Source of the DNA: Candidatus Gastranaerophilales bacterium
GTDB lineage: Bacteria; Cyanobacteriota; Vampirovibrionia; Gastranaerophilales; Gastranaerophilaceae
Reading direction: 5' to 3'
Assembly: GCA_947624975.1 (NCBI GenBank)
Contig: CANQMP010000006.1
Coordinates: 1 to 64,000, forward strand
Length of the DNA stretch: 64,000 nucleotides
This document shows, piece by piece, positions 1-64,000 of the stretch; position 1 is the first letter of the stretch; each line of letters begins with the position of its first letter. The notes beneath the pieces are model-generated. The model saw only the letters and a list, made by a program, of their open reading frames with translations, searched no databases and had not been told where the DNA came from. A program made the position numbers and the translations under genes.

Positions 1-384
1 TACTGGAAAAGAATTTGAGTTGAGCGGTAAAAGCGTATGTTACTTAGGAACAGATTACAATGCCATAAATTGTTCAAGTTCAGCTTCATCAACTGAAGAT
101 TACAAGACTTATTGTGGCAGTGGGTCAAGCTATATAAACGATTATTGGGCGGGTGCAATGAAGGCATGTGCAGAGATGGGCATGAAACTACCAACCAGTG
201 GTGAATTACAGACGTTATATGGCAACAAAAGTGATGCAACTTCTGCTGGTGTTTCTCTAAGCGGCTGGTTTTGGTCGTCTTCCGAGAACGGCACCTACAA
301 CGCGTACGTTGTCCGTTTCGGCAATGGACACACGGACTACGACTGCAAGACCGGCCTCTACCAAGTGCTCTGCTCAGGTAGCTA
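1..384 (+). CDS. 3' end of C-type-lectin-like (DUF1566-like) protein, probable DGR variable protein
   Basis: The reading frame is open from the window edge, so the gene is 5'-truncated; the TTG at 20 is only an internal codon. The visible part has the AMKACAEMGMKLPTSGEL and GWFWSSSE motifs of the C-type-lectin-like fold found at the C-termini of many secreted or pilin-like proteins, ending in VLCSGS. From about 265 to the stop the codons change sharply: most end in C (AAC, TAC, GAC, GGC, CTC), while upstream codons are AT-rich as in the rest of the window. This is what a diversity-generating retroelement variable region looks like, since AAC template codons become NNC. The reverse transcriptase and template repeat are not in this window. 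Confidence 0.7.
265..384 (+). other. Candidate DGR variable region (VR)
   Basis: About 115 bases at the extreme 3' end of a lectin-fold gene, visibly richer in GC than the surroundings. Twenty-two of the last 35 codons are NNC. The GC-richer end near the stop codon could serve as the initiation-of-mutagenic-homology segment. A perfect 11-bp hairpin lies about 65 bases downstream. The call is inferred from position, fold and codon pattern; no template repeat was found. Confidence 0.5.
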
Positions 385-449
385 ATCTGATAATGTGGTT
401 GTTTGTGTAGAGTAATAAATCTTTCAAATTCCTTTCTGGAAAATACAGC

Positions 450-484
450 CCGACGGCGGATTCTCCGCCGTCGGTGCTTTTTTA
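450..484 (+). terminator. Strong intrinsic terminator hairpin
   Basis: Perfect 11-bp stem (CCGACGGCGGA / TCCGCCGTCGG) with a TTC loop, followed by TGC and a T run. It ends transcription of the lectin-fold gene. It could also be a hairpin downstream of the variable region, as seen at some retroelement targets. Confidence 0.8.
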
Positions 485-735
485 ACCCACCCCATCCCTC
501 CCTTGAAAAGGGAGGGAGTAAGACTGTCATTGCGAGCGAATGCGAAGCAATCCAGCCTTTTAATTTGCACGAAGTGCTTATTTATTTGACCCCTCACCCT
601 AACCCTCTCCCGCACGAAGGTCAATTCGACGGGGAGAGGGAATTTTTATGCAAGGGATGAGGAAAAATCTCACGTTAACACCATATATTGCGTGCAGGCT
701 CAGCCTGCCACCTTTCACGTCTCACTTTTCACCTA
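484..735. repeat. Interspersed palindromic repeat cluster, copy A
   Basis: No gene. The stretch is a mosaic of short hairpin modules that recur elsewhere in the window: a CCCTCCCTTG..GGGAGGG hairpin, a 30-base module at 527-556 repeated exactly near 19661-19690, a CTCTCCCGCACGAAGG..GGGGAGAGGG module (repeated near 19770, and inverted near 62330), and a GTGCAGGCTCAGCCTGCC hairpin module near 690-712 (repeated near 19835 and 63540). Short ORFs on both strands here are artefacts of the repeats. Confidence 0.75.
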
Positions 736-737
736 AA

Positions 738-766
738 AAAGACGGGATATAAAATCCCGTCTTCTT
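738..766 (-). terminator. Intrinsic terminator of nifJ
   Basis: GACGGGAT / ATCCCGTC stem with a 5-base loop. Read on the minus strand it is followed by a run of six T, just beyond the nifJ stop codon. Confidence 0.85.
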
Positions 767-786
767 TCTGATGTTTGAACTTGTTT

Positions 787-3700
787 TTATTTAACCAGTT
801 CACCTACCGCTTTGAACATTGCCATGCGATTTGCGGCATCTTGTTCTGCCTGAGTATACAGAGCTTCCGCAGCTTCGGGGTTCGTTTTCAAAAGTGATTT
901 GTAACGTCCTTCCGATCTGATGAAGTCCTGATAATTCTCTTTCGGCTCTTTAGCATCCCAACTGAACGGTTGTTCATTCGCCGGATTATATCTGTAAAGC
1001 GGATAATATCCTGCTTCAACCGCACGTTTCTGTTCCGTTTGAGTTTTGCTCATATCAATACCGTGTGCGATACAAGGTGCGTAAGCAAAGATTATTGACG
1101 GTCCGTTGTAGCTTTCAGCTTCCTGGAACGCTTTAAGAGTTTGACCTCTGTCTGCACCCAATGCCACTGATGCAACGTATACATAGCCGTAAGACATACT
1201 CATCAAGCCCATATTCTTCTTATATGTTCTCTTTCCGCCTGTTGCGAATTTTGCGACCGCACCCGTCGGAGTCGATTTGGATGCCTGACCGCCTGTATTT
1301 GAGTAAACTTCGGTGTCAAGTACGAGGATATTGATGTTTCTGTTCTGTGCAAGAACGTGGTCAATACCGCCGTAACCGATGTCGTTTGCCCATCCGTCAC
1401 CGCCTATTATCCATATTGATTTATCGGTGAAGTAGTCTTGAAGTTCTCTAACCTTTGCGACATTGGGACATCCGCAGTCTGCGTATTTTGCAAGAACTTC
1501 TTTTGCTTTAGTTTGAGCTTTTACCGCTTCATCGGTTTTTGAGTTATCCCAGTGTGAGAGAGCTTCCGTTAAAGCTTCTTTCAAATCAGCCGGAGCTTTT
1601 TCATCAGCGATAACTTTTTCGGCATAATCTTTCAAGGTTGTTCTGTTGGAATCAACCGCTAATCTCATACCGAAACCGAATTCAGCGTTATCTTCAAACA
1701 AGGAGTTTGCCCAAGCGGGGCCTCTGCCTTCTTTTGTTTTAGTGTAAGGAATTGTCGGGAATGTACCCGAGTAAATTGATGAACATCCTGTTGCGTTTGC
1801 AACGATAGCGTTTTCACCGAAAAGTTGTGAAACGAGTTTTACATAAGGTGTTTCACCGCATCCTGCACAAGCTCCGGAGAATTCAAACAACGGTTTTCTG
1901 AGCATTGCACCCTTAATCGTTTTGGTAGTGTTTTTGCCCATCACGTTGTCAGGTAATTCATCAAAGAATTTCTCGTTAACCGATTCGCAAAGTTCTTCTT
2001 CTTTTTCGATTGACGACCATGTAAGAGCTTGTTTTTCAGGGTTCTTGTTAGCTGGACACTGGTCAACACAAACTCCGCAGCCTGTACAATCTTTGCAGTA
2101 TACCTGAACTTTGAATTTTTCGCCGTCGCCGGGTCTTGCATCAACTGTTGTGAAGTTTGCAGGTGCATTTTTAAGGTTGTCGGCTTCAATTAATTTAGTT
2201 CTGATAGCTGCGTGCGGACATGCAGATGCACAAATTCCGCACTGAATACAGTTTTGTGAATTCCAATGAGGAACTCGAGGTGCGATACCGCGTTTTTCAA
2301 GGCAAGCTGTTCCCGTCGGAATTACACCGTCATTTGACATAGCGGAAACGGGAATGTCATCGCCTTTTAATCTCATTGAAGGTTCAATGATTTTCTTAGC
2401 GAAATCGGATGCATCGTCGGGTATAAGTTTTACTTCATTTGCAGAGCAAACGCCTGACAGAGATGACGGAACGGTAACTTCTTCCGTTGCGTTAACCGCT
2501 GCATCAATAAGTGCTAAGTTCATATTTACAACGTCATCGCCTTTTTTCTTGAAGGTTTTCTTAGTCATTTCTCTCATACCTTCAAGTGCTTGTTCAAACG
2601 GAATAATTCCAGAAACTTTGAAGTATGCAACCATCATTACGGTGTTTGCGCCTTTTCCTCTTAATCCAGGTTGTTCCTTGATAAGCTTTTCGGCATCAAC
2701 GTTATAGAATTTGATTTTGTTGTTGATAATTGTTTCCTGCATTTCTCTTGTAAGGTGTGAGAATGCCTCATCCTTAGACCACGGACTGTTAAGCAGGAAT
2801 GTACCGCCCTGTTTTATGCCTCTTAACATATCGTATCTGCCGATGTATGCGTGAGCCGAGCAGGATACGAAATCCGGAGCGGTAATAAGGTAAGTTGATT
2901 TAATCGGTTTATCGCCAAATCTCAGGTGAGAAACGGTTACACCGAATGATTTCTTTGAGTCATAAGCAAAGTATGCCTGAGCATCTTTGTTTGTGTATTG
3001 ACCGATAATTTTAATAGAGTTTTTGTTAGCACCTACGGTACCGTCTGAACCAAGCCCCCAGAACATACAGTTTGTTGTTCCTTCGGGTTCTGTTACGATA
3101 TGTTCTTCAATTTTTAAAGATTTATTTGTAACGTCATCGTCAATACCTACGGTAAATCCGTGGAAACCGTTGTTTTCAAGATGTTTGTAAATCGCATAAA
3201 CCATTGACGGAGTAAATTCTTTTGAAGATAAACCGTATCTGCCGCCGATTACTCTTACATCTTTGTTTTCTATTGCCGCTACAACATCAAGGTACAAAGG
3301 TTCACCGATAGAACCGGGTTCTTTTGTTCTGTCGATAACTGCAATACGTTTAACCGATTTCGGTAAAGCTTCGTTGAAGCGTTTAACATCAAACGGTCTG
3401 TAAAGTCTAACCTTAACCAAACCGTATTTTTTACCCTGTTTGCTGTTCAGGTATTCGATCGTTTCTTCGATAGTTTCGCAGGAAGAACCGATTGCTACGA
3501 TAACATCAGTTGCGTCTGCCGCACCTACATAATCAAACGGATGATACTGTCTGCCCGTAACTTTTGCAACTTTGTCCATATATTCCTGAACGATATCGGG
3601 AACTGCTTCATAGTATTTGTTAACTGTTTCTCTGCCCTGGAAGTAAACATCGGTGTTTTGTGCGCCGACTTTACAAACCGGAGCTTCAGGACGTAATGCA

Positions 3701-4317
3701 CGTTTTCTGAATTCTTCAATGTATTGAGGTTCAACAAGTGAAGCGATATCGTCATACGAAATTTCTTCAATTTTGTGAACTTCATGCGAAGTTCTGAAGC
3801 CGTCAAAGAACTGCAAGAAAGGAACTTTAGCCTTGTAAGTCGAAAGATGCGCGACCAAAGCCATATCCATTTCTTCCTGAACCGAGTTAGCGGCTAACAT
3901 TGCGTAACCTGTATTACGGCATCCCATAACGTCAGTGTGATCCCCGAATATAGCAAGTGATTGAGCCGCCAATGCACGAGCAGATACGTGAATTACGTGC
4001 GGTAACATTTCACCTGCCGCTTTATGCATAACGGGAATCATCAAAAGTAATCCCTGTGATGCCGTGTATGTTGAAGTCAGCGAACCTGCCACCAATGATC
4101 CGTGAACCGCACCTGCGGCACCTGCTTCCGATTGCATTTCGGCAACTTTTACTTCCTGACCCCAAATGTTCTTCTTGTGCTGTGAAGCCCATTCATCTAC
4201 CCATTCACCCATTGTAGATGAAGGAGTGATGGGATAAATCGCCGACACTTCGCTTAATGCATACGCAACGTGTGCGGCAGCGTAGTTTCCGTCTACTGTA
4301 ATAGTCTTTCCGGACAT
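787..4317 (-). CDS. nifJ: Pyruvate:ferredoxin (flavodoxin) oxidoreductase
   Basis: Full-length (1176 aa) single-chain enzyme that oxidises pyruvate with CoA to acetyl-CoA, CO2 and reduced ferredoxin; cytoplasmic and central to anaerobic carbon metabolism. The N-terminal TPP-binding domain has YPITPSSTMGEW. Two 4Fe-4S ferredoxin clusters are visible in the middle (CIQCGICASACP and CKDCTGCGVCVDQCP), with further cysteines near CAGCGETPY. The C-terminal TPP site has GGDGWANDIGYGG. A strong ribosome site, TAAGGAGG, precedes the ATG. It is a single-gene unit with its own terminator. Confidence 0.97.
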   Translation of the reverse strand: MSGKTITVDGNYAAAHVAYALSEVSAIYPITPSSTMGEWVDEWASQHKKNIWGQEVKVAEMQSEAGAAGAVHGSLVAGSLTSTYTASQGLLLMIPVMHKAAGEMLPHVIHVSARALAAQSLAIFGDHTDVMGCRNTGYAMLAANSVQEEMDMALVAHLSTYKAKVPFLQFFDGFRTSHEVHKIEEISYDDIASLVEPQYIEEFRKRALRPEAPVCKVGAQNTDVYFQGRETVNKYYEAVPDIVQEYMDKVAKVTGRQYHPFDYVGAADATDVIVAIGSSCETIEETIEYLNSKQGKKYGLVKVRLYRPFDVKRFNEALPKSVKRIAVIDRTKEPGSIGEPLYLDVVAAIENKDVRVIGGRYGLSSKEFTPSMVYAIYKHLENNGFHGFTVGIDDDVTNKSLKIEEHIVTEPEGTTNCMFWGLGSDGTVGANKNSIKIIGQYTNKDAQAYFAYDSKKSFGVTVSHLRFGDKPIKSTYLITAPDFVSCSAHAYIGRYDMLRGIKQGGTFLLNSPWSKDEAFSHLTREMQETIINNKIKFYNVDAEKLIKEQPGLRGKGANTVMMVAYFKVSGIIPFEQALEGMREMTKKTFKKKGDDVVNMNLALIDAAVNATEEVTVPSSLSGVCSANEVKLIPDDASDFAKKIIEPSMRLKGDDIPVSAMSNDGVIPTGTACLEKRGIAPRVPHWNSQNCIQCGICASACPHAAIRTKLIEADNLKNAPANFTTVDARPGDGEKFKVQVYCKDCTGCGVCVDQCPANKNPEKQALTWSSIEKEEELCESVNEKFFDELPDNVMGKNTTKTIKGAMLRKPLFEFSGACAGCGETPYVKLVSQLFGENAIVANATGCSSIYSGTFPTIPYTKTKEGRGPAWANSLFEDNAEFGFGMRLAVDSNRTTLKDYAEKVIADEKAPADLKEALTEALSHWDNSKTDEAVKAQTKAKEVLAKYADCGCPNVAKVRELQDYFTDKSIWIIGGDGWANDIGYGGIDHVLAQNRNINILVLDTEVYSNTGGQASKSTPTGAVAKFATGGKRTYKKNMGLMSMSYGYVYVASVALGADRGQTLKAFQEAESYNGPSIIFAYAPCIAHGIDMSKTQTEQKRAVEAGYYPLYRYNPANEQPFSWDAKEPKENYQDFIRSEGRYKSLLKTNPEAAEALYTQAEQDAANRMAMFKAVGELVK

Positions 4318-4496
4318 AATTTAATAACCTCCTTATTTAAAATACGCTATTTTTAATACCACAATATTTTAATACAAACAAAGCTGCATGACAAAAAAAT
4401 GTTAATGTAAATTAATGTTACAATTTTTTGTATTTTCTCTGATTTTATATCAAAATTTTTTTCAGGTGTTTTATATAAATAAGGAAAGGTAAATTA

Positions 4497-5699
4497 ATGA
4501 ATATACAATTTTTAACCCCAAAAATTATATCTTATTCAAACAAAGCTGATATTAAGCGTAACAGACCTGTTACGAGTTCAAATCTTACAGATTTGAACCG
4601 TGATACAGTTTCTTTTAGCGGAAGATATTCAAATGTCGGAAATACATTGGCTGATTATATGGAAGCCTCTCTTGCCCTGCAAACTCCGCGTCTTAAACGT
4701 ATTGCAACAACATATCTTGACGTTTTGGAATCCGTTGTTAACAAATTAAAAGATGAGGGTTTTTCTATGGACAGAGCTTATTGCGAAAAGCATCCGGTTA
4801 AATCCCCGCAGTCTTACACAAGCAAAATTGTCCGCTCAGGAAAATTTAAAGTTCCCGATACAATTAGGGCGACAATTTTTTGCAATGACTTGTATGATTT
4901 AGAAAAACTGAATAATAAGCTCCTTCCGGAGATGGAGCAGCGCGGTTATGTCGTCGCTAAAACCGAAATGCCCATGAATGATTTGATAAAAAGAGGTTTT
5001 AAACCAAATGCGTTAGAAGCCGAAAAATCCGACAGTATATATATTAATGTTCCCGATTTGGATATCAGGCTTGAAGATGCTGCCTCTCAGGCTCATAAAC
5101 TAAACCCTAAATACCGTTATTGTATCGGTAATCCCCAAAAATCAGGGTATGAAGATATTCAAATCCGCTTTGTCAGAGATTTTGACAAAAAGAAAGCTCC
5201 TATTCAACACGAGCTCATAGTTCTTTTCGGGCCGGAATACTCATCAGCAAAGCATCAGGAATATGAACATGTTTATAAGCACATCAGAAATTTTGAAAAA
5301 TTACATGCAAGTTTTGATGATGCCAGTGTGAATTCCAAAAAAGCTAACAGATACATGGATTTAATCAAACTTATGTTCAGGGGAAAAGTTTCCGAAAAGT
5401 TGTTCCTTAATGCTAAAAACAAAGATTTGTACGGTATTAATGAAGAATTGCCCATTACTTTCGGTGAATGTGATAAAAACTTGTTCAACAGTTATTTCAG
5501 AGGTTTGAGAACTGCTCTTTCTGACTACTATTCGGAATTGAAGAAAACCGCATCGTCACTGGTCGCAAAACGGCTCTTAGCTAAAAATGCAAAAGATGAT
5601 ATGCAAATATTGGCAGATATGCAGGAAGGTTTATCTCAAACAATAAAGAGATATAACTACGAAAACGATATAAAAAATCTGTTAAACGCTAATAATTGA
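4497..5699 (+). CDS. RelA/SpoT-like nucleotidyltransferase-fold protein (uncertain)
   Basis: A 400-aa protein of uncertain function. Residues ~75-275 resemble the RelA/SpoT synthetase fold: a basic S-x-TSKI-x-R-x-GK stretch, PDTIRATIFCNDLYDL (where synthetases have a DI-x-G-x-R core), NPQKSGYEDIQIRFV (compare the PK-x-GY-x-S segment), then HELIVLFGP. No hydrolase or TGS domain is present and the C-terminus is helical. The first ~45 residues are low-complexity and end in VSFSG, a leader-like tail. Ribosome site AAGGAAAGG precedes the ATG. Its 3' end overlaps the convergent rlmD by 18 bases. Whether it makes (p)ppGpp or modifies RNA cannot be told from sequence. Confidence 0.55.
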   Translation: MNIQFLTPKIISYSNKADIKRNRPVTSSNLTDLNRDTVSFSGRYSNVGNTLADYMEASLALQTPRLKRIATTYLDVLESVVNKLKDEGFSMDRAYCEKHPVKSPQSYTSKIVRSGKFKVPDTIRATIFCNDLYDLEKLNNKLLPEMEQRGYVVAKTEMPMNDLIKRGFKPNALEAEKSDSIYINVPDLDIRLEDAASQAHKLNPKYRYCIGNPQKSGYEDIQIRFVRDFDKKKAPIQHELIVLFGPEYSSAKHQEYEHVYKHIRNFEKLHASFDDASVNSKKANRYMDLIKLMFRGKVSEKLFLNAKNKDLYGINEELPITFGECDKNLFNSYFRGLRTALSDYYSELKKTASSLVAKRLLAKNAKDDMQILADMQEGLSQTIKRYNYENDIKNLLNANN

Positions 5700-7025
5700 T
5701 ACGTTTTCAATGTGATAAGTATGGCAGAACATATCGTATGGCTGAATGTTTTTGACTTTACAACCTTTTTCGCATAAATATTTCAAATCCCTTGCAAGCG
5801 TGGAGGGGTTACAGCTTACGTAAATAATTTCGGTTTTTGTGTGAGTCAATGTTTCATCCAAAACCTCCCGTGTACACCCTTTTCTTGGAGGGTCAAGAAT
5901 TGTTATATCAAATTTACGCCCGCAGGATTTCAAATATTTCAGGGTATCTTGGGCGTATAATTTCACATTTTTAATATTGTTTTGAATTAACACATCTTTT
6001 GCCATTGAAATTGAAGCTTCGTTTTCTTCCACGCTGACAACCTCTTTTGCATAATCACTGACGACAATTCCGAATGTTGCAATTCCTGCGTAAGCATCCA
6101 AAACCTTCGGATTTTCAAATCTTGAAACTTCATCTTTTACGGCTTTGAAAATATTTTCCGCACTTGACGGATTTACCTGAAAAAATGTGTCAGCCCCGAT
6201 TTTAAAGATTTTATCAATAATTTTTTCTTCAATGTAATCTTTTCCAAGCAGACATTGAGTTTTTTCTCCGAAAATGACGTTTGTCTTTTTGGGGTTGAAA
6301 TTAACGCATACTCCGCTAACCTTATCAAACCCGTTTTTAATCGCTTTTGCAAAATCTTTGATATTCTTCGATACATTTTCGGAATTTAAAACCAGCGTAA
6401 CAAGGTTTTCTTCCGAATATTCACTGCATCTTATAACAACATGCCTGAGCATTCCGCCGTAAGTTTTTTCGTCATAACCCGTAATGTCATATTCAGGAGC
6501 TTTTTCTCTTATAAATTCAATAATTTCATCGCAAATTTGAGGTTGTATCGGACAGTATTTTATATTAACACATTCGTGACTTTGCGGTTTATAATAGCCT
6601 GCAATTATTCTCCCCGAAGGCTTTTGAACAACGGGATACTGAACTTTATACCTGTAATTTCTGATTTTTGGAGAAGGAACAGGTTTTGGAATTTCAATAT
6701 CAAGCCCGCCGATTTTTTTCATGGTATCTTGCACGATTTGTCTTTTTAATTCAAGCTGATATTCGTAATCAATAAACTGCATTTGACAAGACCCGCAAAC
6801 CTTTTGCATCGGACAGAAAGGTTGAATCCTGTGTCCGGAAGGCGATAAAACCTCGACTGTTTCAGCTTCCGCATAATTTTTTGAAACTTTATTGATTTTT
6901 GCTTTAACCACATCATCAGGGCAACTTCCGCTCACAAAAATAACTTCTCCGTCAAATTTCGCTATTCCCGTACCTAAATTTGATATTTTATCGATGGTTA
7001 AAGTAAGAATATCATTCCTTTGCAT
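5682..7025 (-). CDS. rlmD: 23S rRNA (uracil-5-)-methyltransferase, RumA/RlmD family
   Basis: 447 aa. An N-terminal TRAM-like RNA-binding domain (residues ~1-60) is followed by an iron-sulphur cysteine set (CPMQKVCGSCQMQF plus a later C) and a C-terminal SAM methyltransferase domain with LDAYAGIATFGI (motif I), ILDPPRKGC and the VSCNPSTLARD nucleophile region. It methylates C5 of a uridine in 23S rRNA, or in tRNA in related enzymes. The exact target uridine cannot be assigned. Single gene, convergent with the RelA/SpoT-like gene. Confidence 0.9.
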   Translation of the reverse strand: MQRNDILTLTIDKISNLGTGIAKFDGEVIFVSGSCPDDVVKAKINKVSKNYAEAETVEVLSPSGHRIQPFCPMQKVCGSCQMQFIDYEYQLELKRQIVQDTMKKIGGLDIEIPKPVPSPKIRNYRYKVQYPVVQKPSGRIIAGYYKPQSHECVNIKYCPIQPQICDEIIEFIREKAPEYDITGYDEKTYGGMLRHVVIRCSEYSEENLVTLVLNSENVSKNIKDFAKAIKNGFDKVSGVCVNFNPKKTNVIFGEKTQCLLGKDYIEEKIIDKIFKIGADTFFQVNPSSAENIFKAVKDEVSRFENPKVLDAYAGIATFGIVVSDYAKEVVSVEENEASISMAKDVLIQNNIKNVKLYAQDTLKYLKSCGRKFDITILDPPRKGCTREVLDETLTHTKTEIIYVSCNPSTLARDLKYLCEKGCKVKNIQPYDMFCHTYHIENVSIISV

Positions 7026-7044
7026 AAAAGTATTTTAGCACAAA

Positions 7045-7788
7045 TCAACGTAAATTTTTGAAATAATCTTTTTCTTGTAATGCTTTGTATGTACAAGATA
7101 TCCCGTTGTATTCACTGGTGCTGCTGTTTGAACAATATGTTTCATCGTTTGTAAATAGAGTTCCTTCTGCACCCATCGGTTGTAATCCCTTTTGTGTAAT
7201 CTGAAATGTAAATAAATCATGCCCGAGCCTGTTAGGGGCTTTTGAATATCCGTTTACGTCAACTGATATTAATAACAATTTTGCATTTTCTATTCCGTCA
7301 AATTTATTATTGTTATCTTTATAGTAGTCAATGTTTAAATCGGCATTTTCCATAAAAATCATACTACCGTCTGCAAGCATTATTTGTCCGTCGTCCAGAA
7401 ATCTCCTTATAGTACTTTTTTTACCGTTAAAAGTCATATAGTTCATATCAGTTTGTTCGATACAATTATGACAATTCAAGTCACTTTCGCTTTTACAAGC
7501 ATTTGCATATTTGAGATATGGTATAAGCTTAGGATGTAATTCAGCTGCCCTAATGTAATTCGGGCTGTAGTCAATATTTAAATCTGTAAACATCATTTGT
7601 ACAGCTTGAGAAATAACTGTTGCATTTTTTTTCAAAGCTGTTTTTAACAGTTCATTTTTATAATTGTTTATTATTGCAGGCAGTGCTAGAGCTGCTATAA
7701 CACCGATGATACCTAAAGTTATAAGAGTTTCCGCAAGCGTAAATGCTGATTTCTTATTCACGTCAAAATTAGTGTCAGTAAAATCCAT
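7045..7788 (-). CDS. Prepilin-like protein with N-terminal methylation motif
   Basis: 247 aa. A short polar leader is followed by the type IV prepilin motif (AFTLAETLITLGIIGVIAAL), with Glu at mature position 5, and a hydrophobic helix to residue ~40. The globular C-terminal part is cysteine-rich (CNC-type pairs, ETYCSNSS), so disulphides are likely in the exported domain. It would be cleaved by a prepilin peptidase and assembled into a pilus or pseudopilus, but no assembly genes are in the window. Ribosome site GGAGGG lies just upstream. It diverges from a small HTH gene 61 bases away. Confidence 0.85.
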   Translation of the reverse strand: MDFTDTNFDVNKKSAFTLAETLITLGIIGVIAALALPAIINNYKNELLKTALKKNATVISQAVQMMFTDLNIDYSPNYIRAAELHPKLIPYLKYANACKSESDLNCHNCIEQTDMNYMTFNGKKSTIRRFLDDGQIMLADGSMIFMENADLNIDYYKDNNNKFDGIENAKLLLISVDVNGYSKAPNRLGHDLFTFQITQKGLQPMGAEGTLFTNDETYCSNSSTSEYNGISCTYKALQEKDYFKNLR

Positions 7789-7817
7789 ATGCCCTCCATA
7801 TTTTTTAAGATATATTT

Positions 7818-7849
7818 AATAAGACATATCTAATTTAGCATATCTTATT
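7818..7849. promoter_or_regulatory. Operator-like inverted repeat between prepilin and HTH genes
   Basis: AATAAGA and TCTTATT arms bracket ATAT-containing boxes, directly abutting the HTH start codon and lying in the 61-base divergent gap. Likely bound by the neighbouring HTH protein; inferred from position only. Confidence 0.45.
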
Positions 7850-8146
7850 ATGATTGTCAATATGTCTTACGTTAGAAAAACTAATATTGTAAAAAAAGAA
7901 GAACTTTTACGTGTTATCGGAAAATTGATTAAAGAAAAAAGACTCAAGAAGAATAAAGGAATATTACTGCTCGGGTATGAATATGATATTTCGGGAAGTT
8001 CAATAATGAATTTGGAAAAAGGTAAAAGAGATGTGCAAATTACGACACTTTGGAAATTGGCAAATGCTTTTGGGATACCTTTTTCAGATTTTATCAAAGA
8101 AGTTGAAAGTAATTTACCCAAAGACTTTAAACTGGTTGATGATTAG
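7850..8146 (+). CDS. Small HTH (Xre-type) regulator
   Basis: 98 aa with a helix-turn-helix at residues ~15-80. GKLIKEKRLKKNKGILLLGYEYDISGSSIMNLEKGKRDVQ is split by the turn typical of Cro/C1 repressors, and is followed by TLWKLANAFGIPFSDFI. An alternative start is the ATG at 7862; neither has a clear ribosome site. It is divergent from a prepilin gene, an arrangement seen twice more in this window, which suggests it controls that gene and itself. Confidence 0.8.
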   Translation: MIVNMSYVRKTNIVKKEELLRVIGKLIKEKRLKKNKGILLLGYEYDISGSSIMNLEKGKRDVQITTLWKLANAFGIPFSDFIKEVESNLPKDFKLVDD

Positions 8147-8228
8147 TATAATATTTGCGGCATTATAATTAGGTGTAATTTTTGATTTTGTATTTTTATG
8201 TTACAATTCTATCGAAAGGAGTTTTTAT

Positions 8229-8735
8229 ATGGATTTGATTAACTTATTTAAAGAAAGATATTCTGTCAGAAAGTTTACCGCACAAAAGGTTGAGGATGAA
8301 AAAATTGACCTTATTTTACAAGCCGGTCGGCTTGCACCGACTGCGGTTAATAATCAGCCGCAGAGAATTTTTGTTATAAAAAGCGATGAGGCTGTTGCAA
8401 AGCTTAAAAACGTTACGCCGTATCATTTTAACGCATCGGTTGTGTTTTTAATCTGTTATGACACGGAAAAAAGCTGGAAAAATCCGTTTAGCGGCAGGGA
8501 TATGGGAATTGTGGATGCAAGTATCGTAACAACACACATGATGCTTGAGGTGGCAAATTTAGGGTTGGGAGCTACATGGGTAGGGTATTTCGACCCGAAA
8601 GTTGTGTCTGAAACATTTGAATTGCCTGAAAATATTGTTCCTGTTGCACTTTTGCCTGTAGGTTATCCTGATTTAGCACCTTCACCCCGTCATGCAGAAC
8701 GCCTTGAACTGAAAGAAACGGTGAAATATTTATAG
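8229..8735 (+). CDS. Nitroreductase-family FMN-dependent oxidoreductase
   Basis: 168 aa, a compact nitroreductase. The N-terminal RYSVRKF and the LAPTAVNNQPQRIFVI segment form the FMN-binding site, and the C-terminal ATWVGYFDPK..LLPVGYP segment is typical. Such enzymes are cytoplasmic homodimers reducing nitro compounds or quinones with NAD(P)H; the physiological substrate is unknown. Ribosome site AAAGGAG and an upstream TGTTACAAT -10-like box are visible. Confidence 0.9.
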   Translation: MDLINLFKERYSVRKFTAQKVEDEKIDLILQAGRLAPTAVNNQPQRIFVIKSDEAVAKLKNVTPYHFNASVVFLICYDTEKSWKNPFSGRDMGIVDASIVTTHMMLEVANLGLGATWVGYFDPKVVSETFELPENIVPVALLPVGYPDLAPSPRHAERLELKETVKYL

Positions 8736-8758
8736 AAAAGCGATTTACGGAATAAACG

Positions 8759-8911
8759 ATGTCAGGGGATTACAAAAAATTATTAAATAAAAAAAAGAAA
8801 AAGGAATTTGCAAATCCGAAGACAATGGGTGTCAATATTGACAAGAACGAGTATTACGAGATAATACTGTCGAATTCCGCACATCCTGAGCGAATGGACA
8901 AAAACTCTTGA
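8759..8911 (+). CDS. Small hypothetical protein, 50 aa
   Basis: Short lysine-rich frame (MSGDYKKLLNKKKKKEFANP...) ending in AHPERMDKNS. It starts 24 bases after the nitroreductase stop and could be translated from the same transcript. No recognised domain. Its stop codon overlaps a TTGACA box (8908-8913) that may drive the tRNA region downstream. It could be chance. Confidence 0.35.
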   Translation: MSGDYKKLLNKKKKKEFANPKTMGVNIDKNEYYEIILSNSAHPERMDKNS

Positions 8912-8972
8912 CAATAAAGCTTGTTCGGTATAGATTAGACATACCTGATGTGAATTTGACAACTTCATACGG

Positions 8973-9235
8973 GCATGTGGTACTCTGCCGAGCAAACGGT
9001 TAAGTATCGTTTGCGAGAGGTGGTAGGCACGCCTCGGCGAAGCCGATTTACAACTAAGGGCATGTGGTACTCTGCCGAGCAAACGATTAAGTATCGTTTG
9101 CGAGAGGTGGTAGACACGCCTCGGCGAAGCCGATTTGACAACTAAGGGCATGTGGTACTCTGCCGAGCAAACGATTAAGTATCGTTTGCGAGAGGTGGTA
9201 GACACGCCTCGGCGAAGCCGATTTGACAACTAAGG
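8973..9235 (+). repeat. Three tandem ~88-bp repeats of tRNA-Leu 5' fragment with inserted palindrome
   Basis: Units at 8973-9059 (87 bp), 9060-9147 and 9148-9235 (88 bp each). Each begins with GGGCATGTGGT, the first 11 bases of the tRNA-Leu that follows. It then carries an ~38-base palindromic insert (core AACGATTAAGTATCGTT), resumes tRNA-like GGTGGTAGACACGC, and ends with a TCGGCGAAGCCGA hairpin and TTTGACAACTAA. A minus-strand ORF across them is an artefact of the repeats. Confidence 0.9.
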
Positions 9236-9314
9236 GCATGTGGTGGAATGGTAGACACGCTAGTCTTAGGAACTAGTGCTAACGCGTGGGAGTTCGAGTC
9301 TCTTCATGCCCAAA
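9236..9314 (+). tRNA. tRNA-Leu (anticodon UAG)
   Basis: Acceptor arms GGGCATG / CATGCCC with discriminator A. The anticodon stem CTAGT/ACTAG encloses the loop CTTAGGA, giving anticodon TAG (reads CUA and related Leu codons). A longer variable arm (TGCTAACGCGT) marks it as class II, and the T loop is TTCGAGT. CCA is not encoded. Both ends of the gene have fragment duplications beside them. Confidence 0.93.
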
Positions 9315-9516
9315 TCAGAGGTGATAGGTCAGTCCTATCACCTCTGATTTCGTATTGAGCGTGACGAGAATTCTTTTTGGAGTTCGGCGGATTTGCGGAC
9401 GGACGGAGTGTAACGAGTCCGGATAGCGAACAGATTGAGCATAAATGTGGCAAAGCCACAGATGCGAAACTCTGTGAGCGTGGAGCAAATCCAAGACGAG
9501 TCTCTTCATGCCCAAA
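9297..9516 (+). repeat. 20-bp direct repeat of the tRNA-Leu 3' end flanking ~180 bp
   Basis: CGAGTCTCTTCATGCCCAAA occurs at 9297-9316 (tRNA 3' end) and exactly again at 9497-9516. The interval is GC-richer and starts with a perfect 17-bp hairpin (9315-9351 area). The second copy, not the first, is next to the probable original terminator. This resembles attachment-site duplication left by an element that used the tRNA 3' end. Confidence 0.75.
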
Positions 9517-9522
9517 AAAAAG

Positions 9523-9548
9523 GATGGTACGCAGTACCATCTTTTTTT
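9523..9548 (+). terminator. Intrinsic terminator of the tRNA-Leu transcript
   Basis: GATGGTAC-GCA-GTACCATC hairpin followed by seven T, preceded by an A run. Confidence 0.8.
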
Positions 9549-9586
9549 AATCTTTTTTATGTTAGGATATATAAAAAGGAGTTTGT

Positions 9587-10345
9587 ATGCAAATCTTTTT
9601 TATTGATGAATCAGGTACAGTACCGCCGCCAAATAAGAAACACTCAAAGTATTTTGTGCTTGGCGGATTATCTATTCCGGAAAATCATTGGCATGAAATT
9701 AATAATGAATTAAAACAAATTAAGCAAAAATATAAAATAAACCATGAAATAAAATGGAGATATTTTGCACCTAACAATAAAGACGAAGAAAATACAATTC
9801 GACATCTTTCTGCAGAGCAGAAAGAAAATTTACGAAAAGAATTATTTTACAACATTACAAAATATAAATCCGTAAAAATTATTAGTGTGGTTACAAATGT
9901 TGACAGTGCATATAATACCGCTTACATAAACAATATCGACGATTTATACGCTAATTCATATAAACGATTATCCGAAAGATTTCAATATTATTTGCAAGAT
10001 TTAACTCGAACTGTTGGAAATAAAGTAAATGGAATAATTGTATGTGATCATAGAGGTCCACAAGACGATCAAAAATTAAGAAATGTTCACGCAAGTTTAA
10101 TAGATTCAAAAGAGAATGTCTATTCCAGTTATGATAATATAATAGAGGGGTTATTTATTGCACCTTCAAATTTGAGTACAGGCATTCAATATGCTGATAT
10201 GATTGCTGGTGCAATTTATAGAAAATTTGAAAACAATGATGATAAGTTTTTTAATCTTATAAAAGATTCAATAAGAACAAATCCAAAAAATGGAAACATT
10301 GATGGTTATGGAATAATCAAAAATCCAAAATCGACATGGAACTAA
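9587..10345 (+). CDS. DUF3800 domain protein
   Basis: 252 aa. The N-terminal IFFIDESGTVPPP and the C-terminal STGIQYADMIAGAIYR are the two conserved acidic motifs of DUF3800, with IIVCDHRGPQDD between; the family is predicted to have an RNase H-like nuclease fold. These genes are common beside mobile elements and defence genes. This one follows directly on the rearranged tRNA-Leu locus, consistent with being cargo of something that integrated there. Ribosome site AAAAGGAG. Function is not established. Confidence 0.8.
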   Translation: MQIFFIDESGTVPPPNKKHSKYFVLGGLSIPENHWHEINNELKQIKQKYKINHEIKWRYFAPNNKDEENTIRHLSAEQKENLRKELFYNITKYKSVKIISVVTNVDSAYNTAYINNIDDLYANSYKRLSERFQYYLQDLTRTVGNKVNGIIVCDHRGPQDDQKLRNVHASLIDSKENVYSSYDNIIEGLFIAPSNLSTGIQYADMIAGAIYRKFENNDDKFFNLIKDSIRTNPKNGNIDGYGIIKNPKSTWN

Positions 10346-10353
10346 ATAAAAAG

Positions 10354-10405
10354 ACGTCGAGCTGAGTTTTCACTCAATCCTGCAAAAACGACGCAGTCTC
10401 GACGT
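10354..10405 (+). ncRNA. Candidate three-way-junction RNA or terminator
   Basis: Closing 8-bp stem ACGTCGAG / CTCGACGT encloses two small hairpins (GAG-TTTTCA-CTC and TGC-AAAAACGAC-GCA). It lies just after the DUF3800 stop; no strong T run follows. The remaining ~250 bases up to rplS are AT-rich with no recognisable gene. Confidence 0.3.
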
Positions 10406-10657
10406 ATTTACATTATTTACGATTATTACCTAAAAGTCAATCGTTCAATAGTATAACTTTAAGTTTGATTAAGCTATGCTTAAAATTTTTAATAACAAAA
10501 AATTTTCAAATATATCATTTATCTTTTAAATATATTACGAAATCTTAAAACCTGCTTGCAATTTAAAAATATTTGGTTTACGATTGTTTAGCGTGTAAGG
10601 TGTGTTTGTGGAAGCACCGATTTATTAACGAAATATAAATATAAAGGAAAAACAAAA

Positions 10658-11011
10658 ATGAACCCTATTATTGATGATTTGGAAAAAACATATTTGAGAG
10701 AAAACCTTCCCGAATGCAATCCGGGTGACACGGTTAAGGTTTTTGTAAGAATTATTGAAGGTAACAAAGAAAGAACACAGGCTTTTGAAGGTACTGTTAT
10801 TAAAAAACACGGTTCAGGTGTTAATAAAACAATTACCGTAAGAAAAGTGTTCCAAGGTGTCGGCGTTGAACGTGTATTTTTACTTAATTCTCCGAGAATT
10901 GAAAAAATTAACGTGTTGAGAAAAGGTGATGTAAGACGTTCTAAACTTTACTACTTGAGAGAACGCTCAGGTAAAGCAACTCGTATCAAGGAAAAAATTG
11001 AAAAAAGATAA
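10658..11011 (+). CDS. rplS: 50S ribosomal protein L19
   Basis: 117 aa, full length. Contains FEGTVIKKHGSGVNKTITVRK and VGVERVFLLNSPRI, the L19 signature, and the basic RRSKLYYLRERSGKATRI tail. Component of the large subunit near the 30S interface. Ribosome site AAAGGA. First gene of an rplS-rbgA-rnhB unit, an order also known from Firmicutes. Confidence 0.97.
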   Translation: MNPIIDDLEKTYLRENLPECNPGDTVKVFVRIIEGNKERTQAFEGTVIKKHGSGVNKTITVRKVFQGVGVERVFLLNSPRIEKINVLRKGDVRRSKLYYLRERSGKATRIKEKIEKR

Positions 11012-11840
11012 ACTTCATATTCACTGGTATCCCGGGCATATTGCGAAAGCCGAAAAAAAACTTAAAGAACAGCTTTCTTTGGTGGATGCCGTTATTGAAG
11101 TCGTTGATGCGAGATTACCGATATCAAGCAGTTATGATAATATTGCGGGGCTTTTAGGTGAAAAGCCCCGTTTAATTTTGCTTAACAAAGCCGATCTTAC
11201 TAATTATGACGAACTGAATGTTTTTGTTAAGCTGATAGAGGATAAGACTGGTTTTCCCGTTTTAAAAACCGATGCGAAAAGCTCTAAAGACTTGAATTTG
11301 GTCGTAAAAAAAGCGGCAGAGCTTGCAGAACCGAAAATTCAGGCGTTAATTCAAAAAGGGCTTTTACGCCGACCGGCAAGGGTTATGGTTGTCGGGATGC
11401 CTAATGTCGGAAAATCAAGTATTATAAACAAATTAACCAAATCTTCAAAAGCGAAAACGGGCGCAAAGGCGGGTGTTACACGACAGCAGCAGTGGGTAAG
11501 AATTAATCCTCAGCTTGATTTGCTTGATACTCCCGGAATTATTCCGATGAAACAGGAAAATCAGATTCGGGCAAGAAAGCTTGCGTTTGTAAATTCGGTT
11601 TCCGAAAATGCTTATTCCAATGAGGTTATCGCAAGAGAACTTCTTTTGACGCTTGAAAATAAGTATGCAAAACAGCTTAAAGAGTTTTACGGAATTGAAA
11701 ATATTTCGCTTGAAGATATTGCATCAGCACGTAACTGGCTGATTAAAGGGGCGAAAGCCGATATTGCAAGGACATCGGCTTACGTTTTGAAGGATTTTAG
11801 AGAAGGCAGAATCGGAAAATTTATTTTGGATGAGGTGTGA
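10998..11840 (+). CDS. rbgA: Ribosome biogenesis GTPase, RbgA/YlqF family
   Basis: 280 aa, circularly permuted GTPase: the G4 motif LNKADL precedes G1 GMPNVGKSSIINKL, then GVTRQQQWV (G2) and LDTPGI (G3). The N-terminal IHWYPGHIAKAEKKL is the family signature. It assists late 50S subunit assembly. The start is a TTG that overlaps the rplS end by 14 bases, suggesting translational coupling; the next codons already give the conserved WYPGH motif, so a later start is unlikely. Confidence 0.93.
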   Translation: MKKDKLHIHWYPGHIAKAEKKLKEQLSLVDAVIEVVDARLPISSSYDNIAGLLGEKPRLILLNKADLTNYDELNVFVKLIEDKTGFPVLKTDAKSSKDLNLVVKKAAELAEPKIQALIQKGLLRRPARVMVVGMPNVGKSSIINKLTKSSKAKTGAKAGVTRQQQWVRINPQLDLLDTPGIIPMKQENQIRARKLAFVNSVSENAYSNEVIARELLLTLENKYAKQLKEFYGIENISLEDIASARNWLIKGAKADIARTSAYVLKDFREGRIGKFILDEV

Positions 11841-12595
11841 TGGATACGAGAAATAAGTTCGGGCATGAACCGATGTGTGATGAAAAGTTAATAAAAAGCC
11901 GGAACAAAAAGGCAAGCAGAAAGCTTAAAACAAAGCTCACGGTTGATTCACCCGTTATACAGCTTTTTACGTTTGATTATAATCAGAAACGAACTGTTAT
12001 CGGAACTGATGAGGCAGGCAGAGGCTCAGCTGTAGGAGCGGTTTTTGCAAGTGCGGTTTGCTTTAACAAAAGAAGTAAAGAATTAATCGAAAGTCTTGTG
12101 AATTTAAACGACAGTAAAAAGGTTTCCAAAAAGCATCGTGAAGAACTTTATGAAATCATTAAAAATGAAACGGTTAATTCGACCGTAGCCATTGATGTTG
12201 AGGAAATTGAGCGGATGAATATATTATATGCTTCGCTGACGGCGATGAAAATGGCGGTTGAGGATGTTGAAATAAACATTGATTATGACAAATTAATGGT
12301 TTTGGTAGACGGGTCTTTTCAGATACGTGATTTACCGTTTTCACAAAAATACGTAATCAAGGGTGACGGGCGTTCGGCATCTATAGCTGCTGCAAGTATT
12401 ATTGCTAAAGTTGAACGTGACAGGTATATGAAAGAGCTTCATGAAAAATATCCTCAATACGGTTGGGATAAAAACAACGGATATTTAACGAAAGAACATC
12501 TTGAAGCTATTGACAAATACGGGCTTTCGCCTTATCATCGCAAAACATATCTTGAAAAACACTTTGCAAAGCAGGAACAGTTGAATTTGTTTTAA
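11837..12595 (+). CDS. rnhB: Ribonuclease HII
   Basis: 252 aa. The GTDEAGRGSAVGAV motif holds the first catalytic acids, with LVDG and the IAAASIIAKVERDRYM and GYLTKEHLEAI motifs following. It cleaves RNA in RNA-DNA hybrids and at single ribonucleotides. An N-terminal basic extension of ~45 residues precedes the catalytic domain. The start may be GTG 11837 or ATG 11840; both overlap the rbgA stop, so the genes are coupled. Confidence 0.93.
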   Translation: MMDTRNKFGHEPMCDEKLIKSRNKKASRKLKTKLTVDSPVIQLFTFDYNQKRTVIGTDEAGRGSAVGAVFASAVCFNKRSKELIESLVNLNDSKKVSKKHREELYEIIKNETVNSTVAIDVEEIERMNILYASLTAMKMAVEDVEINIDYDKLMVLVDGSFQIRDLPFSQKYVIKGDGRSASIAAASIIAKVERDRYMKELHEKYPQYGWDKNNGYLTKEHLEAIDKYGLSPYHRKTYLEKHFAKQEQLNLF

Positions 12596-12597
12596 AT

Positions 12598-13302
12598 TTA
12601 TTCGGTAAATTCCTGAATTGAAATGGATTCGATACCTTCAAGTTTTTGGAAAGTTTTATACATGCTCTGAATTGGTCTTTTGCCTGATAAATCAAGAATT
12701 ACCGTAATTTTTGTAAGGCTGTCGTCCTGTTTGTTCAGTTTTTTGGTAATTTCTCTCAGGTGTCCGTAATTTTCAATTATGTAATTATAGATATTATCGG
12801 CTTTTTCATGCTGGCATGAAATGTTGAGTTTAAGTCGTTTGGTGTTTTTTGTGCTTGAAATCAGAACGCTTTTTTCAAAAACTCTTACCGAAACGAGAGT
12901 TATTATAGAAAGAACGGTTCCTGCGATAGCAATAGAGAACATGCCCGCACCGCATGCCATACCTATTGCGGCTGATATCCAGAGAGTTGCCGCGGTAGTC
13001 AGTCCAAAGACATTCGCTCCATGTCTTAAAACTGTTCCGCCGCCTATAAAACCGATACCTGTTAAAACTTGTGCCGCAACACGTGCCGTATCTCGAGTTC
13101 CGAGTTCATCTCCGCTTACGGAAACTTCGGGAAAACCGTATATAGAAATTATTGTAAATAAACACGCACCGAGGCAGACAAGAATATTTGTACGCAACCC
13201 CGCATACTTGTTTGTCATTTCACGTTCCAAACCTATGCAAAATCCAAGCAGTATTGCACAAAAAATTCTCAAAAACATTGAATAATCCAGCATATTTTCC
13301 AT
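12598..13302 (-). CDS. MgtC/SapB family membrane protein
   Basis: 234 aa. Hydrophobic N-terminal domain of about four or five helices has the family motifs GLEREMTNKYAGLRT, GIGFIGGGTVLR and GLTTAATLWISAAIGMACG. A ~75-residue cytoplasmic ACT-like C-terminal domain follows. Family members act in magnesium-limited growth or inhibit ATP synthase, but the role here is unknown. It begins one base after the upstream permease gene ends, so it is the last gene of the peptide-transporter operon. Confidence 0.85.
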   Translation of the reverse strand: MENMLDYSMFLRIFCAILLGFCIGLEREMTNKYAGLRTNILVCLGACLFTIISIYGFPEVSVSGDELGTRDTARVAAQVLTGIGFIGGGTVLRHGANVFGLTTAATLWISAAIGMACGAGMFSIAIAGTVLSIITLVSVRVFEKSVLISSTKNTKRLKLNISCQHEKADNIYNYIIENYGHLREITKKLNKQDDSLTKITVILDLSGKRPIQSMYKTFQKLEGIESISIQEFTE

Positions 13303-14370
13303 TTACCTAACCTTACTTTTCGGATCAAGAACATCTCTTATTGTATCACCAATAAGATTAAATGCCAACACGGCAACAAAAATTAAAAATCCCGGAGTCA
13401 AAAGCCACGGACGGTAGATAATATTTGTGTACTCCTGAGCTTCTTTGAGCATATTTCCCCAACTTGCATCAGGCTGTTGAATTCCGAGTCCCAAGAATGA
13501 TAATCCCGATTCCGAGAGAATATAAGAAGGCACAGACAGTGTCATTGCAACGATTACAAAGCTTGTAGTCTGCGGAAGGATGTGTTTTACGATAATTCTC
13601 AGGCGTGATGCACCTATGGACTTTGCCGCCTGAACGTATTCCTGATTTTTTATTGATAAAACCATTCCTCTGACAACTCTGGCAAATCCCGCCCAACCGA
13701 TTAGAGCAAGAATTATTACGATAAGCAAAAACCTCTGAACGCTTGTCATGCCCGAGGGCAGAATTGATGCAAGAATTATTAACAGGTAAAAACTCGGAAT
13801 ACACATGACAGCTTCCGCAAAACGCATCATAATGATGTCTGTTTTTCCGCCCAGATAACCTGCAATACCGCCGTATAAAAGCCCAATAGGGAAAAGTACA
13901 AACAATGCGAGAAAACCTATTGTCATGGAAATTCTTCCGCCGAACAGTAATCTGGAAAACACATCCCTGCCGTTTATGTCCGCACCGAGCAAAAACAACC
14001 TTCCGTCATTATCCGTGGTAATCAGATGCCGTTTCATTGGAATTAAGCCCAAAAACTTGTATGGCTGACCTTTTGCAAAAAACTTTACGTAATGTTTTTG
14101 ACTTCTGTCGAGCGTGTAAACAATTTTCAAATCAGTATCATCAAATTCACGTTTGTAATTGTAGGTGTAAGGTTTTGAAAATTTTCCGTTTTCGTCGATG
14201 GTAAAAATCTTTGAAGGCGGCACATAAGCCATTGTTCTGTCGGAAAAATCTATTGTGTAAGGTGCGATAAAATCTGCGAACAAAAGAGCCGTGTAAATTA
14301 AGATAAGCACTATCAGTGCAATTCTTGCGAATTTATCTTGCATGAGTTGTTTAATCAAGTCTTTAATCAT
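13303..14370 (-). CDS. ABC transporter permease, DppC/OppC type
   Basis: 355 aa. One N-terminal helix, a long periplasmic loop (~residues 35-130), then a core of five helices with the inner-membrane transporter EAA-loop (AAKSIGASRLRIIVKHILPQ) that contacts the ATPase. GADINGRDVFSRLLFGGRISM is characteristic of DppC/OppC. It forms the peptide (or nickel) import channel with the DppB-type partner, whose gene overlaps it by four bases. No ATP-binding subunit is encoded in the window. Confidence 0.92.
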   Translation of the reverse strand: MIKDLIKQLMQDKFARIALIVLILIYTALLFADFIAPYTIDFSDRTMAYVPPSKIFTIDENGKFSKPYTYNYKREFDDTDLKIVYTLDRSQKHYVKFFAKGQPYKFLGLIPMKRHLITTDNDGRLFLLGADINGRDVFSRLLFGGRISMTIGFLALFVLFPIGLLYGGIAGYLGGKTDIIMMRFAEAVMCIPSFYLLIILASILPSGMTSVQRFLLIVIILALIGWAGFARVVRGMVLSIKNQEYVQAAKSIGASRLRIIVKHILPQTTSFVIVAMTLSVPSYILSESGLSFLGLGIQQPDASWGNMLKEAQEYTNIIYRPWLLTPGFLIFVAVLAFNLIGDTIRDVLDPKSKVR

Positions 14371-15341
14371 GCCTGTCCTCCTCTAATTCGCGGGTCTGTA
14401 ATTATCAAAAGTATGTCAGCGATTAGATTTCCCGCTATAAGCATTATTGCCCCCATCATTAAAGACGCCATAACAAGGTTTATATCAGACTTTAATACCG
14501 CTTCCAAAATAAGTCTGCCCAAACCCGGGTATTGAAACACGTATTCAGTGAGAGCCGCACCGCTTAAAAGTCCTGCAAACTCAAACCCGAGCAGGGTAAT
14601 AAGCGGATTAACCGCATTTCTTAAAGCATGTTTAAATATAACTTTTGTTTCCGACAAACCTTTCGCACGTGCGAATTTAACATAATCGCCGTCCAGCACG
14701 TCAAGCAGATTTGCCCTCATTTGTCTTTGCAGTCCTGCAAGCGAAATCGTAAACAAAACCGTAACGGGTAAAATGAGGTGATGTGTTATGTCCCAAAACT
14801 TTTGCGGAAAACTCATTTCCAAAAAGTTTGAACTTGTAAGCCCGCCGACGGGAAACCAGCCTGTTTTAACGGCAAAAATCAAAAGCAGTACGGCAAAGAA
14901 AAAGGACGGTATTGCCATTCCGATACTTGTGAGAACGGTTAAAATTCTGTCAAACGGTGTTTTCCAATTTACCGCTGCAAGTATTCCCAAAGGTATTCCG
15001 ACAATCCAGGACAAAAATATCACGACAACCGTTAAAAGCAGGGTGTTTGGAATACGTTCTTTAAGCTTTGTGCTTACGCGTTCTCCGTTTGAAGTTACCC
15101 CTAAATCACCTTTGATAAATGATTTTGCCCATTTGCCGTATTGAACGATTATAGGTTTATCTAATCCGAGTCTTTCCGTTTCTTTTTGAAGCGTTTCTTT
15201 TGAAACCGACGGGTTAAGCCTTAATTCCGCCAAAGGATCGACGGGTGATAAGCGTATTATAAAGAAACTTATCAGCGAAACTATGATTAGAAGCGGTATT
15301 GTCTGAATTATTCTTTTTAATATATATAATAATATCTGCAT
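14367..15341 (-). CDS. ABC transporter permease, DppB/OppB type
   Basis: 324 aa with six predicted helices. The N-terminal LKRIIQTIPLLIIVSLISFFIIRLSPVDP and the EAA loop (ARAKGLSETKVIFKHALRNAVNPLITL) are diagnostic of DppB/OppB. Pairs with the DppC-type protein in the inner membrane. Overlaps the binding-protein gene stop by a single base and the next permease by four, so all are cotranscribed. Confidence 0.92.
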   Translation of the reverse strand: MQILLYILKRIIQTIPLLIIVSLISFFIIRLSPVDPLAELRLNPSVSKETLQKETERLGLDKPIIVQYGKWAKSFIKGDLGVTSNGERVSTKLKERIPNTLLLTVVVIFLSWIVGIPLGILAAVNWKTPFDRILTVLTSIGMAIPSFFFAVLLLIFAVKTGWFPVGGLTSSNFLEMSFPQKFWDITHHLILPVTVLFTISLAGLQRQMRANLLDVLDGDYVKFARAKGLSETKVIFKHALRNAVNPLITLLGFEFAGLLSGAALTEYVFQYPGLGRLILEAVLKSDINLVMASLMMGAIMLIAGNLIADILLIITDPRIRGGQA

Positions 15342-17176
15342 TACTTATCCTCTATATAAATTTCCTCTAAATTGTGCGTAACTCCGCCCAAACTCGTCGG
15401 ATATATGTTCTTAAATTTGTTTCGCAATGCCACAATTCTTATAGGCGAATAGATGTAAATTAAAGGCTTTTCATCGTAAACTATTTCCTGATATTCGTCA
15501 TAGAATTTTTTTCTGTCCTCAAATTTTGTTGCGAGAGCTCCCTGATTATAAAGGTAATCAATGCGGTTTTCAAACGGATAACGCTTGCTGCTCAAGTCTT
15601 TTTCAAGCCTCTGGTTAAATATGTGTAAAGTTCCGTCCGACAGCCAGACGTTTTTGCCTCCGTTCGGTTCTAAAGGTGAACCTGTAAAGCCCATAATTAC
15701 CATATCCCAATCGAGTGTCGCCATAAGCTTGTTTACAAGCGAATTAAATTCTATGGGTTTGAAATTAACCTTCATTCCCAAATCTTCCAAATCCTGCTTA
15801 ACCATAACTCCTATTGCTTCACGTTCTGTGTTTCCTGCGTTGGTGTAAAGGTCAAATTCAACATGATTTCCGTATTTATCTACAAGATGTCCCGCTTTGT
15901 CACGGCGAAATCCTGATTTTTTGAGTAATTCTTCCGATTTTTTTATATCTTTGCCGTAAGCGGGAAGATTTTTGTTCAAAAAAATCGAATTTAAAGTTTC
16001 AGGTGTAAAAAGCGGTTCTGCAAGTCCGTTTGCGATATTAAAGACCATATTTTTTCTGTCAAGTGCATAATCAACCGCCTGTCGGAAATTTTTATCCTGA
16101 AACCAGCGTTGTTTGACCGGGTTAACGTAAAATTTTCCGTTTTCATCGGTACGATTATTCATATTCATCGCAATGTACATTGTGCCTGTGTCAGGGCCGA
16201 TATTGTAAACCCTAAAATCGGAATGTTTTTCCATTTCTTTAAATCTTGCGACATTTGAGCCTTGAAGGCTTATCTCATCAAGTTCTCCGCCTTCAAATTT
16301 CAAAACCTGATTATTTATATCGCCGACAATAAGATAGACAAGTTTATCAAGGTACGGCAATTTTTCGCCGTTTTTGTTTATAACGTAATAATTCGGATTT
16401 TTTTCAAACACAACACGCTGGGCGGGAACATATTCTTTAAGCCTGAAAGCACCTGATGTTACAAACTCTTTCGGCTCGGTGTTTGTTGATAAAAAACCGT
16501 CAAAATATTCTTTCCCTCTGTTGACTGCGGTTTGAAAAATATGTTTTGGTGCAATAGGGGAGGAAAGCATTCTTAAAAACGGTGCAAAAGGTTTTGGTGT
16601 AACAAATTTTACCGTATAATCATCAATTTTTTCTACTGTCGGAAGTTTTCCCTCAATTACAACGGAATCCCTTGTTGAAGTGTTTCCGTAACCGTCAAAA
16701 ATAATATTCTGCCACGTAAACACAACATCATCCGCCGTAATCGGCTTACCGTCAGACCACTTTAGACCTTTTCGGAGATTTATTAAGTATTCGCATCCGT
16801 TAACCGTAAATGATTTCGCAAGTTTCGGAATTGTTTCACCCGTTTCGGGGTCGGTTGTAACAAGTCCGTCATACATAATTTCCGACATCGCAGATGAAAT
16901 GTTATCTTTTGCGTTAAACGGGTTAAATGTTTTCGGGCCTTCGCCAATGGTTGATGTAACAAATGTTCCGCCGAATTTTCCATTCGGAAGCTGTGATTCA
17001 AGATAATCAACGCCGTTAATTGTAACGTTTTTTTCCGTCTGATAGCTTGTACTTTCGTCCTCAATTTTATAACGAAGTATCGGCTTTTGTTCTTCGGGAA
17101 CATCAGCCCTTATGCAAGCCCTGCAAAACGCCAATACCAGAACAAGAACAATAATTACATACATAACCCGTTTCAT
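15341..17176 (-). CDS. Peptide ABC transporter substrate-binding protein (family 5)
   Basis: 611 aa. A signal peptide (residues ~1-22) ends in LAFC and RAC, either of which may be a lipobox cysteine, so it is probably membrane-anchored outside the cytoplasmic membrane. SBP family 5 features include the MSEIMYDGLVTTDPETGETIPKLAKSF stretch and WSDGKPITADDVVFTW. It captures oligopeptides or related ligands for the DppB/DppC channel encoded just downstream. First gene of a four-gene minus-strand operon. Ligand not predictable. Confidence 0.9.
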   Translation of the reverse strand: MKRVMYVIIVLVLVLAFCRACIRADVPEEQKPILRYKIEDESTSYQTEKNVTINGVDYLESQLPNGKFGGTFVTSTIGEGPKTFNPFNAKDNISSAMSEIMYDGLVTTDPETGETIPKLAKSFTVNGCEYLINLRKGLKWSDGKPITADDVVFTWQNIIFDGYGNTSTRDSVVIEGKLPTVEKIDDYTVKFVTPKPFAPFLRMLSSPIAPKHIFQTAVNRGKEYFDGFLSTNTEPKEFVTSGAFRLKEYVPAQRVVFEKNPNYYVINKNGEKLPYLDKLVYLIVGDINNQVLKFEGGELDEISLQGSNVARFKEMEKHSDFRVYNIGPDTGTMYIAMNMNNRTDENGKFYVNPVKQRWFQDKNFRQAVDYALDRKNMVFNIANGLAEPLFTPETLNSIFLNKNLPAYGKDIKKSEELLKKSGFRRDKAGHLVDKYGNHVEFDLYTNAGNTEREAIGVMVKQDLEDLGMKVNFKPIEFNSLVNKLMATLDWDMVIMGFTGSPLEPNGGKNVWLSDGTLHIFNQRLEKDLSSKRYPFENRIDYLYNQGALATKFEDRKKFYDEYQEIVYDEKPLIYIYSPIRIVALRNKFKNIYPTSLGGVTHNLEEIYIEDK

Positions 17177-17330
17177 AGTTTTAGAATAACATAAAAATAA
17201 TTTTTATTTATAGCCTGTTTATATAATAGTGTTGTACAACTTATTTGTAAATGTAAAACTTTTATAAGGAAATTTTATTTTTAATTTTTCAATGTTATAA
17301 TTTTCTTAGTAGACATTGAGAGAGGAAATT

Positions 17331-19175
17331 ATGTGCGGAATTGTAGGATATGTAGGTAACAGATCGGTCGTTGACATTTTACTTGACGGTTTAGAACAGC
17401 TGGAATACAGAGGATATGATTCTTCGGGAATAGCTGTTATGTGCGATGAAGATATAAAAGTTTATAAAGCGATCGGAAAACTCCAAAATCTTCGTGATGA
17501 ACTCAGAGGACATGAAAACGAGTTTAAAGCTTCAACGATGGGAATAGGTCATATAAGATGGGCAACACACGGTGCACCGACAGTCTTAAACGCACACCCC
17601 CACACCTGCACATGCGGGAATTTGGTAATTGTTCACAACGGTATTATAGAGAATTACAAAGAACTTCGTGAAGAATTGACTTCAACCGGATGTGTTTTCC
17701 GCTCTCAAACCGATACGGAAGCTGTTGCACACCTTGTTGCAAGAAAATATGCGGAATGTAAAGATTTAACCGAAGCCGTAAGACTTGCCGCACAAGAAAT
17801 CGAGGGGGCTTACGCTTTATGTGTTATGCACAACGACTGCAAAGATAAACTCGTTATCACAAAACGCAACGCACCCTTGCTTATCGGTATAGGTGAAGGC
17901 GAATATTTCGCAGCCTCCGATGTTCCCGCAATTATTAAACATACGAAAAAGGCTGTTTATCTTAACGATAATCAAATTGCGGCTCTTACCCCCGAAAGTA
18001 TGGATATTATTTCCTCCGAAGGTGAAAAAGTTCAGCCGAAAGTCGAATTACTCCCGTGGGAACCGGTTGCTTTAAGCAAAATGGGCTATAAACATTTTAT
18101 GCTTAAAGAAATTCACGAACAACCCGATGTTATCAGAAATATTCTTGTCGGCAGACTTCATACACCTGACGAAAACATTATTTTAAACGAAGTTAAGCTG
18201 AATAAAGACACGCTCAAAAATCTTAACAGAATACAAATTATTGCCTGCGGAACATCTTTGCATGCGGCAATGGTCGGAAAATATATTATTGAAAGTTTTT
18301 GCGGAATTGCGGTTGATGTTGAAGCTTCGAGCGAATACATTTACCGAAAAACCGTAACCGATGAGCATACTCTGGTTATCGGTGTTTCGCAGTCGGGTGA
18401 AACCGCCGATACTTTGACTGCAGTTAAACAGTCCAAAGCAAGAGGTTCACATATTTTAATTATCACTAACCGCCCCGACAGTGCAATGGCAAGAGAAGCC
18501 GACAGCTTAATTCCCGTAAACGCAGGAATTGAGGTTTCCGTTGCCGCTACAAAATCTTACATCGCACAGTTGATGGCGTTTTACCTTCTGGCACTTTATA
18601 TGTCGGAAATCAAAGACAGTATTGCAAAATCAACGCTGACCTCCCTGAAATCCGAATTAATGGTGCTTCCGCAAAAAATCGAACAAATCCTTGCGGGAAA
18701 AGAAGAAATTAAAAAAGTCGCAAGAATTTATGCGGGAACGAAAGATTTCATATATATTGCAAGAGGAATTAATTACCCGACAGCATTGGAAGGTGCATTG
18801 AAACTTAAAGAAATAAGCTATATCAATGCCACCGGATATCCCGCAGGAGAGCTTAAACACGGGCCGATCGCAATGCTTGATGAAACCATGCCTGTGCTTT
18901 CAATATTGATGAACGGTTCGGTTTATGAAAAACTTTTGTCAAACAGTGAGGAAGCCAAAGCGAGAAACGCCAGAATGGTTGCCCTGACAAACTCTAATGA
19001 TGAAAAATTGAACGATTTATTTGAACATATAATCAGAGTTCCCGATGTGAAAGAGCTGTTTTCACCGATAATTTCAATTATTCCGTTGCAGCTTTTAGCT
19101 TATTATATTGCCGAATTTCTCGGAAAAGATGTTGATCAGCCCAGAAATCTGGCAAAATCGGTGACGGTAGAATGA
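17331..19175 (+). CDS. glmS: Glutamine-fructose-6-phosphate aminotransferase
   Basis: 614 aa. The start is set at the ATG at 17331 because the mature enzyme needs Cys at its N-terminus (MCGIVGYVG); an upstream in-frame TTG would bury it. The N-terminal class II glutaminase domain has HIRWATHGAP and HNGIIENY. Two SIS domains follow, with CGTSLHAAM, SQSGETADT and the C-terminal KSVTVE. It makes glucosamine-6-phosphate for peptidoglycan and polysaccharide. Ribosome site GAGAGG. The 5' leader is short and shows no glmS ribozyme. Confidence 0.96.
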   Translation: MCGIVGYVGNRSVVDILLDGLEQLEYRGYDSSGIAVMCDEDIKVYKAIGKLQNLRDELRGHENEFKASTMGIGHIRWATHGAPTVLNAHPHTCTCGNLVIVHNGIIENYKELREELTSTGCVFRSQTDTEAVAHLVARKYAECKDLTEAVRLAAQEIEGAYALCVMHNDCKDKLVITKRNAPLLIGIGEGEYFAASDVPAIIKHTKKAVYLNDNQIAALTPESMDIISSEGEKVQPKVELLPWEPVALSKMGYKHFMLKEIHEQPDVIRNILVGRLHTPDENIILNEVKLNKDTLKNLNRIQIIACGTSLHAAMVGKYIIESFCGIAVDVEASSEYIYRKTVTDEHTLVIGVSQSGETADTLTAVKQSKARGSHILIITNRPDSAMAREADSLIPVNAGIEVSVAATKSYIAQLMAFYLLALYMSEIKDSIAKSTLTSLKSELMVLPQKIEQILAGKEEIKKVARIYAGTKDFIYIARGINYPTALEGALKLKEISYINATGYPAGELKHGPIAMLDETMPVLSILMNGSVYEKLLSNSEEAKARNARMVALTNSNDEKLNDLFEHIIRVPDVKELFSPIISIIPLQLLAYYIAEFLGKDVDQPRNLAKSVTVE

Positions 19176-19327
19176 TTACATCGGAAATTTTTAAAATAAA
19201 AAAGATAAAAGACTTTGATAACACTTATATTGAAAGTCAACTTAAAGATAAATCCGTTATCCGCTGGGCAATAGTAGATATTGACGATGAATTTATAACG
19301 CTTAATGTATCTTACTTAATGCTTTAA
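19172..19327 (+). CDS. Small hypothetical protein coupled to glmS, 51 aa
   Basis: Starts at the ATGA overlap with the glmS stop codon, typical of translational coupling. Sequence MITSEIFKIKKIKDF... ends ITLNVSYLML. No recognised domain. The overlap and the reasonable composition (WAIVDIDDEF) argue for a real gene, but it may be a short chance frame. Confidence 0.45.
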   Translation: MITSEIFKIKKIKDFDNTYIESQLKDKSVIRWAIVDIDDEFITLNVSYLML

Positions 19328-19900
19328 CTTCTTCCCCTAACGGTGAGGTGTAGTCTGTCATTGCGAGTGAATGCCTCAGCTAGTCCCCTCTCCCCTTGCG
19401 GGAGAGGGTTAGGGTGAGGGGTCAGGTTTTATTAAGATTTGTAGGATGGGTGGAACAATTATCATTCCACCCATCAATAAACTGTAAGTTGGGGTTTCGA
19501 CCCCAACAAAAACTGCACCCCATCTGTCCTTAGGACTATCCCTCTCAAAAAAACGATTAAGTATCGTTTTGCGAGAGGGAAATTTCTTAATGAGCATGCG
19601 AATTTAGAAATTTCGGTAGGGGTGGGTTTAATTCTCAGCATGAAATCTTAAAATCAGACGTCATTGCGAGCGAATGCGAAGCAATCCAGCTTATTCATAC
19701 GAAATGCCAAATTATTTGACCCCTCACCCGCATTTGTAGTTCGCTTACGCTCACACAACTGCTCCCTCTCCCGCACGAAGGTCAATTCGACGGGGCGAGG
19801 AAAAATCTTACGTTAACACCATATATTGCGTGCAGACTCAGTCTGCCACTTTTCACCTTTCACTTCTCACTTTTACCCCCCCCCCAAAAAAAATAACCTC
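19328..19900. repeat. Interspersed palindromic repeat cluster, copy B
   Basis: No gene. It contains several hairpin modules shared with other gaps: CCCCTCTCCCC..GGGAGAGGG near 19384, a GATGGGTGGAA..TTCCACCCATC hairpin near 19444-19475, GTTGGGGTTTCGACCCCAAC near 19487, a CCCTCTC..GAGAGGG palindrome with core AACGATTAAGTATCGTT (19539-19580), the 30-base module at 19661-19690, and GCAGACTCAGTCTGC near 19838-19852. It ends with a C10 tract (19876-19885) followed by A8. Confidence 0.75.
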
Positions 19901-19990
19901 ACCTTTCACCCAAAGAGGTAAGAACTAAAAAAAATTAATATTTTTTATAAAATATTTGCTTTTCAATGTTTCCTGTTGTACACTTTTAAG

Positions 19991-20040
19991 TGCCGGGTCG
20001 GAATTAAAAACCTTACCGGCATGTAATAGAAATTAAGGAG
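19991..20040 (+). promoter_or_regulatory. Candidate metK leader pseudoknot (possible SAM-responsive RNA)
   Basis: Stem TGCCGG (19991-19996) / CCGGCA (20016-20021). The last five loop bases, CCTTA (20011-20015), are fully complementary to TAAGG (20034-20038), which is the core of the metK ribosome site (TAAGGAG). Loop-to-downstream pairing would form an H-type pseudoknot that hides the ribosome site. A small CACTT/AAGTG hairpin precedes it. I do not recognise it as a known SAM riboswitch class. Confidence 0.4.
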
Positions 20041-20047
20041 AAAAAAA

Positions 20048-21313
20048 ATGACACCAAAAAACTTTTTATTCACTTCCGAATCAGTTACGGAAGGACACCC
20101 CGACAAAGTTTGCGATCAAATCTCAGACGCAATTTTGGACGAATTTTTGACCAAGTATCCGCAAGCACGTGTTGCGGCGGAAACAACGGTTACTACGGGC
20201 ATGGCACTTGTGTGCGGAGAAATTACGGCGGACTGTTACGTTGACATTCCCGCTGTTGTAAGAAACACTATTAAAAACATCGGTTATGTCGGTGAAGAAG
20301 GCGGCGGTTTTGATTACAAAACTTGTGCGGTTTTGACAAGTATTGACGAACAGTCTTGCGATATCGCCGGAGGTGTTAACAAAGCTTACGAAACACGCTC
20401 TGATAACGCTGATACTTCACTTTCGGAAACTCAAAACATCGGTGCGGGCGATCAGGGTATTATGTTCGGATATGCTTGCAACGAAACACCCGAGTTAATG
20501 CCGTTACCTATCAGTCTTGCACATAAACTTTCTTACAGACTCGCTCAGGTAAGAAAACAAGGTCTTGTTAATTATTTAAGACCAGACGGAAAATCTCAGG
20601 TTACGGTTGAATACGTTGACGGTAAACCCTCAAGAATTCACACCGTTTTGATTTCAACTCAACATGACCCTGAAATAAACGGTATTTCGGATAACTCCAA
20701 AGTTCAGGAAATTATCAGAAATGATATCAAAAAATACGTTATTGACTCTGTTTTTGCAAATGAAGAAATCAAACTTGACAGCAATACGAAAATTTTGGTT
20801 AACCCGTCAGGAAGATTTGTCGTCGGCGGCCCGCAGGGCGATGCAGGCTTGACTGGACGTAAAATAATCGTTGATACTTACGGCGGTTATTCACGTCACG
20901 GCGGCGGTGCTTTCTCAGGTAAAGACCCAACAAAAGTTGACCGTTCGGCAGCTTATGCGGCAAGATGGGTTGCGAAAAACGTTGTCGCAGCAGGTTTGGC
21001 GGATAAATGCGAAATCGAACTCGCTTACGCAATAGGTGTTGCAGAACCCGTTTCGATTATGGTTGATACATTCGGTACAGGCAAAATTTCGGATGATGAA
21101 ATTTCTAAACTCGTTTATAAAAACTTCGATTTAAGACCTGCGGCTATTATCAACCAGTTTGATTTACGCGGATTACCCGCTAAAAACGGCGGTAAATTCT
21201 ATCAGCTTTTGGCGGCTTACGGTCATATGGGACGTTCTGATATCAATGTTCCGTGGGAAAAAGTCGATAAAGCTGACAGCTTGAAAGCTCAAACTTTGGC
21301 TTCTTGCTGTTGA
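20048..21313 (+). CDS. metK: S-adenosylmethionine synthetase
   Basis: 421 aa. Makes SAM from methionine and ATP as a cytoplasmic tetramer. Signatures: [24 protein letters not shown] at the N-terminus, [12 protein letters not shown], and [23 protein letters not shown] (the P-loop-like region). Ribosome site TAAGGAG is seven bases before the ATG and is part of a possible pseudoknot. Followed by an intrinsic terminator. Confidence 0.97.
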
Positions 21314-21330
21314 ATTGATAAGTAAATGAA

Positions 21331-21355
21331 AAGGCGGGCTTGCCCCGCTTTTTTA
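21331..21355 (+). terminator. Intrinsic terminator of metK
   Basis: AAGGCGGG / CCCGCTT stem followed by a T run, 18 bases after the metK stop codon. Confidence 0.85.
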
Positions 21356-21432
21356 TTGCTATAAATTACCCGACTGGGGCGTGGAAATTCTTTTGTTTAT
21401 TTTATGATAAAATAAAACGGAAAGGATATGTT

Positions 21433-21819
21433 ATGAAGAAAAACATCATTATTATTTCACTGATATTTGCAATACCTTTGGTTGCATACTGGATGCTTAC
21501 AATGTCTAATTCAACCACGGCAAAGACAACGGAAGCAGGTAAACCGCAGGTCGTAAAATTTACCTCCGCAATGTGTCTTGACTGCCAGACTATGAACAAA
21601 ATTTTCAAAGAAATTTTCCCGAAATATCAGGAAAAGATTATTTTGACGGAAATTCCCGTTCAGGATTCAAGTGCTTTTAATCAGGAGCAGATTAAAAAAT
21701 ATAACGTAACTTTAGTTCCGACGATTATTCTTCTTAATTCGGAAGGTAAGCAGGTTCAGAGAATTGAAGGTGCAATAGAAAAAGATAAAATGGAAAAATA
21801 TTTGCAGGAGCTTAAATAA
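21433..21819 (+). CDS. Membrane-anchored thioredoxin-like protein
   Basis: 128 aa. An N-terminal membrane anchor (residues ~4-24) is followed by a thioredoxin fold with the active-site CLDC within FTSAMCLDCQTM and a cis-Pro region TLVPTIILL. The start at 21433 has a GGAAAGGA ribosome site; an earlier in-frame ATG at 21340 lies inside the metK terminator and is rejected. Stop codon overlaps the start of the ccdA-like gene, so this pair probably passes reductant across the membrane to extracytoplasmic disulphides. Confidence 0.85.
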   Translation: MKKNIIIISLIFAIPLVAYWMLTMSNSTTAKTTEAGKPQVVKFTSAMCLDCQTMNKIFKEIFPKYQEKIILTEIPVQDSSAFNQEQIKKYNVTLVPTIILLNSEGKQVQRIEGAIEKDKMEKYLQELK

Positions 21820-22520
21820 TGGAAAATTATGCGGCATTGTTTACGCAGCAGGGAAGCATTTTGATACTTTTTGCCCTTTCGTTTTTCGGCGGGCTTGCGG
21901 CGTCAATATCGCCCTGTTCTCTTGCAATGCTTCCGATAATCGTCGGTTATGTCGGCGGTTATTCCGATGCAAAACCGTTTAAAACATTTATCCAAATGCT
22001 CTTTTTTATTCTCGGAAGTGCGATAGTATTTTCAATTATAGGTATAATTTGTGCTTTAACGGGTAAAGTTTTTGTATCTTTTGCAGGCGGATATTTTGGG
22101 ATAATTCTTGCAGGAATAATTCTTGTCATGGGCTTAAAACTTATGGGGGTGCTGGATTTTGAACTGCCCGTTCTTGTTAAAGAGTTTCCTAAAAACGACG
22201 GAACAAACACCTATTTGTACCCGATACTTTTGGGCGGTATTTTTGCACTTGCGGGTTCGCCCTGCTCGACACCTATTTTGGCGGGAATTATGGCTTTTGC
22301 ATCGCTTTCCGCTAGTATTCCGCAGGCAATAGTTATGTTGTTTTTATTCTCTCTCGGACAGGGAGTAATTCTTGTTATTGCGGGATTTTTGACCTCTCAT
22401 TTGAAAAATCATGACTGGTTTTATAAATTTTCCGACATGCTTTTGAAATTTAGCGGTTTACTTTTGGTTTTGGCGGGACTTTATATTTACTACAAAATTT
22501 TTCTTCCGTTTTTCAGCTAA
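21819..22520 (+). CDS. Cytochrome c biogenesis / thiol transporter, CcdA (DsbD-beta) family
   Basis: 233 aa with six predicted helices. Two conserved cysteine-proline sites, SISPCSLAMLP and AGSPCSTPILA, are the redox pair that moves electrons across the membrane. Its one-base overlap with the thioredoxin-like gene strongly links them. With no cytochrome c genes in view, reduction of disulphides in exported proteins (such as the cysteine-rich prepilins) is a plausible job; that is inference. Confidence 0.88.
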   Translation: MENYAALFTQQGSILILFALSFFGGLAASISPCSLAMLPIIVGYVGGYSDAKPFKTFIQMLFFILGSAIVFSIIGIICALTGKVFVSFAGGYFGIILAGIILVMGLKLMGVLDFELPVLVKEFPKNDGTNTYLYPILLGGIFALAGSPCSTPILAGIMAFASLSASIPQAIVMLFLFSLGQGVILVIAGFLTSHLKNHDWFYKFSDMLLKFSGLLLVLAGLYIYYKIFLPFFS

Positions 22521-22611
22521 AAATTTTTTTGAAGCTTATTTCTATATATAACTTTACGTAAGGTTGTAAAAACTTATTTAATGTCGTATAATAAGCTCAA
22601 AGGAGAGTATT

Positions 22612-23073
22612 ATGAAAATATATGAAGGTCAGCTTGTTGCAGGGAATGAAAAATTTTGTATCATAGTTTCAAGATTTAACGATTTTATTACGGCGAAATT
22701 ATTATCGGGAGCTATTGACGAGCTAAAGCGTCACGGGGTTCAGGACGATAACATTGATGTCGTGAAAGTACCCGGAGCGTTTGAAATCCCGCTTGCGGCG
22801 ATGAAGTTTGCTCAGACAAAAAAATATGATGCCGTAATTACTCTCGGTGCGGTTATTAAGGGTTCGACACCGCATTTTGATTACGTTAGTGCCGAAGTTT
22901 CAAAAGGGGTTGCACAGGTTAGTCTGCAAACGGGTGTTCCTGTTATATTCGGAGTTTTGACTACAGACAGTATTGAACAGGCTATCGAAAGAGCAGGTAC
23001 AAAAGCCGGTAATAAAGGTGCTGACGCGGCTAAATCGGCATTGGAAACAGCAAATCTTTTCAAAAGTGTTTAA
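22612..23073 (+). CDS. ribH: 6,7-dimethyl-8-ribityllumazine synthase
   Basis: 153 aa, penultimate riboflavin enzyme. [44 protein letters not shown] (catalytic His region) and [12 protein letters not shown] are all conserved. Assembles into hollow icosahedral or pentameric shells. Ribosome site AAAGGAGAG. The other rib genes are elsewhere. A GTATAAT box about 30 bases upstream could be its promoter. Confidence 0.96.
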
Positions 23074-23086
23074 AGGAGTAAATAAA

Positions 23087-23977
23087 ATGAGTGAAGTAAT
23101 TACGGAATACAGAAATGAGAATACGAAAGATATTGATATTCTCTCTACTGTCGAAATGGTTCGCAAGATGAACGAGGAGGACAAACTCGTTGCCCTTGCG
23201 GTTGAAGAAGAAATTGACAACATTGCTCAGGCTGTTGATATGATAGCAAAACAGTTTTTAAAAGGTGGAAGGTTGTTTTACTTTGGCGCGGGAACTTCGG
23301 GCAGACTCGGTATTCTGGATGCTTCAGAATGCCCGCCCACCTTTAGCGTTCCTTCAGATATGGTTCAAGGGATTATTGCAGGCGGTGAAAAAGCTTTTAA
23401 ATTTGCTGTTGAAGGTGCTGAAGACAACTTTGAAGCAGGTTATGAAGATGCAAAAGTTCTGACGGATAACGATGTCGCAGTAGTTATATCGGCAAGCGGA
23501 AACCCGAAATATTTGCTCGGAGTTTTGCAAAGAGCCGATGACGTTAATTGCAGAACAGTTGCGATTACCTGTAACTCGAAAGGCAAAATTGCCGAGGATG
23601 CGGGACTTGTTATTTGTGCGGAAGTCGGCCCTGAAGTTATAGCGGGTTCGTCGAGATTAAAAGCGGGTACTGCTCAAAAAATGATTTTGAACATGCTTTC
23701 AACAGGTGCTATGATTAAAATAGGCAAAACTTACGAAAACTTCATGATAGATTTGAAAGCTACAAACGAAAAACTTAAAGACCGTGCTATAAGAATTGTT
23801 GCTCAAATCGCAAAAGTTTCTCACAGTGAAGCTCTTGCAGCACTTTTAAAATGTGATTGGGAGATTAAAACGGCTATTGTTTCGACTACCATGAAGTTAA
23901 GTATTGAAGATGCACGTGTGGAATTGAGAAAACACGGCGGTGTTTTGAGAAAGCTTGAATATGAGGAGATAAGATGA
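23087..23977 (+). CDS. murQ: N-acetylmuramic acid 6-phosphate etherase
   Basis: 296 aa. SIS-domain lyase that removes lactate from MurNAc-6-phosphate during cell-wall recycling. Motifs: YFGAGTSGRLGILDASECPPTF and ISASGNPKYLLG, then a C-terminal UBA-like helix bundle. Start chosen at 23087 because AAAGGAG lies just upstream; the frame extends back into ribH. Its end overlaps gpsA by four bases. Confidence 0.94.
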   Translation: MSEVITEYRNENTKDIDILSTVEMVRKMNEEDKLVALAVEEEIDNIAQAVDMIAKQFLKGGRLFYFGAGTSGRLGILDASECPPTFSVPSDMVQGIIAGGEKAFKFAVEGAEDNFEAGYEDAKVLTDNDVAVVISASGNPKYLLGVLQRADDVNCRTVAITCNSKGKIAEDAGLVICAEVGPEVIAGSSRLKAGTAQKMILNMLSTGAMIKIGKTYENFMIDLKATNEKLKDRAIRIVAQIAKVSHSEALAALLKCDWEIKTAIVSTTMKLSIEDARVELRKHGGVLRKLEYEEIR

Positions 23978-24975
23978 AACTGACTGTACTTGGTGCGGGA
24001 TGCTGGGGGTTAACTTTAGCCCGATTACTGACCGATAACTTTGATAAAATTACCGTCTGGGGCAGAGCTCAAGATTTGTCCGAAGATTTAATCAATAACA
24101 GACATGTTTCAAAACCGCTTGAGGTTCAACTGGACAGCAATGTTGAAATTACCTCAAATCTTGAAACGGCAATATCTGACGCCGATATAATTCTGTCCGT
24201 TGTTGCAACGTCAGGTACACGTGATGTTTGCGAAAACCTTAAAAAAGCGGGAGTTAAGCCCGAACAAATTTTGGTTAACGCTTCAAAAGGTATTGAATTG
24301 CCTTCATTAATGCGAATGTCTGAGGTTATAAAAGATGTTTTGCCCGAACAAAAACTTGCGGTTCTTTCAGGTCCTACGCTTGCTAAAGAAGTTCTTGCAG
24401 GACTTCCGACCGCTGCATGCGTTGCCTGCGAAGATATTAAAATTGCAGAATTCGTTCAAAAAGCTCTCAATGTACCTTCAAAATTCAGGCTTTATACAAA
24501 TACTGACGTCATAGGGGTTGAACTCGGAGGTTCTTTAAAGAACGTAATCGCTATAGCATCAGGCTTTGCACATACTATGGGACTCGGGGATAATTGTACG
24601 GGAACGCTTTTGACACGCGGTATGGCTGAAATAGTTCGTGTAAGTATAAATTTGGGAGCTAATCCGTCCACATTATACGGACTTTCAGGCATGGGTGACT
24701 TAATCGCAACCTGTTCAAGTCCGATGTCAAGGAATTACACGGTCGGTTCAATGCTTGCAAAAGGCAAGAAAATAGATGATATTTTGGCGGAACTCGGTTC
24801 CGTTGCTGAAGGCGTAAAAACATCTAAGGCAATTTGCGAACTTGCCAAAAAACTTGATATTGATGTTCCCGTGTCAAATGCCATATATGAAGCGGTTTAC
24901 ACCGATATAACTCCTCAGGCTTTGCTTGAAAAATTAATGAACAGAAAACTAAAAGAAGAAGAAAGATATGTATAA
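23974..24975 (+). CDS. gpsA: Glycerol-3-phosphate dehydrogenase [NAD(P)+]
   Basis: 333 aa. N-terminal Rossmann motif LGAGCWGLTLARLL, then VNASKGIE, LSGPTLAKEV and ELGGSLKNVIAIASG with the catalytic Lys. Makes sn-glycerol 3-phosphate for phospholipids. Overlaps murQ (ATGA) and the RicT-like gene, so these form one operon. Confidence 0.96.
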   Translation: MKLTVLGAGCWGLTLARLLTDNFDKITVWGRAQDLSEDLINNRHVSKPLEVQLDSNVEITSNLETAISDADIILSVVATSGTRDVCENLKKAGVKPEQILVNASKGIELPSLMRMSEVIKDVLPEQKLAVLSGPTLAKEVLAGLPTAACVACEDIKIAEFVQKALNVPSKFRLYTNTDVIGVELGGSLKNVIAIASGFAHTMGLGDNCTGTLLTRGMAEIVRVSINLGANPSTLYGLSGMGDLIATCSSPMSRNYTVGSMLAKGKKIDDILAELGSVAEGVKTSKAICELAKKLDIDVPVSNAIYEAVYTDITPQALLEKLMNRKLKEEERYV

Positions 24976-25897
24976 ATTTGCCGTTGAATATATTAAAAAT
25001 ACGTTTTATCCGCTCGAAATTCCCGAAACTTTAAATGTTTCGGACGGGCAAATGGTGCTTGTCAGAACGGAAAAAGGCGAAGAAGCCCTAAAAGCTTTTG
25101 CGGTTAATTCAAATGTCGCAAAATGCTGGAATTGCTGTAAACACAAACCCGAGCCTTTACATGTAATCAGAATTCTTTCCCAGCGTGATTTACAGACTCT
25201 TGATGATATAAAAAAAGAAGAAGTCGAGGCGTTTTTCAAATGCAAAGCACTTGTCGAGCAGCATAAACTCGTCATGAATTTGGTTCAGTGCAGAATAACT
25301 TTTGATAAAAGAAAAATCACGTTTTATTATACTGCACCTGAAAGGGTTGATTTCAGGGCTTTATTAAAAGATTTAACTCAGGTTTTTACACGTGTAAGGA
25401 TTGATTTAAGGCACATCGGGGTTAGGGACGAAACCTCAATCATGGACGGATGCGGGATTTGCGGACGACCGTTTTGTTGTTCAAGTTTTTTAAGAAAGTT
25501 TGGCTCTATAAACGTGAAACTTGCAAAAGACCAGGGTATGCCGATTACTCCCGGAAAAATCTCCGGAACTTGCGGCAGACTCTTGTGCTGTCTGAATTAT
25601 GAATACTCAAATTATATTGATGCTGCAAAAGGTATGCCGCCTATCGGTTCATCGGTTATGACCCCCGACGGACTCGGCAAGGTTTGCTCGCTGCATTTTA
25701 TGTGCGGTAAAGTTGCCGTAAAAACCGAGGACGGAAAAATCAGAGAATTTGCAAAAGGTGATATTGAAATGGTTGATGCCGACGTTAACGTGGAAATTGA
25801 TGTTCCTGTTATGAACACTTACGCAGACGATGAAAACGACAACATAGACATAAAACAGCTTGAGGACGACAGAAACAGCTCAACGGGAAATGTCTGA
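24968..25897 (+). CDS. PSP1 / RicT-like protein
   Basis: 309 aa. The PSP1 C-terminal domain is visible at residues ~60-200 (YYTAPERVDFRALLKDLTQVFTRVRIDLRHIGVRDET), followed by the cysteine-rich CGICGRPFCCSSFLRKF and TCGRLLCCLNYE that may ligate Fe-S. In Bacillus the homologue acts with RicA and RicF in RNA maturation and developmental control. Acidic C-terminal tail. Overlaps gpsA by eight bases. Confidence 0.85.
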   Translation: MYKFAVEYIKNTFYPLEIPETLNVSDGQMVLVRTEKGEEALKAFAVNSNVAKCWNCCKHKPEPLHVIRILSQRDLQTLDDIKKEEVEAFFKCKALVEQHKLVMNLVQCRITFDKRKITFYYTAPERVDFRALLKDLTQVFTRVRIDLRHIGVRDETSIMDGCGICGRPFCCSSFLRKFGSINVKLAKDQGMPITPGKISGTCGRLLCCLNYEYSNYIDAAKGMPPIGSSVMTPDGLGKVCSLHFMCGKVAVKTEDGKIREFAKGDIEMVDADVNVEIDVPVMNTYADDENDNIDIKQLEDDRNSSTGNV

Positions 25898-25918
25898 GTT
25901 TTTCAAGTGCAAAAAAAT

Positions 25919-26248
25919 TAATATATGCTGCCTTTGTTCGGATTTTGTCAAAAGTTTCGTCTAAATGTTTAACCCAGTTAACAGCCCATTCAATCTTGTT
26001 GAAACAATTGTGAGTTTTGTCGTTTTAAAATCGATGATTTCTAAGCTTCCTATAAGCTTCTTCAGCATTATCATCATTGTTAAAACACATATTAATAATA
26101 AACATTATGTTATTTTCGGGTTCAATGTTGTCTAATGCTGAAGCCAATACTCTGTTACCTCTGGTATTAAGTGCATACAAAGGACCTTCGTTGCTGTGGC
26201 AACCGTAAATCTTATTTTATAATATGATTGAATTCTGTTTACTTGCAT
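25919..26248 (-). pseudogene. Decayed hypothetical gene (frameshift plus stop)
   Basis: From ATG 26248 the frame reads MQVNRIQSYYKI and then loses frame. A +1/-1 shift restores YGCHSNEGPLYALNT...NIMFIINMCFNNDDNAEEAYRKLRNHRF, then an in-frame TAA, then DKTHNCFNKIEWAVNWVKHLDETFDKIRTKA. The composition is clearly protein-coding, so this is a broken gene of unknown function. It sits at the junction of the housekeeping operon and the polysaccharide locus. Confidence 0.6.
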
Positions 26249-26384
26249 TTTACTTCTAAATTTTTTATATTATTATCTGCAGATTAGATTCTTATGTAAG
26301 AGATAATTAAAAAGAGCCCTAAAGGAGTAAAATTATACATGGAATTGTTATCAACTTTTTAGTAAAATAAGAAAGGAGTATGAA

Positions 26385-26927
26385 ATGACGTGTGTAGAAC
26401 CAATAAGAAAAGTTGAAGATATAAGAAAAGTAGAAAATATTTTAAAAAAACAAAGTATGAGGAATTTATTATTTTTTACTATAGGTACCAATTGTGGATT
26501 AAGAATTTCTGATATTTTGGCATTAAATGTCCGTGACGTGAAGAACAAAAATTTTATCCAAATTACTGAAAAAAAGACAGGGAAATTTAAAAAATTCCCG
26601 ATAAATTCCAAACTAAAACCGTTACTTGCAGAATATACAAAAGGAAAAGACTTGGATTCCCCACTTTTTGAAACTAAATTCGGGAATCGCTTAGAAAGAG
26701 TTGCGGCCTATTATATAATAAGAAATGCCTGTGAAGAAGCAGGTCTGGATGATAAATTTGGGACACATACTTTGCGCAAAACTTTTGGATATCATCATTA
26801 TAAAAAATTTAAGGATGTTGTTATCTTACAGCGAATATACAATCACTCGACACCGGCTACCACGCTCAGATACATCGGTATTACGGCAGACCAAATATTT
26901 GAAAGCTACACAAACTTTATAATTTAA
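26385..26927 (+). CDS. Tyrosine recombinase, catalytic-domain-only
   Basis: 180 aa with the full catalytic set: Arg40 in NCGLRISDIL, Lys in the TEKKTGK beta-hairpin, H128-T-L-R131, His154 in YNHSTPATT, and nucleophile Tyr163 in LRYIGIT. The usual N-terminal core-binding domain is missing apart from ~25 residues, so it is shorter than XerC/D. Ribosome site AAAGGAG. It ends 38 bases before a pair of 19-bp inverted repeats, which suggests it inverts that segment. Confidence 0.85.
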   Translation: MTCVEPIRKVEDIRKVENILKKQSMRNLLFFTIGTNCGLRISDILALNVRDVKNKNFIQITEKKTGKFKKFPINSKLKPLLAEYTKGKDLDSPLFETKFGNRLERVAAYYIIRNACEEAGLDDKFGTHTLRKTFGYHHYKKFKDVVILQRIYNHSTPATTLRYIGITADQIFESYTNFII

Positions 26928-26965
26928 AAATAATTACTCCAACATCACATTTTTTCATGATTTTA

Positions 26966-27222
26966 TTAGTCTTTTGTAATGAAAACTCTACATCCCTTAG
27001 GTTAACACAAACAAAAAAATAATTCATACAAATATTAAATTATATGAACTATTTCATAATGTACTTCTGTGCCATTTTTTGCTTATAAATTTAAAGAGAT
27101 TAAGTAAAAGATTAAGACTTTATATATATATTCTAATTAAAAAAATGTAATGAAAATATAAAAAACAATTAAAAATAATCCTGTAAACTCCCGTATTCAC
27201 TGGTTTCATTACAAAAGACTAA
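26966..27222. repeat. Candidate invertible DNA segment bounded by 19-bp inverted repeats
   Basis: TTAGTCTTTTGTAATGAAA at 26966-26984 and its exact reverse complement at 27204-27222, with 219 bases between and no gene inside. The interior is very AT-rich with promoter-like boxes (for example TTAAGT at 27100, 17 bases, TATATA at 27123, plus strand). A partial third copy (TGTAATGAAAA) is at 27146-27156. The site lies between an intact tyrosine recombinase and the polysaccharide operon. Confidence 0.8.
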
Positions 27223-27266
27223 AAATGTAAAGAAAACCAAAAGCGCTGAACTTTAGGATTTTTTGT

Positions 27267-27854
27267 ATGCCAACTTGTTTACCAATAAAAGATATAAAAG
27301 AAATTAGAGCAATAGAGAAGTTATTCATAAAGAAAAAACAACCTTCTCATCTTCTTATGTTCCTTTTGTCAATCAACACAGGTATTGATTTGACGGAATT
27401 ACTAAATCTTAAAGTAAAAGATGTTAAGAATAAGTCTTGTCTGGTGCTTGGAAAACAAAAAAGTATCCCATTAAGTAATAAAATTATCGGTCTGATAAAT
27501 GAAGAAATTAAAGGCAAAAAAAAATCAGATTATTTATTCGAAAACTCAAGAGGTAATAAATTTGACAGAGCGCTTGTATTTTGTGCATTTAAAGATACCT
27601 GTGAGGAATTGGGATTAAATGAAAATTATTCTCTTGTTTCTTGGAGAAAAACATTCGCGTATCATCACTATATGAAATACAAAGATTTATCATACATTGG
27701 ATGGCTTTTTAACCATAACAATATAAATCAAACTCTCAAATTCATAGATGAAGTGGTGAAAACTCATAAAGTTATCACTATTTTGTGGATAAAATTTAAA
27801 ATCAAGAGGATACAAAAGAGCAAATTAGTTTCGCTAGAACCTGTAGAGAGATAA
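27267..27854 (+). CDS. Catalytically dead tyrosine-recombinase paralogue
   Basis: 195 aa, alignable throughout with the upstream recombinase (NTGIDLTELLNLKVKDVKNK; SWRKTFAYHHYMKYKDL). The catalytic residues are changed: Arg to Asp41, the first His of HxxR to Val, and the nucleophile Tyr to Phe (TLKFID). The gene is intact, has an AGGA ribosome site, and its stop codon abuts the ATG of the first glycosyltransferase. It may be a DNA-binding regulator of the switch or operon. Known for the family: loss of Tyr abolishes cleavage. The regulatory role is inference. Confidence 0.75.
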   Translation: MPTCLPIKDIKEIRAIEKLFIKKKQPSHLLMFLLSINTGIDLTELLNLKVKDVKNKSCLVLGKQKSIPLSNKIIGLINEEIKGKKKSDYLFENSRGNKFDRALVFCAFKDTCEELGLNENYSLVSWRKTFAYHHYMKYKDLSYIGWLFNHNNINQTLKFIDEVVKTHKVITILWIKFKIKRIQKSKLVSLEPVER

Positions 27855-28658
27855 ATGAAAATAAGCATAATTACAATCTGTTATAATGAACCAAATTTAG
27901 AAGAAACTTGTCAAAGTATTGTTAATCAGACTTGGCAGGATTTTGAGTGGGTTGTTGTTGATGGTAATAGTAATCAAAAAACCCAAGAAATTTGGGATAA
28001 GTACAAGTATAGAATTGACAAATTTATATCGGAGCCAGATAACGGACGATATAATGCTATGAATAAGGGGATAATGCTTGTATCCGGGGAATATTTAAAT
28101 TTTTTAAATGCAGGTGATTATTATACAGATAATAATGTTTTGCAAAAAGTTGTAGAATTGGGCTTAGATAAGGATATTGTATATGGAAATTTAAATTTTA
28201 TAGAGAAGACAGGTAAATTAAAAACTTGGAATTTCCCGGAAGTAGTAGATAATGAGTATTTATGTATTAGGTCTCTTCCTCATCCGGCATGTTTTATTAA
28301 AAAGGAACTTTTCAATTTGTATGGTTTGTACAATGAAAAATATAAAGTTGTTTCAGATTGGGAAAAATTTTTGGAGTTTATTTTAATGCATCACTCCTCA
28401 TATAAGCATATAAATTTGCAATGTGCCAATTTTAACTTAGAAGGAATTTCTTCCACTGATAAAGATTTATGCAAAAAAGAGCGTAGTGATGTTCTAAAAA
28501 AGTATTTTACTGAAGAACAGATTAATAAATTCTTAGAGAGTAAAGATTCATATTCTTTTGTAGAACAGATTTTTTCTATGAAAAATTCTAAAAATGGAAT
28601 TCATAAGATAATAACTTTTTTAGGTTGTCATTTAAAAATTAAAAGGAGTCATAAATAA
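27855..28658 (+). CDS. Glycosyltransferase family 2
   Basis: 267 aa. GT-A fold: [24 protein letters not shown] at the N-terminus, [27 protein letters not shown], and FLNAGDYY, the metal/nucleotide-binding acidic site of this subfamily. Probably adds a sugar to a surface polysaccharide repeat unit at the cytoplasmic face of the membrane. Starts immediately after the inactive recombinase and overlaps gmd by one base. Donor sugar unknown. Confidence 0.88.
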
Positions 28659-29743
28659 TGAAAAAAGCATTAATTACAGGTATAACAGGACAAGACGGCA
28701 GTTATTTAGCAGAATTATTGCTGGAAAAAGGTTACCAAGTTCACGGAATGAAACGTAGAGCTTCGTCTTTTAATACTTCAAGAATCGATCATTTATATCA
28801 AGATATTCATGAAAATTCGAGATTTAAACTTCATTATGGAGATTTATCTGATTCTTCTAATTTAATTAGATTGGTACACGATATTGAGCCGGATGAAATT
28901 TATAACCTTGCCGCTCAATCTCACGTAAAAGTTTCTTGGGATTGTCCTGAATATACTGCTGATAATGATGGTTTGGGGACTTTAAGGCTTTTAGAAGCAA
29001 TCAGAATTAATAAACTTGAAAATAAAACTAAGTTTTATCAAGCTTCAACATCAGAATTATATGGATTAATACAAGAACCTATACAAAATGAGAAGACTCC
29101 ATTTTATCCTCGTTCACCTTATGGTGTTGCAAAACTATATGCATACTGGATTTGTGTAAATTACAGAGAGTCTTTTGGAATTTTTGCTGCAAATGGCATT
29201 TTATTTAACCATGAATCACCGCGCAGAGGTGAGACTTTTGTAACTAGGAAAATTACAATGGCTGCAACTAATATCAAAGAAGGTTTACAAGATAAATTGT
29301 ACTTGGGAAACCTTGATTCAAAACGAGACTGGGGACATGCTAAAGATTACGTTGAAGGAATGTGGAGAATATTGCAACAAGACAAACCTCAAGATTATGT
29401 TTTGGCTACAGGTGTAACTACTTCAATCAGAGATTTTTGTAGAATGGCTTTTGAAGAACTAGGATATAATATTGAATTTGTTGGCAATGGTGTAAATGAA
29501 AAGGGTATTGATAAAGCTACGGGCAAGACATTAATAGAAGTTGATCCTCTTTATTTCCGCCCCGCTGAAGTAGACTTGTTACTGGGAGACAGTTCTAAAG
29601 CTCGAAAAGAACTTGGTTGGAAGCCAAATTATGATTTAAGGGCACTTGTAAAAGAGATGGTATCAGAAGATTTAAAACGAGCACAAAAAGAGAAAACATT
29701 GCGTGAAAACGGATATGAGATTTTAGTCCCACAGGAGGTTTAA
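28658..29743 (+). CDS. gmd: GDP-mannose 4,6-dehydratase
   Basis: 361 aa. Converts GDP-mannose to GDP-4-keto-6-deoxymannose. Rossmann motif [34 protein letters not shown], catalytic TSELYG with the YxxxK ([10 protein letters not shown]), and [16 protein letters not shown]. Its product feeds both the reductase at 30821 (GDP-rhamnose) and fcl at 32896 (GDP-fucose). Coupled to the preceding glycosyltransferase by a one-base overlap. Confidence 0.96.
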
Positions 29744-29744
29744 T

Positions 29745-30824
29745 TTGAAAAAATTATTGTATATTGATCACGCATTTCATAATAAGACGAAAAGTACACA
29801 ATTTTTACAAGAAATGTTTAAGTCAAAATACGATGTTACAAAATTTGATTTTGACCCGTACAAAGAGTCATTTGCAAAATTTGAGTCACTGTCTGGTCAA
29901 AAGTTTGATAATGTTGTTATATTTCAAATTATGCCTGATATTACAAAATTAAGCAAATATATCAAATGGAATAAAATTGCATTTTTCCCTATGTATGATG
30001 ATACACCAAAATTAAACAATGCTATTTGGGATAAATATAGAGAATGTAATATAATAAATTTTTCAAAAACATTACATGAGAATTGTAAAAAATACGGTTT
30101 GTCTTCTTATTATATTCAATATTTCCCTAAACCTAAAAAAAAATTAAATATGGGAGATGAAAAATCTGTATTTTTGTGGCAAAGACGTGAAAAAATTAAT
30201 CCAAAAACTGTCGAGAAAGTCATAGGTATTGAGAATATTAATTTTTTATATCACCATCAAGTGCCTGACCCGGAACAGAAATTGATATTACCTTCTAAAA
30301 ATTTTGAAGGAAAAGTTCATGTTTCAACATGGTTTGATAGTAAAGATGAAATGGACAAGTATATGCAAAAGTGTGCAATATATTTTTCTCCTCGCGAACT
30401 TGAAGGAATTGGAATGAGCTTTCAAGGAGCTATGGCTATCGGTAGATGTGTTATTGCACCAAATAATCCGACAATGAATGAATATATTAAAAATGGCGTT
30501 AACGGATATTTATATGATTTAAAACATCCTCATAAAATAACAATAAAAGACATAAGATTGATCCAAGAAAATGCAAGAAGATATATAGAAGACGGATACA
30601 AAGAATGGGAACAAAATAAATATAAAATTATAGCTTGGATTGAAGCTGATGTAAAATCAAACTCTGACCAAGATTTGATGGATTCCAAGTTGAATGTAAA
30701 AAATAACAAAAAGGTATCGATAACTTTGATTAAAAAAGTTTATACAAGAAAAAGTACTAACTTTTACTTATTTGGATTTATTCCTATTTTAAAAATTCCT
30801 AAAAAAGGAAAGGATAATAGATGA
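29745..30824 (+). CDS. Putative glycosyltransferase (GT-B-like)
   Basis: 359 aa. N-terminal half poorly conserved; the C-terminal half has YFSPRELEGIGMSFQGAMAIGRCVIAPNNPTMNEYIKNGVNGYLYD, matching the nucleotide-sugar-binding segment of GT-B (GT4-like) enzymes, with the EGIG element in place of the usual E-x7-E. TTG start with a strong AGGAGG ribosome site, directly after gmd. A ~60-residue basic C-terminal tail may touch the membrane. Substrate unknown. Confidence 0.7.
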   Translation: MKKLLYIDHAFHNKTKSTQFLQEMFKSKYDVTKFDFDPYKESFAKFESLSGQKFDNVVIFQIMPDITKLSKYIKWNKIAFFPMYDDTPKLNNAIWDKYRECNIINFSKTLHENCKKYGLSSYYIQYFPKPKKKLNMGDEKSVFLWQRREKINPKTVEKVIGIENINFLYHHQVPDPEQKLILPSKNFEGKVHVSTWFDSKDEMDKYMQKCAIYFSPRELEGIGMSFQGAMAIGRCVIAPNNPTMNEYIKNGVNGYLYDLKHPHKITIKDIRLIQENARRYIEDGYKEWEQNKYKIIAWIEADVKSNSDQDLMDSKLNVKNNKKVSITLIKKVYTRKSTNFYLFGFIPILKIPKKGKDNR

Positions 30825-31738
30825 AATATTTAATAACGGGATCCAATGGTTTTGTCGGAAGATATTTTATAGAATATTTGAAAAATAATGAAAAAGAAGC
30901 TGTAATTTATGGTGCTGATATTTCTGAAAATAGCTTAAATCCTGATATTACTTATATTCAAATAGATTTAAATGACAGGTTTGCAGTTTACAGAATGCTA
31001 GAAAAAATTAAACCGGATTATATTATACATCTTGCTGCGATGAGTTCTGTTGCTCAAAGCTGGCAAGATCCTGCAAAATGTTTTTTGCATAATACATCTG
31101 TTTTTTTAAATATTGCAGATGGTGTAAGGGAATTGGATATAAAATGCCGAATTTTATCCGTCGGGTCATCGGAAGAATATGGAATATATGATGAGCCGAT
31201 GAAAGAGAATTTTGTTTTACATCCAAAAAGCCCTTATTCTGTTGCAAGATTAAGTCAGGAATATTTATCAAAGCTTTATGTTGATTATTTTAATCTAGAT
31301 ATTGTCATGACACGTTCATTTAACCATATAGGACCAAGACAAAATCTTAAATTTGTAATTCCTTCTTTCGTTCATCAGCTTGTAAAAATTTCAAAAGGGA
31401 AACAAAAGGATATAAAAGTTGGCAATATCGATGTAGTTAGAGATTTTCTTGATGTTAGAGATGTTGTAAATGCATATTATAAAATCTTAAAAAACGGCAA
31501 AACAAGAGAAGTTTATAATGTATGTTCCGGTAAAGGCGTAAGGTTGCGAGATATAATTGAAATGATTTCTGCAAAATTAAATATTACTCCGAAAATTATT
31601 GTAGATAATAATCGTTTAAGAGCAAATGAAATAATGTCAGTAATTGGAGATAATTCTAAGTTAAAAACGGAAATAGGCTGGGAGCCGAAATACGATTTAC
31701 AAACAACTTTAAAAGAAATGATTCTGGAGATAATATAA
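30821..31738 (+). CDS. rmd: GDP-4-keto-6-deoxy-D-mannose reductase (Rmd-like)
   Basis: 305 aa extended SDR. GSNGFVGRYFIEYL, VGSSEEYG, YSVARLSQEYL (YxxxR/K region) and RSFNHIGPRQ, the last characteristic of RMD enzymes. It would reduce the Gmd product to GDP-D-rhamnose. The catalytic Lys of YxxxK appears as Arg in the obvious alignment (YSVAR), which deserves a check. Overlaps the upstream gene by four bases and the 11-codon glycosyltransferase stub by one. Confidence 0.78.
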   Translation: MKYLITGSNGFVGRYFIEYLKNNEKEAVIYGADISENSLNPDITYIQIDLNDRFAVYRMLEKIKPDYIIHLAAMSSVAQSWQDPAKCFLHNTSVFLNIADGVRELDIKCRILSVGSSEEYGIYDEPMKENFVLHPKSPYSVARLSQEYLSKLYVDYFNLDIVMTRSFNHIGPRQNLKFVIPSFVHQLVKISKGKQKDIKVGNIDVVRDFLDVRDVVNAYYKILKNGKTREVYNVCSGKGVRLRDIIEMISAKLNITPKIIVDNNRLRANEIMSVIGDNSKLKTEIGWEPKYDLQTTLKEMILEII

Positions 31739-31773
31739 TGAATATACTTTTTGATGCGAGAATTTATAGTTAA
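31738..31773 (+). pseudogene. 11-codon stub of a deleted glycosyltransferase
   Basis: MNILFDARIYS followed by a stop. This is the usual N-terminus of GT4-type glycosyltransferases (MNILFDARIYS-x-x-GIGRY). It begins in the normal operon overlap (TAATG), so a full gene probably stood here before a deletion joined its start to the next gene. Confidence 0.55.
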
Positions 31774-31820
31774 GTATAAGTTTGGCAAAAACAGTAAATG
31801 TACTACATAAAGGAATAAGT

Positions 31821-32799
31821 GTGAAAAAAGCTGTATTATTTATAACATTTAATAGATTAGATTATGTAAAAGAAACTTTTGAGCAAATACGCCTTGCTAA
31901 ACCTCCGCGTTTTTATATAGCTTCAGACGGACCAAGAGAAAACGTTGAAGGAGAAGCGGAAAAAGTTCAAGAAATCAGAGATTATATTTTAAGTAATATT
32001 GACTGGGATTGCGAAGTAAAGACACGTTTTCTAGAAAAAAATACAGGAGGTTGTGCTTATGGCGTATCAGGTGCTATAACTTGGCTTTTTGAACACGAAG
32101 ATGACGGAATCATATTGGAAGATGACTGCGTTCCTAGTCAATCATTTTTTACCTATTGCGAAGAAATTCTAGATAAATATAAAGATGACAAAAGGATTTG
32201 GCATATTACAGGCTATGCTCCTGTAGATGATGTTAACATAAAAGAATCCTATTATTTCTCAAAAATTCAACATTGTTGGGGTTGGGCAAGTTGGGCGGAT
32301 AGGTGGAAATTTTTCACACTTGACTTAAAGGATTATGACAGAAAAAATTTAAAAAAATTTTCCGAAAATAAAGATGTTCAAAGATATTGGTCTAACATTC
32401 TAAATATGATGCAAAAAAAATCCAGGATACACTTGGGATTATCAATGGACATTCATAATTGTAGCAAATGACGGTTATTGTATAAATCCTGTAAAAAATT
32501 TGATATCTAACATCGGATATAAAGGAGAGCATTATTCTTGTGAAAGTTCGCCCCCCCCCCATTTAAACAAAAAAACTTTTAATTTAGAAAAATTAATTCA
32601 TCCTAGAGAAGTGGAATTTAACGAGGAAGCTATTAACAGAATTTATGACGAAACCTTTGAGATAATAAAAATCCGTATAAATTATCATTGGTATGAGTAT
32701 TTGTTTTCGGTTAAGAATGTTGAAAAGTATAGTATATGGACAATATTAGGAGTTAAATTAAAGTTTAAATATAAAAAAAGATATGATGAAGGTTATTAA
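31821..32799 (+). pseudogene. Glycosyltransferase split by an A8 tract (possible phase-variable gene)
   Basis: The first part reads (V)KKAVLFITFNRLDYV, FYIASDGPRENVEGE, GIILEDDCVPSQSFF and WGWASWADRW, a GT-A-type nucleotide-sugar transferase. The start is taken as GTG 31821 (AAAGGA upstream). At 32413-32420 an A8 run shifts the frame and a stop follows. With A7 the reading continues TWDYQWTFIIVANDGY..NLISNIGYKGEHYS to 32799, matching the family C-terminus. A C10 tract (32551-32560) lies further on and is in frame. Either slipped-strand switching, decay or an assembly error. Confidence 0.75.
32551..32560 (+). repeat. C10 homopolymer inside a glycosyltransferase frame
   Basis: Ten consecutive C encode three prolines in the restored frame (ESSPPPHLN). 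Loss of one C would cause an immediate TAA. Confidence 0.9.
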
Positions 32800-32895
32800 T
32801 AAGAAACTGAATATGCCTAAAAAATAATAACCTTTTAATATAAAAATTATTAAAAATTCTTGTAATATAAATAGGGAAATATAAGGAAAATAAAT

Positions 32896-33846
32896 ATGAA
32901 CAAAAGCAAAAAAATCTACATAGCAGGTCACAGAGGACTAGTAGGTGGAGCTATAAAACGAGAATTAGAAAGAAAAGGTTATACAAACCTTATTTATAAA
33001 ACTCATTCTGAACTTGATCTAACAGATTCAAAAGATGTAGCCGAATTCTTTGAAGCAGAAAAACCCGATTGGGTTATCCAAGCTGCTGCAAAAGTCGGCG
33101 GGATTCAGGGAAATAGCAAATATCCTGTTGAATTTATGCTTGAAAATTTAAAAATTCAAAATAATATTATTGAAAATTCTTACAAAAATAATGTTGATAA
33201 ATTAATGTTTCTCGGCTCAAGTTGTATTTATCCCCGTATAACTCCACAACCTATGAAAGAAGAATATCTGCTTTCAGATTACTTGGAAAAAACCAACGAA
33301 GGCTACGCATTAGCTAAAATTTGTGGGATAAAACTTTGTAATTACTTCAACAGAGAATATGGTACAAACTACATGTCTGTAATGCCATGCAATTTGTATG
33401 GAATTGGTGACAATTATCACCCTCAAAATGCACATGTTATTCCAATGTTAATCCGACGTTTCCACAAAGCAAAAGAGCAGAGATTAAAAGAAGTGACTGT
33501 TTGGGGTACAGGAACTCCGCGCAGAGAATTCCTATTTGCAGATGACCTCGCAGAAGCTGTGGTCTTCTTAATGGAAAATAAAGACACAAAATACATTGGA
33601 GAATTTATAAATATTGGCCCAGGAACTGATTTAACTATAGCAGAAATCGCGCAAATGGTGAAAGATACCGTTGGATTTGATGGGGAACTTGTTTATGACA
33701 AAACTAAACCGGACGGAACACCTTTAAAACTTATGGATGTTTCAAAAATCAATGCACTTGGATGGAAGGCAAAGACTGATTTAAAAACAGGTTTAAAAAT
33801 CGCATATGAGGATTTTTTATCGGGAACAAAAAGAGGGGATATATGA
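32896..33846 (+). CDS. fcl: GDP-L-fucose synthase
   Basis: 316 aa. Epimerase/reductase using the Gmd product. YIAGHRGLVGGAI (NADPH site), AAAKVGGIQGN, LGSSCIYPRITPQPMKEEYLL, YALAKICGIKLC (YxxxK) and PCNLYGIGDNYHPQNAHVIPM are all conserved. Ribosome site ATAAGGAAAA. A ~95-base gap separates it from the split glycosyltransferase, so it may have its own promoter. Confidence 0.96.
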   Translation: MNKSKKIYIAGHRGLVGGAIKRELERKGYTNLIYKTHSELDLTDSKDVAEFFEAEKPDWVIQAAAKVGGIQGNSKYPVEFMLENLKIQNNIIENSYKNNVDKLMFLGSSCIYPRITPQPMKEEYLLSDYLEKTNEGYALAKICGIKLCNYFNREYGTNYMSVMPCNLYGIGDNYHPQNAHVIPMLIRRFHKAKEQRLKEVTVWGTGTPRREFLFADDLAEAVVFLMENKDTKYIGEFINIGPGTDLTIAEIAQMVKDTVGFDGELVYDKTKPDGTPLKLMDVSKINALGWKAKTDLKTGLKIAYEDFLSGTKRGDI

Positions 33847-33944
33847 AAAACGAATATTTAAAATTACTTGATAACATGAAGTACCTGACAGATTTAAAAA
33901 AGAGCACATTATTAAACATTATAACTTATTTGAATAAAGAATAG
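33843..33944 (+). CDS. Short frame after fcl, possible broken gene
   Basis: MKNEYLKLLDNMKYLTDLKKSTLLNIITYLNKE, then TAG, then LDEFANSNKELIAL in the same frame, so a Gln-to-stop change could have cut a slightly longer protein. It overlaps the fcl stop (ATGA). No recognised domain. Confidence 0.3.
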   Translation: MKNEYLKLLDNMKYLTDLKKSTLLNIITYLNKE

Positions 33945-34098
33945 TTGGATGAATTTGCCAATTCTAATAAAGAGCTAATTGCACTTTAGATTCTTTAAAA
34001 ATGGAAAATACTGATATAAATATATCCTTATTGTATTTTAGTTATAAAATTATAAAAATTTTTAACAGAGGTCTTATATTGTCGTCAATGTTCAGACT

Positions 34099-34236
34099 AT
34101 GGAACTTTTTGACAAGAATACCTTATCACAGAATAACTCTGAAATCAATATCTATCAAAGGATTGTATCAATCATGAAAGAGTCAACACAGGAATACTAC
34201 AACATGCGAATGGCTTTAGGACTTAAAGTATCATAA
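34099..34236 (+). CDS. Small hypothetical protein, 45 aa
   Basis: MELFDKNTLSQNNSEINIYQRIVSIMKESTQEYYNMRMALGLKVS: composition looks coding and helical, but there is no clear ribosome site. It may be the tail of a decayed gene. Otherwise 33945-34458 is AT-rich and I see no gene in it. Confidence 0.25.
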   Translation: MELFDKNTLSQNNSEINIYQRIVSIMKESTQEYYNMRMALGLKVS

Positions 34237-34458
34237 ATACTCATCCCTGAATATCTATTGTAATAACAATTTGTTTGACATTAAACAAAATAATAATCCC
34301 GTATCCCTTGTGCTGTATGTATTCTAACTTTTTAACCTTATTCTTTGATGTAAAATATTGCCCTTTTGAAGCCCTAAAATTTTGTTGAATATAAGTTTGT
34401 ATAACTTAAGTAATTAAAGTACCTTAACAAGCCTCTGAGGGGGCTCTCGTTAAATGTA

Positions 34459-34806
34459 TCAATCACCTTTTAGGATATCGATGCCTTTTTGAGCCTGCTT
34501 TAGTTGACCGTAGTAGTATTCCAACTCTTGTTCAGATGTTGCAGAGTTAAGTATCTGTAAGGCTTTAGTATAAAAAGGACTGTCTTTAGATGTAACATGT
34601 TCCAAATTGAGTCCTACATCTTCAATGCTAAGGTCAAGAGCCTTTAATATCTTTGTTAATGTAGTGTATGTTGGGAAATACACGCCCGTTTCTATTTTTG
34701 AAATATGTTTCTCATTAGCCCCTGCAAGCTCAGCTAACTGAGCCTGAGTTAAGTTCTTTGCTTTTCTTATCTGTTTTAACTTTTGACCAAAACTGTTCCT
34801 TACCAT
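34459..34806 (-). CDS. Xre-family transcriptional regulator
   Basis: 115 aa. Classic HTH at residues ~7-60: FGQKLKQIRKAKNLTQAQLAELAGANEKHISKIETGVYFPTYTTLTKIL. The helical C-terminal tail (ALQILNSATSEQELEYYYGQLKQ) may dimerise. Divergent from the zinc-ribbon genes; two AATAGGATA boxes lie in the gap. Likely the element's master repressor. Confidence 0.88.
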   Translation of the reverse strand: MVRNSFGQKLKQIRKAKNLTQAQLAELAGANEKHISKIETGVYFPTYTTLTKILKALDLSIEDVGLNLEHVTSKDSPFYTKALQILNSATSEQELEYYYGQLKQAQKGIDILKGD

Positions 34807-34857
34807 AAATATCCCTTTTTTTATTTTAATTAAGTAGATAAATTTGTTAAACCGTAA

Positions 34858-34899
34858 AATAGGATAGATATATGCTTAACATTCGTATACAATAGGATA
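34858..34899. promoter_or_regulatory. Paired AATAGGATA boxes (candidate Xre operators)
   Basis: AATAGGATA at 34858-34866 and 34891-34899, start to start 33 bases (about three helical turns), in the divergent gap between the Xre gene and the zinc-ribbon operon. A TACAAT -10-like box follows at 34918. Confidence 0.45.
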
Positions 34900-34972
34900 C
34901 TTTTCGTATTTTTGTGTTACAATTCATGTAGGAATTAAATATGTTTGACAACATAGGAAAGGAAGTATGTAA

Positions 34973-35437
34973 ATGACAGAAGAAATGCAAACAAAGACAT
35001 GCCCATACTGTGGCGAAGAAATTTTAGCCGTAGCTCAGAAATGCAAGCACTGCGGGGAATTTTTAGACAAAGGAATTCATTCTACAAATAGTAAGATTGA
35101 TTCATTAGATGTAAATGAGAAATGGAAAGCACGGTTTAAAATTGTAGAAAAACAAGTCATTGAAGGCAAATGGTGGAAGTACAACTCAGGCTTTTGGAAG
35201 ATTCCTGTATCTGAGAGAATGCAAATGGGTAGCGTATTATATTTAAGTGATTTTATGAGTACTTTTGCAGCATTTTTCTTTGGTCCTATATATTACTTGT
35301 GTAAAGGTCTATGGCTTAAAACTATTATATACACAATCGCTTCGTTTTTGACTGGTGGACTGCTTGTTTTTATAATATTCTTTTGCCTTGCACCTTATGA
35401 TTATTACAGGTTAAAAGTTTATGGTAAACAGTGGTAA
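34973..35437 (+). CDS. Zinc-ribbon membrane protein 1 (DUF2628-like)
   Basis: 154 aa. N-terminal zinc ribbon with CPYCGEEILAVAQKCKHCGEFL (two CxxC knuckles) and a linker, then a hydrophobic region FFFGPIYYLCKGLWLKTIIYTIASFLTGGLLVFIIFF resembling DUF2628 (two or three helices). First of four adjacent zinc-ribbon genes. Ribosome site GGAAAGGAAG. Cytoplasmic zinc-ribbon on a membrane anchor is the likely topology; function unknown. Confidence 0.75.
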   Translation: MTEEMQTKTCPYCGEEILAVAQKCKHCGEFLDKGIHSTNSKIDSLDVNEKWKARFKIVEKQVIEGKWWKYNSGFWKIPVSERMQMGSVLYLSDFMSTFAAFFFGPIYYLCKGLWLKTIIYTIASFLTGGLLVFIIFFCLAPYDYYRLKVYGKQW

Positions 35438-35448
35438 GTGGATATAAA

Positions 35449-35886
35449 ATGGAAGAAGATACTAAAAGATGTCCTTACTGCGGAGAAGAAATTTTAGCAA
35501 CAGCAAAAAAATGTAAACATTGCGGAGAGTGGCTAGACAATTCAAGAATACAGGCATGTGTAATTAAAAAGATTGCAGATTGTCAACGGATATCCAATAT
35601 TGTATGGTTGATTATAGCTATAATCCAGATATGCTCTATAATTTGTATCATAGCGGGTGTATGGAATATTATAGCGGTTTGTTCAAGTTGGAAGCTCCCC
35701 AAAAAGATATTAAGGCAAGATAACGATATTCCCAGTTATTATGAGGGTATTGCAGGACTTATAGTAATTGCGATTGTAAACTTCCTGTTAGGGGGCTTGA
35801 TTGGTGTAATTCTTGTTTGTTTTGACTTCTACATCAGAGGCTTAGTTTTAGATAACAGACAGATATTTAATAAAGGGAGTGTATAA
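35449..35886 (+). CDS. Zinc-ribbon membrane protein 2
   Basis: 145 aa. Nearly the same N-terminal ribbon (RCPYCGEEILATAKKCKHCGEWL), then two hydrophobic stretches (residues ~50-75 and ~100-130). Start taken as ATG 35449, giving MEEDTKRCPYC; an upstream in-frame GTG at 35431 is possible but overlaps the previous gene. Stop abuts the next gene's ATG. Function unknown. Confidence 0.7.
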   Translation: MEEDTKRCPYCGEEILATAKKCKHCGEWLDNSRIQACVIKKIADCQRISNIVWLIIAIIQICSIICIIAGVWNIIAVCSSWKLPKKILRQDNDIPSYYEGIAGLIVIAIVNFLLGGLIGVILVCFDFYIRGLVLDNRQIFNKGSV

Positions 35887-36603
35887 ATGGATAAAGATAC
35901 TAAAAGATGTCCTTATTGCGGAGAAGAAATAAAAGCACAGGCGATTAAGTGTAAGTACTGCGGAGAATTTTTGGAAGGTACAGAAACACAAACGTCTCAA
36001 AATTCTGATATACCTAAAACATCAGGTTGTGTATGGGGATGTGCAGGATTTATAGCAATAATCCTAGTTCTAGGAATAATAGGTTCATTTATTCCAGATG
36101 AAGAAGTTTCAAGTACATCACATGAAGATAGTTATAGTGAATCCGTTGAGGATGATTATGATTTAGAACCTCAAAAAGTAACAGGGGATTACTCGGGCTT
36201 TGGTACTTGGGCAGTAATGACCGCTAATTTAGGCGGACAGGCTGCAAATTGTTTAGAAAGCGGTGTCGGTGTATCTCTGACAGAACAGATAGAAAATTTC
36301 TTTGGAAATATATCCGAAAACAAGAGACCTGAATTTTACGAGTTAATGAAACAGAATCCTCGTTTGAAATTTTTAGTTACCAATCCCATGTGGGCTGAAA
36401 ATATGACATTTCCAGACGCTTGTAAGGCAGATGTAGAGTTTGAAAATGCTTCTCCCGATACTGTTATGGGTTACTCAAACGGCAAACCTTATACATTGGA
36501 AAATGCATATTGCAAAATAACATATACAGTGTCTGAACAGGGTGGAAAATATAGGGCAAACGTAATTAACATGTTTTGCACGCCGACTTATGGTTACAGA
36601 TAG
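35887..36603 (+). CDS. Zinc-ribbon membrane protein 3 with exported domain
   Basis: 238 aa. N-terminal ribbon RCPYCGEEIKAQAIKCKYCGEFL, one transmembrane helix (GFIAIILVLGIIGSFI, residues ~52-67), an acidic Ser-rich linker, and a ~150-residue globular domain with four cysteines (for example NCLESGVG and MFCTPTYGYR). The globular part would be outside the membrane if the ribbon is inside. Ribosome site AAAGGGAG. No family recognised for the C-terminal domain. Confidence 0.7.
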   Translation: MDKDTKRCPYCGEEIKAQAIKCKYCGEFLEGTETQTSQNSDIPKTSGCVWGCAGFIAIILVLGIIGSFIPDEEVSSTSHEDSYSESVEDDYDLEPQKVTGDYSGFGTWAVMTANLGGQAANCLESGVGVSLTEQIENFFGNISENKRPEFYELMKQNPRLKFLVTNPMWAENMTFPDACKADVEFENASPDTVMGYSNGKPYTLENAYCKITYTVSEQGGKYRANVINMFCTPTYGYR

Positions 36604-36623
36604 ATTAAGAAAGGAAGATAAGT

Positions 36624-37262
36624 ATGACCGAAAAAGAAAAATTAGTAATCCCATGCTTGTTTTGTGGTACGGAAAATGACGAGCAAAGTTTGTACTGTAA
36701 GAATTGCGGACAGCAACTCCGAAAAGAAATAACGAGCACTATTACAGTTAACAATCTCCCAAAAGTTTCTCATGACACTAAAAATAATAAAGTTGCTATC
36801 ACCGATAGTGAAAAATATATTAGTATGATTATTATTGCAGGAATACTAGTCACTACAATTTCTACATGTTTGGATGTATATTATGCTTCTGATTTGAGTC
36901 GAGATACAGCAGCTCTATGTTTTTTGTGTTTTGGTGTGATTGCTTTTTTAAGTGCTTGCTATAGTCAATTACGAATTAAAGATTTCAGAATAGATTGTGC
37001 AGTTGGATGTATTGTGTTATTTGTAGGCTGTTGTTTTCGTCCGGAATTAATGAGTTCAGATGTTTGGTTGCAAGATTATTATGTTTGGTATGTAGTAGGA
37101 GTTGTTGTTTATTGTATTCCATGGAAATTTACAATAAATATTTTTGAAAAGCTATTAAAAGAAATAGTGAATATTCAGCCTGAAAATTATGCTAATTTTG
37201 AAGAAAATCTTAAAAGTGGTGATTTTTTGAAAGGTAATCACTTTGATGGAGGAAAGGATTAA
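36624..37262 (+). CDS. Zinc-ribbon membrane protein 4
   Basis: 212 aa. A divergent single ribbon, CLFCGTENDEQSLYCKNCGQQL, then four predicted helices between residues ~65 and ~180 (MIIIAGILVTTIST, FLCFGVIAFLSACY, GCIVLFVGCCF, YVVGVVVYCIPW). Ribosome site AAAGGAAG, 20 bases after the previous gene, so the four ribbon genes form one operon. Function unknown. Confidence 0.7.
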   Translation: MTEKEKLVIPCLFCGTENDEQSLYCKNCGQQLRKEITSTITVNNLPKVSHDTKNNKVAITDSEKYISMIIIAGILVTTISTCLDVYYASDLSRDTAALCFLCFGVIAFLSACYSQLRIKDFRIDCAVGCIVLFVGCCFRPELMSSDVWLQDYYVWYVVGVVVYCIPWKFTINIFEKLLKEIVNIQPENYANFEENLKSGDFLKGNHFDGGKD

Positions 37263-37314
37263 TTTTCTGTAGACTTCCTTATTAAAGTTCATTAAAACAA
37301 AAAGGATTTGATGT

Positions 37315-37917
37315 TTATGCTACCTTTTCTAATTTGTTTATAAAGTTGTAGAGATTGCTGACAGAAGTATTATACTGTCTGGCAATTATTGTCTTTGGAA
37401 CATTCAGAGCAAGTAATTTCATTATATCCTCTGTGTGTTCATCTAACTTCGATTTACCTTTGCCATGCGGTCGTCCAAGTTTTATCCCTTGTACTTTTCT
37501 TGCGTGTAATGCTTCACGAGTTCTCAGGCTTATAAGCTCTCTTTCAATTTGTGCTACAAGTGCAAAGACAGTTTTAGTGACAGTCGAGGCAATGGAATTA
37601 TCCATATTACAAAAGTTTTCTTTGAGTGAATAAAAAGTAATACCTTTATCTTGTGTAAGTTGAATTACCTCTAGTATTTGAATGGTTGACCTTGCAATCC
37701 TTGACAGTTCAGGAACAATCAACACATCCCCCTTGCTCATCTTGTTTAATAATGCTCCAAGTTTACGTTTCTTGTAATCCTTTGTACCGCTGACCTTTTC
37801 TTCTACAAACTGAATGTTACCCAGTTGTTTAAGGTGTGCGAATTGTAACATGTCTACTTTGTTTTTCTCTGTATCTTGGTCGAGTTTGCTTACCCGTATA
37901 AATCCTATTGTTACCAT
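37315..37917 (-). CDS. Small serine recombinase (resolvase/invertase)
   Basis: 200 aa. N-terminal catalytic domain with the nucleophile Ser in GFIRVSKLDQDTEKN, VSGTKDYKKRKLG, VPELSRIARSTIQ (the conserved SR-x-x-R) and an E-helix; C-terminal HTH (KTIIARQYNTSVSNLYNFI). Hin/Pin/resolvase size. It could invert or resolve DNA in this element; no cognate inverted repeats were identified nearby. Convergent with the zinc-ribbon operon. Confidence 0.9.
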   Translation of the reverse strand: MVTIGFIRVSKLDQDTEKNKVDMLQFAHLKQLGNIQFVEEKVSGTKDYKKRKLGALLNKMSKGDVLIVPELSRIARSTIQILEVIQLTQDKGITFYSLKENFCNMDNSIASTVTKTVFALVAQIERELISLRTREALHARKVQGIKLGRPHGKGKSKLDEHTEDIMKLLALNVPKTIIARQYNTSVSNLYNFINKLEKVA

Positions 37918-38031
37918 GCTAAATTACCTCTTTCGATTAAAATGTCTATTTTTAATTTTCTTTACTTGCTTCCCTACAATGAAAGACAGACCTTTTTGTT
38001 GTATGAATTCAGCTAATAAATACGGTCGTTT

Positions 38032-38281
38032 TCAATGTAGGTTGATTAACGCTTCAACTTCTACTTTGATATAGTATAAGTTCTTTTCAATGGTATCTAA
38101 TAGTGCTATGACGCCTGTTTGTTCCCTTTTGTTTTGTTTAAGGTCTAATCCTAGTATGTTGTCTTTAAGTGCTATCACAAGCCCGTATGTGTTCGGCACT
38201 CATAAGTCCGTTGCCAAAGCATAAAGCCTGATTTACTGGCATGTTTTGTAGAATTGTGTTGATGTTATCCTGATTTCTCAT
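38032..38281 (-). pseudogene. Two overlapping short frames, probably one frameshifted small gene
   Basis: From ATG 38281 a frame reads MRNQDNINTILQNMPVNQALCFGNGLMSAEHIRACDST to a stop near 38165. A second frame from GTG 38178 reads VIALKDNILGLDLKQNKREQ..IEKNLYYIKVEVEALINLH to 38032. They overlap and read naturally as N- and C-terminal halves of one ~85-residue protein. Function unknown. Confidence 0.45.
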
Positions 38282-38317
38282 TTATCTAAACTCCTTTGAT
38301 AGTGTAGGGTATATCCC

Positions 38318-38605
38318 CTACACTATTGTAAATTTCCTGTAATTGCTTTGTTTAATGAAGGCATTGTACAATTCCAAATACTTTTTCTTAAAAGCTGTTG
38401 TATTGAAGTTGTTTCTTACAATGTTAGTGAAGCGAACGGTAAACGCTCCGATTTTCATTTCCTCAAGACCTGCTTCATCAAGTACTGACTTAATGAGAGC
38501 TTCCTTTTCTTTTTTCATTTCGTCTAATTCTGCAATTTTTGCTTCAAGAGTTCTGATGTCTCTGATTTCGTTTTCAAGATTTGAAGTGATAATTACTGTT
38601 GCCAT
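38318..38605 (-). CDS. Phage/ICE-type small coiled-coil protein
   Basis: 95 aa. N-terminal coiled coil (RTLEAKIAELDEMKKEKEALIKSVLDE), then GLEEMKIGAFTVRFTNIVRNNFNTTAFKKKYLELYNAFIKQSNYRKFTI. Similar short proteins are common in phages and conjugative elements of anaerobes; role unknown. A 11-bp ATAGTGTAGGG / CCCTACACTAT hairpin (38300-38327) spans its stop. Promoter on the minus strand: TTGACT, 17 bases, TATTAT, with an operator in the spacer. Confidence 0.6.
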   Translation of the reverse strand: MATVIITSNLENEIRDIRTLEAKIAELDEMKKEKEALIKSVLDEAGLEEMKIGAFTVRFTNIVRNNFNTTAFKKKYLELYNAFIKQSNYRKFTIV

Positions 38606-38644
38606 AGTGTTTTCTCCTTTTGATTACCTATTTACTACTCTTAT

Positions 38645-38740
38645 ATAATACACTCTACAGTGTGCAAAGTCAACTAAATAATTCACTTTAGCGTTACAAA
38701 AGTTTACATTTAAGTTGTCAAAACAAACTGTATAGTGTAT
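38645..38740. promoter_or_regulatory. Divergent promoters with paired 17-bp operators
   Basis: ATACACTCTACAGTGTG (38648-38664, plus) and ATACACTATACAGTTTG (38724-38740, minus) match at 15 of 17 positions and face each other. The first sits inside the 17-base spacer of a minus-strand promoter (TTGACT at 38668-38673, TATTAT at 38645-38650). The second overlaps TTGTCA (38715) plus-strand promoter-like sequence. Candidate binding sites for the HTH protein at 38763. Confidence 0.6.
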
Positions 38741-38762
38741 CCTATAATCAGGAGGTAAAATT

Positions 38763-39020
38763 ATGCCTGAAGAAAATAAATCCGACATAACAAAAGAGGA
38801 AGCTGAAACGCTGAAGCGACAGCTACGTGCCATGATGATTGCTCAAGGATTTACGATTGAAAAAGTCGCTAATGAACTTAAGGAACGTTACAGGACAAAA
38901 GAAAGCAAAAACAACTTATCAAACAAACTTGGTAGGGGTTCTCTCCGCTTTATAGACGTTCAGCGTATATGTAGTATATTGGGTTATTCAATAGAAATGA
39001 TACCGCAAAAAACACGATAG
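38763..39020 (+). CDS. Small HTH protein (DUF6471-like)
   Basis: 85 aa. LKRQLRAMMIAQGFTIEKVANELKERYRTKESKNNLSNKLGRGSLRFIDVQRICSILGYSIEMI is an HTH of the DUF6471-like type; the chromosomal gene at 60743-60952 is a paralogue (KLARKTLQYEEFMLILKVLNYEVEY). Strong AGGAGG ribosome site. Probably represses the paired divergent promoters upstream. Confidence 0.75.
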   Translation: MPEENKSDITKEEAETLKRQLRAMMIAQGFTIEKVANELKERYRTKESKNNLSNKLGRGSLRFIDVQRICSILGYSIEMIPQKTR

Positions 39021-39101
39021 AGGGTCTTAAATTGAAATAACTAAAACTCTAATAATACCCTGACAAAATTTCATGGAATTTTCAAAACATAGGATACTTA
39101 A

Positions 39102-40031
39102 ATGGACTATATAGACAACATTACATTAACAATACTAATAATACTCTTGAGGGATGGAACATTAAATTTTTACTCCCATGATGAGAGGTCAACAGAAGAT
39201 TTAGCTTGCTACATTAGTACTCTTGACTGTTTATTCATGAATAAACCTGAAAATATGTCTATTGAGGAAAAAGAGAATTTCAATGAAAATTATGTGCCAA
39301 CGATTGAATACAAAACACATTTGAATTCCGTAAATATACACTGTAACAACATTGAACGCTTAAGCACATTTTTACGAGAATATTCAGAAAATTATAAGAA
39401 TGGAACTCTCATTGAACACGGTAATGTTAATGAATTTGACACAATAAGTGCTTTGCATGATATGCTTATTACCAAAACTACTGGTAAAACAACAAATAAC
39501 TCATGTTACATTGAAACCGATATTAAATACGCTCCACTGGTACTGTTAAAGTACTTTGAAAATAATAATTTTATTCAAGGTTTAACTACCGAACTTGTAT
39601 CAGAGGAAGAAATGCCATATCCTATGATTTTATTTGAACGTGGATTAGACGGACTCATTGAAGCATATTCTCCAAATTGGCAAGAATACTTCTGTTGCCG
39701 ATATGTTTTAAATATGAATTGGTACATTGAGGAGTATAATAAGAGTATATCCAGAACAATAACCAAAGAAAGAAGAAAGAAATTTGCCCCCTTACAACAA
39801 AAAGTTTATAAATACCTTTATAATAATGCTAAAAGTGGTGTATTTTTGCTATCTCGAACGGATTTAAAAAATTGCATGACACTAACATCTAAAGACAAAA
39901 TGCTAAATGATTTGAGAAATCAGTACCGAGAAATATTCAATAAACTTCCTAATTTTCGTATTATTAGCTACGATAGAAGCACCCATATGTACATTATCCA
40001 CAAAGACATTTTGACAGATAAGATTAGTTGA
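39102..40031 (+). CDS. Hypothetical protein of the mobile element, 309 aa
   Basis: Not recognised. Acidic, soluble, no signal or membrane segment. The C-terminal third (FAPLQQKVYKYLYNNAKSGVFLLSRTDLKNCMTLTSKDKMLNDLRNQYREIFNKLP) looks like a winged-helix or HTH region. It lies between a small HTH gene and the candidate replication protein and ends in a terminator. A role in replication or regulation is possible but unproven. Confidence 0.6.
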   Translation: MDYIDNITLTILIILLRDGTLNFYSHDERSTEDLACYISTLDCLFMNKPENMSIEEKENFNENYVPTIEYKTHLNSVNIHCNNIERLSTFLREYSENYKNGTLIEHGNVNEFDTISALHDMLITKTTGKTTNNSCYIETDIKYAPLVLLKYFENNNFIQGLTTELVSEEEMPYPMILFERGLDGLIEAYSPNWQEYFCCRYVLNMNWYIEEYNKSISRTITKERRKKFAPLQQKVYKYLYNNAKSGVFLLSRTDLKNCMTLTSKDKMLNDLRNQYREIFNKLPNFRIISYDRSTHMYIIHKDILTDKIS

Positions 40032-40067
40032 CCTTACGGTTAGGTCAAACTTAATAATTTTTTACAA

Positions 40068-40102
40068 AATACAGCGTTTACAATAATGCTGTATTTTTTT
40101 TT
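40068..40102 (+). terminator. Intrinsic terminator
   Basis: AATACAGC / GCTGTATT stem with a 12-base loop and eight T, between the 309-aa gene and the candidate replication gene. Confidence 0.8.
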
Positions 40103-40205
40103 GTTCAATTAGTACTTACTTCGCAAATTTGGTAAGTTGGTAAGTTCAACAATAGGCACATGTTCTCTAGACACCCCGAGGAGAGGGTGAAAAAGGAGAA
40201 AAAAA

Positions 40206-41720
40206 ATGGTAAACCCAAAAAAGAAAAGACAGATTATCCATGAAAGGACACTTGATGTAAGCAAGACAGGAGACGAAAGAACTAATGATTTTAATCTAAT
40301 AGGGGAAAAGATACCACCGCTAAGCACAATAAGAACTCAATTAAGGAATATTGAGAGTCTTCTTAATAGAACTATCACAACTCCTATTAGAACCGAGTTT
40401 GACCGTCTCAGGATTGCCTTAAACCTTGAACAATATGGCGAATTGGTAGGCTTTAAAGAATGGGGTTTGGAAAATGTATCAAACCCGACCGCTCCACCGT
40501 CATATAAGGAGGATAAAGAGCTTAAAGCTGAACAGAATGAACCTCGCATTTTTATAAATCCTTTTATAGAGGAGGATACTAATGAGTATGACATATCTGA
40601 TTTGCCTGATATTGCCGATTATGATGATACTTTCAATCCTTTAGTTAGTGAAGAAGCAGAAAGTGTTATTGAATCTGAGAATGAAGCTAACGAAGGAGAT
40701 GAGCTCGATATTCTTCATGATAGAAAAGTTAAAAGAAGAATACGTTATGATGACTATAAAGGTGTTATTGGACTTAACAACATGTTTATCTGTAACGGTT
40801 ATTTCGTGGTTGACCTGACAGGTAAATGGCAAGCTGATACTGGAGTATTAGGAAGTCTACACCGTGATAACATCAGGGACGCACTTGAAAAAGTGTTAGA
40901 GATGCATATTGTAAACTTCGATGTAAAGGAATTTTTAAATTATGCTCAGGTATTTCTATGTGATGTTTGCGTTGACATTTCTTTAGACAGCAAAGCTCAG
41001 GTGTTGAGATATATTGACGGCATTAGTTCTTTTTTCCCAATAGCAACTAATCGTTTTAGTATCGGCAAATACGGCAGGCATGGTTTGACCTTAAAGCCTC
41101 TTGCAAAGACATCAGGCTATTCCTTTGCTATATATAGCAAAGGTCAAGAATTGGACTACAGTATAAAACGCAGAACGAGAGCAACTCAATACACGGAAAT
41201 AATAGAAAATGTAGGAACAGAGCTTGCAGAGCGAACATTAAGACTTGAAGTAAAGCTATTCAAAATGAAAAACATCAGAACAGCTCTAAATGTCTCAAGC
41301 CCCGAAAAAGGAGTTGTTAGACTAATAGATGTTTTAGATAGCACCGCTCCTGTTATGCTAATGATGTTTGAACTATTTAGCGGTAACCCAAACGAACTTC
41401 GAGACAGGCTTGATTGGTTAAAGACTACCGTTATAGCTCCTGAAGGGTTGACATTATCTGAAATATTTATTGCTGAAAGATTTGTAGAACTGCTCAAGGA
41501 GAATAACTTTAGCCTTGTTTTAACAAAAAGTCATATTAGAACAGAATATGGAGACGTAAGTGATACTGAGCTTGAATCTTTTAACTCTCTTGCAAATTCA
41601 AGACGTAATATATTGAACTTCTTAGTTTACCGTAAACCCAAGTCAATTACGATTATGCTTGATGTACTAGCTAAGCTAAATGCATATTACAGCACTGGCA
41701 TGGAGGGAAACAATGACTAA
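40206..41720 (+). CDS. Candidate replication-initiation protein of the element
   Basis: 504 aa. A long low-complexity acidic N-terminal region (residues ~90-165) precedes a conserved-looking domain. VFLCDVCVDISLDSKAQVLRYIDGI and AERTLRLEVKLFKMKNIRTAL recall the beta-strand/acid core and the RxE-x-K/R motif of phage gene II and plasmid Rep proteins. The family match is only pattern-level. Ribosome site AAAGGAG. Its position before the integrase fits a replicating integrated element. It could instead be an uncharacterised phage protein. Confidence 0.45.
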   Translation: MVNPKKKRQIIHERTLDVSKTGDERTNDFNLIGEKIPPLSTIRTQLRNIESLLNRTITTPIRTEFDRLRIALNLEQYGELVGFKEWGLENVSNPTAPPSYKEDKELKAEQNEPRIFINPFIEEDTNEYDISDLPDIADYDDTFNPLVSEEAESVIESENEANEGDELDILHDRKVKRRIRYDDYKGVIGLNNMFICNGYFVVDLTGKWQADTGVLGSLHRDNIRDALEKVLEMHIVNFDVKEFLNYAQVFLCDVCVDISLDSKAQVLRYIDGISSFFPIATNRFSIGKYGRHGLTLKPLAKTSGYSFAIYSKGQELDYSIKRRTRATQYTEIIENVGTELAERTLRLEVKLFKMKNIRTALNVSSPEKGVVRLIDVLDSTAPVMLMMFELFSGNPNELRDRLDWLKTTVIAPEGLTLSEIFIAERFVELLKENNFSLVLTKSHIRTEYGDVSDTELESFNSLANSRRNILNFLVYRKPKSITIMLDVLAKLNAYYSTGMEGNND

Positions 41721-41895
41721 AAAGTTAGTTGTTGAATTTGAGTCTCCAAGTGAACAAATGGATGAAGTGGTTAATATAGCTTTGGTTACACAACTTATGA
41801 CCACTATAACACGGATTGGAATTAGAGTTTATAAACCTGAGAATATAGATGATATAATAAAAAAGGAGAATGGACATGACAAAGAAAAACATTAG
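41713..41895 (+). CDS. Small hypothetical protein before integrase, 60 aa
   Basis: MTKKLVVEFESPSEQMDEVVNIALVTQLMTTITRIGIRVYKPENID... The start at 41713 has a GGAGGG ribosome site; it overlaps the stop of the Rep-like gene by eight bases and the integrase start by ~20. Not recognised. Position suggests cotranscription with the integrase, perhaps a directionality or regulatory partner (inference). Confidence 0.6.
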   Translation: MTKKLVVEFESPSEQMDEVVNIALVTQLMTTITRIGIRVYKPENIDDIIKKENGHDKEKH

Positions 41896-43576
41896 TAGAA
41901 AAATCGTTGTTGGCTATGGCAGAGTTAGCTCTGCCGAACAGGCTAGCAGTGGTTACAGTTTAGAAATGCAACAAGAGCTCTGTAAAAACAAAGCAACATC
42001 ACAGGGTTATAATTTTGTGTACTTTGAAGATGCGGGTAAAACGGGCTCTAACACAAACCGTAAGGGACTTAAGGCAATGCTCAAGTATATAAAAGAACAC
42101 AGAAATGAGGTTGCCTATGTGATAGTTTGGAAGCTGGACAGACTCTCTCGTTGCCTTGAAGACTTCTTTGCTGAAATACTTAAACCAATTAAAGATAACG
42201 GTTGCACTATTGCAAGTATTATGGAGAATTTTGATGACATTAGAAAAGTCAAGAAAGTCTTAATCGCAGTTTACATCGGACAAGCAGAAGATGAGCTTGA
42301 CAATATAAAAGAAAGAACAAGCTCAGTAGTTAGAAATCGTGTAACAAAAGGGTATTTTCATGGGAAAGCCCCTATAGGCTATATCAATTCAAGAGATGAA
42401 AACAAACATGGAATTATCAAACCTGATGAAAACAAAGCTCATCATATCAAGAGATGTTTTGAATTGTATGCTACAGGTCTATTCTCTTATGAGAAAATAG
42501 GAAAAGAGTTAGCTAAGTATGGATTTGTAGATAGTAAAGGTAAACCTTACACCGTAAAAAGAATACAAGATATAATTAAGAGTCCTGTGTATGCAGGAAA
42601 AGTAATTCATGGGGATGATGTATTTGACGGTGTACACGAGCCTATTATATCTCCTGAGTTATTCTATCGAGTTCAACTAATGCTCAAAGGCTCCGAAAGT
42701 AAGACTCCTAGAGGTTTAGTATATACCTATTCAAACTTTATAAAATGTGCAAAATGTGGCTACAGTATGGTTGGAATAACTAAGCATGGAGCTAACAATA
42801 GCGGAACATACATCTATTACCATTGCTCTAATTATTCGAGAGCTCACAGGAAAGAAAAAAACATTAATGAAATCCTGATAGATGAAGCCATGCAAGAGGT
42901 TATTGATAGCTTTGACATCTCCGAAAAAGAGATTAAAGCCGTTAAGAAAGAGATAACCAATGCCATTACCGACTTAAAGAAATATGAGCATAAGTCAATC
43001 GATGACCTTAAAAGACAATATGATGAGCTTACAGAGCTGATAGCAAAGCATCTTATTGCAAGCACAACAAGTAAATTAGGGGTTAGTGATACAACACGAG
43101 CTGAGATTATCAAGAAGTTGGAAGCTCGCAAGAGTTCTATTGCCAATGAGATAACCAATTTGGCAGAGAACTCAAAAGATACGACTAGTCGTATCAGTAT
43201 CTTGATTGACTTTGCTAATAGAATTCCTGAGTTGTACCTCAAGGCTACCCTTGAAGAAAAACGATTGATATTAAACACTATCACTGAAAGTATTATCTAT
43301 GACGAAGATACAAATAGGCTAAAAGTAAAATTAAGACCTGTATTTGAACATTTAAGACAAATAAAATTAAAAAAGAAACAAGAATTTTCACAAAACTTAG
43401 AAACATTGACTGGAACTCTTGAAACTCGTTCACAGAGTGCAAAACAAGCTCTTGAAAATAACCGTTTGAATTTGAGCAATGTAACAGTGATTGGAACTCG
43501 TCAAAATAGCTTAAATGCTAAAATAGAGCCCATTTTTGAAGGCTCTAAAAAGTTAAATGTCGATGGGGGGACTTGA
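41876..43576 (+). CDS. Large serine recombinase (integrase)
   Basis: 566 aa. N-terminal resolvase domain with nucleophile Ser in [33 protein letters not shown] and [13 protein letters not shown]; then the recombinase domain ([25 protein letters not shown]), a zinc ribbon ([16 protein letters not shown]) and a long coiled coil. Start set at 41876, seven bases after AAGGAG; an ATG at 41870 is too close. The last six codons lie inside the tRNA-Leu(GAG) gene on the opposite strand, so the C-terminus partly depends on the integration site. Confidence 0.9.
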
Positions 43577-43638
43577 ACCCCCACGGATTTCTCCACACGC
43601 CCCTCAAACGTGCACGTCTACCATTCCGCCACATCGAC
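43558..43638 (-). tRNA. tRNA-Leu (anticodon GAG)
   Basis: Acceptor GTCGATG / CATCGAC with discriminator A. The anticodon stem CACGT/GCGTG encloses the loop TTGAGGG, giving anticodon GAG. Long variable arm (TGGAGAAATCCGT region) and T loop TTCAAGT. CCA is not encoded. Its 3' end coincides with the right edge of the mobile element, and the integrase gene runs into it. Confidence 0.92.
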
Positions 43639-43694
43639 AAGATTAAAATTTTTATATTAAGTTGTCAAAATAATTTAGTGTCTCCGTGGCGGAT

Positions 43695-43752
43695 GTTGGG
43701 TCAAGCCCAACCCTCTCGGAAAACGATACTTAATCGTTTCCCTCGGCAGAGT
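43695..43752 (-). repeat. Palindromic element next to tRNA-Leu(GAG)
   Basis: GTTGGG-TCAAG-CCCAAC hairpin (43695-43711) beside a long palindrome (43711-43752) with the same AACGATTAAGTATCGTT core and ACTCTGCCGAG edge as the inserts in the tRNA-Leu(UAG) fragments. It lies upstream (5') of the tRNA. The rest of 43753-44050 is AT-rich with no gene seen. Confidence 0.75.
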
Positions 43753-44051
43753 GCCACTACAACCTAAAATTTTGTATTTAACTTTCGGTTATTTAATCGT
43801 TCTCGTTGACAAAGTGTCACATTGACGAGTTTATTATTAAATTTCCCGTACATCAATTCTATAACAAACAAAATAAATGTCCAACAAAATTTCCCAAATT
43901 TTTTATTTTTTAACAGACAATTAATCAATATATTAAGATTTGTAAACATTTTAAATACCCCCAAAAGCCACGCTATATCTGTTTAAAGCGTTATCGGATA
44001 AAATAAAATTAAAATTTTTTCTTTAATTTATTAAAGTTTTTAGAAAATCTG

Positions 44052-44122
44052 CCTTTCATGCATGATGAAAGGAAACATATAAATTTAGTACGCAAGAGTT
44101 TTTCAGCTCTTGCGTTTTTTTA
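44052..44122 (+). ncRNA. Candidate small RNA with two hairpins, ending in a terminator
   Basis: Hairpin CCTTTCAT-GCATG-ATGAAAGG (44052-44072), an 18-base AT-rich linker, then terminator CGCAAGAG / CTCTTGCG with eight T (44091-44122). No ORF precedes it, so the terminator must serve a short untranslated transcript or a uvrA leader attenuator. No promoter was firmly identified. Confidence 0.4.
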
Positions 44123-44172
44123 ATTAAATAAATTTGATTTGAATTTCATTTTTTACGTGTCATAATTTTGGT

Positions 44173-47010
44173 ATGTTAGATACAATTACCATCAGAGGTG
44201 CGAAAGAACATAACCTGAAAGATGTTTCCATTACGTTGCCCAAAAACGAACTTATTGTTTTTACGGGTGTTTCAGGCTCGGGAAAATCATCTTTGGCGTT
44301 TGATACGATTTTTGCGGAAGGTCAAAGACGTTATATTGAAAGCCTTTCCACTTATGCAAGACAATTTCTCGGTCAAATGGATAAGCCGAATGTCGAATAT
44401 ATTGACGGACTTTCGCCTGCTATTTCTATTGACCAAAAATCCACAAGTAATAATCCGCGTTCTACCGTCGGAACCGTTACCGAAATTTATGACTATTTAA
44501 GACTTTTGTATGCCCGTGTCGGAACGCCTTACTGCCCGAACTGCGGGGATGAAATTAAACCGCAGTCGGTTGATGAGATAGTTAACAGTATTTTAAAACT
44601 CGGAGAAGGTACTAAAATTCAAATCTTAGCCCCTATTGCAAAAGGTAAAAAGGGTGAATTTCTCTCAACTTTTAATGAATTGAGGCAGGAAGGTTTTGTC
44701 AGAGTAAAGGTTGACGGCGAAATTTTTAATCTTGATGAGGATGAAATTGAACTTGCAAAAACTAAGAAGCACGATATTTACGTGGTTGTTGACAGAATTG
44801 TCGTAAAAGATTCTGCACAGTCAAGGATTGCTGATAGTGTTCAAATCGCTCTGAAAAAGGCTGAAGGGGTTGCTGTTGTTGATGTTGTCGGCGATAAAGA
44901 GATTATATACAGCGAAAAACTGGCATGCCCGAAATGCGGTTTGAGTTTTGAGGAACTCGCACCGAGAATTTTCTCTTTTAACGCTCCGTATGGTGCTTGT
45001 GAAAGGTGCTCGGGACTCGGTGCGGATTACGTTCTTGATCCTAACCTTATTGTTCCTGACAGGACAAAATCTCTGAATGAAGGGGCAATTTATCCATGGT
45101 CAAAGACTTCAACGAATTATTATGCCGATGTTTTGCAGTCGGTCAGCGAACATTTCGGAATTGATTTGGATAAGCCCTTTGAAAAACTAACGGATGAAGA
45201 ACAAAAAATAATTTTATACGGGCATGATGATATAATAAAATTCCATGTTATGAAATTCGGAACGCATCGTTATGAAACGAAATACCGAAAATTTGACGGG
45301 GTTATTCCGTATCTTGAAAAGCGTTACAACGATTTCAACAGTGATTACTGGCGGGAAGAAATCGAAAAATATATGACAACGACTCCCTGTCCTGCCTGCG
45401 GCGGTGCAAGGCTTAAACCTTTTCCGCTCGCCGTAAGAATTAAAGGCAAAAATATTTACGAATTTACCAAAATGTCGGTTGAGGAGGAGTTGGAATTCGT
45501 TTCGGATTTGTATTTGGAACTCGGCGGGTTTAAGATGCAGATAGCAAAACAAATTCTCGATGAAATCAGAGCCAGATTAAGATTTTTAAAAGATGTCGGT
45601 TTGGGATATCTTGATTTAGCCCGTAATGCAGGAACTTTATCAGGCGGTGAAGCACAGAGAATAAGACTTGCAACCCAAATAGGAAGCGGTTTGTCAGGTG
45701 TTTTGTATGTTTTGGATGAACCTTCTATCGGTTTGCACCAGAGAGATAATGACAGACTTATCAAAACGCTTATTAAACTCAGAAATCTCGGAAACACTCT
45801 TATAGTTGTTGAACACGATGAAGATACTATAAGAAATGCGGATTATATTGTTGATATCGGTCCAAAGGCGGGTATTAACGGCGGTAAAGTTATTGCCTGC
45901 GGGGCGGTTGATGATATAATTGCCGCAAAAACTTCGATTACGGGTAAATATTTGAGCGGTGAAAAATATATTCCTTTGCCCGAAAAAGTTCGTGAAGGCA
46001 ACGGAAAATTTTTACATGTCAAAAATGCTCATATTAATAATCTTAAAAATATTGATGTTGATATCCCTTTGGGTAAAATCGTTTGTCTGACGGGGGTTTC
46101 AGGTTCGGGAAAATCGTCTTTGATGCAGGATTTGATTTACGAATATGCAATTCACAAACTTCGTAAAAACCGCCCCAAACCGCAAGGTGTCGATGAAATT
46201 ACGGGTTTTGAAAATATTGATAAAATTATTGACATTGACCAATCGCCTATCGGCAGAACGCCTCGTTCAAATCCTGCGACTTATACCGATTTATTCACTC
46301 ATATAAGAGATTTGTACGCTAAAACAAACGAAGCGAAATTGAGAGGCTATAAGGCGGGAAGGTTTAGTTTTAACGTTAAAGGCGGACGGTGCGAGGCTTG
46401 CAAGGGTGACGGCGTGATTAAAATTGAGATGAACTTTCTCTCTGATGTTTACGTTAAATGTGACGTCTGCAAGGGCAAACGCTATAACCGTGAAACTTTG
46501 GAGGTCAAGTACAAAGGCAAAACGATAGCTGATGTACTTGATATGAGCGTCAAAGAGGCTCTTGGATTTTTCGACGGTGTTCCGAATATCAGGCAAAGAC
46601 TTCAAACTTTAAACGATGTCGGTCTTGATTATATGAAACTCGGACAGTCGGCGACGACTTTATCGGGCGGAGAGGCTCAAAGAATTAAGCTTGCTGCCGA
46701 GTTAAACAAACGTTCAACGGGAAAAACGCTTTATCTTCTTGATGAACCGTCTGTCGGGCTGCACTGGTATGATTTGGATAAACTTATTAAAATTCTTCAG
46801 GCACTTGCGGATCAGGGTAATACAATTCTTGTAATTGAACATAATCTTGATTTCATCAAAGTTGCCGACCATATAATTGACCTTGGGCCTGAAGGCGGCG
46901 TTGACGGCGGTCAGATAGTTGCACAGGGAACGCCTTTGGAGGTTTCAAAATGCAAAAAGTCCTATACCGGTCAATATTTAAAGCCCATATTGACAAATCA
47001 TAAAATATAA
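44173..47010 (+). CDS. uvrA: Excinuclease ABC subunit A
   Basis: 945 aa, full length. Two ABC ATPase modules: Walker [15 protein letters not shown] and [14 protein letters not shown], signatures [12 protein letters not shown] and [12 protein letters not shown], Walker [11 protein letters not shown] and [10 protein letters not shown]. Zinc modules [33 protein letters not shown] and [14 protein letters not shown] are present. Recognises DNA damage in nucleotide excision repair. Single gene here. Confidence 0.97.
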
Positions 47011-47037
47011 TTTATCTTAATAAAAAAGGTGGTGTGT

Positions 47038-47658
47038 ATGAAAAAGTTATTATTTTTAATGTTGATATCGGGTTTAATGTTTCAGCCTGCGTTTGCACAA
47101 ACAATTCATGTAAAGGCTGTTGAAAATTTTAATACGGAGTTTCCGACCGAAACTTTGTCGGTAATTATTGTTGACCCTTTGGTAGCCGATGATGATACCA
47201 TAATATTTAAAAACGGTGATGTTGTAGAGGGAACTGTTGAGGTTACGGAGCCGAAAAGGTTAAAACGTAATGCGACTTTTTCGTTTTCGCCAAAGAGCGT
47301 AAAGGATGAAACTGGTGTTGTTACAAAGCTTGACAAAGAATATCCTGCAAAATTCACAACGAAATTAAACAAGGCAGATGTTGCAAAATCTGCGGCGTTA
47401 GCTGTCGGAAATCATTTTGTTGACGGGTTGTCGGCAGGTGTTGCGGTTGTTGAGGGTGCAATAAAAAATCAGGAAGGAAACCGTTTTAAATCTTCGGCAA
47501 AATCTTTGTATGAAAGCACTCCGTTGTCTTACGTAGAGCATGGTAAACAGATTTATCTTAAAAAAGACGACATATTTTTACTTAATTTCAAAGTTCCGAA
47601 AGCCGAAGAATTACCGAATTACGAGTATACTCAGCTTGATGATAATGTTTCCGAATGA
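47038..47658 (+). CDS. Exported hypothetical protein
   Basis: 206 aa. Clear signal peptide (MKKLLFLMLISGLMFQPAFAQ, cleavage after AFA). The mature part is beta-rich with no recognised domain: IIFKNGDVVEGTVEVTEPKRLKRNATFSFSP resembles a small barrel, and the C-terminus is acidic. ATG 47038 chosen for its position after AGGTGG and because it starts the signal peptide. Between uvrA and hppA. Confidence 0.65.
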   Translation: MKKLLFLMLISGLMFQPAFAQTIHVKAVENFNTEFPTETLSVIIVDPLVADDDTIIFKNGDVVEGTVEVTEPKRLKRNATFSFSPKSVKDETGVVTKLDKEYPAKFTTKLNKADVAKSAALAVGNHFVDGLSAGVAVVEGAIKNQEGNRFKSSAKSLYESTPLSYVEHGKQIYLKKDDIFLLNFKVPKAEELPNYEYTQLDDNVSE

Positions 47659-47731
47659 TATTTTTTGTTAAATTCTTGTTAAAAATTTGAATTTAGATTA
47701 TAATATTATCCGTAAGAAGAAGGGAGAAATT

Positions 47732-50149
47732 ATGTTAAAAAAATTTACTTCTCTGAAGGCATTGATAGCAGTAATGTTTTCTGTGCTTGTTGGGATTTTG
47801 CCTGCTTTTTCGAGCGAGGCTGATTTAGTTGTTCCGAATATTAAAGAGATTAGCTTATCGGGTTACAATTTACTTTTAATCGGTATGGCAATATCTTTTA
47901 TCGGATTAATATTCGGATTTGTTGAGTTTTTGCGGATTAAGAAGCTTGATGTTCATGCCAAAATGGCTGAAGTCGGCAGTACGATTTTTGAAACCTGCAA
48001 AACATATCTTATTCAACAGGGCAAGTTTTTACTTGTTTTGGAAGTTTTAATAGGTCTTTGTATAGCCTTTTATTTCGGTTATTTACAGGGAATGCCTTTA
48101 AGAAACGTGTTTATTATTTTGGGCTGGTCTGTTATCGGTATTTTAGGCTCTTATGCGGTTGCATGGTTCGGTATAAGAATGAATACGCTGGCTAATGCAA
48201 GAACTGCATTTGTTTCGTTGAAAGGTAATCCGTTAAACATATTGAATATTCCGCTCAAGGCAGGCATGTCTATTGGTGTTTGTCTTGTTTCGGTAGAACT
48301 TATATTAATGCTTACGATATTATTGTTTGTTCCGGGTGAGATAGCTGGTGCTTGCTTTATCGGTTTTGCCATCGGTGAAAGCTTAGGTGCATCGGCACTT
48401 CGTGTAGCTGGCGGTATATTTACAAAAATTGCGGATATCGGTTCTGATTTGATGAAAATTCAGTTCGGAATAAAAGAAGATGACCCGAGAAACCCCGGTG
48501 TTATTGCCGATTGTACGGGTGATAACGCAGGTGATTCGGTCGGGCCGACGGCTGACGGATTTGAAACATACGGTGTAACTGGTGTTGCGCTTGTTTCGTT
48601 TATTTTGCTTGCCGTTGCAGGTGAAGCTAATCAGGTCCAGCTTTTGACCTGGATTTTTGTAATGAGATTTTTGATGATAGTAACTTCCGTTGTATCCTAT
48701 TGGATTAACGGTGTTGTCGACAGAATTTACGCGGCAAATACGGATAAATTCGATTTTGAAAAACCGCTTACAAACCTTGTTTGGTTAACTTCGATTTTAT
48801 CAATAGTTATGACTTTCTCGGTCAGCAAATGGCTTCTTGCCGATATGGGCGGAAATTTATGGCTCGTACTTTCCTGCATAATTTCTTGCGGAACATTGGG
48901 TGCGGCGTTAATTCCCGAATTTACGAAAATATTTACATCGCCCAAGGCTAAACACACTGAAGAAGTTGTTACGGCATCGAGAGAAGGCGGTTCATCGCTC
49001 ACAATTCTGTCAGGTATTGTTGCGGGTAACTTCAGTGCCTTCTGGATCGGTATGGTAATTGTTCTTTTAATGGGACTTGCATACTTTGCATCGACAATGA
49101 TACCGTCGGAACTTATGATTTACAGTTCTGTTTTTGCGTTCGGACTTGTGGCATTCGGATTTTTGGGAATGGGCCCCGTTACTATTGCGGTTGATTCTTA
49201 CGGCCCTGTAACCGATAACGCTCAGTCGGTTTACGAATTGTCTTTGATAGAGGATTTACCGAGCGAAGAAATTGAAAGAGATTTCGGATTTAAACCCGAT
49301 TTTGATAACGCTAAAAAATACTTAGAAGAAAACGACGGTGCGGGAAATACGTTCAAAGCGACATCAAAACCCGTTCTAATCGGAACGGCGGTTGTCGGTG
49401 CAACGACTATGATTTTCTCGCTTATACTTGTAATCAAGTCAACGCTCGGCATCGAACCTGAAATGATTTTGAATATGTTAAATCCTTACACTCTGCTCGG
49501 TTTGTTGTCAGGCGGTGCTGTTATTTACTGGTTCTCTGGCGCTTCGATGCAGGCTGTTACGACGGGTGCTTACTCGGCAACCGAATATATCAAGGATAAC
49601 ATAAAACTTGACGATGCGAATTCCAAGAGTGCAAATGTAGCGAATTCAAAAGAGGTCGTAAAAATTTGTACACAATACGCACAAAAAGGTATGATAAATA
49701 TATTTATCGCGCTGTTTGCGTTTGCTCTTGCGTTTGCGTGCTTATCCGCACCGAACTGTTCGACATCCGCACCTGTTGCGTTTTTTGTAAGCTACCTTAT
49801 TGCGATAGCTGTATTCGGTTTATTTCAAGCTGTATTTATGGCGAATGCGGGCGGATGCTGGGATAATGCAAAGAAAATCGTTGAAGTTGATTTGGCGGAA
49901 AAAGGAACTCCCCTTCATGAGGCGACCGTTGTCGGCGACACTGTCGGTGATCCTTTTAAAGACACATCATCCGTTGCAATGAACCCGATAATCAAATTTA
50001 CAACACTGTTCGGTTTACTTGCGATGGAGATAGCAATATCTGAAAACTTCAGATATATTGCACCGTCTGTCGGATGGATATTTCTTGCAATATCTTTAAT
50101 ATTTGTTATTCGTTCATTCTATTCTATGAGAATTCCAACCAAAAAATAA
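47732..50149 (+). CDS. hppA: Membrane-bound ion-pumping pyrophosphatase
   Basis: 805 aa with about 16 helices. Catalytic loops: ADCTGDNAGDSVGPTADGFETYG (DNxGD), VDSYGPVTDNAQS, and C-terminal GGCWDNAKKIVE and VVGDTVGDPFKDTSS. It couples pyrophosphate hydrolysis to H+ or Na+ export, saving energy in anaerobes. GAGNTFKA has Lys where K+-dependent enzymes carry Ala (GNTTAA), which points to the K+-independent type. An N-terminal signal-like helix precedes the core. Start from GGGAG ribosome site. Confidence 0.94.
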   Translation: MLKKFTSLKALIAVMFSVLVGILPAFSSEADLVVPNIKEISLSGYNLLLIGMAISFIGLIFGFVEFLRIKKLDVHAKMAEVGSTIFETCKTYLIQQGKFLLVLEVLIGLCIAFYFGYLQGMPLRNVFIILGWSVIGILGSYAVAWFGIRMNTLANARTAFVSLKGNPLNILNIPLKAGMSIGVCLVSVELILMLTILLFVPGEIAGACFIGFAIGESLGASALRVAGGIFTKIADIGSDLMKIQFGIKEDDPRNPGVIADCTGDNAGDSVGPTADGFETYGVTGVALVSFILLAVAGEANQVQLLTWIFVMRFLMIVTSVVSYWINGVVDRIYAANTDKFDFEKPLTNLVWLTSILSIVMTFSVSKWLLADMGGNLWLVLSCIISCGTLGAALIPEFTKIFTSPKAKHTEEVVTASREGGSSLTILSGIVAGNFSAFWIGMVIVLLMGLAYFASTMIPSELMIYSSVFAFGLVAFGFLGMGPVTIAVDSYGPVTDNAQSVYELSLIEDLPSEEIERDFGFKPDFDNAKKYLEENDGAGNTFKATSKPVLIGTAVVGATTMIFSLILVIKSTLGIEPEMILNMLNPYTLLGLLSGGAVIYWFSGASMQAVTTGAYSATEYIKDNIKLDDANSKSANVANSKEVVKICTQYAQKGMINIFIALFAFALAFACLSAPNCSTSAPVAFFVSYLIAIAVFGLFQAVFMANAGGCWDNAKKIVEVDLAEKGTPLHEATVVGDTVGDPFKDTSSVAMNPIIKFTTLFGLLAMEIAISENFRYIAPSVGWIFLAISLIFVIRSFYSMRIPTKK

Positions 50150-50156
50150 TGACTAT

Positions 50157-50183
50157 GCACCCCTTATGGGGTGCTTTTTTTTT
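50157..50183 (+). terminator. Intrinsic terminator of hppA
   Basis: GCACCCC-TTAT-GGGGTGC followed by nine T. Confidence 0.9.
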
Positions 50184-50186
50184 GAA

Positions 50187-50396
50187 TTAGTCAAGCATAT
50201 CGGATAATTTTACTCCGAGTATATCTGCGATTTTTTTTGCTGTTCTAATGTTTATACACCGTTTTGCAAGTTCATATTTTCCTATAGTTGATTTGTCGAG
50301 TCCGGCTTCAAACCCGAGTTCTTCTTGCGATAATCCTTTTTCTGTTCGGATTTTATAAAGTTTTTTACCGAATATTTTACAAATATCTTTACTCAT
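50187..50396 (-). CDS. Small Xre-type HTH regulator
   Basis: 69 aa, essentially only an HTH: FGKKLYKIRTEKGLSQEELGFEAGLDKSTIGKYELAKRCINIRTAKKIADILGVKLSDML. Divergent from a prepilin gene 101 bases away, with a palindrome (50432-50446) between them. Likely controls that pair. Confidence 0.88.
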   Translation of the reverse strand: MSKDICKIFGKKLYKIRTEKGLSQEELGFEAGLDKSTIGKYELAKRCINIRTAKKIADILGVKLSDMLD

Positions 50397-50431
50397 ACAC
50401 TTAATTGTGCTATAATATCAATGACTTGTCG

Positions 50432-50446
50432 TAGACACTCTGTCTA
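50432..50446. promoter_or_regulatory. Operator-like palindrome TAGACACTCTGTCTA
   Basis: Perfect 6-bp arms around CTC, in the divergent gap between the small HTH gene and the prepilin gene. A second small palindrome, GTAGAACTAC, is nearby at ~50465-50474. Confidence 0.5.
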
Positions 50447-50497
50447 TTGGCATGGTCTAAAATGTAGAACTACAAAAGATTTTGGAGGTAAAAAAAT

Positions 50498-51214
50498 ATG
50501 AATACGGAAATTGAAAAATTTAGTAACAAAAGAGTCGAAACTCAACACAAGAGTTTTGCGTTTACGTTGGCGGAAGTCTTAATAACGCTTGCAATTATTG
50601 GTGTGGTTGCGGCAATGACTATGCCTACACTTATTGAAAACTATCAAAAACAGGCTTTGGTAACTCGCACGAGGTGGTTTTATTCACTTATGAGTCAAGC
50701 TCTGCAAAGAGCCGAAATCGATAACGGTTCTATGATTTATTGGTCTTGTTTAGATGATCCGACTGTTAAAGATACGGATGATGAATCCATGCGATTTTTT
50801 AACAGGTACTTAAAAAATTATATTAAATATACTGATATTAAGCCATGCCCTGCAACTATATCAGGTACTGATTATTATAAAAATTTTTGTATTTATCTTG
50901 CGAACGGTTCACTTTTTTGGGTTCGTTCAATGTCGGGAGGTAAAGCTGTTGATATAGGTTTTTTCGCAAATAATAAAAAAATGAGTACTTCTGATAATTA
51001 CATGCTTTTTATGATTCGTAACGGAAAATTTACAACATATTCCGAGAAATGGGACGGAACACGAGAAGGACTTTTTAATTCGTCAAAAGGATATGGATGT
51101 AATGATGACGGAAACTCTATATTAGCGTATTGTTCCAAATTAATTGAATATGACGGCTGGAAAATAAGTAAAGACTATCCTTGGAAAGCTAAAGCTAAAG
51201 GTTCTTTTTTATAA
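50498..51214 (+). CDS. Prepilin-like protein
   Basis: 238 aa. Leader of ~20 residues, then FAFTLAEVLITLAIIGVVAAMTMPTLI (cleavage before Phe/after the small residue, Glu at position 5). The exported domain has several cysteines (CLDD, CPATISG, FCIY, GYGCNDD, AYCSK). Ribosome site GGAGG. Divergent from a small Xre gene. Assembly machinery is elsewhere. Confidence 0.85.
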   Translation: MNTEIEKFSNKRVETQHKSFAFTLAEVLITLAIIGVVAAMTMPTLIENYQKQALVTRTRWFYSLMSQALQRAEIDNGSMIYWSCLDDPTVKDTDDESMRFFNRYLKNYIKYTDIKPCPATISGTDYYKNFCIYLANGSLFWVRSMSGGKAVDIGFFANNKKMSTSDNYMLFMIRNGKFTTYSEKWDGTREGLFNSSKGYGCNDDGNSILAYCSKLIEYDGWKISKDYPWKAKAKGSFL

Positions 51215-51267
51215 TTTGTATTTTTAAATATGATTATGTTATAATTTTTTCAAAAAGGAAGTATAAC

Positions 51268-52272
51268 ATGAGTTTAACAGTATATTTAGGGATAGATGTA
51301 GGCTCGGTTACTACAAAGCTTGCATTAGTTGATGAAAAAGGTAAATATGTAGACAGTTACATGCTCAGAACTGCAGGAAAACCCGTTATGGCGGTTCAAA
51401 CAGGTTTGAATGAACTTTATGCAAAAAGAATCACGGACTATGAAGTTGCAGGTGTCGGCACGACGGGTTCGGGCAGAAATCTTGCGGGAGCTTTGGTTTG
51501 TGCCGATGTTATAAAAAACGAGATTACCGCTCACGCCGTTGCGGCAAGTGTTAATGTACCCGGAGTTCAAACTATTCTTGAAATCGGCGGACAGGACAGT
51601 AAAATTATTATCATGCGCGACGGTATCGTTACGGATTTTGCCATGAACACTGTTTGTGCGGCAGGTACGGGAAGTTTTCTCGACCATCAGGCACAAAGAT
51701 TAAATGTTCCTATTGAAAAATTCGGCGAAACAGCTCTTAAATCTGATAATCCCGCAAGAATTGCGGGACGTTGCGGAGTTTTTGCGGAAAGCGACTTAAT
51801 TCACAAACAACAGCTGGGATATCCTGTTGAAGATTTGCTATACGGGCTTTGCCAGGCTCTTGTAAGAAATTATCTCGCAAATTTGGCGTTAGGTAAAGAA
51901 CTTTTACCCGTATTCTCTTTTCAGGGCGGTGTTGCAACAAATTCAGGCATGGTAAAGGCTTTTGAAGAAGAGTTAGGTCAAAAAGTTGTCGTTCCGCCTC
52001 ATCATCAGACAATGGGCGCTATCGGGGCGGCGCTTCTTGCCATGGAAAATCATCAATACACTGAAACGCCGACAAAATTTAAAGGCTGGCAGGTCGGTGA
52101 TATGAAATTTCGCTCCATTACCTGCGACTGCACGGGCTGTTCAAATAATTGCGAAGTCATTACTATTGTTGAAGGCGAACAGGAAATTCAGCATGTCGAA
52201 AAGATTAAAGACATCAAAGGTAATATAATCGCACGCTGGGGCGGTACTTGCGGAAGATGGGACATTTCTTAG
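51268..52272 (+). CDS. Acyl-CoA dehydratase activase (BadF/BcrAD/HgdC ATPase family)
   Basis: 334 aa. ASKHA ATPase: GIDVGSVTTKLALVD (phosphate 1), TGSGRNLAG, EIGGQDSKII (phosphate 2), NTVCAAGTGSFLDHQA with the cluster cysteine and a second one in GRCGVFAESD. These dimeric [4Fe-4S] enzymes use ATP to push electrons into 2-hydroxyacyl-CoA or benzoyl-CoA dehydratases. An extra Cys-rich C-terminus (CDCTGCSNNCEV) is present. No dehydratase subunit is adjacent, so its partner is unknown. Confidence 0.88.
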   Translation: MSLTVYLGIDVGSVTTKLALVDEKGKYVDSYMLRTAGKPVMAVQTGLNELYAKRITDYEVAGVGTTGSGRNLAGALVCADVIKNEITAHAVAASVNVPGVQTILEIGGQDSKIIIMRDGIVTDFAMNTVCAAGTGSFLDHQAQRLNVPIEKFGETALKSDNPARIAGRCGVFAESDLIHKQQLGYPVEDLLYGLCQALVRNYLANLALGKELLPVFSFQGGVATNSGMVKAFEEELGQKVVVPPHHQTMGAIGAALLAMENHQYTETPTKFKGWQVGDMKFRSITCDCTGCSNNCEVITIVEGEQEIQHVEKIKDIKGNIIARWGGTCGRWDIS

Positions 52273-52295
52273 AAGTTTTGTGATATTATTTTGTT

Positions 52296-52973
52296 ATGAA
52301 CGGTTTAGATTCTGATATTAAAAATATGAAACAAAAATACCGCGAAATTTTTTTGAAATCTGTTGATGCGATAAAACAGCGTGTCGATGAGATTAAGCCG
52401 AAAGATTTCAACGGTGACATTTTTGATGAATATGAAATGAAAAGTGTCGGATATAATTGGCAGAGTGCCGTTTTAGATATGTTTGAAAACGATATCAGCC
52501 ATGAAATTTATCGAAAATGGAAAGAAATTTTGGATTACCGAAAAAATTTCAAGTGCAAAGGCTGTGCAACCTGCTGTAATTTAGCGTGTTCCGAGTTTTC
52601 CCCCGAACAACTGAAAGAAAAAGCCCAAAATGGCGACAAATTCGCAAAACAGTTTACGCAAATTTTCGTTCCGTATGAAAACGCAAAACAAGCCGAAAAA
52701 ATTTATCCCGAGTACTTGAAACTGCTCTCTGACACGCTCGATGAAGATGTTTATTTTTATCACTGTCCGAAATTGAACGACTGCAAAAGATGCTCGGATT
52801 ACGAAAACCGTCCCGAAATTTGCAGAGTTTTTCCCGATAATCCGTTAAGCATTTTACCGAAATCGTGCGGGTTTTACGACTGGCGTGCAGAGGTTGAACC
52901 CGTCGCTTTAATGCTTCATTCTATGGTCGAAATTATTGATTATTACAAACAAAATATAAAGAGGGAAAAATGA
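52296..52973 (+). CDS. YkgJ-family cysteine-cluster protein
   Basis: 225 aa. CKGCATCCNLAC near the middle and CPKLNDCKRCSDYENRPEICRVFP further on form the cysteine cluster of this family, probably a zinc or Fe-S site. N-terminal helical region of ~80 residues. Overlaps rlmN by four bases, so the two are cotranscribed. Function not known. Confidence 0.82.
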   Translation: MNGLDSDIKNMKQKYREIFLKSVDAIKQRVDEIKPKDFNGDIFDEYEMKSVGYNWQSAVLDMFENDISHEIYRKWKEILDYRKNFKCKGCATCCNLACSEFSPEQLKEKAQNGDKFAKQFTQIFVPYENAKQAEKIYPEYLKLLSDTLDEDVYFYHCPKLNDCKRCSDYENRPEICRVFPDNPLSILPKSCGFYDWRAEVEPVALMLHSMVEIIDYYKQNIKREK

Positions 52974-53992
52974 AAATTCTCTCGGGACTCTCATTAAAAG
53001 AAATAGAAGAAATAACAGACACGCTCGGTGCATCAAAGTTCAGAGCCAGACAAATTCATAATTGGATTTATCTTAAATCGGTTTCGGAAATTGATGAGAT
53101 GACCGATTTGTCGATAAAGTTCAGGGAAGAACTGAGACAGGTCGCAAAAATTACCGATGTGAAAATAAAGGTCAAGCAGGAAAGTTCTGACGGTACGTTG
53201 AAGTATTTGCTTAAATACCCTGACGGCGAGTGCGTTGAAACGGTTTTGATGAGGTTTGATAATCGTGCGAATTTGACAGCCTGCGTAAGCTCACAGGTTG
53301 GCTGTGCGGTGAATTGCTCGTTTTGTGCAACGGGGAAACGCGGTTTTATCAGAAATTTGACTTACAAAGAAATTGTCGAACAGGTTTTGACAATACAACG
53401 TGACACGGGATTAAAAGTTACGAATGTCGTTTTTATGGGACAGGGCGAACCGCTTTTAAACCTCGATAACGTCTTGAAAGCCATGGAAATTTTTAACGAA
53501 AATTTTCAAATCGGTGCAAGGCGTATAACTGTTTCCACATCAGGTATTGTTCCTCAAATTGAAAAACTTGCTCAAAATGATATGCAGTCGACACTTGCGA
53601 TTTCTTTGCATGCACCAAACCACGAAATCCGCGCAAAATTAATGCAGATAGAAAATAAATACCCGATGGATGAGCTTAAAAAAGCTTTGAAAAATTACGT
53701 CGAAAAAACAGGCAGAAGAATTACCGTGGAATATCTGCTGATAAAGGATTTGAACGACACCTTAGAGAGTGCAAAACAGCTTGTAAACTATCTTCACGAT
53801 ATAAAATGCAACATAAATTTAATCCCGTATAATCCGACGGAAAAAAACGATTACCAAAAACCTTCTGGCAATTCAATTATGCGATTCAAATCCTTGCTCG
53901 AACAGTCAGGCAAGAAAGTTACGGTACGTTTGGAACGCGGGTCGGATATTGATGCCGCCTGCGGTCAATTAAGCGGAAAAACGGGAAAATAA
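52970..53992 (+). CDS. rlmN: Dual-specificity 23S rRNA/tRNA adenine-C2 methyltransferase
   Basis: 340 aa radical-SAM enzyme. CAVNCSFCATGKRGF carries the CxxxCxxC cluster; FMGQGEPLLNLDNV, STSGIVPQI and the C-terminal RGSDIDAACGQL with the resolving cysteine are all present. Methylates C2 of A2503 in 23S rRNA and A37 in some tRNAs. Ends two bases before the convergent deoC. Confidence 0.96.
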   Translation: MKILSGLSLKEIEEITDTLGASKFRARQIHNWIYLKSVSEIDEMTDLSIKFREELRQVAKITDVKIKVKQESSDGTLKYLLKYPDGECVETVLMRFDNRANLTACVSSQVGCAVNCSFCATGKRGFIRNLTYKEIVEQVLTIQRDTGLKVTNVVFMGQGEPLLNLDNVLKAMEIFNENFQIGARRITVSTSGIVPQIEKLAQNDMQSTLAISLHAPNHEIRAKLMQIENKYPMDELKKALKNYVEKTGRRITVEYLLIKDLNDTLESAKQLVNYLHDIKCNINLIPYNPTEKNDYQKPSGNSIMRFKSLLEQSGKKVTVRLERGSDIDAACGQLSGKTGK

Positions 53993-53993
53993 A

Positions 53994-54647
53994 TTATCCT
54001 TTAGTAATTGCCACGCCCGAACTTGTTCCGAGCCTTTCCGCGCCCGCTTTAAGCATTTGTATTGCCGTTTCTTTGTCGCGAATACCGCCCGATGCTTTGA
54101 CTTTCAGTCCGTAAGGGGAAACGGTTTTGTACATAAGTTCGACATCTTGGGCTTTCGCTCCGACTCCGCCTTTTACAAATCCTGTCGACGTTTTTACAAA
54201 ATTCGCCCCGCCTTCAATGCAAAGTTCACAAGCCTTTTTAATTTCGTCTTTGTCAAGCAAATCCGTTTCAAGAATTACTTTTAAAGGTTTATCGCCACAA
54301 GCCTGTTTAACCGCTTTTATATCGTTAACCGCAAAATCGTAGTCTTTGTTTTTCAATGCCGTGACATTAATTACCATATCAACTTCATCCGCACCGTCTT
54401 GTACGGCTTTTGAGGCTTCATAAGCTTTTACGTCCGACCTGTTCGCACCGAGCGGAAACCCGACTACCGTAACGATTTTGACATCAGTGTCGGACAAATA
54501 TTCTTTAGCTAAACCGACGTATAAAGGGTTTACGCAAACTCCAAAAAAATTATTTTCCCTCGCCTCATTGAAAAGTTTGATAAAATCTTCTTTTTTGGCA
54601 TCCTGCTTTAACAGTGTGTGTTCAATATGTCTGTTTAAGTTCTCCAT
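53994..54647 (-). CDS. deoC: Deoxyribose-phosphate aldolase
   Basis: 217 aa TIM barrel. CVNPLYVGLAKEYL, VVGFPLGA, DEVDMVINV, VKTSTGF with the Schiff-base Lys, and VKASGGIRDKETA. Splits deoxyribose-5-phosphate into glyceraldehyde-3-phosphate and acetaldehyde. Overlaps the upstream metF-like gene by 13 bases. Confidence 0.95.
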   Translation of the reverse strand: MENLNRHIEHTLLKQDAKKEDFIKLFNEARENNFFGVCVNPLYVGLAKEYLSDTDVKIVTVVGFPLGANRSDVKAYEASKAVQDGADEVDMVINVTALKNKDYDFAVNDIKAVKQACGDKPLKVILETDLLDKDEIKKACELCIEGGANFVKTSTGFVKGGVGAKAQDVELMYKTVSPYGLKVKASGGIRDKETAIQMLKAGAERLGTSSGVAITKG

Positions 54648-55477
54648 AAAGCTCCTTTTACATTATCTAAAATTTTTAAAGTTGAATATGATTTATTAAG
54701 CGTATAAAAATGTAACCCTGCAACATTTTTCCTCATAAGCTCGGAACATTGACGGCTTGCGTAATCTATGCCGAATTCGGTTAAATCGTTATACTTTTCG
54801 CAGGCTTTTTTAATTTCGTCAGGCACGGTAATTCGTGCAAGTGATGTCATTTTATTAATTTGTTTTTTGTGCAAAATCGGCATTATGCCAGCAGCTACAG
54901 GAATTTTTATCCCTGCTTTTTCAACCCGTTCAAGAAAATCGAAAAATTTTTCGTTCTCAAAAAACAGTTGCGTAAAAATAACGTCCGCTCCTGCATCGAC
55001 CTTCTTTTTCAAATTTTCGATATCCGTTTTAAGATCGGGACTTTCTATGTGACCTTCGGGGTATCCCGCAACACCGACGGACAGATTTGTTTTGGATTTG
55101 ATGTAATCCACAAGGTTACAGGCATGTATAAAATCATGGCAGATGTCTGTTGAATTTTCAGGAATATCACCCCTTAAAGCAAGGATATTTTCTGCATTGA
55201 GCCGTTCGATTTCCGCTAATCCCTCTGACACACTCTGTTTTGTTGAAGTTATACATGTAAAATGAGGCATCACGTTAAGATTTAGTGCCATAATTTTTTC
55301 CAAAAGTCCGAAAGACTTGTTACCTTTGCCGCCCGCACCGCAGGTTAGCGATACGAAAGCAGGCTTGCATACTTTCAGTTTTTCAAGTTCTTTTAAAAGC
55401 TTTTCATCATTTTCTTTCGGCGGAAAAACCTCAAAAGAGATTACATTTTTTGCCTGATATATTTCACTAAGTTTCAT
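54635..55477 (-). CDS. metF: Methylenetetrahydrofolate reductase (MetF-like)
   Basis: 280 aa TIM-barrel flavoprotein. ISFEVFPPKENDEKLL at the N-terminus, SLTCGAGG, ILALRGDIPE, VAGYPEGHIES, DAGADVIFTQLFFEN and AGIMPI are typical. Makes 5-methyl-THF for methionine synthesis, or acts in the folate branch of the acetyl-CoA pathway. First gene of a metF-deoC pair. Confidence 0.92.
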   Translation of the reverse strand: MKLSEIYQAKNVISFEVFPPKENDEKLLKELEKLKVCKPAFVSLTCGAGGKGNKSFGLLEKIMALNLNVMPHFTCITSTKQSVSEGLAEIERLNAENILALRGDIPENSTDICHDFIHACNLVDYIKSKTNLSVGVAGYPEGHIESPDLKTDIENLKKKVDAGADVIFTQLFFENEKFFDFLERVEKAGIKIPVAAGIMPILHKKQINKMTSLARITVPDEIKKACEKYNDLTEFGIDYASRQCSELMRKNVAGLHFYTLNKSYSTLKILDNVKGALWRT

Positions 55478-55495
55478 GTAATCATTGTAGCACCA

Positions 55496-56422
55496 TCACA
55501 AAACGCATGCAAGAATCATTAAAAGTATTGTGCCGATTTGCATTGCTGTTGCCATATTCTGCGAAAACTTGTTAGAATCGTATTTGCTTGCCGTTTTTTG
55601 TGCTTTATAAGCTCCGGAAATTCTGTTAATCCTTTCCTGCTGCGTGTCTTGTGCGAATGTCGTTCCGAACATGGTCGATTCAAGCCTTGAAATTCTGTTT
55701 TCAATGCTGTCATTGTTAAAAACTTTTTTGTACAAAGATTTTTCAACAGATGCGATATTAACTTTTTGCGGAGATTTCGGCTGTGAATTGTAGCTGTCAT
55801 AATCAAATTCGGGAGGTTTGTAGCCGTCGAGTTTGTAATTTTTATCGAGCGGAACTATTGTATCATCGTAATAATCATTTGATGATTGGGCAATGTTGTT
55901 ATCCATAAAGGATTTCGGCTTAATTTCCGCCTGAAGTCTGTCGACTCTCGATGAAAACGCATCATTTTCAAATGTTTTTCCCAATGTCTTTTTCTCAAGT
56001 TCCGCAAGTCTGCTGTTTAAGTCTTTTTCTTTGTAGGCTTTGTTGAAAACTTTCTGTTCAAGCTCATTTATTGACGGATAGTCCACATTTGAACCCGAAG
56101 GTGCTTGTGCAATACTTTCTTCCGTTGAATAATCATCTTCATCGGCAAATGTATCTTCTTTCGGTGCAATTTCCTGCCCGATTAAGTCCGCTGACATATC
56201 TTTTTGTAATGCCGAAACTCTTTCCGCAACAGATTTCCCGCCTTTAGATTGTCCGTAAACACTTTCTTCAATTCTTGTCAGACGTGATTCGTCATCCGCT
56301 GTCGTATATGTGAAACCGTAAATCGAGTTTTCAATTTTGTCTAACACGGATGAATACTTCGTTTCCGCGATGGAACAATTTGCCAAAAGAATTAGAACAA
56401 GTATAAAAAATATTTTTTTCAT
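55496..56422 (-). CDS. Exported protein with four helical repeats
   Basis: 308 aa. Start chosen at 56422 (AAGGAG upstream), which yields signal peptide MKKIFFILVLILLANCSIAE; the NCS site may be lipidated. Four copies of a ~25-residue motif with the pattern (L/I)E-x-x-(I/V/L)(Y/F/L)(G/N)-x-x-(Y/F)-x6-R(I/L)-x-(R/K)(I/L)E recur near residues 15, 110, 200 and 225. A C-terminal hydrophobic helix (MATAMQIGTILLMILACVL) ends it. A possible envelope protein; function unknown. Confidence 0.65.
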   Translation of the reverse strand: MKKIFFILVLILLANCSIAETKYSSVLDKIENSIYGFTYTTADDESRLTRIEESVYGQSKGGKSVAERVSALQKDMSADLIGQEIAPKEDTFADEDDYSTEESIAQAPSGSNVDYPSINELEQKVFNKAYKEKDLNSRLAELEKKTLGKTFENDAFSSRVDRLQAEIKPKSFMDNNIAQSSNDYYDDTIVPLDKNYKLDGYKPPEFDYDSYNSQPKSPQKVNIASVEKSLYKKVFNNDSIENRISRLESTMFGTTFAQDTQQERINRISGAYKAQKTASKYDSNKFSQNMATAMQIGTILLMILACVL

Positions 56423-56684
56423 ATTCGGACTCCTTAAATGTATGATAAATTCTGACAATGCTGAAAACTATTCATCATGACTGTAATTTTCGTGAATTTA
56501 AAAATTAAATTTTATCTTTAGTCGAAAAGTCTGATTATTAAAAAATTAATTGTGCTAAATGCTTAGTTTCATCGGACTCAATTTTGTCACAAGCAAAAAA
56601 GGGTTAAAAAACTTTAATATAACTTAAACTAAATTTTTGTCTTTGGCATGTTTATAATATAATGTTCAAAGAGGAATTATTTTT

Positions 56685-57959
56685 TTGAAACACTCAAAAC
56701 TGACAGCCTTAATATTTGTTGCCCTGATTTTAGGCGTTGTAGTCGGACATTTTTCCCCTGAGTTTGCGGTAAAAATGAAACCTTTTGCCGTAATTTTTCT
56801 CAGAATGGTAAAAATGATTATTGCACCGCTTCTGTTTTCGACTTTGGTTATTGGAATTGCGGGACACGGCGATGCCAAAAGTCTTGGTAAAATCGGACTT
56901 AAAACCATTGTTTATTTTGAAGTGGTTACGACACTTGCACTTATTATCGGACTTACGGCCGCGAATATTTTTAAGCCCGGTATAGGTTTTAACCGTGTCG
57001 GTGAGTTTGAACACATTCAGGAAGCGGGTCTTATGGCGGCAAGTCATGCTCATACTTCCGTAAGTGAGATGGTTACGGCGATTTTCCCGACAAGTATTGT
57101 GGATGCAATGGCTCAGGGCAATTTGCTCCAAATAGTTGTTTTTTCAATATTTTTTGCACTTGCTATTGTTGCCGTCGGAAAATCTGCCAAGCCTGTGATA
57201 GATGTTTTAAATTCCGTTTCGCAGATTATGTTTAAGTTCACCGAATATGTCATGTATTTCGCACCGCTCGGCATTTTCGGCGCAATAGCTTCGACTATCG
57301 GAGCAAACGGGCTTTGCGTTTTAAAAAGTTATTTTAAAATAATAGGTGCTTTATATACGGCACTGGCAGTTTTTGTCGTTCTGGTTCTCTTTATTGCTTG
57401 TAAAATAGCTAAAATATCATTCAGAAGTCTTTTGCGAGTATTGCAAGAACCTGCCCTGCTGGCTTTCACGACGGCAAGCTCGGAGGCTGCTTTCCCTAAG
57501 GCTATGGAAGTTATGGAAAAATTCGGAGTTCCCCGAAATATTGTAAGTTTTGTTATGCCGACGGGGTATACGTTTAATCTTGATGGAAGCACGCTTTACC
57601 TTGCGATGGCGGTGATTTTTTCATCTCAGATAGTCGGTATTAACCTTGATATAAATCAGCAGCTTGTTATAATGCTTGCTTTAATGCTTACGAGTAAAGG
57701 AATTGCTGGAGTTCCGAGAGTGTCATTAATTGTTCTTGCCGGAACATTGGCAAGTTTTAATATCCCTATATTAGGTGTCGCAATTCTTTTGGGCATAGAC
57801 CAAATTCTTGACATGGGAAGAACTACCGTAAACCTTATCGGAAACTGTGTTGCAACAGTCGTTATAGCAAGGTGGGAAAAAGCTTTTGATTATGAAAAAA
57901 TGAAATCTTATATAAGTAAGTCGGATAAAATTGATGAGGATAAGTGTTATGAACAATGA
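56685..57959 (+). CDS. Dicarboxylate/glutamate:cation symporter (DAACS family)
   Basis: 424 aa. Inverted-repeat elevator transporter with the two hairpins (TTASSEAAFPKAMEV in HP1; ASFNIPILGVAIL region in HP2) and the NMDGT-like NLDGSTLYLA in TM7, and the C-terminal DQILDMGRTTVNLIGN substrate site. Imports C4-dicarboxylates or acidic amino acids with Na+ or H+. TTG start. Overlaps the ileS start. Confidence 0.92.
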   Translation: MKHSKLTALIFVALILGVVVGHFSPEFAVKMKPFAVIFLRMVKMIIAPLLFSTLVIGIAGHGDAKSLGKIGLKTIVYFEVVTTLALIIGLTAANIFKPGIGFNRVGEFEHIQEAGLMAASHAHTSVSEMVTAIFPTSIVDAMAQGNLLQIVVFSIFFALAIVAVGKSAKPVIDVLNSVSQIMFKFTEYVMYFAPLGIFGAIASTIGANGLCVLKSYFKIIGALYTALAVFVVLVLFIACKIAKISFRSLLRVLQEPALLAFTTASSEAAFPKAMEVMEKFGVPRNIVSFVMPTGYTFNLDGSTLYLAMAVIFSSQIVGINLDINQQLVIMLALMLTSKGIAGVPRVSLIVLAGTLASFNIPILGVAILLGIDQILDMGRTTVNLIGNCVATVVIARWEKAFDYEKMKSYISKSDKIDEDKCYEQ

Positions 57960-60750
57960 TACAGCAAAAAAAGAATATAAAGATACGTTAAACCTTCCGC
58001 AAACAACGCTTTCAATGCGTGCTAATGCGGTTATGAGAGAACCCGAAATTCAAAAATTTTGGGAAGAAAACAATATTTATGAAAAAATTATCGCTAAGCG
58101 TGACAAGGTTAACAAATTTATTTTGCACGACGGACCTCCGTATTTGAGTTCGGAAAAAATTCACGTCGGAACGGCGTTAAATAAAATTCTTAAAGATATT
58201 CTTCTCAAATATAAGTCGCAGTCGGGTTATTACGCACCTTACGTTCCGGGTTACGACGGTCACGGGCTGCCTATTGAAAATGCCGTTGTTAAAAACATCA
58301 AAGGCGGACGAAGTGCCTTGACACCTTACGAATTAAGACAAAAATGCAGAGAATTTGCTCATAAAAACCTTATCGGTCAGGAAAAAGAGTTTAAACGTTT
58401 AGGCGTTCTCGGTAATTGGGAAAATCCTTATCTGACAATTAATCCTGAATTTGAGGCTGAACAGATAAGAGTTTTCGGCGAAATGTATAAAAAAGGTTAT
58501 ATTGAAAAAGGCTTGAAACCCGTTTACTGGTGTGCATCTTGCGAAACGGCACTTGCCGAAGCCGAAGTTGAATATGCCGACCATACATCAACTTCAATTT
58601 ATGTAAGATTTAAGTTTGACGAAGAAAGTACCGAAAAGATTAACAAAATCGTTGATTTGAACGGAAAAAACGTTTATGCGGTTATTTGGACGACAACTCC
58701 GTGGACAATTCCTTCTAATATGGCGATAAGTTTACATCCGAAATTTGAATACACTTTCTTTGAGTATAAAGGTGATGTTTATGTTGCGGCACAAGAGCTT
58801 TTGAATGCTTTTCTTGCCGATGTCGAATGGGAAGGTATAAAAGTTTTAGGCTCTTGTATCGGTCAGGATTTAGAACTTTTGAACACAATTCATCCGCTTG
58901 TAAATCGTAAATCACCGATAATTTTGGGTGAACACGTTACGCTGGACGCAGGTACTGGTGCTGTTCATACCGCTCCCGGACACGGTCTTGAGGACTATGA
59001 AGTCGGATGCAGGTACAATATTGAGGTATTTTCACCGTTGGACAGCAAAGGCGTTTGGACGGAAGCCGTTAACGATAAGGATTTGGAAGGCGTTCCCTAT
59101 TACAAAGGAAATTCTATCGTTATCGAAAAGCTCCAAAATTGCGGAGCTTTGCTTAAACAACAGGATATAAATCACAGTTATCCGCACTGCTGGCGTTGTA
59201 AAAACCCCGTAATCTACAGAGCTACGCCTCAATGGTTTGTTAAGGTTGATAAATTCAGAGATAAAGCACTTGAAGAAATTAAAAAGGTCAAATGGATACC
59301 TTCAAGCGGTGAGACGAGAATTTCTAATATGGTTGCAGGACGTACCGACTGGTGTATTTCCCGTCAAAGGGTTTGGGGCGTGCCAATTCCCGTGTTCTAC
59401 TGCGAAGACTGCGGTGAGGTAATCGTTACGGACGAAACCATTGAAAATATCGCAAAAATCTTTGAAAAAGAAAGTTCTGATGCGTGGGTTAAGCATTCTG
59501 CCGATGAACTTTTGCCGAAAGATTTTAAATGCCCGAAATGCGGAAAAAATCATTTCAGAAAAGAAAACGACATTATGGATGTTTGGTTTGACTCCGGTGT
59601 AACTTGGCGTGCGGTTGTTAACAAGCGCTCCGATGAGCTTGGCACAACACCCGTTGAAATGTACCTTGAAGGTTCGGATCAGCACAGAGGCTGGTTCCAG
59701 TCATCATTATTAACATCGGTTGCCACGCAGGGAATTTCTCCTTATAAATCAGTTTTAACTCACGGTTTTGTGTTCGGTGAGGACGGCAGAAAAATGTCGA
59801 AATCACTCGGAAATTACATCAGACCCGATGAGATTATAAAAAATTACGGTGCAGATATTTTAAGACTCTGGGCGGCATCCGTTGATTACAGAAACGATAC
59901 AAAAATCGGTAACAACATCATTAAACAGCTTGCCGAAATCTTTAAGAAAACAAGAAACACTTCAAGATTTTTGCTCGGTAATCTGTTTGATTTCGACCCG
60001 AAAACCGATTACGTGCCTTATGAAGATTTAAAAGCTATTGATAAATTCGCACTTCATAAGTTAAATCAACTTATTGTAAGTGTTACGGAAGCCTTTGACA
60101 ATTACGAGTTTTACAAGTATTTCCAACAACTCCAAAACTTTGCCGCAGTTGATTTGAGTTCATTCTATCTTGATATTGTAAAAGACAGATTATACACGGC
60201 GGGTAAAAAATCTCTTTCCCGAAGAGCGTGTCAGACTGTTTTGCATGAGATTTTGCAAACGCTTGTCAGAATGCTTGTTCCGGTTATGCCCCATCAGGCG
60301 GAAGATATTTGGATGAGCGTTCCTGAAGCTCAAAAAGACGGTTTGGAAAGTATACTTCTTTCCGACTGGGTAAAACCAAACGACAAATGGAACAATGACA
60401 AACTTGAAGAAGATTTCGGAAAAATCCTTAAAGTCAGAGAAATAGTCACACGTGCGATAGAACCTTTAAGAGCGGACAAAAAAGTCGGAAGTTCGCTTGA
60501 AGTTGCGGTTTACGTCAAAACTGATGATAGCGAAATCTTAAAAGCCAATGAGGATGAATTGTGTAACATATTCATAACCTCTCAGGCTTACGTAACTGAT
60601 GAAAAGCCTTCTGACGTGCTAAACGAATATACTGAAGCTGAATGTACGGTTTGGGTTGTGAAAGCCGAAGGCGAAAAATGCGAACGCTGCTGGAAGTTCA
60701 GAAAACTGAACTCCGACGGTATATGTGATGAATGCGCTAAAGCTATTTAG
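57949..60750 (+). CDS. ileS: Isoleucyl-tRNA synthetase
   Basis: 933 aa. HIGH-type motif HVGTALNK after LHDGPPY, KMSKSLGN catalytic loop, editing domain with WTTTPWTIPSN, GTGAVHTAPGHG and VGCRYNIEVFSP, and a C-terminal zinc site CERCWKFRKLNSDGICDEC. ATG 57949 chosen; it overlaps the symporter end by 11 bases. Single-chain bacterial type; essential. Confidence 0.96.
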   Translation: MNNDTAKKEYKDTLNLPQTTLSMRANAVMREPEIQKFWEENNIYEKIIAKRDKVNKFILHDGPPYLSSEKIHVGTALNKILKDILLKYKSQSGYYAPYVPGYDGHGLPIENAVVKNIKGGRSALTPYELRQKCREFAHKNLIGQEKEFKRLGVLGNWENPYLTINPEFEAEQIRVFGEMYKKGYIEKGLKPVYWCASCETALAEAEVEYADHTSTSIYVRFKFDEESTEKINKIVDLNGKNVYAVIWTTTPWTIPSNMAISLHPKFEYTFFEYKGDVYVAAQELLNAFLADVEWEGIKVLGSCIGQDLELLNTIHPLVNRKSPIILGEHVTLDAGTGAVHTAPGHGLEDYEVGCRYNIEVFSPLDSKGVWTEAVNDKDLEGVPYYKGNSIVIEKLQNCGALLKQQDINHSYPHCWRCKNPVIYRATPQWFVKVDKFRDKALEEIKKVKWIPSSGETRISNMVAGRTDWCISRQRVWGVPIPVFYCEDCGEVIVTDETIENIAKIFEKESSDAWVKHSADELLPKDFKCPKCGKNHFRKENDIMDVWFDSGVTWRAVVNKRSDELGTTPVEMYLEGSDQHRGWFQSSLLTSVATQGISPYKSVLTHGFVFGEDGRKMSKSLGNYIRPDEIIKNYGADILRLWAASVDYRNDTKIGNNIIKQLAEIFKKTRNTSRFLLGNLFDFDPKTDYVPYEDLKAIDKFALHKLNQLIVSVTEAFDNYEFYKYFQQLQNFAAVDLSSFYLDIVKDRLYTAGKKSLSRRACQTVLHEILQTLVRMLVPVMPHQAEDIWMSVPEAQKDGLESILLSDWVKPNDKWNNDKLEEDFGKILKVREIVTRAIEPLRADKKVGSSLEVAVYVKTDDSEILKANEDELCNIFITSQAYVTDEKPSDVLNEYTEAECTVWVVKAEGEKCERCWKFRKLNSDGICDECAKAI

Positions 60751-60952
60751 CCCTGCGGTATTCAACCTCATAATTCAAAACTTTAAGTATGAGCATAAAT
60801 TCTTCATACTGTAAAGTTTTGCGTGCGAGTTTATCTGAAATCGACTTCATAGTATATTTTTTATTTGAAAGCTTGTTCATTTCCTTTGCAAGCTTTGTCA
60901 TAGTATAGGCTTCTTTGGCAAGAAGCATTTTTACATCTTCTTTCACTGACAT
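60743..60952 (-). CDS. Small HTH protein (DUF6471-like)
   Basis: 69 aa from ATG 60952 (an ATG at 60997 would overlap a palindrome). MLLAKEAYTMTKLAKEMNKLSNKKYTMKSISDKLARKTLQYEEFMLILKVLNYEVEY is an HTH related to the mobile-element protein at 38763. Convergent overlap of eight bases with ileS; divergent from a prepilin gene. Confidence 0.75.
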   Translation of the reverse strand: MSVKEDVKMLLAKEAYTMTKLAKEMNKLSNKKYTMKSISDKLARKTLQYEEFMLILKVLNYEVEYRRAK

Positions 60953-60973
60953 AACAAATATAATTTTACACTC

Positions 60974-61008
60974 ATGTATTGACAAAAAGGAATACATGCG
61001 TAATAATA
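60974..61008 (+). promoter_or_regulatory. Prepilin promoter with overlapping 8-bp inverted repeat
   Basis: CATGTATT (60974-60981) and AATACATG (60992-60999) are perfect inverted repeats with a 10-base spacer, and they straddle TTGACA (60980-60985). A -10-like AATAAT is 17 bases downstream (61003-61008). Good candidate operator for the divergent HTH protein. Confidence 0.6.
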
Positions 61009-61045
61009 AGGATAGATATGTAAAAATGAGGACTGAGATAAAATT

Positions 61046-61837
61046 ATGTTAAGAAAGTTTTTTGGAAGTAAAAAATTAATTGCCTTTACTCTCGCCGAAG
61101 TGTTGATAACTTTAGCTGTCATCGGTGTCGTTGCAGCATTGACTATTCCGACGCTTATTCAAAATTATGAAGAAAAAGCAACTGTTACAAAAGTCAAAAA
61201 GATGTATAACACTTTATTTAACGCATACAGATTATCTATATTAGATTACGGAACAGCGAGTGAATGGGGAATAACAGGCAGAGATGCGGGCTCTCAAGAT
61301 GAAGAAGAAGAAACATATAACGCAACTAATGCAATACTGGTTCGTGACAGACTCTTGAAAAATGTAAAAACCGTAAAGCTTTGCGATAATGCAAAAGACC
61401 AAAAAGCTTGTGGTATTGCTGATAAAATTTATCTCATCGATGGAAAAAATATAGATGTGAATATCTCCGGTTCAGAAGGTAAAACTGCATCAGCGTTACT
61501 TGCTGATGGCAGTTCTATTTGGACTATTTCTAATGGTCCTTCCAAACAGAGCACTAATCGTGGTTCAGGAGAGCTTTCCTATGTTTATGCAAATATACAT
61601 TATGATATAAACGGAATTAAACCACCAAATACCTACGGAAAAGATATATTTATGTTTTATTTAACGGAAAACAGCATCATACCTTGCGGGACTACAAATG
61701 AAACAACATATACTTTTGCTGATAATTGTTTTAATGGTTATGGACATGCCTGTACAGCATGGGTAATCTACAACGGAAACTTGGATTATTTGCATTGCGA
61801 TGACCTAAGCTGGAACGGCAAACACAAATGCGATTAG
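61046..61837 (+). CDS. Prepilin-like protein
   Basis: 263 aa. Short basic leader MLRKFFGSKKLI, then AFTLAEVLITLAVIGVVAALTIPTLIQNYEEKATVTKVKK. The mature domain is disulphide-capable (KLCDNAKDQKACG; CFNGYGHACTAW) and ends WNGKHKCD, an ending also seen in the frameshifted paralogue at 62569. Divergent HTH and operator upstream; terminator downstream. Confidence 0.87.
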   Translation: MLRKFFGSKKLIAFTLAEVLITLAVIGVVAALTIPTLIQNYEEKATVTKVKKMYNTLFNAYRLSILDYGTASEWGITGRDAGSQDEEEETYNATNAILVRDRLLKNVKTVKLCDNAKDQKACGIADKIYLIDGKNIDVNISGSEGKTASALLADGSSIWTISNGPSKQSTNRGSGELSYVYANIHYDINGIKPPNTYGKDIFMFYLTENSIIPCGTTNETTYTFADNCFNGYGHACTAWVIYNGNLDYLHCDDLSWNGKHKCD

Positions 61838-61913
61838 ACATGTAAAAAAAGACAATTAAAGATTTATTCAAAAAATGCAAAATTCTAATTACTGATTAGT
61901 TTTTAAGAATCAG

Positions 61914-61949
61914 CCGGAAGGGGAAAACAATCCACCTTCCTTTTTTTTT
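61914..61949 (+). terminator. Intrinsic terminator
   Basis: GGAAGG / CCTTCC stem followed by nine T, after the prepilin gene. Confidence 0.7.
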
Positions 61950-61974
61950 AGAAAATTCAAAAATTATCAGCCGT

Positions 61975-62465
61975 TATAGTAAAGTAGGATGGGTGAAATG
62001 ATTTTCATTTCACCCATCAGTTATAATTATATAAAAACTGTAAGTTGGGGTTTTATTCCAACAAAAACTGTACCCCATCTGTCCTCTGGACATCTTCCCC
62101 ATTAGGGGAAGATATGTAATCTCCCTTAAATATAAATTTAGGGTAATAGAAAAGTTCCCTCCCCTGATGGACTCTGCCGAGCGAATTGATTCCCTCCCCA
62201 AATGGGAAGGGCAGGGGTGGGGTGCAATTATTTTGGTACTTTAGCACCAGTAATGAACCTTTCACCTCTCACTTCTCACTTTTATAAATTTATTGGGGTG
62301 GAAACCCCCAACTTACACTTTAATTTCCTCTCCCCGTCGAATTGACCTTCGTGCGGGAGAGGGAAGAATTTCTTAGTGAACGCAGTGAACTTAGAAATTC
62401 GGGTGAGGGGTAGCTCCCTCCCTTTTTAAGGGAGGGTTGGGGTGGGTTTAATATCACGATTTCAT
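61975..62465. repeat. Interspersed palindromic repeat cluster, copy C
   Basis: No gene. Modules shared with the 19.3-19.9 kb cluster: GATGGGTGAAA..TTTCACCCATC hairpin near 61988-62018, AGTTGGGGTTTT and TACCCCATCTGTCC. Others: GACTCTGCCGAGCGAATTGA (edge of the tRNA-associated palindrome), an inverted copy of the CTCTCCCCGTCGAATT..GGGAGAGGGA module near 62329-62364, and CCCTCCCTTTTTAAGGGAGGG near 62413. ORFs here are spurious. Confidence 0.75.
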
Positions 62466-62568
62466 TAAGAATTTTTAAAATTTTATAAAAAATTTCCATT
62501 TTCCCCCTTGCATTTTTTGAAAAATAGTTTATAATGAGAATGTATAGAAAAACGAAAGGAAAAATGAT

Positions 62569-63376
62569 ATGAAGAAGATTACTATTAGTGCGTTAAACCC
62601 ATCGGGGGGGGGGGGATTTTGCTCCTAGCATAGGTTCCGAGGATAGTCTGTCCTTAAAACCCAAGAATTACGCATTTACTTTGGCGGAGGTTCTTATTAC
62701 TCTCGCCATTATAGGTGTTGTAGCGGCGATGACCATGCCGACATTAATTCAAAAACATCAGGAAAAAGCTACTGTCACGAAATTAAAAAAAGTTTATTCG
62801 GTTCTATCACAAGCTTTTTTACTTGCTTGTAACGAATACGGGAAACCTGATAGTTGGGAATTAGCAAAACTGGGAGAACCTTCCGTTAATGCAGCATCTA
62901 AAATGAAACAGTTTCTCAAAGTAGCTGATGACTGCGGGGTAAATGACAGCGAAAATTACAGTATCAGGGGCGGACATTTTTATACACTAAACGGTCGAAT
63001 TTATGAGTCCATCCATTACAACAACAATTATAAGTTGAAACTTACCGATGGAACTGAACTATCATTCAGAGAAAACGGTGATATCTCAGTTTTTAGTATA
63101 ATGGTGGACACAAATGGTTTAAAAGGTCCTAATACTTTTGGAAAAGATATATTTGGCTTTCTCTACCAAGGCGGGAGTAATGGAGATACAACTTTAAAGC
63201 CACGAGGTCTGAGTGTTCTGTCTGAATCTAATCCGTCTGATAATGATTTTTATTCCTGTAACCCTAAACAGGAAGGCTGGAACTGTGCCGCATGGGTAAT
63301 TTACAATGAGAACATGGACTATCTCAGATGTGCTGATGAACTAAGCTGGAACGGAAAACATAAATGTTCCGACTAA
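62569..63376 (+). pseudogene. Prepilin-like gene frameshifted at a G12 tract (possible phase-variable)
   Basis: ATG 62569 (AAAGGA upstream) reads MKKITISALNPSGGGG and then hits a stop. The G run at 62604-62615 is 12 long; with 11 G the frame continues DFAPSIGSEDSLSLKPKNYAFTLAEVLITLAII... to the stop at 63376. The mature part is intact and prepilin-like, with cysteines and the ending WNGKHKCSD. Either on/off switching by slippage, or an assembly error. Confidence 0.75.
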
Positions 63377-63377
63377 A

Positions 63378-63590
63378 ACTGTTATTGCAGCGAATGCCTC
63401 AGCTAATAAATTTGTTGGGGTAGAAACCCTCAACTTACACTTTAATACCCTCTCCCTCATGGGGAGAGGGTATTATATTATCCGCACGAAGTGCTGTAAA
63501 GGTCTTCTCACCTTTCACTTCTCACTTAAATATTACGTGCAGGCTCAGCCTGCCGCTTCTCACTTCTCGCCTTTTACGTCCTCTTTGATT
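63378..63590. repeat. Interspersed palindromic repeat cluster, copy D
   Basis: No gene. TGTTGGGGTAGAAACCCTCAACTTACACTTTAA, CCCTCTCCCTCATGGGGAGAGGG and GTGCAGGCTCAGCCTGCCGC modules, and pyrimidine-rich CACCTTTCACTTCTCACTT as in copies A, B and C. Confidence 0.7.
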
Positions 63591-63754
63591 ACTATCAAAT
63601 TGTTGATTATCTTCATCGCACAAGTCGGCAATACCACATCATTCAAACCGTTCGCTATGCTTATGATTTTTCCCGCTCCAAGTATGACTTCTTCTCCTTT
63701 GTAAAAGAATTTGTAATCGTCTTTTCTGTCAGAACGAATCGTTACTTTATCCAT
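63560..63754 (-). CDS. Small hypothetical protein, 64 aa
   Basis: MDKVTIRSDRKDDYKFFYKGEEVILGAGKIISIANGLNDVVLPTCAMKIINN... No recognised domain; beta-rich composition. Ribosome site GGAG lies within the end of the upstream nucleotidyltransferase gene and the two overlap by eight bases, which suggests a coupled two-gene unit. Confidence 0.5.
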   Translation of the reverse strand: MDKVTIRSDRKDDYKFFYKGEEVILGAGKIISIANGLNDVVLPTCAMKIINNLIVIKEDVKGEK

Positions 63755-64000
63755 TTTTTTCTCCTTTGTTATTATAAAAAATTCCTGTTTCCATTACTTC
63801 TTCATACATATCATCGTTTTTAAAACCTTCCTCGGTAAACGGATACAAATCAATACATACATCGTTTTCCGTTTCAATTTTACCGATTATGGGCCATATC
63901 TGTGTGCGTTTCGATTTGTCCTCGATATCAAACAACGCTACAAGCTCTATGTCCTCGTTTTCGTGAATTTTGCCGTCTGTGCTTGCGCCAAACACGTAAA
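63747..64000 (-). CDS. Nucleotidyltransferase-domain protein, 5' end outside the window
   Basis: Visible 84 residues start YVFGASTDGKIHENEDIELVALFD, a GS-x10-13-DxD-like nucleotidyltransferase core (here GASTDGKIHENEDIE), then VCIDLYPFTEEGF and ETGIFYNN, as in MNT/KNTase-fold proteins of toxin-antitoxin pairs. The gene runs off the right edge. It is coupled to a 64-aa protein. Confidence 0.6.
   Translation of the reverse strand, partial: YVFGASTDGKIHENEDIELVALFDIEDKSKRTQIWPIIGKIETENDVCIDLYPFTEEGFKNDDMYEEVMETGIFYNNKGEKNG

Follow-up and report, generated by a model that had tools for sequence, protein, structure and literature searches.

Does a short recombinase gene followed by inverted repeats form an invertible switch for a polysaccharide operon in this genome, and what would the first gene under its control do? 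Gastranaerophilales are an abundant, little cultured, non-photosynthetic gut lineage of the cyanobacterial phylum. The locus lies within the stretch of 64,000 nucleotides analysed here (the window). We consider it very likely that it is a site-specific inversion switch, in which the recombinase R1 flips a promoter for R11 and a glycan operon, and that R11 is a catalytically dead recombinase paralogue belonging to the ON state and likely to bind the recombination sites.

The recombinase R1 and its inverted repeats

The features of the locus are as follows.

26385-26927, forward strand: R1, tyrosine recombinase (DNA invertase) of 180 aa, catalytic domain only (PF00589, E 4.2e-23)
26959-26978, reverse strand: left recombination site, GATTTTATTAGTCTTTTGTA, with intact inner and degenerate outer half-site (from arm comparison and paralogous loci)
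26966-26984: left 19-bp inverted repeat arm, TTAGTCTTTTGTAATGAAA
26985-27203: segment between the perfect arms, predicted to invert from the inversion seen in relatives
26999-27011, reverse strand: predicted extended -10 promoter element, TTTGTGTTAACCT (motif TT[TG][AG]TGnTAnnnT), pointing at R1 in the assembly
27204-27222: right 19-bp inverted repeat arm
27210-27229, forward strand: right recombination site, TACAAAAGACTAAAAATGTA, whose two half-sites are both present and make up a 20-bp dyad of the same form as in paralogous loci
27267-27854, forward strand: R11, recombinase paralogue judged catalytically dead (36% identical to R1, E 4e-37), at the head of the operon predicted to be switched
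27855-28658, forward strand: glycosyltransferase family 2, its ATG directly after the R11 stop (PF00535, E 1.6e-20)
28658-29743, forward strand: GDP-mannose 4,6-dehydratase (PF16363, E 1.6e-154)
29745-30824, forward strand: glycosyltransferase group 1 (PF00534, E 1.8e-13)
30821-31738, forward strand: NAD-dependent epimerase, GDP-mannose dehydratase family (PF16363, E 5.3e-64)
31782-32471, forward strand: ORF of 229 aa with no Pfam match, whose position suggests a glycan gene
32896-33846, forward strand: NAD-dependent epimerase, GDP-fucose synthase-like by sequence (PF01370, E 1e-61)

The layout described in an earlier note on this DNA is exact to the base: the short tyrosine recombinase ORF is followed after 38 nt by the left arm and, 219 nt further on, by the right arm of a perfect 19-bp inverted repeat. 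Within the 64-kb window no other perfect inverted repeat of at least 15 bp has arms 20-3000 nt apart. When the 339-nt intergenic region was modelled by 20,000 first-order Markov sequences, none reached 19 bp, and the longest repeat among them, 18 bp, occurred once. Extended without gaps, the arms match at 85% over 33 nt. As far as their sequence tells, the arms are part of 20-bp recombinase-type sites, of which the outer half reads GATTTTAT on the left versus TACATTTT on the right. The repeats bound a non-coding segment beside a recombinase gene, as in invertons.

R1 matches the tyrosine recombinase profile PF00589 and has the complete catalytic set of R, H, R, H and Y (R40, H128, R131, H154, and Y163), all five residues being invariant in 30 relatives. 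Judged by these residues it is an active recombinase. Its AlphaFold2 model (mean pLDDT 86) has XerA (5hxy) as best Foldseek match, and comparison with its counterpart in locus L102 (dN 0.058, dS 1.17) indicates strong purifying selection. The best profile match of R1 is phrog_216, a family of phage integrases (E 2.3e-54); the R1 family differs from these in being chromosomal and multicopy within genomes, with separate repeats for each copy. R1 had been regarded as unusually small, which it is not. Invertases that consist of the catalytic domain alone and measure about 200 aa are known (NCBIfam has tyrosine-type DNA invertase models of 198 and 200 positions, and the phage family phrog_216 is of this kind too), and the window genome itself has ten intact paralogous tyrosine recombinases of about 180 aa, 52-100% identical to R1.

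Perfect repeats of 18-30 bp accompany six of the ten own-genome paralogues, with a different sequence at each. They lie close after the recombinase stop in five cases and flank the gene itself in R6, where 30-bp perfect inverted repeats stand 585 bp apart around the recombinase gene at a contig end; R6 is, by this arrangement, a putative self-inverting recombinase. Recombination-type repeats of at least 14 bp were not found at R4, R5, R9, and R10, R5 ending 132 bp before its contig end. Of the 146 genomes sampled from the same taxonomic family, 102 carry the recombinase, and the 80 best relatives are apparently from Candidatus Gastranaerophilales or gut MAGs of the same kind, one of them with an older Fusobacterium label. 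For 100 distinct active relatives the downstream sequence was long enough to be examined: in 34 of them a perfect inverted repeat of at least 18 bp lies within 700 nt downstream, while none of 90 control stretches taken upstream has one and 20 shuffles of each gave none either. Divergence of recombinase and of site is correlated weakly (r 0.14, 1 of 2000 permutations), the register of the 20-mer being poorly fixed.

Repeats paired about 260 bp apart would also fit the ends of a MITE or of an integration site, and mobile regions hold some of the paralogues: R7 of the same genome has a copy of equal score and identity in another genus, which points to recent movement of the element. Such an origin of the repeats is scarcely credible here. 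A genome search for further copies of the repeat, a check named in the earlier note, gave exact matches to the 18-bp core at the two arm positions only; the next best had two mismatches, and loose matches were as numerous with a reversed-pattern control. The repeats are therefore not a dispersed element. In many paralogues repeats of different sequence lie close after the recombinase stop, which also argues against MITEs. MITE or transposon ends were rejected for the window on the single copy, and for the family they are refuted by pairs of relatives inverted between intact flanks.

Inversion among relatives and the predicted promoter

Related genomes were checked for inverted segments, and both orientations are found among family relatives. 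Between L170 and L176 the interior is 96% identical when inverted vs 57% when direct, and between L170 and L178 89% vs 56%, with collinear flanks and intact repeats in both comparisons. In L131 and L132 a 189-nt segment upstream of a GT9 operon (heptosyltransferase and GT2) is 97% identical in inverted alignment, again with collinear flanks. L145 and L174, both with a dead recombinase copy, are 76% identical inverted over 202 nt between collinear flanks and have the same promoter element in opposite orientation. Relatives of the window switch invert, as these alignments indicate, and from them we infer inversion of the window copy and phase variation of its operon. The proposal of an invertible switch upstream of a surface-polysaccharide operon is upheld to this extent, but L102, the only close relative (R1 protein 89% identical), has the segment in the same orientation as the window (74% direct vs 53% inverted). 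A search of 33 genomes of the genus for the window segment in inverted orientation gave no segment match in other genomes. Contigs end within 100 bp downstream of the recombinase in 6 of 80 cases and upstream in 1 of 80, which is suggestive only of mixed orientations.

Seven of the related loci (L103, L104, L105, L112, L131, L145, and L174) have three recombination sites, of which two are in direct and one in inverted orientation, and often two promoter elements, so that more than two states are possible. Comparison of L102 with window positions 24968-29743 shows a common unit of recombinase, switch, and dead gene. The genes upstream of the unit differ (PSP1 in the window, mazG-like in L102), and the unit thus sits at different genome places in the two.

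The interior of the segment had been called non-coding and promoter-like, and this agrees with the extended -10 element found inside it, by motif only. The motif was observed 73 times in 100 switch regions vs 7 expected from shuffles. A simple sigma-70 scan gave no excess over shuffles, unlike the organism-specific extended -10 motif, which proved informative. Since it also occurs upstream of ordinary window genes, for example at 17195 (reverse strand) and 34911 (forward strand), it looks like a general promoter of the organism. The window -10 hexamer, TAACCT, is a weak match and counts against the switch reading. Across loci, the motif faces the recombinase only in 35 cases, the operon only in 17, and both in 5. 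By the same motif, R1 and R8 of the window genome are predicted to be OFF, and R2 and R7 ON. As the predicted promoter faces R1 in the assembly, the operon is probably OFF there; inversion would put the -10 at 27177-27189 on the forward strand, about 70 nt before the first operon gene.

In the proposed mechanism, R1 would recombine the two oppositely oriented 20-bp sites and flip a segment of about 240 bp, which carries a putative outward-facing extended -10 promoter near one end. In the OFF state this promoter would read toward the 3' end of R1, possibly giving an antisense RNA that could lower R1. In the ON state the -10 at 27177-27189 would transcribe R11 and the glycan operon (27855-33846), and R11 would be made only in that state.

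The switch could by now be frozen, with the degenerate outer half-site on the left (GATTTTAT against TACATTTT on the right) stopping R1 and the operon left OFF or on another promoter. The same orientation in L102 and the altered C-terminus of R11 would fit such a loss. We regard it as unlikely, because continuing exchange would best preserve the perfect identity of the 19-bp arms, L102, at about 80% DNA identity to the window, keeps a 14-bp perfect repeat core, and R1 is under the strong purifying selection given above.

The dead paralogue R11 at the head of the operon

The gene after the switch had been taken for the head of the polysaccharide operon. It is the first operon gene, but it is not a glycan gene; it encodes R11, and the polysaccharide operon, present as described, has its first glycosyltransferase only after it, at 27855. 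R11 retains the recombinase fold, with a match to PF00589 (E 1.5e-14), phrog_216 as its best profile match (E 6.5e-28), and a model having 144 residues at pLDDT 90 or more, for which XerA and other recombinases are the best solved matches in Foldseek. Three residues are lost, namely the first catalytic arginine (R40 to D), the catalytic histidine (H128 to V), and the nucleophilic tyrosine (Y163 to F); R11 still has the second R as well as the NH-motif H. With its pentad broken and the nucleophile gone, R11 is not catalytically competent by residue content. Its last ~30 residues (window 27755-27854, THKVITILWIKFKIKR...) resemble the glycosyltransferase tails of the same operons and replace the NMNLRYREGVxL ending found in its relatives. 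The C-terminus is perhaps an in-frame fusion, possibly via a gene deletion.

R11 is not an isolated case. Dead copies form one clade in a quick tree (support 100, stem length 1.5), with at least 19 intact members and 34 copies in the order-wide sample. They have invariant residues specific to the clade (S125, W146, and others), and a profile of the clade scores dead copies at 175-286 bits and active copies at 158 at most. Of 386 genomes sampled across the phylum, 20 carry dead copies, and all 20 belong to the family of the window. Comparison of R11 with L102 gives dN 0.11 and dS 0.98 (dN/dS about 0.11). On this comparative evidence the dead copies are of single origin, under purifying selection, and without their catalytic residues. 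In viral contigs, candidate dead copies were rejected, being only distant recombinases 28-36% identical to the dead query.

R11 could be a functionless duplicate in decay, as the lost catalytic residues, the replaced C-terminus, and an internal deletion in the dead gene of L153 might suggest; that deletion means that the dead protein is not always kept, and together with the altered C-terminus of R11 it counts against the main reading as well. Decay is nevertheless highly unlikely in view of the single ancient origin, the number of intact copies in the clade and across the order, the new invariant residues, and a dN far below dS.

The position of the dead genes is also consistent. In sixteen of the 28 dead loci read, an active recombinase gene lies on the same strand 200-446 nt upstream, and six further loci have a repeat pair of 18-31 bp with no recombinase adjacent, so that the dead gene adjoins a recombination switch in 22 of 28; about 4 of 28 have no repeats upstream. 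Dead copies usually lie 10-70 nt after the predicted invertible promoter. Of 10 genes tested that directly follow a dead copy, Pfam places 9 among glycan genes, which encode glycosyltransferases, nucleotidyltransferases, UDP-galactopyranose mutase or sugar transferases.

The basic charge of dead proteins equals that of active ones, and with fold and charge kept, the most likely role of R11 is the binding of recombination sites. R11 is thus probably a DNA-binding regulator of switching. Unable to cut DNA, it would bind these sites alone or mixed with active subunits. Mixed with R1, it could lower inversion and lock the ON state; it may instead bias the window switch or act on sister switches. 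A feedback device, in which the first gene switched on is a dead invertase copy that binds its own or sister sites and biases inversion (e.g., by locking itself ON or sister glycan switches OFF), can be put forward only tentatively, with chances somewhat short of even.

The main rival accepts the invertible promoter and regards R11 as an ex-recombinase reused as a transcription factor or antiterminator of its own operon, similar to UpxY. Such reuse is a serious contender, though on balance we doubt it. The first-gene position of R11 matches that of upxY (PMC7315117), and the dead gene is linked more closely to the operon than to the recombinase: in L140, L145, L161, and L174 the active copies are 94-98% identical and the dead copies only 55-70%, as if operons had been swapped at the switch. 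The six dead loci with repeats and no adjacent recombinase fit as well. Against reuse in transcription stand the recombinase fold and basic charge kept in the dead proteins, the weak correlation of distances between dead and adjacent active proteins (r 0.29, 75 of 5000 permutations), and the dead gene's place beside a recombination switch in most loci.

Site binding by R11, the reading we prefer, gives a testable model of a stochastic switch that may sense its own state. If true, one family of non-photosynthetic relatives of the cyanobacteria would have a dedicated dominant-negative recombinase built into its phase variation as a regulator.

Known systems and other recombinases of the genome

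The order of recombinase, repeats, and operon had been likened to the capsule loci of Bacteroides, and the parallel holds outside Bacteroidota. Among the nearest known cases is Tsr19 (BF2766) of Bacteroides fragilis, a local tyrosine recombinase by IVp-I upstream of an extracellular polysaccharide operon (PMC4747536). As in the window, the recombinase is immediately upstream of an invertible promoter driving a polysaccharide operon, and some loci have more than two repeats (PMC4747536), as L103, L145, and L174 do here. The likeness rests on layout and spans two phyla, and a dead recombinase as first operon gene is not described in PMC4747536.

Capsule operons of Bacteroides have an invertible promoter followed by a regulatory gene at the operon head (PMC7315117, PMC4747536). 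There, a single serine invertase, Mpi, acts in trans and UpxY is an antiterminator, whereas each locus of the window family usually has its own tyrosine recombinase. R11 is like UpxY in its head-of-operon position, without homology; in place of the upxY/upxZ genes of Upx-type capsule operons, a homologue of tyrosine recombinases heads the operon.

In E. coli, fimS (FimB/FimE), ipuS, and hyxS similarly have small tyrosine recombinases by a promoter element of the 260-bp class with short inverted repeats, which are of 7 bp in the 260-bp ipuS, 9 bp in fimS, and 16 bp in hyxS (PMC6083910), all shorter than those of the window. They differ in controlling fimbriae or an autotransporter, not glycans, and in that their extra recombinases are active. 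R1 matches the FimB and FimE tyrosine-type DNA invertase models weakly and scores far below their curated thresholds (NF007371, 40.7 bits, cut-off 222; NF007370, 26 bits, cut-off 221).

Gut inverton surveys describe many phyla, and the word Cyanobacteri- is absent from PMC11892184. A search of openly accessible literature returned nothing relevant on phase variation, an invertible promoter or a recombinase in Gastranaerophilales, and nothing relevant on dead tyrosine recombinases as regulators. The type of switch is already known from Bacteroides Tsr19 and E. coli FimB/FimE, and the operon-heading dead recombinase is new. The locus would extend invertase-controlled phase variation of surface glycans to Gastranaerophilales, and it brings to light catalytically dead invertases, conserved as a class, at the head of putatively phase-variable glycan operons.

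Serine recombinases are also encoded in the window. A 200-aa protein of the serine resolvase/invertase family (37315-37917, reverse strand) has a similar counterpart about 1 kb upstream of switch R2, and could represent a second invertase class in this genome. A large serine recombinase (41870-43639; PF00239, PF07508) ends inside tRNA-Leu(gag) (43557-43639, reverse strand), a junction that is likely the edge of an integrated element.
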